Positions 1 to 31,662 of a stretch of DNA of 31,662 nt are shown in pieces (position 1 is the first letter of the stretch; each line of letters begins with the position of its first letter). The position numbers and the translations under genes are program-made. This stretch comes from a virus. The notes under the pieces were generated by a model, which ran no database searches, was not told the origin of the DNA, and worked only from the letters and a program-made list of their open reading frames with translations. Location: the IMG/VR virus record IMGVR_UViG_3300020438_000152, positions 1-31,662 of that record; one strand, 5' to 3'.

Positions 1-1617
1 GAATACCTTCAACACGGACCTAGAAGAAAAATAATTCAAGCCTTTAGAGGTGTAGGTAAATCTTGGATTACTTCTGCCTATGTGGTCTGGAAGTTAAGGA
101 TGGACCCACAACTAAAGTTCCTTGTGGTTTCAGCTTCAAAAGATAGAGCAGATAATTTCTCTACTTTCACAATGAGACTTATAACCGAAATGGATATATT
201 GGCTCCATTACGTCCAGATGGAAACCAGAGGAACAGTAAGATTAGTTTTGATGTAAGACCAGCAAGAGCTGACCATGCTCCTTCAGTTAAGTCTGTAGGG
301 GTCTTAGGACAAATGGCTGGGTCTAGGGCAGATGAGGTTGTAGCAGATGACGTTGAAGTTCCTAATAATTCTTTTACTCAACCAATGAGAGACAAACTCT
401 CAGAAGCTGTAAAAGAATTTGACGCAATCCTTAAGCCTAATGGCAAAATCTGCTTCCTAGGTACTCCTCAAACAGAACAATCCCTTTATGGAACTTTAGA
501 AGAACGAGGATATAACACCTGCATTTGGCCAGCTAGATACCCACCTCTTAGAAATAACTACGGAGATAGACTTGCTCCTAAACTTGCTCAAAGGCTCCTA
601 GATGAGCTTGTAAAGCCTAAAGATCCTGTTGACCCAGAAAGATTCAACAGCATAGATCTAATGGAACGTGAAGCCTCTTATGGACGTTCTGGCTTCTCTC
701 TACAGTTCATGTTGGATACTTCCCTATCTGACCAAGACAGATACCCTCTTAAACTTTCTGACTTAATAATTTCATCAGTCAACCCAGAACATGCTCCAGA
801 AAAAATAATCTGGTCTAATTCTCCTGAATATTCTTTAGCTGAACTCCCTTGTGTTGGTTTTAACGGAGATCGTTACTACAGACCTGCTCAAGAGTTTGGA
901 GATTGGATTGAATACACAGGTTCAGTTATGTCCATTGACCCCTCTGGAAAGGGTAAAGATGCTACTGGCTATGCCATCGTAAAGATGCTTAATGGAAACC
1001 TCTTTGTAACCGATGCAGGAGGTCTTATAGGCGGTTATGACGAGTCAGTTCTCACTAGATTATCCAAACTTGCTAGAGATCACAAAGTAAACACCATCCT
1101 TGTTGAAGAAAACTTTGGAGGTGGCATGTTTGCTGAACTCCTTAAACCCTACTTATCCCGCTACCACCCCTGTTCTGTAGAAAACGTACGCAACAACAAG
1201 ACTAAAGAGTTCAGAATCATTGACACCCTTGAACCAGTTATGAACTCTCACAGACTAATAATCGACAGAAAAGTAATTGAAAAAGACTATCGATCAAACC
1301 CTAACGAAGCTCCAGAAAGAAAACTAAAACTTCAACTCTTTTACCAAATGTCTCGCATAACCCGTCATAAAGGCTCCCTAGTACACGATGACATCCTTGA
1401 TGCTCTATCTGGTGCAGTTTCCTATTGGACTGACTACATGTCTGCTGATGAAGATAGAAACATACAATCCAGAAAAGATGAACTTCTACACCTTCACCTA
1501 GATAACTGGGACTCCTCCCTCAATAGAACCATCACCCAAACAGCACTAGGTATGTCCCTTGAACAAATAAAACAAACTAATGATTCAGATACCTCATTCA
1601 TAAGCTCTACTTATTAA
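1..1617 (+). CDS. Terminase large subunit (T7 gp19-like), 5' partial
   Basis: This is the ATPase-nuclease motor that packages DNA into the prohead through the portal and cuts concatemers. The reading frame is open from base 1, and the Walker A motif FRGVGKSW lies upstream of the first in-frame ATG at 82, so that ATG is internal and the true start is outside the window. A Walker B-like acidic pair occurs in ADEVVADDVEVP. The C-terminal RNase H-type nuclease is indicated by SIDPSGKGKDATGYA, VEENFGGGMF and HDDILDALSG, with acidic residues spaced as in phage terminases. About 538 residues are visible against 586 in T7 gp19, so only a short N-terminal piece is missing. In T7-like genomes this gene sits at the far right end. 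Here it runs straight into the early region. Identification is secure. Confidence 0.95.
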   Translation, partial: EYLQHGPRRKIIQAFRGVGKSWITSAYVVWKLRMDPQLKFLVVSASKDRADNFSTFTMRLITEMDILAPLRPDGNQRNSKISFDVRPARADHAPSVKSVGVLGQMAGSRADEVVADDVEVPNNSFTQPMRDKLSEAVKEFDAILKPNGKICFLGTPQTEQSLYGTLEERGYNTCIWPARYPPLRNNYGDRLAPKLAQRLLDELVKPKDPVDPERFNSIDLMEREASYGRSGFSLQFMLDTSLSDQDRYPLKLSDLIISSVNPEHAPEKIIWSNSPEYSLAELPCVGFNGDRYYRPAQEFGDWIEYTGSVMSIDPSGKGKDATGYAIVKMLNGNLFVTDAGGLIGGYDESVLTRLSKLARDHKVNTILVEENFGGGMFAELLKPYLSRYHPCSVENVRNNKTKEFRIIDTLEPVMNSHRLIIDRKVIEKDYRSNPNEAPERKLKLQLFYQMSRITRHKGSLVHDDILDALSGAVSYWTDYMSADEDRNIQSRKDELLHLHLDNWDSSLNRTITQTALGMSLEQIKQTNDSDTSFISSTY

Positions 1618-1776
1618 CACGCACTATTGGAGAGAGGGGGGAAAGGGGGGTGAGAGGTCGAGAACTACACAAACTCCCCCAACTAGACCACAAAAGACCA
1701 CATAAGATACTTACACAGGAGATTCTTCTACTACTTCTTCCTATTCTTCTAAACCACTAGCCAATCCACATACAAT

Positions 1777-1830
1777 CCTATAGATACTCCTATAACCTCT
1801 TATAGCTTTATCCTATAACAGTCCCTATAG
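1777..1830 (+). repeat. Short heptamer repeats CCTATAR near the presumed genome end
   Basis: CCTATAG or CCTATAA occurs at 1777, 1789, 1812 and 1824, with a degenerate copy (CTTATAG) at 1799, giving spacings of 10-13 bases. T7 carries arrays of the heptamer CCTAAAG next to its terminal repeats (SRL and SRR). The similar heptamer and the same genomic position suggest an analogous array, possibly involved in concatemer processing or packaging. The analogy is inference; the repeats are visible directly. Confidence 0.55.
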
Positions 1831-2054
1831 TCTCTACAGGTCAGGCTTTAGACAACCTCCATCGCACATCTGGGCTGCTTTGGTGACTTTCTAAAGGGGT
1901 TGGTTGGTGGGTTTTGACCTTTTTTACACGCTGTTGGACTCCCCTTTGTTTTGGCGAAAAAATCTGAAGGGGTATCGCATATAGAGAGAATCAAAATTTA
2001 CCCGTATATGGTCCCTTTTTTTAGCTATTTAAAGACTCTTTTCTTCTAAACTCT

Positions 2055-2086
2055 TGATATAACTAGCTTCCAACTGGACTTATAAT
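2055..2086 (+). promoter_or_regulatory. Candidate host-type promoter elements ahead of the early genes
   Basis: Two sigma70-like -10 elements occur here. TGATATAAC at 2055-2063 is an extended -10 (TGnTATAAT with one mismatch), and TATAAT at 2081-2086 is a perfect hexamer. Neither has a good -35 at standard spacing; TTGATA at 2054-2059 is 21 bases before TATAAT, which is too far. T7-like phages need host-polymerase promoters at this position to express the early genes, so one of these is plausible. AT-rich DNA gives chance matches, so confidence is low. Confidence 0.3.
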
Positions 2087-2091
2087 CCAGT
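2073..2091 (+). other. Hairpin resembling the anticodon arm of tRNA-Leu
   Basis: ACTGGA and TCCAGT form a perfect 6-bp stem around the 7-base loop CTTATAA. The attP tRNA-Leu fragment has loop CTTAAAA followed by TCCAG, so the host anticodon arm should read CTGGA-CTTAAAA-TCCAG. This hairpin differs from that by one loop base. No acceptor, T or D arm is present around it, so it is not a tRNA gene. Confidence 0.4.
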
Positions 2092-2161
2092 AGTCAGGGG
2101 AAACCGGCAGTTATTGATACTTTCTAGGTATTTATACTTATGTTTTGGTTTAATCGGTGGC

Positions 2162-2209
2162 CTCCCTTAATTCAAAGCAAACAAGCTTAACAATAATTAA
2201 CAAAGGGAG
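2162..2209 (+). repeat. Interrupted inverted repeat before the first early gene
   Basis: CTCCCTT (2162-2168) is complementary to AAGGGAG (2203-2209), and just inside, TTAATT (2167-2172) is complementary to AATTAA (2195-2200). The RNA could fold into a bulged hairpin of about 11 pairs. It ends at the purine-rich tract (2202-2246) that supplies several Shine-Dalgarno-like GGAG runs ahead of the ATG at 2255. Function unknown. Confidence 0.4.
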
Positions 2210-2254
2210 TATGAGAGGGAAGTAAAGGAAGGAGTGAGGGAAGGCTAGTAACAA

Positions 2255-2578
2255 ATGATACAAGGAACACTAGGAAGGATTGATAAAGCACTAGGTAAGC
2301 CTATAATGAAAATTAGTTATCAGGTTTCGACCTGGTATCTAGTCCCAGAACCTTTAAAACCTATGACTATCTTCAGAGAGATCTCTGCAACTGTTCAGGA
2401 CATTCCAGTTCATATTGAGGATTGGATGTATTTCAGGAGAGAGGATCTTACAGAAGTATCAGCAAAGCTTCTCAATAAGCTTCCACCAAGTCTTGTCTAT
2501 TGTTTTCCTGACGCTGTTATTTACAGGTCTTGTGAACTTCTCAGACAAGAAGCAAGGGAACTTGGAGAAGAGATATAA
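2255..2578 (+). CDS. Early hypothetical protein, 107 aa
   Basis: I do not recognise this protein. It is the first gene after the terminase/early junction, where T7-like phages keep host-takeover genes (T7 0.3 to 0.7). It is soluble in appearance, has no signal peptide or membrane segment, and contains a Trp/Tyr-rich middle part (STWYLVPEPLKP, EDWMYF) and an acidic, helical C-terminus ending EARELGEEI. The ATG at 2255 follows a long purine-rich stretch; the nearest clear GGAG runs are about 20 bases upstream, so initiation may be inefficient or the start may be internal (ATG at 2306). Its stop is followed within 30 bases by the first hairpin leader. Its function could be host inhibition, but only position suggests that. 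Confidence 0.6.
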   Translation: MIQGTLGRIDKALGKPIMKISYQVSTWYLVPEPLKPMTIFREISATVQDIPVHIEDWMYFRREDLTEVSAKLLNKLPPSLVYCFPDAVIYRSCELLRQEARELGEEI

Positions 2579-2579
2579 G

Positions 2580-2671
2580 TATCCCTAGCCGGATATTTTG
2601 ACGATCCAATGGAGGGCTTTGGCCTTCCACTGGTTCCTCAATTGGAACCTGTTACAACTGAACCTTTAAAA
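2580..2671 (+). promoter_or_regulatory. Early-gene leader copy 1: box plus tandem hairpins A and B
   Basis: A TATCCCTAGCC box lies at 2580-2590 and TTGACGAT at 2599-2606. Hairpin A pairs 2606-2617 with 2622-2633, giving 12 positions around a TTTG loop with an A/C mismatch at position 4 and a G-T wobble at position 9. Hairpin B pairs GGTTCC (2632-2637) with GGAACC (2644-2649). A and B share the two G at 2632-2633. The motif TTACAACTGA follows at 2652-2661, 10 bases before the ATG at 2672. The same architecture recurs at 3040-3098 and 3284-3340, and in diverged form at 3705-3776. The position between early genes recalls the RNase III sites of T7 early mRNA. Confidence 0.6.
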
Positions 2672-3034
2672 ATGAATTTTGATTCTTTAGATGCTTATCC
2701 AGCAAAGTTTAAAGCTATTCGTACTTTTTATGAATGGTCTAATAACTTTCCCAGGGGAAGAAGACAGGATAATAATCCTTTCGACTTTTACCTAGATTTT
2801 ATTGGTTATAGCATCGACAGATTAGGAGCTTATAGGTACATGGCTCCAGTACATAAGGCCGAGGAGTTTGGCTTTGGACATCATGAAAGATGTTTAATGG
2901 CTGATGCTTTAAAAGTCTTTGAAAATACTGGCTATGAGGATGTATATAGATACATCGACCTATTACAACCAACTCTAGGGAATAGAAGCAACAATGACTT
3001 AGTTGAATTTGCTGCTGCTAGATCTAGAGGATAG
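2672..3034 (+). CDS. Early hypothetical protein, 120 aa
   Basis: I do not recognise this protein. The frame is open from an ATG at 2609, but that ATG lies inside the left arm of leader hairpin A. I therefore prefer the ATG at 2672 (protein begins MNFDSLDAYPAKF), which follows the leader with the same spacing as the downstream genes. The product is rich in aromatic residues and Arg (FYEWSNNFPRGRRQDNNPFDFYLDFIGY), has no membrane segment, and its last third is helical and acidic. It sits in a run of small early genes that share the leader. Its role is unknown. If the 2609 start were used, the protein would gain 21 residues encoded by the hairpins. Confidence 0.55.
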   Translation: MNFDSLDAYPAKFKAIRTFYEWSNNFPRGRRQDNNPFDFYLDFIGYSIDRLGAYRYMAPVHKAEEFGFGHHERCLMADALKVFENTGYEDVYRYIDLLQPTLGNRSNNDLVEFAAARSRG

Positions 3035-3039
3035 ATGAT

Positions 3040-3098
3040 CCTATGGAGCCTCTCCGGAGGTTCCACAGGCTCTTCAGTAGAGTCTTAAGTTAACCTGA
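3040..3098 (+). promoter_or_regulatory. Early-gene leader copy 2: tandem hairpins A and B
   Basis: Hairpin A pairs CCTATGGAGCCTC (3040-3052) with GAGGTTCCACAGG (3057-3069) around a TCCG loop, a UNCG-type tetraloop closed by C-G. The stem is 13 positions, with the same mismatch (position 4, A/C) and wobble (position 9, G-T) as copy 1. Hairpin B pairs 3068-3073 with 3079-3084 around TCAGT and overlaps A by two G. TTAACCTGA at 3090-3098 corresponds to TTACAACTGA of the other copies. The next ATG is at 3115. Confidence 0.6.
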
Positions 3099-3114
3099 GT
3101 ATCTTTTTAAACTA

Positions 3115-3273
3115 ATGGAAGAAAAGCAACTGTTCCGGTCTTATGGTTGTTCTCCTGAGGAATATCAGAAGCAACTAGAAAAGGATTATCAGAAACTATC
3201 TGATATTTCTAAAGAGGAATATGAAGCTGCAAAAGCTTATGAAGCAGATGCCTGGATCTTTAACGAGATCTAA
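3115..3273 (+). CDS. Small early hypothetical protein, 52 aa
   Basis: This short gene runs from ATG 3115 to TAA 3273. The product starts MEEKQLFRSYGCSPEEYQ and ends AYEADAWIFNEI. It is highly charged, rich in Glu, Lys and Tyr, and predicted to be helical (EYQKQLEKDYQKLSDISKEE), with no membrane segment. I do not recognise it. Support comes from its position: it is bounded on both sides by copies of the tandem-hairpin leader, the upstream copy sits before its ATG as in the neighbouring genes, and it fills the space between two genes without overlap. No strong Shine-Dalgarno is visible, as for the other leader-carrying genes, which suggests that the leader affects translation. Confidence 0.6.
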   Translation: MEEKQLFRSYGCSPEEYQKQLEKDYQKLSDISKEEYEAAKAYEADAWIFNEI

Positions 3274-3283
3274 ACAAGTTAAT

Positions 3284-3340
3284 CCTCTGGAGCCTTTTAG
3301 GAGGTTCCATAGGCTTATCTAATAAGCCTTTTACAACTGA
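3284..3340 (+). promoter_or_regulatory. Early-gene leader copy 3: tandem hairpins A and B
   Basis: Hairpin A pairs CCTCTGGAGCCTT (3284-3296) with GAGGTTCCATAGG (3301-3313) around a TTAG loop. The mismatch at position 4 is now C/T, the wobble at position 9 is kept, and the closing pair is T-G. Hairpin B pairs AGGCTTA (3311-3317) with TAAGCCT (3323-3329) around TCTAA. B differs in sequence from the B hairpins of copies 1 and 2 yet is perfectly paired. TTACAACTGA lies at 3331-3340, 11 bases before the ATG at 3352. Confidence 0.6.
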
Positions 3341-3351
3341 TTTAATTACTT

Positions 3352-3636
3352 ATGAATAAGAAAGAACTTGCCATAGCTTTTGGCGAGCGTACTTCTCAAT
3401 TTGTATCGCCTAATGAATTAAGAGTTAGGGGAAATTGGGTCTTTCATAGAGATCCAGACTATCCAAATGAAGCTATTTGTTATGCCAAAGAGGATGGTGA
3501 TTGTATTTGTTGGGAACCTTGGTCAGATGTTCCTTTGGATAAATCACCATTTAAACCACATAACGAAGCAGTCGTTATTCAAACTCTTAAAGAGTTAGAT
3601 GAGGAATACAAAGAACACTGCAAGTGTTACGAGTAA
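3352..3636 (+). CDS. Early hypothetical protein, 94 aa
   Basis: I do not recognise this protein. It is acidic and begins MNKKELAIAFGERTSQFV. The middle (NWVFHRDPDYPNEAICYAKEDGDCICWEPWSD) looks like a compact beta-rich fold with three Cys, and the C-terminus has a further CKC pair; the Cys spacing does not match a standard zinc finger. No membrane segment is seen. It is the last gene before the strong terminator at 3645-3680, so it probably ends one early transcription unit. It follows leader copy 3 directly. Position suggests an early, host-directed role, but nothing in the sequence names one. Confidence 0.6.
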   Translation: MNKKELAIAFGERTSQFVSPNELRVRGNWVFHRDPDYPNEAICYAKEDGDCICWEPWSDVPLDKSPFKPHNEAVVIQTLKELDEEYKEHCKCYE

Positions 3637-3644
3637 CCAACAAA

Positions 3645-3680
3645 AGAGACCATATAAACCTATGGTCTCTCTCTTTTTTT
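3645..3680 (+). terminator. Rho-independent terminator after the first early gene group
   Basis: AGAGACCATA (3645-3654) pairs perfectly with TATGGTCTCT (3661-3670) around the loop TAAACC. The 10-bp stem is followed by CTC and a run of seven T. It lies 9 bases after the stop codon at 3636 and should end early transcription from the left, analogous in position though not in sequence to the T7 early terminator. Confidence 0.85.
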
Positions 3681-3704
3681 CTTTCTATTGCTTCAAAGCC
3701 TAAT

Positions 3705-3776
3705 TATCCCTGGCCCAAGTCTTGACGATTCCTTTAAGCGCACTTAGTGTTTAATGGAGTCCTCATAGTGGCTCCA
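3705..3776 (+). promoter_or_regulatory. Early-gene leader copy 4 (diverged) with TATCCCTGGCC box
   Basis: TATCCCTGGCC (3705-3715) and TTGACGAT (3722-3729) repeat the pair of boxes that precede leader copy 1, with nearly the same spacing. A single hairpin follows: TGGAGTC (3755-3761) with GGCTCCA (3770-3776), whose TGGAG core matches the left arms of copies 1-3. Hairpin B and the TTACAACTGA motif are missing. The ATG at 3803 follows a run of eight T and AAA. Because it lies just after a terminator, a promoter here would make sense; TTGACG could be a -35, but the -10 candidate at the right distance (TAGTGT) is poor. Confidence 0.4.
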
Positions 3777-3802
3777 AAAGACCCAGAATCTTTTTTTTTA
3801 AA

Positions 3803-4021
3803 ATGACTACTACTATCCCTGCGGTTCCTGTCAAGGAAACCGTAGAAGCAACTCCTGTCTCTACAATTAATAAGTCTATGGCCTGGTTTAAACGCCAGAA
3901 AAATGCTGTATTAGTTGAAAGTATTGGGGAGTTTAAAGGGGAACTTCAATCACTAAGGGAAAGACAAGTTGTCTTAATATCCCTGGCCGGTGTTTTGTTT
4001 ACTCTTCAATTGCTTTTTTAA
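3803..4021 (+). CDS. Small membrane-anchored hypothetical protein, 72 aa
   Basis: I do not recognise a family. The first 20 residues are rich in Thr, Pro and Val. A basic patch follows (MAWFKRQKNA), then a charged helical stretch (ESIGEFKGELQSLRERQ), and the protein ends in a hydrophobic segment of about 18 residues (QVVLISLAGVLFTLQLLF) that would be a C-terminal membrane anchor with the rest in the cytoplasm. It begins a new run of small genes after the terminator at 3645-3680 and ends 3 bases before the zinc-ribbon gene. Part of the anchor-coding sequence (3978-3988) is a third copy of the TATCCCTRGCC box. A membrane-linked early protein is possible; function is unknown. Confidence 0.65.
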   Translation: MTTTIPAVPVKETVEATPVSTINKSMAWFKRQKNAVLVESIGEFKGELQSLRERQVVLISLAGVLFTLQLLF

Positions 4022-4024
4022 TCT

Positions 4025-4387
4025 ATGACTCTTAAGTGTCCTTCTTGTGGCTCTATAAGTTTCATATCTGCTGGGGGCAGTCAGGAGAAAGTTCCTGACG
4101 CTCCCTCAGTGGAGACAAGAAACAAAGAAAACACTCCATACCTAAGAAGAAGGAGGAAGTGTAAGAAATGCGGTCACTTGTTCTCAACTAGAGAATATGA
4201 AGTTAATCATCTTCAATCAATCATGCTTGCCATGAAGACAGACTCAATGACACCTGTTAGTGAGAAACATTTGGATTCTCTTACTAATGAAATACAGGAT
4301 TTGTTAGAAGAACTTCTTTCATGGGCAGGTCATGTAAAAAAACAAAAAAAACTACTCAAACAAAGGAGGAAAACTAGTGCCAATTAA
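4025..4387 (+). CDS. Zinc-ribbon protein resembling the NrdR N-terminus, 120 aa
   Basis: The N-terminus carries CPSCG (residues 5-9) and, about 40 residues later, RRRRKCKKCGHLFSTREYE, giving a four-cysteine zinc ribbon. The run of Arg before the second Cys pair and the F-S-T-R-E continuation closely resemble the zinc ribbon of NrdR, the bacterial repressor of ribonucleotide reductase genes. NrdR's ATP-cone domain is absent. Instead the protein continues with a helical segment and ends in a very basic tail (KKQKKLLKQRRKTSAN). It could bind DNA or RNA. The sequence shows the zinc ribbon directly; a role as a regulator of host NrdR targets or of phage promoters is inference. It overlaps the next gene by 11 bases. 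Confidence 0.7.
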   Translation: MTLKCPSCGSISFISAGGSQEKVPDAPSVETRNKENTPYLRRRRKCKKCGHLFSTREYEVNHLQSIMLAMKTDSMTPVSEKHLDSLTNEIQDLLEELLSWAGHVKKQKKLLKQRRKTSAN

Positions 4388-4571
4388 CAAAGAACAATTT
4401 GAAGGCATTTCTACCAAGGTTAAGGAGTGTCTAAACATCCTGTCTGAACTACCAGATAGTGAGAAAAAACAGTTAGCTATTTTAATGGTGGCTAATACTT
4501 TAAGCAGTAAGTTTTCAGCTGAGACAGCTAACTTTATGCTTGAATTAGATAAGTGGGAGACTAAGGAATGA
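4377..4571 (+). CDS. Small hypothetical protein, 64 aa, GTG start
   Basis: I do not recognise this protein. It starts at GTG 4377, chosen because a strong Shine-Dalgarno AAAGGAGG lies 8 bases upstream; the start falls inside the end of the zinc-ribbon gene, so translation is probably coupled. The product is mostly helical (EQFEGISTKVKECLNILSE, SEKKQLAILMVANTL, AETANFMLELDKW), with no membrane segment that I would trust. It ends by ATGA overlap with the next gene. The tight overlaps argue that the 4025-4762 genes form one operon. Confidence 0.65.
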   Translation: MPINKEQFEGISTKVKECLNILSELPDSEKKQLAILMVANTLSSKFSAETANFMLELDKWETKE

Positions 4572-4762
4572 GTTACCGTTCTTTTTCTAGTGCTTTACCT
4601 AAAAAGCTTTTTGTAATTAGGTTGTCTGATCCTAATCATCAACCAGGAGTCAGGACTGAATTAATTACTGCTGCTACTGCTAAAAGAGCAGTAGAAATAG
4701 CAAGAGAGAAATGGCCTGAAGCAGAAGGAATGATGGTTGTTGATAGTAGGGAATTAATTTAA
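4568..4762 (+). CDS. Small hypothetical protein, 64 aa
   Basis: I do not recognise a named family. The start overlaps the stop of the preceding gene (ATGA), indicating coupling. The product has a beta-strand (KKLFVIRLSD), a polar loop, then a pattern typical of a helix (AATAKRAVEIAREKWPEAEGM) and a final strand (MMVVDSRELI). This beta-alpha-beta arrangement resembles small phage proteins that modify or bind host enzymes, but no specific relative is evident. It is the last small gene before the integrase; the 65-base gap that follows holds a strong Shine-Dalgarno for the integrase and no clear terminator. Confidence 0.6.
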   Translation: MSYRSFSSALPKKLFVIRLSDPNHQPGVRTELITAATAKRAVEIAREKWPEAEGMMVVDSRELI

Positions 4763-4827
4763 AAAAATACTTGTAATAACAATCATTCTCATGTAGAACC
4801 TATAACCCACAAAAAAGGAGGACTTCT

Positions 4828-5718
4828 ATGCCCAGAAGCAAAGTCCAAAGTTTGAGAACTTGCCCACGATTATCTCAAGCTGTAAGGACTGTATTTAACA
4901 GAAGAAAACGTGGTACACCTGATGCTGATTACTATCTTATGAGGATGGATCACAACATTAGGGCTATTGGTGATCTACCAGTTAATCAAATAACTACTCC
5001 TCTTATTAATGTTTTAATTGATTATCATAGGGAAACTTTTGATAACTCAAATAAAACTATTAATAAAAAGGTAAGTAATTTAAAAATAACCTTAGAAGAA
5101 ATGGAAAATGATGGTCATATAACTATGATTAAATTTCCTAAAAGGTTAAAAGAAAGCAAGGGTAGAACGCACTACCTGACTGAAGAGATGGAGGTTCAAC
5201 TATTAGATACTTTTACACATTGGGGTTTGCATGAGCACCATGATTTCGTTAAGTGTTTAATAGATTTAGGACCAAGAAGGGGTGAACTATTAGGTCTGGA
5301 AAAAAGATTTGTTGACTTTAATTTAAAACAAATTACTTTTCCTGATCGTAAATGTGATAACCCTGTTTCAGTTCCTATGACTGATGTGGTAGTTAAAATC
5401 CTGACTCCATATTATTTAAGGAGCAGACCTACAGATAAATTGTTTCCATACAAACCAGATTGGATTACAAATATCTGGAATAGGGTGAGAGATCACCTTG
5501 GTTATGCAGAAAAGGAGTGGTATGTTCCACATCTTTGCCGTCATACCTGTGCTACTCGTTTAGTGCAAAGGGGTGTTCCATTAGGTGTTGTTAAAGATTG
5601 GATGGGTCATGAATCTATCCAAGCAACAATGATCTATGCCCACCATGCACCAAAGCAGCTACATGAAGCTGTGAAAGTGCTGAATACAAGCAAATCCAGT
5701 GCATCTATTGCCAGTTGA
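4828..5718 (+). CDS. int: Tyrosine recombinase / phage integrase, 296 aa
   Basis: This enzyme recombines the phage attP with a bacterial attB. The C-terminal catalytic domain shows the family residues: Arg150 in GPRRGELLGL, His235 and Arg238 in HLCRHTCATR, His261 in WMGHESIQ, and the nucleophile Tyr270 in MIYAHH. The N-terminal part (residues about 30-125) fits a core-binding SAM-like domain. Length is normal for phage integrases. The start has a strong Shine-Dalgarno, AAAAAAGGAGG, 6 bases before ATG. The gene ends 21 bases before the outer attP repeat, the usual int-attP arrangement, and the RNA polymerase gene follows on the other side. Insertion into the 3' half of a tRNA-Leu(UAA) gene is predicted from the attP sequence. 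No excisionase is recognised, though one of the small upstream genes could be it. Confidence 0.95.
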   Translation: MPRSKVQSLRTCPRLSQAVRTVFNRRKRGTPDADYYLMRMDHNIRAIGDLPVNQITTPLINVLIDYHRETFDNSNKTINKKVSNLKITLEEMENDGHITMIKFPKRLKESKGRTHYLTEEMEVQLLDTFTHWGLHEHHDFVKCLIDLGPRRGELLGLEKRFVDFNLKQITFPDRKCDNPVSVPMTDVVVKILTPYYLRSRPTDKLFPYKPDWITNIWNRVRDHLGYAEKEWYVPHLCRHTCATRLVQRGVPLGVVKDWMGHESIQATMIYAHHAPKQLHEAVKVLNTSKSSASIAS

Positions 5719-5759
5719 TTTGCAAGCGTAAGCCAATGCTTACCAACCAGATTTATTAC

Positions 5760-5799
5760 TTTAAGTCTTTGTTTTTTCTAACAAGGGACAAGACTTAAA
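5760..5799 (+). repeat. Inner attP inverted repeat (core-site half-sites)
   Basis: TTTAAGTCTT (5760-5769) is the exact inverse complement of AAGACTTAAA (5790-5799), with 20 bases between. The right copy overlaps the start of the tRNA-Leu identity at the anticodon loop. The pair could be an integrase core-type site plus a nearby copy, or an RNA hairpin. Strand exchange at the anticodon loop is typical for many tRNA-targeting tyrosine integrases. Confidence 0.55.
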
Positions 5800-5849
5800 A
5801 TCCAGAGACTGTAAAGGTCGTGCCGGTTCGAGTCCGGCCACTCGCACCA
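5792..5849 (+). other. attP core: 3' half of a host tRNA-Leu(UAA)
   Basis: The sequence begins at the anticodon loop (GA-CTTAAAA-TCCAG, anticodon TAA). It continues with a long variable arm (GAC/GTC stem) and a T arm (GCCGG-TTCGAGT-CCGGC), and ends with the 3' acceptor strand CACTCGC, discriminator A and encoded CCA at 5847-5849. The long variable arm and UAA anticodon identify tRNA-Leu. The matching 5' acceptor strand GCGAGTG and the D arm are absent upstream, so this is not a complete tRNA gene. On integration it would restore the 3' end of the interrupted host gene. Confidence 0.85.
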
Positions 5850-5864
5850 ATAAATCTGATTGGT

Positions 5865-5905
5865 AAGTAACTTACGTTTTACTGATATAAAACAAGGAGT
5901 TACTT
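5865..5905 (+). promoter_or_regulatory. Hairpin enclosing the ribosome binding site of the RNA polymerase gene
   Basis: AAGTAACT (5865-5872) is complementary to AGTTACTT (5898-5905), which ends at the base before the ATG. Inside, TTTTA (5877-5881) pairs with TAAAA (5888-5892). The Shine-Dalgarno AAGGAG (5894-5899) falls in the internal loop and the edge of the outer stem. Such a fold could reduce translation of the polymerase. The left arm also overlaps the right attP arm. Confidence 0.45.
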
Positions 5906-8308
5906 ATGAATCCAGCCCAGATTCAGATTCAAATAGAGAACGAAATGGAGTCAAGAGGCATTGATTCCTACCGTAAAAAAGTCCAGTTAAATATTGAGAA
6001 GGGAAGAGCTTCTGATAACAGCTATGCAATTCACCTAATCAAGGCAGGTTTACAACCTTTATCTGACGAAATCACAAAGTTTGTTGATAGAGCTTGGCGA
6101 GGTAAACCAGGTCCAAAAGCTATAGCAGCAAAACTACTGCAACTGTTTCCTAACCCAGATGTTGTTGCTTACATCACTTGGAAGGCTGTTATTGATCTCG
6201 TCAGCAGCGAGAAAGCTACTGCTACTGCTGTTTCTATTAAGATTGGAAATCTTTTAGAGGATGAGCTTAGATTTACTGTCTTTGAACAAAGTGATCCTAA
6301 GTTTTTCAAGGTACTAAAGAATCACATATCAGATACCAAGCATCAAGGCTATAGAAGAAACATGATGATGGGTCATATGAGAAATTATGGTTATGAATTT
6401 AAAAGCTGGAGTAAGGAAGATAAGTTACGGGTTGGCTTAAAACTAATTGAACTGCTGATGCACTCAGTTGGTTTAGTAAAGATGGCAACCAGAGGGAACT
6501 TCCATAACAAGACTAGAAAGACCTACCTTGAATTTACAGAGGAGGCTATGACTTGGATCAAAAGACAGAAGAGCAATAGATTAGCTGCTTATCCTTTACT
6601 GATGCCTTGTCTAATTCAACCTAGAGACTGGCCTGATGGTGGTTTCTATTCAGAAAGGTTGAGAAGGATCAAAGAAGTAAAGACTGCTGACACTATTTAT
6701 CTAAATGATTTACGCAATAAGAAACCAAAAGCTTTTTATGAATCACTTAATGCCTTGCAAGGTACTGAGTGGGCAGTCAAAGAAAAGGTTTTAGAGATTG
6801 CTAACTACTGCTGGAATACAAGTACACCTGTTGGCTGCCTGATAGATGCTGAAGCAGAACCCTTACCACCAAAGCCATTTGACATAGCAGACAATGAAGT
6901 TGCTAGGAAGAAATGGAGGAGGGAAGCTTCTATTATCCATGACCTAAATGCACATAACAGAGCTAAAAGATTTCAGTGCATGATGATGTTGGATACATCA
7001 GAAAAGTTTAGTGAAGGTTCTTTTTGGCACGTAGCACAGGCAGATTTTACCGGACGAATTTATCCGGTGTCTGGTACTTTTAATCCTCAGACAACAGATT
7101 TATCTAGGGGTCTTCATCACTTCAAAGAAGGTGGTCCAATTAAAAATAAAAAAGATGCTGATTGGCTAGGTATTGCTGGAGCAAATCATTGGGGACTGAA
7201 TAAGAAAAGCTTTGAAGAACGAATTGAATGGGCATATAACGAAGGCAAACATATAGCTGAAGATGTAGCTGGTAATCCTGAAGGGTATGTAGGTCTTTGG
7301 TCTAAAGCTGATGAACCTTTTCAATTCTTTGCTTGGTGTTTGGAATGGAGTCAGTATCACGAAGAAGGATTAGGTTTTATTAGCCGTCATCCTGTCTTGC
7401 TTGATGGTAGTAACAATGGTTTCCAGCATCTTGCTGCTTTAACTCTTGATCAGGATCTTGCTGTTTCAGTTAACCTGCTTGCTTCTGAAGAACCACAGGA
7501 CTTATATGACAATATAAGAACAAACTTAATAGTTAATCTTGCAGATAGTGACAGTATTTATGCACAGGATTGGTTTAATCATAGGGATTTAATAACAAGG
7601 AAGCTGGTAAAAAAACCTGTGATGATGATTCCTTATTCAGGAACTGTTTACGGTATAGCTAATACTGTTAAAGACTATGTTGCAAAAGAAAAGATAGAGT
7701 TTCCTTGGGGTACAGATAGTTTTAAACACTATTTTTTCTTAGCTACAAAGATAAAAGAATCAGTAGATAATGTCTGTCCTACTGCATCTAAGATTATGAA
7801 TTATCTTAATAGCATTGCCAGATGTTTTGCTAAAGAAGATAAAACAATTGAGTGGACTACACCTTCTGGGTTCTTAGTTAAGCAGAACTATTTCATCACT
7901 AAACGTAAGAGAATAGAGACTAAGCTTGGTTATAACAGAGTGGATGTTGCACTTCAGGAAAATACAAAAGACATAGATAAAAAGAAAACAACGCAAAGTT
8001 TTCCTAGTAATTTTATTCATTCACTTGATGCTGCTAATGTTCATTTAGCATTACAAAAAGCAAAGGCAAAAGGATTAAATCAGTTTACAACTATCCATGA
8101 TTGTTTTGGTTCTCCTGCCTGTGACATAGAAGACTTTATTAACTGTGCTAAAGAAAGTTTTGTAGAGATTTATCAAGACTATGTGTTAGATGAATTATAT
8201 AACCAAGCAGCTAAACAATTAAAAGATCCAGCTAAATTACCATCACCACTAGAAATGGGAGAGCTACATATAAGTGAAGTTATGTCATCTCCTTATGTGT
8301 TTTCTTAA
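5906..8308 (+). CDS. T7-type single-subunit DNA-directed RNA polymerase, 800 aa
   Basis: This enzyme transcribes middle and late phage genes from phage-specific promoters. Motif A is LLDGSNNGFQHLAAL with Asp500 (T7 D537). Motif B reads RKLVKKPVMMIPYSG, with Arg565, Lys569 and Tyr577 at exactly the spacing of T7 R627, K631 and Y639. Motif C is FTTIHDCFGS with Asp732 (T7 D812). The C-terminus ends SSPYVFS, comparable to the functionally important T7 end SDFAFA. Length is 800 residues against 883 in T7, with the shortfall mostly N-terminal to the palm. It has a clear Shine-Dalgarno. It starts 56 bases after attP, so after integration it would follow the restored host tRNA-Leu gene. Its promoter sequence is not obvious in this window. 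Confidence 0.97.
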   Translation: MNPAQIQIQIENEMESRGIDSYRKKVQLNIEKGRASDNSYAIHLIKAGLQPLSDEITKFVDRAWRGKPGPKAIAAKLLQLFPNPDVVAYITWKAVIDLVSSEKATATAVSIKIGNLLEDELRFTVFEQSDPKFFKVLKNHISDTKHQGYRRNMMMGHMRNYGYEFKSWSKEDKLRVGLKLIELLMHSVGLVKMATRGNFHNKTRKTYLEFTEEAMTWIKRQKSNRLAAYPLLMPCLIQPRDWPDGGFYSERLRRIKEVKTADTIYLNDLRNKKPKAFYESLNALQGTEWAVKEKVLEIANYCWNTSTPVGCLIDAEAEPLPPKPFDIADNEVARKKWRREASIIHDLNAHNRAKRFQCMMMLDTSEKFSEGSFWHVAQADFTGRIYPVSGTFNPQTTDLSRGLHHFKEGGPIKNKKDADWLGIAGANHWGLNKKSFEERIEWAYNEGKHIAEDVAGNPEGYVGLWSKADEPFQFFAWCLEWSQYHEEGLGFISRHPVLLDGSNNGFQHLAALTLDQDLAVSVNLLASEEPQDLYDNIRTNLIVNLADSDSIYAQDWFNHRDLITRKLVKKPVMMIPYSGTVYGIANTVKDYVAKEKIEFPWGTDSFKHYFFLATKIKESVDNVCPTASKIMNYLNSIARCFAKEDKTIEWTTPSGFLVKQNYFITKRKRIETKLGYNRVDVALQENTKDIDKKKTTQSFPSNFIHSLDAANVHLALQKAKAKGLNQFTTIHDCFGSPACDIEDFINCAKESFVEIYQDYVLDELYNQAAKQLKDPAKLPSPLEMGELHISEVMSSPYVFS

Positions 8309-8328
8309 TAGGGAGTGACAAGAGACAA

Positions 8329-9051
8329 ATGAACAGTAATATAACTCTTACGCATGACAGACCTTCAAGGTTTTCAAGCGATTACAACAGACCTACTAAC
8401 CGATTCTCACAAATGAATCCCAAATCTGAAATCCTCAACGTCACTACACCAATTTGCAAATTTCAATTCGCATGGCTTGTAGAACCAGACACTAAATTTG
8501 ATCCAATGGGGGAGTGGAGGATCACTTGCCTTGTTGAACAGGAAGAATCACAGGAAATTGAAAGCCAATTAACTGGTCTTCTTGATAGATGGAAAGCTCA
8601 GTTAAAAGCTGCCAGTCCTAGTAAGAAATTTAAACTTGCTCAACTCCCTTGGGGTTTTGAAGAAGTTACTGATGGAGGAGAAACTAAGGGTTACTTCAAG
8701 ATCAGAGCTAAAACAAAGGTAGGAGGAAGCAGACCAGACGGAACTGTATGGAAGAACAGATCACCAGCTTTATTTAATGCTGATGGTTCTGTGATGTCTG
8801 ACAGTCAAAAGACTTTGGTTAACAAATGTGGACCAGGTACTACAGGACAAGTCAACCTACGCTGTAGCGGCTGGGAAACACCTGCTTTTGGAGTTGGAAT
8901 TAAGATCCAAATCGAAGCAGTCATGATCAAAAACCACGTTGAATATGCCCGAAGTGCAACTGGATATGGGTTTCAAACGGAGGAACCACAGGAGCAAAGT
9001 CAAGAATGTCCAATGCCAGCAGCATCAAACGTTGCAGCAGACGAGTTCTAA
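8329..9051 (+). CDS. Single-stranded DNA-binding protein (T7 gp2.5-like), 240 aa
   Basis: This protein coats single-stranded DNA during replication and recombination and, in T7, contacts polymerase and helicase through its acidic tail. Support comes from position directly after the RNA polymerase and before endonuclease I, the T7 order. The beta-rich core (ICKFQFAWLVEPDTKFDPMGEW, GYFKIRAKTK, GTTGQVNLRCSGWETPAFGVGIKIQIEAVMI) resembles phage gp2.5-type OB-fold proteins. The protein ends in an Ala/Asp/Glu tail with a terminal Phe (AADEF), as in T7 gp2.5. The first 28 residues are polar and may be a non-conserved extension; an ATG at 8413 is an alternative start. The endonuclease gene overlaps its 3' end by about 100 bases in another frame. 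Confidence 0.85.
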   Translation: MNSNITLTHDRPSRFSSDYNRPTNRFSQMNPKSEILNVTTPICKFQFAWLVEPDTKFDPMGEWRITCLVEQEESQEIESQLTGLLDRWKAQLKAASPSKKFKLAQLPWGFEEVTDGGETKGYFKIRAKTKVGGSRPDGTVWKNRSPALFNADGSVMSDSQKTLVNKCGPGTTGQVNLRCSGWETPAFGVGIKIQIEAVMIKNHVEYARSATGYGFQTEEPQEQSQECPMPAASNVAADEF

Positions 9052-9409
9052 ACAAAAGTACAGAAGTAAATTTGAAGCTGGAATTGCCGCTACCCTACTT
9101 AAAAAGAAAGTTGCCTTTAGTTATGAATCCTTGGATCTTAAGTACATCATCCGTGGCACTTACAAGCCTGATTTTATACTCAGTCAAAATGGGGTCATCA
9201 TTGAAACCAAAGGTTATCTGTCCCCAGAAGACAGAAGGAAAATGCTTGCGGTTAAGGCGGCAAATCCCAGTTTAGATATACGTTTCTGTTTCCAAAACGC
9301 TAAGACAAAACTTAGCAGAGGTAAAAAAAGAAGTCTTTCTTATGGTCAATGGGCTGATAAGAATGGCTTTCTCTGGTGCGATAAAACTATTCCTGCTGAT
9401 TGGTACTGA
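8945..9409 (+). CDS. Endonuclease I / Holliday junction resolvase (T7 gp3-like)
   Basis: This enzyme cuts branched DNA, debranches replicating DNA and helps degrade host DNA. The catalytic set E-D-E-K is visible in KFEAGIAATLL, YKPDFIL and IIETKGYLSPEDRRKM, followed by LDIRFCFQNAKTKLSRG, SYGQWADKNGFLWCDK and IPADWY, all collinear with T7 gp3. The start is uncertain. The frame extends back into the SSB gene with starts at TTG 8939, ATG 8945, ATG 8966 and TTG 9032; conservation begins only around KYRSKFEAG. I give ATG 8945, but the SSB overlap may be non-coding in this frame. The stop TGA at 9407-9409 overlaps the ATG of the next small gene. Confidence 0.88.
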   Translation: MPEVQLDMGFKRRNHRSKVKNVQCQQHQTLQQTSSKQKYRSKFEAGIAATLLKKKVAFSYESLDLKYIIRGTYKPDFILSQNGVIIETKGYLSPEDRRKMLAVKAANPSLDIRFCFQNAKTKLSRGKKRSLSYGQWADKNGFLWCDKTIPADWY

Positions 9410-9531
9410 TGAATAACAAACAACGAATTGAGTATGCAGAGAAAAGAATCAAAGAACTCCAAGCACTAATTGAACATTGGAAAACTAATGACAGAGGACA
9501 ACAAGTACGTCAAGAAAGAACCATGCCCTGA
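9409..9531 (+). CDS. Small helical hypothetical protein, 40 aa
   Basis: The ATG at 9409 overlaps the stop of the endonuclease gene (TGATG), and the gene ends inside the primase-helicase gene, so it bridges the two with coupled translation. The product starts MNNKQRIEYAEKRIKELQAL and is a single amphipathic, highly charged helix followed by a polar tail (RGQQVRQERTMP). Function is unknown. Its tight overlaps on both sides are the main support. It could alternatively be only a translational relay that carries ribosomes to the primase start. Confidence 0.5.
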   Translation: MNNKQRIEYAEKRIKELQALIEHWKTNDRGQQVRQERTMP

Positions 9532-11107
9532 ATGTGGCAGCAAAGATAATCTTGCTGTCTATTCAGATGGTCATGCCTTCTGTTTTGGTTGCAGTTACAG
9601 AAGACCTGCTCCAACAGAAAAGAAACACAAACGTAAAACCTATTACTCACCTAGCCCAGTGACTAAACCTTTAATAAAATTTGTCACCCCTAAAGAACTT
9701 CCTAAACGTGGTATCACAGAAGAAACAGCTAAGTTCTTTAACTATGGAATAGCTGATTACAATGGCACTCCAGTTCAGGTTGCTACTTATGAAGATCAAT
9801 TAGGTAGACAGTCAGCACAACACATTAGGTACAAAGACAAAAGATTTATCTGGGTAGGTGACTGTAAAAACGTACAACTATGGGGGCAAAGCAAATGGAG
9901 AAATCATGGTAATTACGGAAATGTTTTCTGTGTAATTACTGAAGGTGAAATTGATGCAATGACTATTAGTCAGGTTCAAGGAAATAAATTTCCTGTAGTT
10001 TCCCTTCCTTCTGGTGCTCCTTCTGCTAATAAGTATTTAGCAGCAAATTTAAAATGGCTAAATCAATTTTCCAGAATTGTTCTTTGCTTCGATTCAGATG
10101 AACCTGGAGAAAAAGCAGCAGAAAAAGCAATTGAAATATTACCTGCTGGAAAAGCAGCTATATGCAGACTTCCAAGAAAAGATGCTAATGAAATGCTCCT
10201 CGCAGGAGAAGCAGAAGAACTCAAAAGTCTGCTGTGGAAAGCAACACCTGTTAGACCGGATTCAATCCTCAACGCCTCAGACTTATGGGAAGAGTTAACT
10301 AAAGAAGGTGCAAGTTCTGTTTGTCCTTTTCCTTATCCACAACTAGATCAATTCACTAGGGGTTTTCGTAAATCCCAAATGATTACTATTGCAGCTGGAT
10401 CAGGAACAGGAAAATCAAGCCTGTGTCGTGAGTTTGCTCATCATTTTTTAAAACATAAATTGACTGTTGGGTATATCGCATTAGAAGAATCAGTTCAAAG
10501 AACGATGCAGGGAATCTTAGGTATAGAACTTAATAAGCCGCTGCATTTAGAAGATCATGTAGAAGAAGTAGAAGGATTAAAGACAGCTTTTGACAGATTG
10601 TTTGGTACAGAAAAGCTATTTCTCTATGATCATTTTGGTTCGATGGACCCAGATAGATTGATAGAACAGATTCAGTACATGGCTACAGCTGAAGGTGTTG
10701 ATGTAGTTATCCTTGATCACCTAACTATTGTGGTCAGTGGTTTAGCTGATGTAGATGAAAGAAGAGCTATTGATATTACCTGCACAAAACTTAGACAGGT
10801 TGTTGAAAGTACAGGTGTAGGTTTAATTCTTGTCAGTCATTTAAGAAGACCTCAAGGTGTATCCCATGAACAGGGACAACAGGTAAGTACTTCTGATCTC
10901 AGAGGTAGTTCTGCAATTTTACAACTATCAGATTTATGTATTTCAGCGGAAAGAAACCAACAAGGAGATCCTGCTGAAAGATCTGAAATGCAATTACGCA
11001 TACTAAAGAATAGACACACAGGTTCTACAGGACCAATAGATAAGCTCCTGTATGACGAAAACACTGGTCGTCTTTCTATTCCTATGTCCACCTATTTCGG
11101 TGCTTAA
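9488..11107 (+). CDS. Primase-helicase (T7 gp4-like), 539 aa
   Basis: This bifunctional replication protein makes RNA primers and unwinds DNA at the fork. Counting from ATG 9488, the zinc-binding domain has Cys13, Cys16, Cys32 and Cys35, the same spacing as T7 gp4. The TOPRIM primase domain shows VITEGEIDAMTI and VLCFDSDEPGEKAA. The C-terminal hexameric helicase has Walker A GSGTGKSSL (Lys309), Walker B VVILDHLTIV and the downstream SDLRGSSAILQLSD motif. I chose ATG 9488; an in-frame TTG at 9470 would add six residues. T7 gp4 is 566 residues. The exonuclease gene follows after 2 bases, where T7-like phages normally have their DNA polymerase first. Confidence 0.96.
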   Translation: MTEDNKYVKKEPCPECGSKDNLAVYSDGHAFCFGCSYRRPAPTEKKHKRKTYYSPSPVTKPLIKFVTPKELPKRGITEETAKFFNYGIADYNGTPVQVATYEDQLGRQSAQHIRYKDKRFIWVGDCKNVQLWGQSKWRNHGNYGNVFCVITEGEIDAMTISQVQGNKFPVVSLPSGAPSANKYLAANLKWLNQFSRIVLCFDSDEPGEKAAEKAIEILPAGKAAICRLPRKDANEMLLAGEAEELKSLLWKATPVRPDSILNASDLWEELTKEGASSVCPFPYPQLDQFTRGFRKSQMITIAAGSGTGKSSLCREFAHHFLKHKLTVGYIALEESVQRTMQGILGIELNKPLHLEDHVEEVEGLKTAFDRLFGTEKLFLYDHFGSMDPDRLIEQIQYMATAEGVDVVILDHLTIVVSGLADVDERRAIDITCTKLRQVVESTGVGLILVSHLRRPQGVSHEQGQQVSTSDLRGSSAILQLSDLCISAERNQQGDPAERSEMQLRILKNRHTGSTGPIDKLLYDENTGRLSIPMSTYFGA

Positions 11108-11109
11108 CC

Positions 11110-11841
11110 ATGACCTTATTAATTGATGCTGACTGGTTGATTTATTCTTCCTGTTGCAGCTGTGAACAAGACGTTAAGTGGGATGAACACTTACATACTC
11201 TTCACTGTGATGAACGTGACATCCATGAAATGATTGATGGAAGAGTTGAGTACTACCAGAAAATTGCAGAAGATGATGATGATGTAGTGATGTGTTTCAC
11301 TCAGTATCCAACCTTCAGACATACAATCTTTCCTGACTACAAAGCCAATAGAAAAAGTAAACGTAAACCATTAGCTCTTTATGCAATGGTTGAACAGATA
11401 GCTCAGAGATATAAGTCAGAAAGTTATACAGGGTTAGAAGGTGATGATGTTATGGCTTTACTTGCTACATCTAAAAAATATCCCAATCCAGTTATTGTTT
11501 CTCCTGATAAAGATATGAGAACTGTTCCCTGCACCCTTCTTGCTAATGATGATATGGAGTTAATAACCAAGAAGAAAGCAGATAGACACTGGATGATTCA
11601 GGCTTTAACCGGAGACTCAACAGATAATTACAAAGGCATTATTGGTTGTGGTCCTGTTACAGCAGAAAAAATTCTTGGTGATGCTAAAACTTTGCCTCAA
11701 ATGTGGGACAAAGTAGTAGAAGCATACGAAAAGAAAAAACAAACATTTGCTGATGCAGTTCTTACTGCTCAGCTTGCCCGTATTCTTCGTAAGGGAGACT
11801 ATGATTTTAAAACTCAAGAGGTAACACTATGGACTCCATAA
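11110..11841 (+). CDS. 5'-3' exonuclease (T7 gp6 / FEN-type), 243 aa
   Basis: This nuclease degrades DNA from 5' ends or flaps; in T7 it removes primers, degrades host DNA and shapes the genome ends. FEN/PIN-type acidic motifs are visible: LIDADWLIYS at the N-terminus, YKANRKSKRK in the arch region, LEGDDVMALLA, VIVSPDKDMRTV, and LTGDSTDNYKGIIGCGPVTAEKIL, the last being the metal-binding and helix-three-turn-helix part. It is somewhat shorter than T7 gp6 (300 residues). It starts 2 bases after the primase-helicase stop. Its C-terminus overlaps the DUF3310 gene by 13 bases. Confidence 0.93.
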   Translation: MTLLIDADWLIYSSCCSCEQDVKWDEHLHTLHCDERDIHEMIDGRVEYYQKIAEDDDDVVMCFTQYPTFRHTIFPDYKANRKSKRKPLALYAMVEQIAQRYKSESYTGLEGDDVMALLATSKKYPNPVIVSPDKDMRTVPCTLLANDDMELITKKKADRHWMIQALTGDSTDNYKGIIGCGPVTAEKILGDAKTLPQMWDKVVEAYEKKKQTFADAVLTAQLARILRKGDYDFKTQEVTLWTP

Positions 11842-12023
11842 ACCCTGACTACTACAAAGGTTATGCAATACAACCTATTGATTTTATTATGAAAAATAAC
11901 TTAGGTTTTTGTGAAGGGAATGTAGTTAAATATATTTCTCGCTGGAACAAAAAAGGAGGATCAGAAGATTTAAGAAAAGCAATTAGGTATATAGAAATTC
12001 TTTTAGATAATGAAACCAATTAA
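11829..12023 (+). CDS. DUF3310-family small protein, 64 aa
   Basis: The sequence NPDYYKGYAIQPIDFIMKN, LGFCEGNVVKYISRW and GGSEDLRKAIRYIEILL matches the DUF3310 pattern common in phages (P-D-Y-Y..I-E/Q-P-I-D-F-I, G-N-V-x-K-Y-x-S-R, G-G-x-E-D-L-x-K-A). T7 gp1.7, which is reported to have nucleotide kinase activity, carries a related domain. This protein is the domain alone. It starts within the 3' end of the exonuclease gene, so expression is coupled to replication genes. A role in nucleotide metabolism is plausible but is inferred from the family. Confidence 0.85.
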   Translation: MDSINPDYYKGYAIQPIDFIMKNNLGFCEGNVVKYISRWNKKGGSEDLRKAIRYIEILLDNETN

Positions 12024-12029
12024 CATATC

Positions 12030-12038
12030 TGTTATACT
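12030..12038 (+). promoter_or_regulatory. Candidate extended -10 promoter before the head genes
   Basis: TGTTATACT matches the extended -10 form TGnTATAAT with one mismatch and lies in the only gap (27 bases) between the replication and head-assembly genes. No good -35 is present. It could equally be part of a phage-polymerase promoter or chance. Confidence 0.2.
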
Positions 12039-12050
12039 CTCTTTCTCAAA

Positions 12051-12269
12051 GTGAACTACAATAATCCTGAACCTCTTCCTTTTCCTGTTTTATCTGATGA
12101 GTTAATCAACGCTCTGGATAGTCATTTTCCACAACGTCACCCAGACTTATCTTTATCTGATAGAGAAGTTTGGTTTAAGGCAGGTCAAAGAGCAGTAGTT
12201 GATTATCTTATTGAACAACAAGCAAGACAAAAGGAAACCATGCTAACTGACAACATCTTGGAGAATTAA
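12051..12269 (+). CDS. Hypothetical protein, 72 aa, GTG start
   Basis: No in-frame ATG precedes the conserved-looking part, so the GTG at 12051 is taken as start; there is no clear Shine-Dalgarno. The product begins MNYNNPEPLPFPVLSDELINA and contains FPQRHPDLSLSDREVWFKAGQRAVVDYLIEQQ, a compact helical domain. The phrase PDLSxSxREVWFKAGQR looks like a conserved phage motif, but I cannot name the family. The protein lies directly upstream of the gp7.3-like and portal genes, so it is probably co-expressed with head assembly genes. Function is unknown. Confidence 0.65.
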   Translation: MNYNNPEPLPFPVLSDELINALDSHFPQRHPDLSLSDREVWFKAGQRAVVDYLIEQQARQKETMLTDNILEN

Positions 12270-12271
12270 TT

Positions 12272-12535
12272 ATGTGTGTTGGACCGTTTAAACCAAAAGC
12301 ACCTAAGTTGCCAGAAAAAACAGAAACTGCACCAAGGCCAGAGGAAACTGCAAAGGCTCCTACTATTGGTTCTAAAAGAAAGAGTGTAAAGAAACCTGGG
12401 AGAACAGCTAGTTCTACTTCAGAGGTTGGTACAAACATTTCAACAAGCTCTCCTAGAAGAGGTTTATTTGCCAGAAGAAGAGGTACTGCTTCTTTAAGAA
12501 TCCCTCTTACCTCTAGTGGTAATCTCAACTATTAA
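12272..12535 (+). CDS. Small basic virion protein, possibly T7 gp7.3-like, 87 aa
   Basis: The protein is low in complexity, rich in Pro, Lys, Arg, Thr and Ser, with no predicted globular core. It ends RRRGTASLRIPLTSSGNLNY. T7 gp7.3, a tail-assembly protein, is also small, basic and disordered, ends with a basic segment then a Ser/Gly-rich tail (KKSLSVARSSGGGINI), and is likewise encoded immediately upstream of the portal gene. The similarity is in layout and C-terminal pattern rather than strong identity. A good GGAG Shine-Dalgarno precedes ATG 12272, and the gene ends 2 bases before the portal start. Confidence 0.55.
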   Translation: MCVGPFKPKAPKLPEKTETAPRPEETAKAPTIGSKRKSVKKPGRTASSTSEVGTNISTSSPRRGLFARRRGTASLRIPLTSSGNLNY

Positions 12536-12537
12536 TC

Positions 12538-14118
12538 ATGTCTAATGCAATAGGTGAAACAGCAGTTGCTAGGTTTGAGCAACTACAAGGTGATCGTTCT
12601 TCTTTCTTAAGAAGAGCACAGGATGCTAGTAAATTAACTATCCCTGCATTAATACCGGAAACTACTGGTACAGCTGCAAAGATTAAAACTCCTTTCCAAG
12701 CTGTAGGAGCAAGAGGTGTTAATTCTTTAGCATCTAAATTACTTATTGCTTTACTTCCTCCTTCTACTCCTTTCTTTAAATTAAGCATTGATAGTCTTGC
12801 CTTACTAAAGGAAGGACAAGAAGGATTAGAAACAGAAATAGATAAAGGGTTAAGAGTAATTGAGTCAGCTTTGATGAATGAGATAGAAATATCGAATGAC
12901 AGAGTTGCAATGTTTGAAGCTCTCAAGCATTTAATCGTTGGTGGTAATGTTCTTCTCTATCTAACTGACAATGGATTAAAGGTTTATCACCTTAATAGAT
13001 ATGTCTGTAAGCGTGATGATGTAGGAAATATTATAGAAATTATTACCAAAGAAACTGTTCATCCTCAAGCTTTACCACCTGACTTCTTGGAAATGATCAA
13101 GAAGAAAGATAACTATGATGCAGCAGATTTTGATGAAGACTTAGATATATACACACACATCAAAAGATATGGTGATGATTTCAACTGGCATCAGGAATGC
13201 AAAGGAGAAAAGATTCCTGGTACTGACGGTAACTCTAAGATTGATACTTCACCTTGGATCTGTTTGAGATGGGTAAGGATTGATGGTGAAGATTATGGAA
13301 GGGGTTATGTTGAAGAGTATCAAGGAGATTTAATTAGTCTTGAGTCTTTAATGCAAAGTGTCATTGAAGGTGCAGCTGCTAGTGCTAAGTGTGTTTTCCT
13401 TGTTAATCCTAATGGTGTAACTAGAGCACAAACATTAGCCAAAGCTCCTAACGGTGCTATTCGTGAAGGTTCTGCACAAGATATTTCTACTCTTCAAGTT
13501 AATAAAGGTGGAGATTTCCAAGTGGCTTTCTCTGCTATTCAGCGTATTGAATCAAGACTTGAATATGCCTTCCTTATGTCTAGGTCAATTCAAAGAGATG
13601 CAGAAAGAGTGACCGCTGCTGAAGTGTCAATAATGGCAAATGAATTAGAAAATAGTCTCGGAGGAATCTATTCAATACTGACTCAAGAGTTTCAGCTTCC
13701 TTATTTAAAGAGAAGGATGCACATGTTAGTCAGATCAGGTAAAGCTCCTAAACTTCCAGAGAAGATTGTTCAACCTAAGATTGTTACTGGTCTACAAGGA
13801 TTAGGTAGAGGTAATGATAGAGCTAAGTTAATTGAATTTATTGGTACTGTTTCTCAAGCATTAGGACCAGATGTTATGAGGATGTATATGAATGTAGATG
13901 AAGCAGTTAAGAGATTAGCTAACAGCATTGGAATAGATACAGCCAACCTTGTTAAGACTCAAGAACAGATACAGCAAGAAATGCAAGCACAACAACAGCA
14001 GCAACTTATCCAACATCTTGGACCAGCTGCTTTAGGATCACCATTACTTGATCCACAAAAAAACGCTCAAGCCGAGCAACTAACAGAGGAAACTAATGCC
14101 AACCAAGAAACAGCCTGA
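12538..14118 (+). CDS. Portal / head-tail connector protein (T7 gp8-like), 526 aa
   Basis: This protein forms the dodecameric ring at the capsid vertex through which DNA enters and leaves and onto which the tail is built. Recognition rests on T7 gp8-type features: an N-terminal YFEQL-like region (VARFEQLQGDRSSFLRRAQDASKLTIPALIP), ARGVNSLASKLLIALLPPSTPFFKL, WICLRWVRIDGEDYGRGYVEEYQGDL, MSRSIQRDAERVTAAEVSIMANELENSLGGIYSILTQEFQLP, and a Gln-rich C-terminus. Length agrees with T7 gp8 (536). It sits before the scaffold and capsid genes in the standard order. Its 3' end overlaps a small gene by 23 bases. Confidence 0.95.
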   Translation: MSNAIGETAVARFEQLQGDRSSFLRRAQDASKLTIPALIPETTGTAAKIKTPFQAVGARGVNSLASKLLIALLPPSTPFFKLSIDSLALLKEGQEGLETEIDKGLRVIESALMNEIEISNDRVAMFEALKHLIVGGNVLLYLTDNGLKVYHLNRYVCKRDDVGNIIEIITKETVHPQALPPDFLEMIKKKDNYDAADFDEDLDIYTHIKRYGDDFNWHQECKGEKIPGTDGNSKIDTSPWICLRWVRIDGEDYGRGYVEEYQGDLISLESLMQSVIEGAAASAKCVFLVNPNGVTRAQTLAKAPNGAIREGSAQDISTLQVNKGGDFQVAFSAIQRIESRLEYAFLMSRSIQRDAERVTAAEVSIMANELENSLGGIYSILTQEFQLPYLKRRMHMLVRSGKAPKLPEKIVQPKIVTGLQGLGRGNDRAKLIEFIGTVSQALGPDVMRMYMNVDEAVKRLANSIGIDTANLVKTQEQIQQEMQAQQQQQLIQHLGPAALGSPLLDPQKNAQAEQLTEETNANQETA

Positions 14119-14278
14119 ACCAAAACCTAAAGCTGAAACACCTAAAGTAGTAGTTCAACAAGAAGAACTTACTCCTGAAATCGTTGTATCTAAACCTAAC
14201 GAGCCTGAAGAAAATCCTACTCCTAAAAAAATAGGAAGTTTCAAAACTCGGAAAGGCAATACAATAACTTTTAACTAA
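14096..14278 (+). CDS. Small Pro/Lys/Glu-rich hypothetical protein, 60 aa
   Basis: The gene starts inside the portal gene's end with a GAGG Shine-Dalgarno and ends 15 bases before the scaffold start. The product is almost wholly charged and proline-rich (KKQPEPKPKAETPK, NEPEENPTPKK), so it is probably disordered, and ends GSFKTRKGNTITFN. I do not recognise a family. Position among head genes suggests a virion or assembly factor. Translation coupled to the portal gene is likely. Confidence 0.6.
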   Translation: MPTKKQPEPKPKAETPKVVVQQEELTPEIVVSKPNEPEENPTPKKIGSFKTRKGNTITFN

Positions 14279-14293
14279 CCACCCAGAGGTTTT

Positions 14294-15115
14294 ATGGCAC
14301 AAGCACAAGTCGCAACATCAGAAACTCCTCCAATGACTACGGAGGATTTAGCTAATCTTGAAAAAGATGACAATGGTCTAATCCTTGGCAAGTTTAAATC
14401 TGTTGAAGATCTTGCTAATTCTTATCAAGAACTACAAGGTAAATTAGGTCAGACAACAACAGAAGAATCTGCACCGGAAGCTTCTACGGAAGAAGAAGAA
14501 ACTAAAGCAGAAGAGACAACAGAAGAAAAATCTGACTTTGATGCTGCTGAACTTTATGGTGAAGGTTTAGCTAATGTCCTTCAAGAAGCTGGTATAGATG
14601 CACAGGATATTTCTACTAGGTTTACTGAATCTGGTGAAATCTCTGAAGATGACTACACCAAATTAGGAGAAGCAGGTTTCTCTAAAGGTGTTATTGATTC
14701 TTATCTTGCTGGTATTAAAGCTGAAGCAGCAGGTGCTGTTGAAGTAGCTGACAGTCAAATCAAAGCTATTCAAGATTCAGTAGGAGGAGCAGATCAGTAT
14801 GGAAAGATAACAGCTTGGGCTGTAGAAAATCTTCCTTCTGATCAAGTAGAAGCCTTTAATGCTTTAACTGAAACAGGTAATGCAGCTTCTATTCAACTTG
14901 CCGTTAACGGTATTCAATCTCAATACAACAATGCTATGGGTAAAGAACCTTCTCTAGTTACAGGTAAAGCTGGTCAAAGTGGACTAACTCCATATAGATC
15001 AACAGCTGAAGTAGTAACAGCTATGAAAGATGCTAGGTATGGAAAGGATGTTAACTATACAGAGAATGTTCAAAGACGATTAGCAGATTCAAATGTATTC
15101 AACGTAAAAGGATAA
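14294..15115 (+). CDS. Scaffolding protein (T7 gp9-like), 273 aa
   Basis: This internal scaffold guides assembly of capsid protein into the prohead and is released before maturation. Evidence: position between portal and capsid genes, length near T7 gp9 (307), strongly acidic composition with a Thr/Glu-rich disordered part (TTEESAPEASTEEEETKAEETTEE is typical; residues about 54-78), an ADD-like helical middle, and the motif NLEKDDNGLILGKFKSVEDLANSYQELQ seen in phage scaffolds, where a gene-specific helix leads the chain. AGAGG precedes the start. The gene is followed by a small membrane protein with an embedded terminator. Confidence 0.85.
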   Translation: MAQAQVATSETPPMTTEDLANLEKDDNGLILGKFKSVEDLANSYQELQGKLGQTTTEESAPEASTEEEETKAEETTEEKSDFDAAELYGEGLANVLQEAGIDAQDISTRFTESGEISEDDYTKLGEAGFSKGVIDSYLAGIKAEAAGAVEVADSQIKAIQDSVGGADQYGKITAWAVENLPSDQVEAFNALTETGNAASIQLAVNGIQSQYNNAMGKEPSLVTGKAGQSGLTPYRSTAEVVTAMKDARYGKDVNYTENVQRRLADSNVFNVKG

Positions 15116-15121
15116 CTGCCT

Positions 15122-15283
15122 ATGGATTTTAATGATCCTTCTTTGCAGTCCCTGCTTTGGGGGCTGCTTTTTTTATGCTCTGAAATTGTGGCTTTGTCAC
15201 CTTTAAAGAGTAATGGTTTAATTCAGTTTGTTTTAAATATCATCAAACTTATGAAAGTTAGTGGTGTTGGTAAATCTAAATAA
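15122..15283 (+). CDS. Small membrane protein, 53 aa, overlapping a terminator
   Basis: This short gene runs ATG 15122 to TAA 15283. Its product begins MDFNDPSLQSLLWGLLFLCS and continues EIVALSPLKSNGLIQFVLNI, ending KLMKVSGVGKSK. It has a hydrophobic helix (residues about 8-24), a polar turn, and a second amphipathic hydrophobic helix with a basic tail, so it may be a two-segment membrane protein. It could be a small holin-like or membrane-associated factor, but I cannot name it. Codons for QSLLWGLL (CAG, TCC, CTG, GGG) are GC-rich compared with the neighbours because the same bases form the hairpin at 15145-15174. It lies between scaffold and capsid genes. Confidence 0.55.
   Translation: MDFNDPSLQSLLWGLLFLCSEIVALSPLKSNGLIQFVLNIIKLMKVSGVGKSK
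15145..15174 (+). terminator. Rho-independent terminator inside the small ORF before the capsid gene
   Basis: GCAGTCCC (15145-15152) pairs with GGGGCTGC (15160-15167), 8 pairs with one T-G wobble, around the 7-base loop TGCTTTG, followed by seven T (15168-15174). This is a canonical intrinsic terminator layout. It would limit upstream transcription into the capsid gene, which implies a promoter between here and 15415. Confidence 0.65.
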
Positions 15284-15414
15284 CTGTTATTATTTAATTA
15301 CTTCTAGGTTCTCTAAATATTAAGTTGCCCCTTGCGAGGGATAACACCTTGAGAAAGGATTCGCTTAAGAAGTATCAAACCCCTTTTTTAATCTTCACTC
15401 TCAAGGAGTAATCC
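15284..15414 (+). promoter_or_regulatory. Capsid-gene leader with RBS-sequestering inverted repeat
   Basis: CCTTGAGA (15347-15354) is perfectly complementary to TCTCAAGG (15399-15406), which contains most of the AAGGAG Shine-Dalgarno of the capsid gene. A small CCCT/AGGG hairpin lies at about 15329-15340. The region must supply a promoter if the upstream terminator works; T7 has its strong phi10 promoter here. I cannot identify the phage promoter consensus, so only its presence is inferred. Confidence 0.45.
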
Positions 15415-16419
15415 ATGTCTAACGCAACAGCGTCAAGGCTGGGTCTGGTTAACAATAGTGGAACTAGCTACGAAGCTTTATTTCTTAAAGTTTTTAGTGG
15501 TGAAGTGCTAACTGCTTTCTCTGAAAACAATGTTTTTGGTGAAGCATTACATACCGTAAGAACTATTTCTTCTGGTAAGTCAGCACAATTTCCCGTAACC
15601 GGAACAGCATCAGCGGCCTATCACACGCCTGGCAACTTACTGACAGGTGGTGCAATTCTTCACAATGAAAAAATTATCAACATTGATGATTTGCTCATTA
15701 GTCAAAGTTTTGTGGCGAACATCGATGAGTTAATGAATCATTACGATGTTAGAGCGATTTATGCCTCTGAATTAGGTAAAGCTCTCGCAAAAAGATTTGA
15801 TCAGAACGTAGCTAAAACAATAGCTAACGCTTCTAGAGGATCTACTACTCTTACTGGTGGTTCTGGTGGTACTGTTCTAACTCTTGCTGACGGTAATACT
15901 GCATCTGCAGGAGTTACTGGTGATGAGTTAGCAGCAGCTATCTATGACATTGCTCAAGCATTTGATGAGCGTGACATACCCAAGACAGATAGATACGTAG
16001 TTCTTCCTCCAGCGGAATACTACAAGCTACCTGAATCAGCTACTAGAACTATTAGTACTGACTTCAACCCAGGTGGTAACGGATCTTTTGCTTCAGGAAA
16101 TGTTCAGCAGATTGCAGGTATGCCTGTGATTATGTCGAACAATGTTCCTCAAACAAACAAGGCTCCTGGTAACACAGCTAACACCAACGAATTAGGTGGT
16201 TCTAATAACACCTATGCTGGTGATGACAGCAAGACTATCGGTCTTGTCTTCCATAAATCAGCTGTTGGTACAGTTAAGCTCCTTGACCTACAAACAGAGA
16301 TGTCTGGAAATGACTACTCAGTTATGTACCAAGGAACATTGATGGTGGCGAAATACGCTCTAGGCCACGGAATCCTCCGTCCTGAAGCTGCTGCTACTAT
16401 CAAGCTTTCTGCTTCATAA
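15415..16419 (+). CDS. Major capsid protein (T7 gp10-like), 334 aa
   Basis: This is the HK97-fold subunit of the icosahedral head. Recognition: position after the scaffold, length close to T7 gp10A (345), and typical gp10 segments such as LFLKVFSGEVLTAFSENNVF, RTISSGKSAQFPVTGTASA, YHTPGN, IDDLLISQSFVANIDELMNHYDVRAIYASELGKALAKRFDQN, RYVVLPPAEYYKL and GTLMVAKYALGHGILRPEAA. The start has a strong AAGGAG. The gene is bracketed by a terminator hairpin on each side, so it may be expressed as its own unit. There is no sign of a frameshifted longer form. Confidence 0.96.
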   Translation: MSNATASRLGLVNNSGTSYEALFLKVFSGEVLTAFSENNVFGEALHTVRTISSGKSAQFPVTGTASAAYHTPGNLLTGGAILHNEKIINIDDLLISQSFVANIDELMNHYDVRAIYASELGKALAKRFDQNVAKTIANASRGSTTLTGGSGGTVLTLADGNTASAGVTGDELAAAIYDIAQAFDERDIPKTDRYVVLPPAEYYKLPESATRTISTDFNPGGNGSFASGNVQQIAGMPVIMSNNVPQTNKAPGNTANTNELGGSNNTYAGDDSKTIGLVFHKSAVGTVKLLDLQTEMSGNDYSVMYQGTLMVAKYALGHGILRPEAAATIKLSAS

Positions 16420-16429
16420 ACCATTAACT

Positions 16430-16467
16430 GAAGGGTACTCATATAATGTGGGTACTCTTCTTTTTTT
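16430..16467 (+). terminator. Rho-independent terminator after the capsid gene
   Basis: The arms 16430-16440 (GAAGGGTACTC) and 16450-16460 (GGGTACTCTTC) form 11 pairs including two G-T wobbles around a 9-base loop, followed by seven T. It matches the position of T-phi downstream of T7 gene 10, which lets capsid mRNA be made in excess over the tail genes. Confidence 0.85.
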
Positions 16468-16472
16468 CTGTT

Positions 16473-16523
16473 ATGGCTTACGGTAAGAAAAAAGTAAAAA
16501 CAAAAGGCACTAAGAAAAAATGA
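16473..16523 (+). CDS. Tiny basic ORF overlapping the tail tube A start, 16 aa
   Basis: ATG 16473 opens the peptide MAYGKKKVKTKGTKKK, with 9 Lys out of 16 residues. Its TGA (16521-16523) overlaps the ATG of the tail tube A gene at 16520 as ATGA. It may be a real very small basic protein or a leader that couples ribosomes into the tail gene after the terminator. I see no Shine-Dalgarno beyond the T-rich terminator tail. Confidence is low because of length. Confidence 0.35.
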   Translation: MAYGKKKVKTKGTKKK

Positions 16524-17122
16524 CAGCAACAACAGAACTAGAAGCAGTTAACATCATGCTTGCTGCTATTGGTGAAGCTCCTATCAATAGCCTGACAGGT
16601 ACAGTTCCTGTTGATGTGCGTTTAGCACAAAGCACTTTGAATGAAGTTAATAAAGAAGTTCAATCAGAAGGATGGTCTTTTAATACAGAGATTAATGTTG
16701 AACTAACTAGAGATGGAGATGATCAAGTTGCATTAGCTTCTAACGTTTTAAGAGTTGATCCTAATGTTTATGACCATGCAGATATTGATGCTATTCAGAT
16801 TGGTCTAAAACTCTATGACAGAAAAAATCATAGATACACCTTTACTGAAAATTTAAAATGTACGGTTGTTTATTTTAGAACTTTTGAAGATATACCTGAA
16901 CCAGCCAAAAGATATATCAATATAAAAGCTGCAAGAACTTTTGTTGATAGGCTTGTAGGTGATGAAGGATTAAGAACCTTTACACAACAAGATGAAATAA
17001 GAGCAAGATCAATCTTAATGGAAACTGATTTAAGTAATGCAGACCATAATCTATTAAGAGGTGATCCAGCTTTAACTGATGTCTTTAGTACTTACTCTCC
17101 TTCTAATGTATTAATTAGGTAA
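16520..17122 (+). CDS. Tail tubular protein A (T7 gp11-like), 200 aa
   Basis: This protein forms the ring joining the portal to the nozzle of the short tail. Features: an N-terminal segment typical of the family (LEAVNIMLAAIGEAPINSL, then LAQSTLNEVNKEVQSEGWSFNTEIN), TVVYFRTFEDIPEPAKRYINIKAARTFVDRLVG, and a C-terminus NADHNLLRGDPA. Length matches T7 gp11 (196). The gene follows the capsid terminator and lies 2 bases before the gp12-like gene, as in T7. Confidence 0.95.
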   Translation: MTATTELEAVNIMLAAIGEAPINSLTGTVPVDVRLAQSTLNEVNKEVQSEGWSFNTEINVELTRDGDDQVALASNVLRVDPNVYDHADIDAIQIGLKLYDRKNHRYTFTENLKCTVVYFRTFEDIPEPAKRYINIKAARTFVDRLVGDEGLRTFTQQDEIRARSILMETDLSNADHNLLRGDPALTDVFSTYSPSNVLIR

Positions 17123-17124
17123 TT

Positions 17125-19632
17125 ATGGGTGTTATCTCAAGAGCTATTCCTACTCTTCTAAGAGGGGTATCACAAGCTGCTGATTCAACTAAACAATCAG
17201 ATCATGCAGATATACAAGATAATGCTAATAGTTCACCAGTACAGGGATTAACAAAGAGAAGTGGCAGTCAGTACATTGCTACTTTAAGTGCTTCAGAATT
17301 AAGCAACGTCCATGTCCATACGATTAATAGAGATACCAATGAAAGGTATCAGTTAATTTTAGGTGATGAAAGTATTAGTGTTTATGGCTTAGATGGGACA
17401 GCATATACAACAGCTAATAATAAAATTGCTATTCCTGATGGAGTTACTTATTTAGATACCAGTAGTCCTAGAACAGACTTTAAAACAGTAACGATTGCTG
17501 ACTATACCTTTATTGTTAATACCAGCAAGATAGTTGCAATGAACGCTGCTGTTAGCCAAGGAAGTGGTACAGCAGCAATTGTATTTATTAATCAAGTTAC
17601 TGCTGATACTGACTATACAGTTACAGTTAACAGCACTACTGCTACCTATAACACTGGAACAAGCAACCTTAAAACAACGCTAATAGCAGAAAAACTAAAA
17701 GATAAATTATTAGGTCAAAATAGTGAAAGTCCTACTAGTGGTTCTGCTTTAAGTGGTTTTACTATTACGCAGAATGGACCTGTTTTATATATTAAAAAAA
17801 ATGATGATTCTGATTTCACCATTGATACTAATGATTCTCAAGGTAATTCACAAATAACATTAGTTAAAGATTCTGTTCAGACCTTTACTGATCTACCTAC
17901 AGTTTCTCCTAATAATTATGTAGTAGAGGTAAAAGGAGATGAGACTACTAACTTCGATAATTACTATGTGAAATTTGTTACGAATAATGGAGGAACTTTT
18001 GAAGAAGGTCAGTGGGAAGAAACATTAAAGCCAGGTATTACTTATAAGATAGATGAAGCAACTATGCCTCATGTCTTAATTAGAAAGGCAGATGGTGATT
18101 TTATTTTTGCAAAAGCAGATGGTGGTAGTTATACAGCAAGTGGAACAACTTATTATCTGCCTACATGGAAAGATAGAACAGTAGGAGATTTAGATACTGC
18201 ACCATCTCCATCTTTTGTAGGATCAAAGATTAATAACGTTATATTTTTTAGAAACAGATTAGGCTTTCTAGCTGATGATAATGTCATTTTATCTAGGGTG
18301 TCTGAGTTCTTTAACTTCTTTCCAGAGACAGTAACCACTGTTATAGATAGTGATCCTATTGATGTTGCAGCTTCTCATACAAAGGTAGCTATTTTAAAAC
18401 ATGCAGTAACAATGGGAGAACAATTAATATTATTTAGTGATCAAACACAGTTTGTATTAAGTAGTTCATCAGATACATTAACTCCTAAGTCAGCTAACGT
18501 AATTGTTGCAACAGAATTTGAAAGCAGTACAGCCGCTGCACCTGTAGGTTCTGGTAGGTCTATTTATTACTTAACTAAGAAAGGTTCTTTTGCTGGTGTA
18601 AGAGAATACATCACACAGGAAGATGTAGCTATTAAAGATGCTAGTGATATAACTATTCATGTTCCTCGTTATATACCATCTAATATTTTTAAATTAGCAG
18701 TATCTACAAGTGAAGACATTCTAGTGTTACTAGGGTCTGATAACCAGAATAGATTATATATTAACCGTTGGTTGTACGGAGAAAACTTTGCTAAGGTTCT
18801 AAATTCTTGGTCTTCTTTTACATTTAATTCTAATAAAAAAATACTTGGTGCAAGCTTTATTGAAACTGATTTATATTTAATTGTTGCTACAGCTACAGGA
18901 ACATATTTAGAAAAACTTCCTTTTGAACCTAACTTTAAAGAAACTAATACAGAGTTTGAATATCATTTAGATCATAAAGTTACAGAAGCAACTAGCGGTG
19001 TATCTGTTGCTTATTCTAGTGGATCAAATACAACAACTTGGACATTGCCTTATAAGACATACACAACAATGTCTGTTATTGGTAGATACTTAGCTTCTAA
19101 CGAAACAAGTACTTTTGTAGCTACAGGTAACAGTAGTGCTACTGCTTTAAAACCTGGTCAAGTTATCACTACAACCACCACAAATACTAATGGTTCTTCT
19201 GCAACTATTACAGCAACAGGAGACTACAGATTATCTAAAGTCATTATTGGTGAACCATTTGAAATGCACTATAGATTTAGTCAGCAGCGTTTAACTGATG
19301 CTTCTTCTGGTAGATCTACTGGTACAGAAATGGTTAGTGGCAGATTACAAATGCACCATTACTACATTAAATATGAAGACACAGGATTCTTTAAAGTAGA
19401 AGTCACTCCAGAAAATAGAGACACAAGTACCTATAACTTTACCGGTCAATTATTAGGTGCAGCTTCTTCTACTATTGGTCAGATTAATTTAGAAACAGGT
19501 ACGTTTAGAGTTCCTATTATGAGTAGGGCTGACAGAGTAAATGTGGATGTCAAAAATAATACATTCCTTCCAACACAACTTTCTTCTGCTGAATATGAAG
19601 CTAGATTCCATATGAGATCCAGAAGAGTTTAA
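17125..19632 (+). CDS. Tail tubular protein B / nozzle (T7 gp12-like), 835 aa
   Basis: This protein forms the tail nozzle through which DNA leaves and carries fibre attachment surfaces. The start GVISRAIPTLLRGVSQAADSTK and PVQGLTKRSGSQYI are characteristic of gp12-type proteins, as are VGSKINNVIFFRNRLGFLADDNVILSRV, FPETVTTVIDSDPIDVAASH, LFSDQTQFVLSSS and the C-terminal beta-rich region ending EARFHMRSRRV. Length is close to T7 gp12 (794). Its stop overlaps the next start (TAATG). Confidence 0.95.
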   Translation: MGVISRAIPTLLRGVSQAADSTKQSDHADIQDNANSSPVQGLTKRSGSQYIATLSASELSNVHVHTINRDTNERYQLILGDESISVYGLDGTAYTTANNKIAIPDGVTYLDTSSPRTDFKTVTIADYTFIVNTSKIVAMNAAVSQGSGTAAIVFINQVTADTDYTVTVNSTTATYNTGTSNLKTTLIAEKLKDKLLGQNSESPTSGSALSGFTITQNGPVLYIKKNDDSDFTIDTNDSQGNSQITLVKDSVQTFTDLPTVSPNNYVVEVKGDETTNFDNYYVKFVTNNGGTFEEGQWEETLKPGITYKIDEATMPHVLIRKADGDFIFAKADGGSYTASGTTYYLPTWKDRTVGDLDTAPSPSFVGSKINNVIFFRNRLGFLADDNVILSRVSEFFNFFPETVTTVIDSDPIDVAASHTKVAILKHAVTMGEQLILFSDQTQFVLSSSSDTLTPKSANVIVATEFESSTAAAPVGSGRSIYYLTKKGSFAGVREYITQEDVAIKDASDITIHVPRYIPSNIFKLAVSTSEDILVLLGSDNQNRLYINRWLYGENFAKVLNSWSSFTFNSNKKILGASFIETDLYLIVATATGTYLEKLPFEPNFKETNTEFEYHLDHKVTEATSGVSVAYSSGSNTTTWTLPYKTYTTMSVIGRYLASNETSTFVATGNSSATALKPGQVITTTTTNTNGSSATITATGDYRLSKVIIGEPFEMHYRFSQQRLTDASSGRSTGTEMVSGRLQMHHYYIKYEDTGFFKVEVTPENRDTSTYNFTGQLLGAASSTIGQINLETGTFRVPIMSRADRVNVDVKNNTFLPTQLSSAEYEARFHMRSRRV

Positions 19633-20084
19633 TGGGGCATCTAAGGAAATCTACCGTTACTGATTTGAATTATGTCATCGACCATTTAAGAGTTTTAGAT
19701 AAAGTTGAAGCTTATTATCAAACAGGAGAACAGCCGGAAGAAGCTGTTAGAAGAACGTATTTATCATCTAAAAAAGTACTAACAATAGCTGGTGATGATG
19801 ATCAACCAATGGGTCTTTGTGGGGTTATTGTTAACGGAGCTATATGGATGGTTTCTACTGAAGAATTATTTAGTAAGAAGAAATATAAAATTCAATTAAT
19901 AAGAGAAGGAAGAAAGTGGATAGATAATCTTTTGCAAAAGGAGAATGTCTTATATAATTGCGTATATGCAGAGAACTTGTCTGCAATTAAGTGGTTAAAG
20001 ACACTTGGCTTTACCTTCGTTAAGCTCATTCCTGAATACGGTCATATGAAGAAACCCTTTTTTGAATTTGTGAGGATTGCTTAA
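19632..20084 (+). CDS. gp13-like internal virion / assembly protein with GNAT-like fold, 150 aa
   Basis: The protein has the same position and size as T7 gp13 (138 residues), which is needed for correct virion assembly. The sequence also shows acetyltransferase-like (GNAT) features: GDDDQPMGLCGVI as a beta-strand pair, and the C-terminal VYAENLSAIKWLKTLGFTFV, which matches the N-x-x-A-I-x-W-x-x-x-L-G-F pattern of GNAT enzymes. The acetyl-CoA pyrophosphate-binding loop (Q/RxxGxG/A) is not clearly present (the corresponding part reads KKKYKIQLIREGRKW), so an enzymatic role is doubtful. It overlaps the gp12-like gene by one base and abuts the gp14-like gene. Confidence 0.75.
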   Translation: MGHLRKSTVTDLNYVIDHLRVLDKVEAYYQTGEQPEEAVRRTYLSSKKVLTIAGDDDQPMGLCGVIVNGAIWMVSTEELFSKKKYKIQLIREGRKWIDNLLQKENVLYNCVYAENLSAIKWLKTLGFTFVKLIPEYGHMKKPFFEFVRIA

Positions 20085-20792
20085 ATGTGCGTTTTTGCTG
20101 CTCCTGCTGCTGCTGCTGCTCTTAGTGCAGGAACGGCTGCTGCTGCAATACCAGCATCTGTAGCATTTAGTTCTGCTGGAGCTGCTGCTGGTGCATCTCT
20201 TGCGGCATCTATTGGCGCAACTACAGCTGCTACTAGTGCAGGATTTCTTGGATTAGGTACAGCAGTAAGTAAACAGTTTGCAATGCAATTAGGACTATCA
20301 GCACTTACTGGTGGTCTCCAATATATGCAAGGTCAACAGATGATTGCTTATCAACATGAGGCTGCATATAAAGCTGCTGAAGCTGCTAACCAAGCTTATG
20401 TAGATCAGACTGAAGCGTTAAACTCAAGACTAAGAGAAGAAAAACAAGCAGCAGAACAACAGAAATTCAAAGTTAGACAAAAAGTTCTTCAAGCTAAAGG
20501 AGCTATCAGAGCAACAGAAAGAGCAGGTTTAACGATTGATTTATTATTAGGTGATGCAGAAAGAGAAGCAGGTAATTGGACTAATTCTTTAAATCAGACT
20601 CTGCAATCAGCTGACAATCAATACAGAAGGAACTTAAAAGGATTAGAAGCACAAAGAGAAGGAAGAACGAATGCAGCAATAGACATGGCAAATACTGCTT
20701 CTGCTCAAGCTCCTTCTTTATTAGGAACTATCGCTAACGTTGCTAATACTGGTCTTACTAATTACATCAACTACAGTGCTTTAGCAATCTAA
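20085..20792 (+). CDS. Internal virion protein B (T7 gp14-like), 235 aa
   Basis: T7 gp14 is an ejected core protein that forms a pore in the outer membrane. This product has the expected position and length (T7 gp14 is 196). The N-terminal 70 residues are very rich in Ala, Gly and Ser with hydrophobic stretches (FAAPAAAAALSAGTAAAAIP, LAASIGATTAATSAGFLGLG), suited to membrane insertion. A long charged coiled-coil region follows (HEAAYKAAEAANQAYVDQTE to KFKVRQKVLQAKGAI), then RATERAGLTIDLLLGDAEREAGNW. The gene overlaps the next start by one base. Confidence 0.85.
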   Translation: MCVFAAPAAAAALSAGTAAAAIPASVAFSSAGAAAGASLAASIGATTAATSAGFLGLGTAVSKQFAMQLGLSALTGGLQYMQGQQMIAYQHEAAYKAAEAANQAYVDQTEALNSRLREEKQAAEQQKFKVRQKVLQAKGAIRATERAGLTIDLLLGDAEREAGNWTNSLNQTLQSADNQYRRNLKGLEAQREGRTNAAIDMANTASAQAPSLLGTIANVANTGLTNYINYSALAI

Positions 20793-23356
20793 TGACTAAC
20801 AGTTTCCTTTCTGAAAATAGCTTCCAACCTCAAGCATCACCTGTAGATACTTATATACGTCCTAGTCAAGTTGCTCCTACTACTGGCTTTGATCAGTTAG
20901 TTAATGCTCTTGTAACTGTTAGTCCTGGTCTTAATGCATATTTTGAATCAAAGGTTAAGCAAGAAATAAAAAACGAACAAACAAAAGGTACTAAAATTGC
21001 AATAGAACAGGCTACTGATGGTTTTAAAAATATAACTCAATCTATTAGAAAAAAAGATGGTGATGCTGCTGCTAGACAATTAATAGGTGGAAGTATCTTT
21101 GCTCAAAATGCTTATCAAAAAACTAAAGCTCAAATTTTAGGTAACACTGTAAAAAGTAAATTAACTAATAGTTATGCAACAACATCAATTAACAATCAAC
21201 CTTTAACGGCATATACATTTGAATCACCTGAATTTCAAGGTTGGCTAAAACAACAACGTACAACTGTTATTGATCAATTAGGTGATGTTAATGCTACTTA
21301 CGTTAATGAACATTTCTTACCAGAGTTAGCTGAAGCTACAGGTTCAATCACAAGTCATCATATTAAACAACATAAAGAATATAAATTTGAAGAGCTTAAA
21401 TCTTTAACTACTCCTCTTGTTAATCAAGTTATTGCTAGTGATGAAACAAGTGCAGGAACTCTTATACAAGGATGGGAGTTAAGTCTAAAACAGCTAGGGA
21501 TACAAGGAACAGATTTACAGGCTGTTAATAAAATGATTGTTGAATCTTTAGCAGATCAGGCAGAAGCTATTGCTTTAACAGAAGGAGGAACGTTAGAAGA
21601 TGCTACAGATATTTTAGATAAAGCAAAACTATTTAAATATGGTCCTGGTGGTGCATTAGATCTTTCACAACATCCAGATTTTATAGATGAAAGTACTCGA
21701 ATTAAAAAAGCTATTAATGATTTTGAATGGAAAAATAGTCAAAGAGAAATAGCCATAGAGAAGAGAAAAAAAGGGAAAGATGTAGATACTGTATTAAAAG
21801 GCTATGGCAAACTTCTTGAGGCTGCTGAAAATACTCAAGACCCTACGGAAAAGAAAAAGCTTTTAGAACAAGCTGCTAATAGTCTGGAAAATCTAACAAC
21901 AACATATCCTGATTTAGCACCAAAAATAAATAACATAGTTACTAATTTAGATGGTGATACTCAAGACCGTTATGCAGAATTACTTGGTCGTATTAAAACA
22001 AGTGGTTTTGACTCTAAAGCTGATGCTCAATTTGCAGCATTGCAATGGTTACAAGATGAACGAACACCAGATACTCCACAAAATACTAAACTTTACGACA
22101 ATTTAATAAGAGCTATTGATGATGTAGAAGATGGACAATATGTCTATGCAAGTAAATTACTTACAGAGTTAAAAGGTCAGATAAAAGGTGAATTAAGTAA
22201 TAGCCCTGAAGCTATATATATTGATTCTGGACTTTTAAAAGGACCAGCAGCAAGTGAGAAAAATAGATTATTCAATGAAGCAGCTGATGATTTTTATGAT
22301 TGGATTGATAAGTTTAAAGAAGATAAAGGTAAAGCACCATCAAAAACAGAACAACGTGAATATTTCACAGATACCCTTCGTAAAAAGACTTTAGATGCTG
22401 CTAAGAAGTGGAAACCTAAGACTGTATTGGAAAGTGGTGTTGAAGGAAGTAAAGATCCAAACAAAGATCTTCAAGGTTCAGCAAATGATGCAAAAGATCC
22501 AAACAAAGATCTTCAAGGTTCAGCAGTTACTGAAAGTTCTAAGCCTGTAGTTAAGACAGATAATCAAGAACAGAAACAAACTAGATCTGGTCTCGACTTC
22601 TTAATAGGAAACTATTACAGACCTCAAATTATTAATGTAAGCACTCTAGAAAATATGCTTGAGAGTGGATTCGTTACCTCAGATAAGGGTGGTCGTTTTA
22701 TAGATAAAGCTGGAAATTATTATCAATTAGAAAAAGGAAGTGTAATGCCTAGTATGATGACTGATACTGATGATTCTGAATATGAAGTAGAACAAGGAGA
22801 TACATTAACTAACTTAGCTGAACAATTCTCAACAACAGTTAAAGAAATAATGGATGCTAATAATCTTACTGATGCGGACTTTCTTCAGATTGGACAAAAA
22901 TTAATGATACCAATTAATACAATTGGTGATGCTTTAGTACCGGAATCTGATCTTCAAAATCCAAGTGTCTTAGATGAAATAGATATTACTAAACCTTTTA
23001 AGTACAACTCTCTTTATAGACTTGCCGAAGAAGTAGGTTTTACATCTGAACAAGCAACAATTATGGCTGCTATTGCTTTAGCTGAATCAGGTGGTGATGC
23101 TCAAATAGATACTGTTAAGTCTGGATTAGACCCTCAGAAAAAAAATGAGTTCTCATTAGGGTTATGGCAGATAAACATGATTAAAGAATATGCTCCTGAA
23201 AGATTATTAGATTTTAAAATAGAAAGCGAACAAGAACTTTATAACCCTGCTGTAAATGCAAGAGCAGCTAAGATAATGTTTGACCAGCAAGGATTTGAAG
23301 CTTGGGGAGCTTACACAGACGGATCTTACAAAAAGTTCTTACCAAAAACTAATTAA
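20792..23356 (+). CDS. gp15-like internal virion protein with C-terminal LysM and lytic transglycosylase domains, 854 aa
   Basis: By position and length this is the gp15 core protein (T7 gp15, 747 residues), which is ejected into the cell envelope. Residues about 1-560 are helical and have no enzyme motif. A low-complexity linker follows, with a perfect 14-residue-period duplication (about 554-578). Residues 664-709 form a LysM peptidoglycan-binding domain (YEVEQGDTLTNLAEQFSTT, EIMDANNLTDADFLQIGQKL). Residues about 735-850 look like a lytic transglycosylase: IALAESGGDAQ with candidate catalytic Glu765, then SLGLWQIN and AYTDGSYKKFLP. In T7 the transglycosylase is at the N-terminus of gp16, so its position here is different. 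The role would be local opening of peptidoglycan during DNA entry. Confidence 0.85.
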   Translation: MTNSFLSENSFQPQASPVDTYIRPSQVAPTTGFDQLVNALVTVSPGLNAYFESKVKQEIKNEQTKGTKIAIEQATDGFKNITQSIRKKDGDAAARQLIGGSIFAQNAYQKTKAQILGNTVKSKLTNSYATTSINNQPLTAYTFESPEFQGWLKQQRTTVIDQLGDVNATYVNEHFLPELAEATGSITSHHIKQHKEYKFEELKSLTTPLVNQVIASDETSAGTLIQGWELSLKQLGIQGTDLQAVNKMIVESLADQAEAIALTEGGTLEDATDILDKAKLFKYGPGGALDLSQHPDFIDESTRIKKAINDFEWKNSQREIAIEKRKKGKDVDTVLKGYGKLLEAAENTQDPTEKKKLLEQAANSLENLTTTYPDLAPKINNIVTNLDGDTQDRYAELLGRIKTSGFDSKADAQFAALQWLQDERTPDTPQNTKLYDNLIRAIDDVEDGQYVYASKLLTELKGQIKGELSNSPEAIYIDSGLLKGPAASEKNRLFNEAADDFYDWIDKFKEDKGKAPSKTEQREYFTDTLRKKTLDAAKKWKPKTVLESGVEGSKDPNKDLQGSANDAKDPNKDLQGSAVTESSKPVVKTDNQEQKQTRSGLDFLIGNYYRPQIINVSTLENMLESGFVTSDKGGRFIDKAGNYYQLEKGSVMPSMMTDTDDSEYEVEQGDTLTNLAEQFSTTVKEIMDANNLTDADFLQIGQKLMIPINTIGDALVPESDLQNPSVLDEIDITKPFKYNSLYRLAEEVGFTSEQATIMAAIALAESGGDAQIDTVKSGLDPQKKNEFSLGLWQINMIKEYAPERLLDFKIESEQELYNPAVNARAAKIMFDQQGFEAWGAYTDGSYKKFLPKTN
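22451..22525 (+). repeat. Exact 33-bp direct duplication, 42-bp period
   Basis: The 33 bases at 22451-22483 recur without change at 22493-22525. Each copy encodes KDPNKDLQGSA, and the unit period is 14 residues. The identity at the DNA level, including third positions, suggests a recent duplication or slippage event in the linker before the LysM domain of the gp15-like protein. Confidence 0.9.
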
Positions 23357-23358
23357 TC

Positions 23359-26300
23359 ATGGCTGACAAAAACCTTATACAAAACGTTGTTGATACCTAC
23401 AACGAAAGACAAGAAGCTGGTGATGAATATCGTCAGAAAGCTAAAGAAGCTGGTGACAGAATAAAACAAACAACAGCAAGCAAAGTTGTTAGAGGAGCTA
23501 TTAGTGGTCCTATCAAAGCTATTAATGAAACAGTAGAAACTGTTGATGATGTATATGATTACTTTGCTGGAAACCCTTATGACAATAACGATTTAATTGA
23601 TTTAAAAGGAATTGGTCTTGAAGTAGAAGGAGATAAAGAAGATTGGACATACACAGTTCCACAATCAGTAACACAGTTCTTACTACCTATGGGGTTAGTA
23701 GGTGGTGCTACGAGAAAGGTAATAACTAATCCTTGGGCTAGAGGTGCTGTAGCTGGTTTTATTACTGATGCTGTTGTTCAAGATCCATATGAAGAAAACT
23801 TATTCAACATGCTGGATGAGCATCCAAGATTTGCTTCTCCAATAACAGAACTATTAAAAGCAAAAACAGAAGAAGAAATAGGAGTAGCAGAAGCAAGATT
23901 AAGACAAGCTACTGGTGGAACCTTAACTGGTGAAATAGCTACAGGTGTGGTGTTAGGAGTTAGAGCTTTAAAGAAAGCACCTAAAGCAGTACAAGAAAGA
24001 ATCTTAAAGAGATTGATGAATGATGAAAATACAAGACTCGTTTATGCAGCAAGCGATGATATTGATAACCTTGGTGATGAAATAATTCCTGATGTTCCTA
24101 AACCAACAGGAAGACAAAAGATCTTACCTGGTACACCTCATCCAACTGATGCAAATAAAGTTAGAGGATATGACGGTAGATGGGTTACTAAAAAACACTT
24201 TGATCAAGTTACTGAATCAAGAAAAGGTGCTGACGAAATTAAAGCACAATTTAATGAACCACCTAAGTTAGATTTAACAACAGATACCAGAGGTAAAGGT
24301 GAGTTCTATCATGGGGCTGCTGATGAATTTGAATTAGATTCTTCTAGTCATTACAAAGCTCCTGGTCTTTATGGTCAGGGACTATATACAACTGATGATG
24401 TAACAACAGCAGGTAAATATCAAAAGAAAAATAGAAAGCTTGTCAAAACAGATGCAAAACAAACTGTTTATAAAATTACAGAAAAACGACCAGTTAACTT
24501 CTTTGATTTAGATCAACCTGTACCTCAAGACATAGTTGAAACATTAGAAGGACTTCAAGCACAAAGCGAACTTTATGATGAAGTAATAGGCCGTACTTTT
24601 GATGAATTTAAGATAGGTTCGTATAACAAATCAACAGGCAAAAATCCCTCTCTAGGTCAAATATTTGATGAATTAAAAGCACAAAATAGTGCAAATGAAT
24701 TTATGCCAGCATATGAAATAGATAACATTATTTCAGATGTTGAAAGCAAATTAAGAGATCAAGGTTTTGGTGGTTTCATTCATCAAGGAGGAAAGAAAGC
24801 AGGTAAAGGTAAACGTCTTCATCAAGTAAAAATCTATTGGGATCCTCAAGATCAATTAGATATAAACAAAGTAGATGCAGGTGGTGGTGGAGCAGTGCCT
24901 TTCAAGAATAAAATACAAAATGTTTTAGATTCAGGGTCAGAAACAGATTTTATTAATTCTGGTGCTGTGCAAATTTCCTCAACAGGAGAAAAAGGAGTTG
25001 GAACAATAGGTATTTTTGAATTAACAGAACTCGAACCGAAACAATTAAAAGAACTTAATCTGACTAAATCTGATTTAAGTACATTAACTAAAACAAAACA
25101 GTTTAATATTTTAAAAACAAATTTTGATTATGTTTACGCTAACCTTCCTGCTGGAGAATACTCTATACGGGCATCATCTAAATCAAGAGAAAAACTATTT
25201 AAAAGAATTTTAGGAGATAGAGTTACTTTTACAGAATCAGGAAATGGAATAATTAAAAAAGATGCTAGTAATGCTGATCTGTTTTCACAAGGATTAGATA
25301 ACAGTGGTAGTGGAGCAGCAGTGCCTCCTAGAAAACCTCCTTCTGGTTCAGGTGCTGATGTTCCTCCTGTAGATCCAACTGATCCTAAAGTTCAAACTAC
25401 CTTTAACCCTAAATTTACTGGTGGTGGTGATCCTGATGTTCAGAAACTAATCCTTGATACTGCTGAAGAAAATAAAAGATTAGATGCTGCTGGTCTTTGG
25501 CCTCATAAAAGAACGTTTAAAGATATGGTTGAAAGTGCTAATCGACTTTTACCTAAAGAAGTAATAGAACAAGCACGTTTATTTAATGCCAGATATGGAA
25601 GAGGTGGAGAAGATGATTTACCTGCAATCTTAATTGCAATGAATCAGCAGATGAATAAAAACGCTACTGCTTTATATGACTTATCCAAGGCTATGGATAT
25701 GGCTTTAGCTTCTGGTAATAAGGAAGGTTTTGCTGAATTAAAAGAACAATTAATTAGAGAGACTAAAGTACTTGATGGTCTGATTACTCTTAATAAACCG
25801 CTTAAAACAGTACCTGCTCAAACACTTGCAGCTAATAAAGCTGGTGGTGGTATTGCTAACAAAGTTGCAACAGTAGAAGACCTTGCATCAAGAACACCAG
25901 CAGAAAAAGCTATTGATCAAGCTGTTGATGTCAGAGGTGTTGTAGATGAAGGTGGAGAAGAAGTAGTAGAACAAGAAACAATTAGACAGATTATTGAAGC
26001 TGCTGAAAAGGGTGATAAACCAGCAATGAAGAAGCTGAGAAGAATTACCAAACAACTTCAAGCTGCATCTGGTAATCCTGAAGCATTAAGAAAAATGGCT
26101 CAAGAAGGACCAATTATTAAAGGTCTAAGAGTTAGTAATGAAATATTTATTAATTCAATTCTTTCTGGTCCTGAAACTCATGCAGTCAACATTCTTTCTA
26201 CTGCACTAAATACAGTTGCAAGACCACTAGAGCAAATAGCTGGTGCTGGCAGCATTAGTTTTAGAAAAAATATGGATATTGGATTTATAAAATCATTAAT

Positions 26301-28224
26301 ATCAAACAGATCAAACTTTACTTTTAACCCTCAATTTGATGCAACTGCGGCAATGAGAGGTGCAAAAGAACTTATATATCTGACTCAATCAATAAGTGAT
26401 TCATTAAAGATGGCTAAAGCAGCTTTCAGAATTGAAGATAATATTATTAACCCTGGTGCAATGGTTCAAGATGCTTCTAGGTTTAATGTTCGTATGGATG
26501 GAGAAGGCTTACTACCTAATATTATTAACACCTTTGGAACAATACAAAGACTACCTTCTCGTTTCTTATTAGCTGAAGATGAGTTCTTTAAGAGTATGAA
26601 CTTTAGAGCTTATGTTAAAGCAAGTGCTTGGGAAAATGGAGTTAATAAAGGACTTGATGGTAAACAATTAAAAGCTTATATCCAAGATCAGTTTGATAAA
26701 ACTATCGGTATTGTTAACGAAGGAAGTATGAAAAATACTAAGAGTATTGAAATAGCTGAGTTATACGAAAAAGCACAACAATATGCAGCAGAAACTACTT
26801 TTACAGCTGATTTACCACAAGGAAGCTTTGGTGCAGGTCTACAGAAATTTGCAAGTCATCCAGTCGGAAGAATTGTTTTTCCTTTTGTAAGAACACCTCT
26901 AAATATATTTAAAGCTCAAGTAAGAAGAACACCTGGAGTAAATCTGCTTCTTCAGGAATATAGACAAGCTTTAAGAAGTTCTGATCCTTCCGTAGCTGCT
27001 AGAGCTAGAGGAGAAATGGTAGTAGGTGGTGCTGTATGGAGTGTTGCTGGTATAGCTGCTTATGCAATTAATGATGATTTTTCTGAATTAGCACTTACTG
27101 GTGGTGGTCCTTCTGATTATGATCTTTTAAATCAAAAGAAAGCAACAGGTTGGCAACCTTATAGTTTTAGATTTTTACTGAAAGATGAAAATGGACAAGT
27201 AATCATGGGTAAAGATGGAAAGCCTAGATATAAATATGTAAGTTTTAAACGTTTAGATCCTTGGTCTTCTTTCTTGATGATGTCTGCTGATGCTGCTGCT
27301 ATCACAGGTCAGTTAAGTCAACAAGATAGAGATGATTTTGGTGTTGCTGCTGCTGTTGCTTTAGGAAGAAACATTACTAATAAAACTTACTTACAAGGTG
27401 TTGTTGAAATATCAGATCTATTACAAAAACCACATAAATTAGAAAGCTGGTTAGCAAGAAGAGCCGCTGCAACAGTTAACCCATTTAGTTCTTTAGGAAG
27501 ATCTGCTAGTAAAGCTCTTGATCCCACAATTATGGATAAAAGAGTTAGATCAGGTTATGAAGGTATAGTCGTTCTTAGAAAGTTCCATAATGAATTCGCA
27601 GCAACAATTCCTGGTTATGGAGCAGGGATGAGACCTATTCGTAACTTTATTACTGGTTCTCTTGTTGAATATCCTCCTGGTTATGGTCCAGACATCATGA
27701 ATATTATGAATCCTATTAAGGAAACAAATAGTGTTAACCATGCAGTATTGACAACTCTTGTTGATATAGGTGCAAAGATTCCACAACCATCAGATAATTT
27801 ACCGTTTGGTAAGAAATTAGATGGATCTCAAGAATTAAGTGGAATAAAATTAGATAAAGATCAATATGCCGATTACGTTGAAGAAATCGCTTTTGCAAAA
27901 ATCAATGGTGTACCTCTTGTTAGAGCTTTATATAACCAAATGCAGCAAACAGAGATTAAAGCTCTGTTAATTACTGCTAGAGGAGAAGATATTAAGACTG
28001 ATAATCAAGATACTGCTGTTGCTGCTCAAGAAGCAGCTAGAGCAAAGTTAGAAATTAAATTTAAAGATACTATCTCTACATATAAAAAAGCTGGTAGAAG
28101 TCTATTCCTACAGAAAAATCCTAATCTTGCTTTAGAATATACAAAGCGTAAAGCTGAGATCATGCAAATTATGAGTGAGTCTGCACTAGACAGCTTCAAA
28201 AAACTTCAAGGTGTTTCTAATTAA
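23359..28224 (+). CDS. gp16-like internal virion protein with an ADP-ribosyltransferase-like segment, 1621 aa
   Basis: This is the largest ejected core protein, equivalent by position to T7 gp16 (1318 residues), which spans the inner membrane and helps pull DNA in. The C-terminal half (about residue 900 on) is helical, with NSILSGPETHAVNILSTALN, ASHPVGRIVFPFVRTPLNIF and WSSFLMMSADAAAITGQ as family-like segments. T7's N-terminal transglycosylase is absent; that activity appears in the gp15-like protein. Residues about 315-500 resemble an ADP-ribosyltransferase fold: GEFYHGAADEF (His318), LYGQGLYTTDD (Tyr343), AGKY, and a closing GFGGFIHQGG and QVKIYWDPQDQLDI. A third catalytic Glu is not evident where expected, so activity is uncertain. 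Gly/Pro-rich linkers (residues about 510 and 650-690) separate the modules. Confidence 0.85.
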   Translation: MADKNLIQNVVDTYNERQEAGDEYRQKAKEAGDRIKQTTASKVVRGAISGPIKAINETVETVDDVYDYFAGNPYDNNDLIDLKGIGLEVEGDKEDWTYTVPQSVTQFLLPMGLVGGATRKVITNPWARGAVAGFITDAVVQDPYEENLFNMLDEHPRFASPITELLKAKTEEEIGVAEARLRQATGGTLTGEIATGVVLGVRALKKAPKAVQERILKRLMNDENTRLVYAASDDIDNLGDEIIPDVPKPTGRQKILPGTPHPTDANKVRGYDGRWVTKKHFDQVTESRKGADEIKAQFNEPPKLDLTTDTRGKGEFYHGAADEFELDSSSHYKAPGLYGQGLYTTDDVTTAGKYQKKNRKLVKTDAKQTVYKITEKRPVNFFDLDQPVPQDIVETLEGLQAQSELYDEVIGRTFDEFKIGSYNKSTGKNPSLGQIFDELKAQNSANEFMPAYEIDNIISDVESKLRDQGFGGFIHQGGKKAGKGKRLHQVKIYWDPQDQLDINKVDAGGGGAVPFKNKIQNVLDSGSETDFINSGAVQISSTGEKGVGTIGIFELTELEPKQLKELNLTKSDLSTLTKTKQFNILKTNFDYVYANLPAGEYSIRASSKSREKLFKRILGDRVTFTESGNGIIKKDASNADLFSQGLDNSGSGAAVPPRKPPSGSGADVPPVDPTDPKVQTTFNPKFTGGGDPDVQKLILDTAEENKRLDAAGLWPHKRTFKDMVESANRLLPKEVIEQARLFNARYGRGGEDDLPAILIAMNQQMNKNATALYDLSKAMDMALASGNKEGFAELKEQLIRETKVLDGLITLNKPLKTVPAQTLAANKAGGGIANKVATVEDLASRTPAEKAIDQAVDVRGVVDEGGEEVVEQETIRQIIEAAEKGDKPAMKKLRRITKQLQAASGNPEALRKMAQEGPIIKGLRVSNEIFINSILSGPETHAVNILSTALNTVARPLEQIAGAGSISFRKNMDIGFIKSLISNRSNFTFNPQFDATAAMRGAKELIYLTQSISDSLKMAKAAFRIEDNIINPGAMVQDASRFNVRMDGEGLLPNIINTFGTIQRLPSRFLLAEDEFFKSMNFRAYVKASAWENGVNKGLDGKQLKAYIQDQFDKTIGIVNEGSMKNTKSIEIAELYEKAQQYAAETTFTADLPQGSFGAGLQKFASHPVGRIVFPFVRTPLNIFKAQVRRTPGVNLLLQEYRQALRSSDPSVAARARGEMVVGGAVWSVAGIAAYAINDDFSELALTGGGPSDYDLLNQKKATGWQPYSFRFLLKDENGQVIMGKDGKPRYKYVSFKRLDPWSSFLMMSADAAAITGQLSQQDRDDFGVAAAVALGRNITNKTYLQGVVEISDLLQKPHKLESWLARRAAATVNPFSSLGRSASKALDPTIMDKRVRSGYEGIVVLRKFHNEFAATIPGYGAGMRPIRNFITGSLVEYPPGYGPDIMNIMNPIKETNSVNHAVLTTLVDIGAKIPQPSDNLPFGKKLDGSQELSGIKLDKDQYADYVEEIAFAKINGVPLVRALYNQMQQTEIKALLITARGEDIKTDNQDTAVAAQEAARAKLEIKFKDTISTYKKAGRSLFLQKNPNLALEYTKRKAEIMQIMSESALDSFKKLQGVSN

Positions 28225-28226
28225 TC

Positions 28227-31200
28227 ATGGCAACAAACACAGCTGCTTCCTTTACTAACCACACCGGCAATGCTAGTGCTGGTCCTTTTTCTATATCCTT
28301 TAGTTATCTTTCTGAAGATGAAATAGATGTAACCGTTGGTGGTGTCTTAAAAACTAAGACTACCCATTACACTTTCCCATCAGCAACAACCATATCTTTT
28401 ACGTCAGGTAATCATCCAGGTAACGGTGTTGCAATTAAGTTTCAAAGAGATACTGATGTTAGTGCTAAGAAAGTAGATTTCCAAGATGGTTCTGTTCTTA
28501 CTGAAACTGATTTAGATAACAACAGTGATCAAATATTATTTGGTTTACAAGAAAACTTAGATGTTTTAAATAACGATGTTCTTAAAAGAGATGGTAGTCA
28601 GACAGTAACTGGAAACCTTGTTTTTGAAGGTGCTACAGATGATGGGAATGAAACAACACTAGCAATAACAGACCCAACAGGTGATAGAACTCTTACTGTT
28701 CCAGATATAACAGGAACCATTGTCACGACTGGAGATACAGGAACAGTTACTTCAGCAATGATTAATAATGGAACCATTGTTGCTGGTGATTTAGCTAGTA
28801 ATTCGGTAACGACTGCAAAAATAACTGATGCAAACGTAACAACTGCAAAGGTTGCTGATGATGCGATTACTTCAGCCAAGATTGCAGATAACGCAATTAC
28901 TTCTGCACATATAGCAGATGGAACTGTTGTTGCTGCTGACATTGGAGCAAATGCAGTTACTGCAAGTGAATTAGCAGATGATGCAGTTGATACAGCTGCT
29001 ATAGCAAACTCAGCAGTTACTAATGCAAAACTAGGTGCTGATGCAGTTAATGGATCAAAAATAGCTGATGATTCTATTGATTCAGAACATTATGTAGATG
29101 GTTCTATTGATACTGCACATATAGCTGATAGTCAGATAACAACAGCAAAACTTGCTAGTAATGCAGTTACTACAGCAAAGATTACTGATGCAAATATCAC
29201 TACAGCGAAACTAGCAGATGATGCAGTTACAGCAGCCAAAATAGCTGATGGTGCTATTACTTCTGCTCATATTGCAGCAGATACAGTTGTAGCAGCAGAT
29301 ATAGCAGCTAACGCTGTTACAGCTAGTGAGTTAGCTGATAATGCTGTAGATACAGCCGCTATTGCAGCTGATGCAGTAACAGGTGCAAAGATAGCTGATG
29401 ATGCAGTTGATTCAGAACATTTAGCAGCTGATTCTATTGATGCAGAACACTATGCACCTGGTTCTGTTGATGCCACAGCTTTAGCAAGTAATGCAGTTAC
29501 TACAGCTAAAATTAATGCTGATGCTGTAGATGGGACAAAGATAGCTGATGATGCTATTAACTCTGAGCATTACACAGATGGAAGTATAGATACTGCTCAC
29601 ATAGCTGATGCACAAATAACAACAGCAAAAATTGCAGATGATGCTGTTACTGCTGCAAAGGTAGGAACATTTAATCTTGCTGATTTAACTAATGTCCATA
29701 CTGCTACTCCTAGTGATGGACAAGTACTGAAATGGGTTAATTCAAACTCTAGATGGGAACCGGCTGTTGATGCTGGTGCTAGTGGAGCAACACTAGGAGA
29801 TGGAGATTATGGAGAGGTAACAGTATCTTCTTCTGGGTCAGTTTTTACAATTGATAATGATGTAATTACTTCAGCTAAGATTGCAGACGATGCAGTCGGT
29901 GCTGAACATATAGAAGTATTAGACGCAAATCTTCAGTTTGGAGATTCAGTTAAAGCTCAGTTCGGGGCAGGGAATGATTTATCTATTTGGCATAATGCAA
30001 CAGATAATATTATTGAAGGTACACAGCATCTTATTGTAAAAACCACCGAATCAGCTAAAAAAATATATCTTCAATCAGATACTGGTGTAGATATATCAGA
30101 TGTTGGAGTAAATGAATACCAAGCTAAATTTATAAACGATGGAGCCGTAGAACTCTATTTCGACAACTCAAAGAAATTCGAGACAGATGCAAACGGCGTA
30201 ACTATAACAGGTCAATGTGCTGTAACATCTCATGTCGCTTGGCCAGATCATAGTAGCGGTTATGTAGGAAAGGCGGTATTTGGAAATGGAGATGATCTAC
30301 AAATCTACCATGATGGAACAAATAACATTTTTTATAGTGATGCACCAGATTTATATATTAAAACTACTAGCTCTGAGACTTGTGCGAGATTTGGTAGAAA
30401 TGGAGGAGTAGATCTCTATTACGACAACGCTTTACAGTGTAAAACTGCTTCGTATGGCTTAGATTTTGCTGATAATAAAAGAGCAGATTTTGGTGATGGT
30501 AATGATTTAATTATTTATCATGACGGAAGCCACTCTATCATTGAAGAATCTGGAACAGGTGGTTTAAAGCTTGTTACTAATAGTTCACTACAAGTTAGAA
30601 ATGCAGATAAAGATACAGGTGAATATTTAATCAATGCGGATGTTGATGGCTCAACATCTCTGTATTACGATGGTGTTTATAGAGCAGCTACTACTAGCAG
30701 TGGATTCCGTGTAAATGGTGATTTCTGGGTTGATAATCAAACTAATGTTGGTAAAGATATTTTCTTCGATGAATCAGCAGATACTTTAATATTTTACGAT
30801 TCTGTTAAGGCTGCTTTTGGTAGTAGTAATGATCTACAAATCTACCATGATTCAGGTGGCGATAGTTATATCCAAGAAAAAGGACCAGGTGATTTATATA
30901 TAACTGCTACAAAAACCATCTTGCAAAATAATGATACTAGTGAAAATTTAGCTAAGTTTATTGAAAACGGAGCTGTAGAACTCTATTACGACAACACTAA
31001 ACAATTCTCTACACATGCAAACGGACCTCACACCGAAGCAAACGTTGGTCTTAGGTGTGGTAGTAGTGGACCTGTTAACTCTGAACTATTTACCGTACAA
31101 AGAAATACTGGTCAAGTAGCATACTTTGATCATAGTGGTGGGGATGATCATACTGTAATTCAATGTAGACATAGAGGAGCTTATAGCACTACTTATAGAA

Positions 31201-31577
31201 CTCAAATGTCTTTCATAGATGGAGCAGGAGACGAAGTAGGTACTATTAAATCTCATGGTACTTCGACTCAATATAATACGACTTCAGATTACAGATTAAA
31301 AGAAAATGAAGTACTTATATCTGATGGTATAACAAGATTAAAAACTCTTAAACCATATAGATTTAACTTTAAAAAAACCCCTGGAAATACTGTTGACGGT
31401 TTCTTTGCACACGAAGTAACAGCAGTACCCGAAGCAATAGCAGGTGAAAAAGATGGAACTAAATCGCAAGGTTTAGATCAATCAAAACTAGTACCTTTAT
31501 TAACCGCTGCCTTACAGGAAGCAATCACAAAAATCGAAACACTAGAAACAAAAGTAGCTGCACTGGAAAGTGCTTAA
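28227..31577 (+). CDS. Tail fibre (T7 gp17-like N-terminus, S74 C-terminus), 1116 aa
   Basis: This protein recognises the host surface. Residues 1-115 resemble the T7 gp17 tail-attachment domain (FSISFSYLSEDEIDVTVGG, KFQRDTDVSAKKVDFQDGSVL). Residues about 185-480 are 10-residue repeats of the type DAVTTAKIAD. Residues about 570-930 contain four copies of a FGxGNDLxIYHDGxxNxI unit alternating with xLYYDNxxxFxT units. The C-terminus is a peptidase S74 chaperone domain: SDYRLKEN with Ser1020 as nucleophile, then LKPYRFNF and GFFAHEVTAVPEAIAGEKDG, ending in a coiled coil (TKIETLETKVAALESA). The family folds trimeric fibres and then cuts itself off just before that Ser, so about 97 residues would be released. 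Confidence 0.93.
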   Translation: MATNTAASFTNHTGNASAGPFSISFSYLSEDEIDVTVGGVLKTKTTHYTFPSATTISFTSGNHPGNGVAIKFQRDTDVSAKKVDFQDGSVLTETDLDNNSDQILFGLQENLDVLNNDVLKRDGSQTVTGNLVFEGATDDGNETTLAITDPTGDRTLTVPDITGTIVTTGDTGTVTSAMINNGTIVAGDLASNSVTTAKITDANVTTAKVADDAITSAKIADNAITSAHIADGTVVAADIGANAVTASELADDAVDTAAIANSAVTNAKLGADAVNGSKIADDSIDSEHYVDGSIDTAHIADSQITTAKLASNAVTTAKITDANITTAKLADDAVTAAKIADGAITSAHIAADTVVAADIAANAVTASELADNAVDTAAIAADAVTGAKIADDAVDSEHLAADSIDAEHYAPGSVDATALASNAVTTAKINADAVDGTKIADDAINSEHYTDGSIDTAHIADAQITTAKIADDAVTAAKVGTFNLADLTNVHTATPSDGQVLKWVNSNSRWEPAVDAGASGATLGDGDYGEVTVSSSGSVFTIDNDVITSAKIADDAVGAEHIEVLDANLQFGDSVKAQFGAGNDLSIWHNATDNIIEGTQHLIVKTTESAKKIYLQSDTGVDISDVGVNEYQAKFINDGAVELYFDNSKKFETDANGVTITGQCAVTSHVAWPDHSSGYVGKAVFGNGDDLQIYHDGTNNIFYSDAPDLYIKTTSSETCARFGRNGGVDLYYDNALQCKTASYGLDFADNKRADFGDGNDLIIYHDGSHSIIEESGTGGLKLVTNSSLQVRNADKDTGEYLINADVDGSTSLYYDGVYRAATTSSGFRVNGDFWVDNQTNVGKDIFFDESADTLIFYDSVKAAFGSSNDLQIYHDSGGDSYIQEKGPGDLYITATKTILQNNDTSENLAKFIENGAVELYYDNTKQFSTHANGPHTEANVGLRCGSSGPVNSELFTVQRNTGQVAYFDHSGGDDHTVIQCRHRGAYSTTYRTQMSFIDGAGDEVGTIKSHGTSTQYNTTSDYRLKENEVLISDGITRLKTLKPYRFNFKKTPGNTVDGFFAHEVTAVPEAIAGEKDGTKSQGLDQSKLVPLLTAALQEAITKIETLETKVAALESA
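28791..29670 (+). repeat. 30-bp coding repeats in the tail fibre shaft
   Basis: About 29 consecutive 30-bp units encode decapeptides like NAVTTAKIAD, with no insertion or deletion over roughly 880 bases. A higher-order period of 360 bp (120 residues) is visible: ITSAHIA at about 28894 recurs at 29254, and SEHY at 29082 recurs as AEHY at 29442. A 480-bp offset repeat (GSIDTAHIADxQITTAK) occurs at 29101 and 29581. The array suggests growth by recombination in multiples of the unit. Confidence 0.85.
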
Positions 31578-31595
31578 CCCCCTTTTTAATTAACT

Positions 31596-31662
31596 ATGAA
31601 CAACCTTCAAGAAATCCTAGACGAAAGTCAAGCTCGATTTGAAGCTAACGTTGCTAAAGCTC
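31596..31662 (+). CDS. Start of a hypothetical gene, 3' partial
   Basis: ATG 31596 opens a frame that runs to the window edge (product begins MNNLQEILDESQARFEANVA, 22 residues seen). It lies 18 bases after the fibre stop. The visible part is an acidic amphipathic helix. In T7-like phages, genes after the fibre include holin, small terminase and lysis genes, but nothing here allows a choice. No clear Shine-Dalgarno is present in the short gap. Confidence 0.55.
   Translation, partial: MNNLQEILDESQARFEANVAKA

Follow-up and report, generated by a model that had tools for sequence, protein, structure and literature searches.

A recurrent leader RNA with two predicted, mutually exclusive folds in the early region of MPP-C-related phages

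The window analyzed here, that is, the whole stretch of 31,662 bases, is a viral record representing a linear fragment, and encodes a T7-type terminase, tyrosine integrase, single-subunit RNA polymerase, primase-helicase, and 5′-3′ exonuclease, as well as T7-type head-tail connector, capsid, and tube proteins. The RNA polymerase is nearest to that of Prochlorococcus phage P-SCSP2 (44%), and the primase-helicase matches that of P-SCSP1 at 61%. These two phages belong to the MPP-C cyanopodoviruses, were isolated on Prochlorococcus MED4, and were reported to be devoid of a DNA polymerase, with the MPP-C group accounting in some ocean regions for up to 91% of the reads assigned to cyanopodoviruses (PMC9860041). 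No DNA polymerase was found among the larger open reading frames scanned in the present record, itself a fragment. Judged by its gene content—T7-like, with no DNA polymerase among the larger frames scanned, and P-SCSP-related, as is characteristic of MPP-C—the virus is a T7-like podovirus and a relative of the MPP-C cyanophages. Given this kinship and the isolation of MPP-C phages on MED4, the host is probably a marine picocyanobacterium. Downstream of the integrase gene, at about 5790–5850, lies an attP-like 3′ half of a tRNA-Leu (anticodon TAA), the core of which is nearly identical in more than 15 related contigs; its exact pattern gave no match to cyanobacterial genomes, and thus no host. 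A small early protein encoded at 4025–4387 carries an NrdR-like zinc ribbon (Pfam PF22811, above the cut-off) and is possibly an early regulator.

Four copies of one leader RNA are present in the window. Each copy can be folded either as a single extended hairpin (state E) or as two successive hairpins, A and B (state A+B), and each is matched by R2, a covariance model described below. The features are as follows.

2598–2641, + strand: copy 1 extended hairpin (state E), consisting of a 10-nt upstream arm, hairpin A, and the 5′ arm and loop of B; constrained fold −22.0 versus −22.7 kcal/mol for A+B
2610–2629, + strand: copy 1 hairpin A, TGGAGGGC TTTG GCCTTCCA; folding, and R2 match at 2600–2661 (63.6 bits)
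2632–2649, + strand: copy 1 hairpin B, GGTTCC TCAATT GGAACC; folding; ATG at 2672
2650–2671, + strand: copy 1 linker from B to the ATG, AT-rich and without a Shine-Dalgarno (SD) motif; has ACAACTGA, a variant of the CCCAG motif
3034–3075, + strand: copy 2 extended hairpin (state E); −21.9 versus −22.2 kcal/mol for A+B
3044–3065, + strand: copy 2 hairpin A, TGGAGCCTC TCCG GAGGTTCCA; folding, R2 59.7 bits
3067–3085, + strand: copy 2 hairpin B, AGGCTCT TCAGT AGAGTCT; folding; ATG at 3115
3277–3320, + strand: copy 3 extended hairpin (state E); −18.5 versus −20.8 kcal/mol for A+B; upstream TAA at 3271–3273
3288–3309, + strand: copy 3 hairpin A, TGGAGCCTT TTAG GAGGTTCCA; folding, R2 69.6 bits
3311–3329, + strand: copy 3 hairpin B, AGGCTTAT CTA ATAAGCCT; folding; ATG at 3352
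3646–3680, + strand: intrinsic terminator just before copy 4, AGAGACCATA..TATGGTCTCT and then a T-run; sequence and fold
3723–3765, + strand: copy 4 extended hairpin (state E); −18.8 versus −16.1 kcal/mol for A+B
3734–3754, + strand: copy 4 hairpin A, TTAAGCGC ACTTA GTGTTTAA; folding, R2 27.0 bits, E = 0.0017
3755–3776, + strand: copy 4 hairpin B, TGGAGTC ... GGCTCCA; folding; ATG at 3803

Copies 1–3 had been described in the original prediction as two-hairpin leaders, and folding places both A (8–9 bp, 4-nt loop) and B (6–8 bp) at these sites. The 12- to 13-position hairpin with a mismatch at position 4 and a G-T wobble at position 9 was recovered exactly as claimed (CCT-A-TGGAG.../...TTCCA-C-AGG), so A and B do share bases. 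The overlap is nevertheless not confined to the two or three bases proposed, but comprises the whole 5′ arm of B (6 nt) and 3–4 nt of its loop, which pair with the 10 nt upstream of A. The fourth copy, located previously only at 3755–3776, is complete, with E extending over 3723–3765; the sequence of its hairpin A differs from those of copies 1–3, and the G-T wobble at pair 5 is kept. In copy 2, E starts on the G of the upstream TAG stop codon (3032–3034), and the distance from stop codon to hairpin A in copies 2 and 3 is 9–14 nt. A terminator-like hairpin also precedes the counterparts of copy 4 in L022, L029, L054, and other related loci. The sequence TATCCCT(A/G)GCC is repeated at 2580, 3705, and 3978, only in the early region, where it partly encodes SLAG at a gene end; in relatives it is found ahead of the first and last leader copies, and its position after the terminator and before copy 4 suggests a possible promoter. 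The TATCCCTGGCC motif, which precedes copies 1 and 4, is also restricted to the early region and partly encodes the C-terminal SLAG.

A covariance model (R1) built from 19 copies detected, in 1.05 Mb of sequence from relatives, ~110 copies in sense orientation at E < 1; the rebuilt model, R2, found 122, and in whole-record searches, matches were confined to the early region. With further contigs contributed by two pattern scans of IMG/VR, the merged set reached 259 copies, distributed over 118 loci of related viruses and lying in sense orientation within the early region, which bears out the expected recurrence before early genes of related phages. Model-derived copies are biased in favor of A+B pairing, and some bases of E were preset in the second pattern scan. 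Comparison of the window with 4227 Rfam families gave no match above the curated score and only chance-level matches at a relaxed threshold. The leader is a new RNA family, as had been suggested.

State E is one long imperfect hairpin (median 18 bp), with an upper stem of ~9 bp (median 9), a loop usually of 4 nt, a 1×1 mismatch, 5 bp, a second 1×1 mismatch, and ~3 bp. In state A+B, the upper stem is retained, and the freed strand pairs with the next segment to form hairpin B. In nearly every subtype, the 5′ arm of B (mid) has two complementary partners, the 6 nt before A (pre) and the 3′ arm (post), as in the pre/mid/post combinations GAACCT/AGGTTC/GAACCT, GAGCCT/AGGCTC/GAGCCT, GAACCA/TGGTTC/GAACCG, GGTTCC/GGAGTC/GACTCC, and GGACTC/GGGTTC/GAACCT, among others. 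The pre-mid pairing runs outward into the B loop to give the extended hairpin, and is thus incompatible with B. Pairing in E reaches 96–100% at six positions, whereas p7:m7 is mismatched in 90% of copies; for the adjacent pairs x:y and p1:m1, exactly one is paired in 249 of the 259 copies, so that the mismatch, too, is conserved. As computed at 37 °C, a temperature higher than that of the ocean, the median energy difference between E and A+B is 0.0 kcal/mol; for 140 of the 177 distinct copies, the difference is no larger than 3 kcal/mol. In hairpin A, U1-A and A4-U are invariant and G5-U is present in about 90% of the 259 copies, while neighboring pairs covary; no conserved loop sequence was found in this set.

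Covariation was assessed with a home-made, R-scape-like test, in which substitutions were randomly reassigned along the branches of the alignment tree and scored by a G-statistic with average-product correction, the trees being rough since they derive from 50-column alignments. With the 84 rows available before the pattern scans, helix A, inner E, outer E, and B each exceeded all 300 of 300 simulations, both in summed covariation and in compensatory changes, and slid controls showed none. With 142 rows the outcome was the same, the significant single pairs being five in A, one in B, x:y, and the outer E pair p9:m9 (E = 0.007); the 84-row test is the cleaner of the two because of the biases of model-found and second-scan copies noted above. 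The outer E pairs lie mostly in the B loop and are not pairs in the search model, which treated the pre strand as unpaired, so that the search did not favor E. Since these pairs covary all the same, E does not arise as an artifact of either B or the search. Selection on structure and competition between folds, both anticipated originally, are thereby borne out: no phylogeny-aware simulation (0 of 300) matched the observed value for any helix, and E and A+B are each kept by compensatory changes. Computation thus supports two mutually exclusive, nearly isoenergetic folds, both conserved.

An open reading frame lies downstream of 247 of the 259 copies, with the ATG at a narrowly distributed median of 25 nt after B and a CCCAG-type motif ~20 nt before the ATG in 227 of these 247; the single-stranded motif TTACAACTGA reported at first is real, but only one variant of it, most copies having CCCAG. 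The linker after B is AT-rich with little G. An SD-like motif precedes one of the 247 leader-preceded genes versus 145 of 617 other long open reading frames at their first ATG, a crude comparison because the start calls are mechanical. In L017, L020, L060, L013, L050, L053, and others, an extra hairpin (e.g., GTAGTTCTTTAGAGCTAC) is inserted between B and the ATG with unchanged CCCAG-to-ATG spacing. On the upstream side, the commonest distance from the end of the stop codon of an identified open reading frame to hairpin A is exactly 9 nt (76 of 187), and in 232 of the 259 copies the last base of a stop triplet falls on p8 or p9, within the basal part of E. The proteins encoded downstream represent 60 unrelated families, and unrelated proteins follow the two members of 491 leader pairs that are at least 93% alike; the leader is therefore a module independent of the gene it serves. 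Some copies carry along remnants of the 3′ end of one gene.

R2 gave no match in P-SCSP1b and P-SCSP2, which represent the closest relatives in culture and the sequences of which are too diverged for the covariance model. In an architecture-only search, with candidates ranked by the weaker of the two states, the top element of P-SCSP2 lies between 36252 and 36337 (E −21.9, A+B −20.7; runner-up −13.8) and that of P-SCSP1b between 435 and 522 (E −21.0, A+B −22.6; runner-up −5.8). There is one qualifying copy per genome, directly after a stop codon and before the next early gene, and none of 300 shuffled versions of these regions gave such an element. Both keep the architecture and are missing the full set of conserved hairpin A pairs. 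The element sequence is present in all 17 P-SCSP1 isolates, without useful variation in the five examined, and an SD-like motif stands ahead of its downstream gene. R2 found no matches in P-SSP7, Syn5 (first 20 kb), or two pelagiphages (first 15 kb), and the architecture scan yielded no similar element between the early genes of T7 (first 8 kb), P-SSP7, a roseophage, and pelagiphages, or of P-GSP1 and P-RSP2 (first 12 kb each). Syn5 did yield equally stable candidates, but the best were all antisense.

Several other identities were rejected. An intrinsic terminator is contradicted by the lack of a consistent T-run, TTTT following B only in copy 3 of the four and many relatives being without it; a promoter within the leader was rejected for copies 2 and 3, which leave no room for one. 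Translation of the leader in a conserved frame, which would have spoken against the original proposal, was not found: an ATG at 2609 shares the frame of the copy 1 gene, but relatives lose the frame, as lengths of A vary and the corresponding ATG in L014 reaches TAG after four codons, and hairpin A differs by single bases between homologous leaders. The GGAG/GGAGG in hairpin A is too far upstream to act as an SD and is missing in the TTAAG type, and anti-SD pairing of CCCAG or GATCC showed no consistent match by eye. Lastly, a start-occluding riboswitch or thermometer was dismissed, as neither fold hides the ribosome binding site: the mean openness of the start region (−18 to +5) is 0.61 in one state and 0.59 in the other.

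By analogy with T7, the leader may be an RNase III-type processing hairpin between early cistrons, a reading to which we give a probability of roughly 0.4. Each copy would be the cis-acting leader of one early gene on a polycistronic early transcript. As the early mRNA emerges, E would form first, because transcription completes both of its arms ahead of the 3′ arm of B; host RNase III would then cut E at or near the mismatch, as at a T7 RNase III site. The upstream mRNA would be left ending in hairpin A, whereas the downstream mRNA would begin with the released strand folded as hairpin B, which would protect it and leave ~25 nt of AT-rich, SD-free RNA before the ATG as a ribosome landing site. 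The leader would move as a unit together with early genes as these are shuffled. Both the retention of two folds and the unhidden start codon would be explained if E were cut once at the mismatch, and processing fits better than start-site occlusion because the start codon is unmasked in both states. RNase III is encoded by Synechococcus elongatus, the genome of which served as a control.

Like the T7 RNase III sites (R0.3 to R1.3), the leader is intercistronic and on the sense strand in the early region of a T7-like phage, and it has the corresponding shape, an irregular hairpin of about two helical turns interrupted by a mismatch some 10 bp below the terminal loop. When folded by the same program, T7 R1.1 has a 10-bp upper stem, a small loop, and an irregular lower stem, like E, and likewise has an A+B alternative (−22.0 versus −19.4); processing is plausible because E matches R1.1 in size and shape. 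On the other hand, the mismatch of R1.1 is an asymmetric internal loop and that of the leader 1×1, and R0.3, R0.5, R1, and R1.3 fold without a competing B hairpin of this kind, differences that would count against the analogy. The leader also departs from the T7 sites in that both folds are kept by covariation, each gene has one transferable leader, the downstream genes are SD-free, and cleavage is a prediction. Furthermore, the predicted mismatched stem of ~18 bp lies near the lower end of RNase III substrate lengths, the conserved U-A, A-U, and G-U pairs in A suggest a specific binder that RNase III would not obviously need, and copies after a terminator, such as copy 4, may stand at a transcript start, where cistron separation is unneeded. 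The cIII mRNA of phage lambda adopts two alternative structures and depends on RNase III; it resembles the leader in that RNase III is implicated and a phage mRNA has two folds close in energy, and differs in that only one gene is concerned and its start site takes part, whereas the leader is a repeated module.

Only tentatively, the leader could be viewed more broadly as a transferable, general-purpose bistable switch placed on any early gene by an abundant marine phage lineage, with translation termination or a trans factor setting the fold, and thereby the processing and SD-independent translation of the next gene. The main rival to processing, on balance unlikely, is a switch set by ribosomes, in which an upstream terminating ribosome covers the 5′ arm of E and allows A+B, E forming otherwise, and the fold determines SD-free initiation downstream. 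Such a switch is permitted by the stop-codon position, with the frequent 9-nt spacing and the stops at p8 or p9 both in its favor, as is the rarity of SD motifs in leader-preceded genes. Yet neither fold leaves the start region more open than the other, both folds persist in copies located after a terminator or a non-coding remnant, where no gene ends next to the leader, and a close stop may reflect only tight cassette packing.

Bacterial mRNAs are commonly stabilized by 5′ hairpins, and the leader could accordingly be a constitutive stabilizer or insulator, with hairpins separating genes and keeping a clean SD-free landing pad and the second fold having no regulatory role. The narrow B-to-ATG spacing and the AT-rich, low-G linker agree with this improbable reading, which leaves unexplained the compensatory changes in outer pairs specific to E, the preserved mismatch, and the balanced energies. 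We consider it quite improbable that the leader is primarily a protein binding site, in which a phage or host factor (a repressor, chaperone, or antiterminator-like protein) would read A and pick the fold, giving early genes common timing. The invariant or nearly invariant U1-A, A4-U, and G5-U among covarying neighbors and the use of one element before 60 unrelated families would suit such a factor, but no candidate binder was identified, the loop sequence is not conserved, and the P-SCSP elements keep the architecture without the full pair set.

The leader can also be compared with the promoter early stem-loop (PeSL) cassettes of T4-like phages (Arbiol 2010; Comeau 2014; as described in PMC4503421), which are composite promoter-terminator motifs. 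The leader is similar as a repeated hairpin cassette between small early genes tied to modular gene shuffling, the near-identical pairs before unrelated proteins being of the kind expected; it differs in that the 9–14 nt between stop codon and A in copies 2 and 3 would not accommodate a promoter per cassette, and in having a conserved two-state fold and no consistent T-run. That the leader serves mainly as a homology block for early-gene shuffling, as proposed for PeSLs, is very improbable despite the 491 near-identical pairs and the gene 3′-end remnants carried along, since homology needs sequence identity and here structure is kept while sequence diverges, although a recombination role can coexist with an RNA function.

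No published account of early-gene control in MPP-C phages was found. The leader provides one shared, testable element, represented by 259 copies across 60 gene families and by two types of cultured phage growing on Prochlorococcus MED4, and it shows a conserved pair of competing folds in phage intercistronic RNA. It offers a way to start SD-free genes as interchangeable cassettes, and a structural marker for early genes of uncultured phages. Apart from the leader, just 5′ of the RNA polymerase gene (5858–5912), the SD and start (AAGGAGTTACTTATG) are complementary to the upstream AAGTAACT, and relatives have a three-strand arrangement, AGTTACC/GGTAACT/AGTTACT, at this gene (L050, ~8074; L053, ~9954). 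This pairing could be a separate translational switch on the polymerase.
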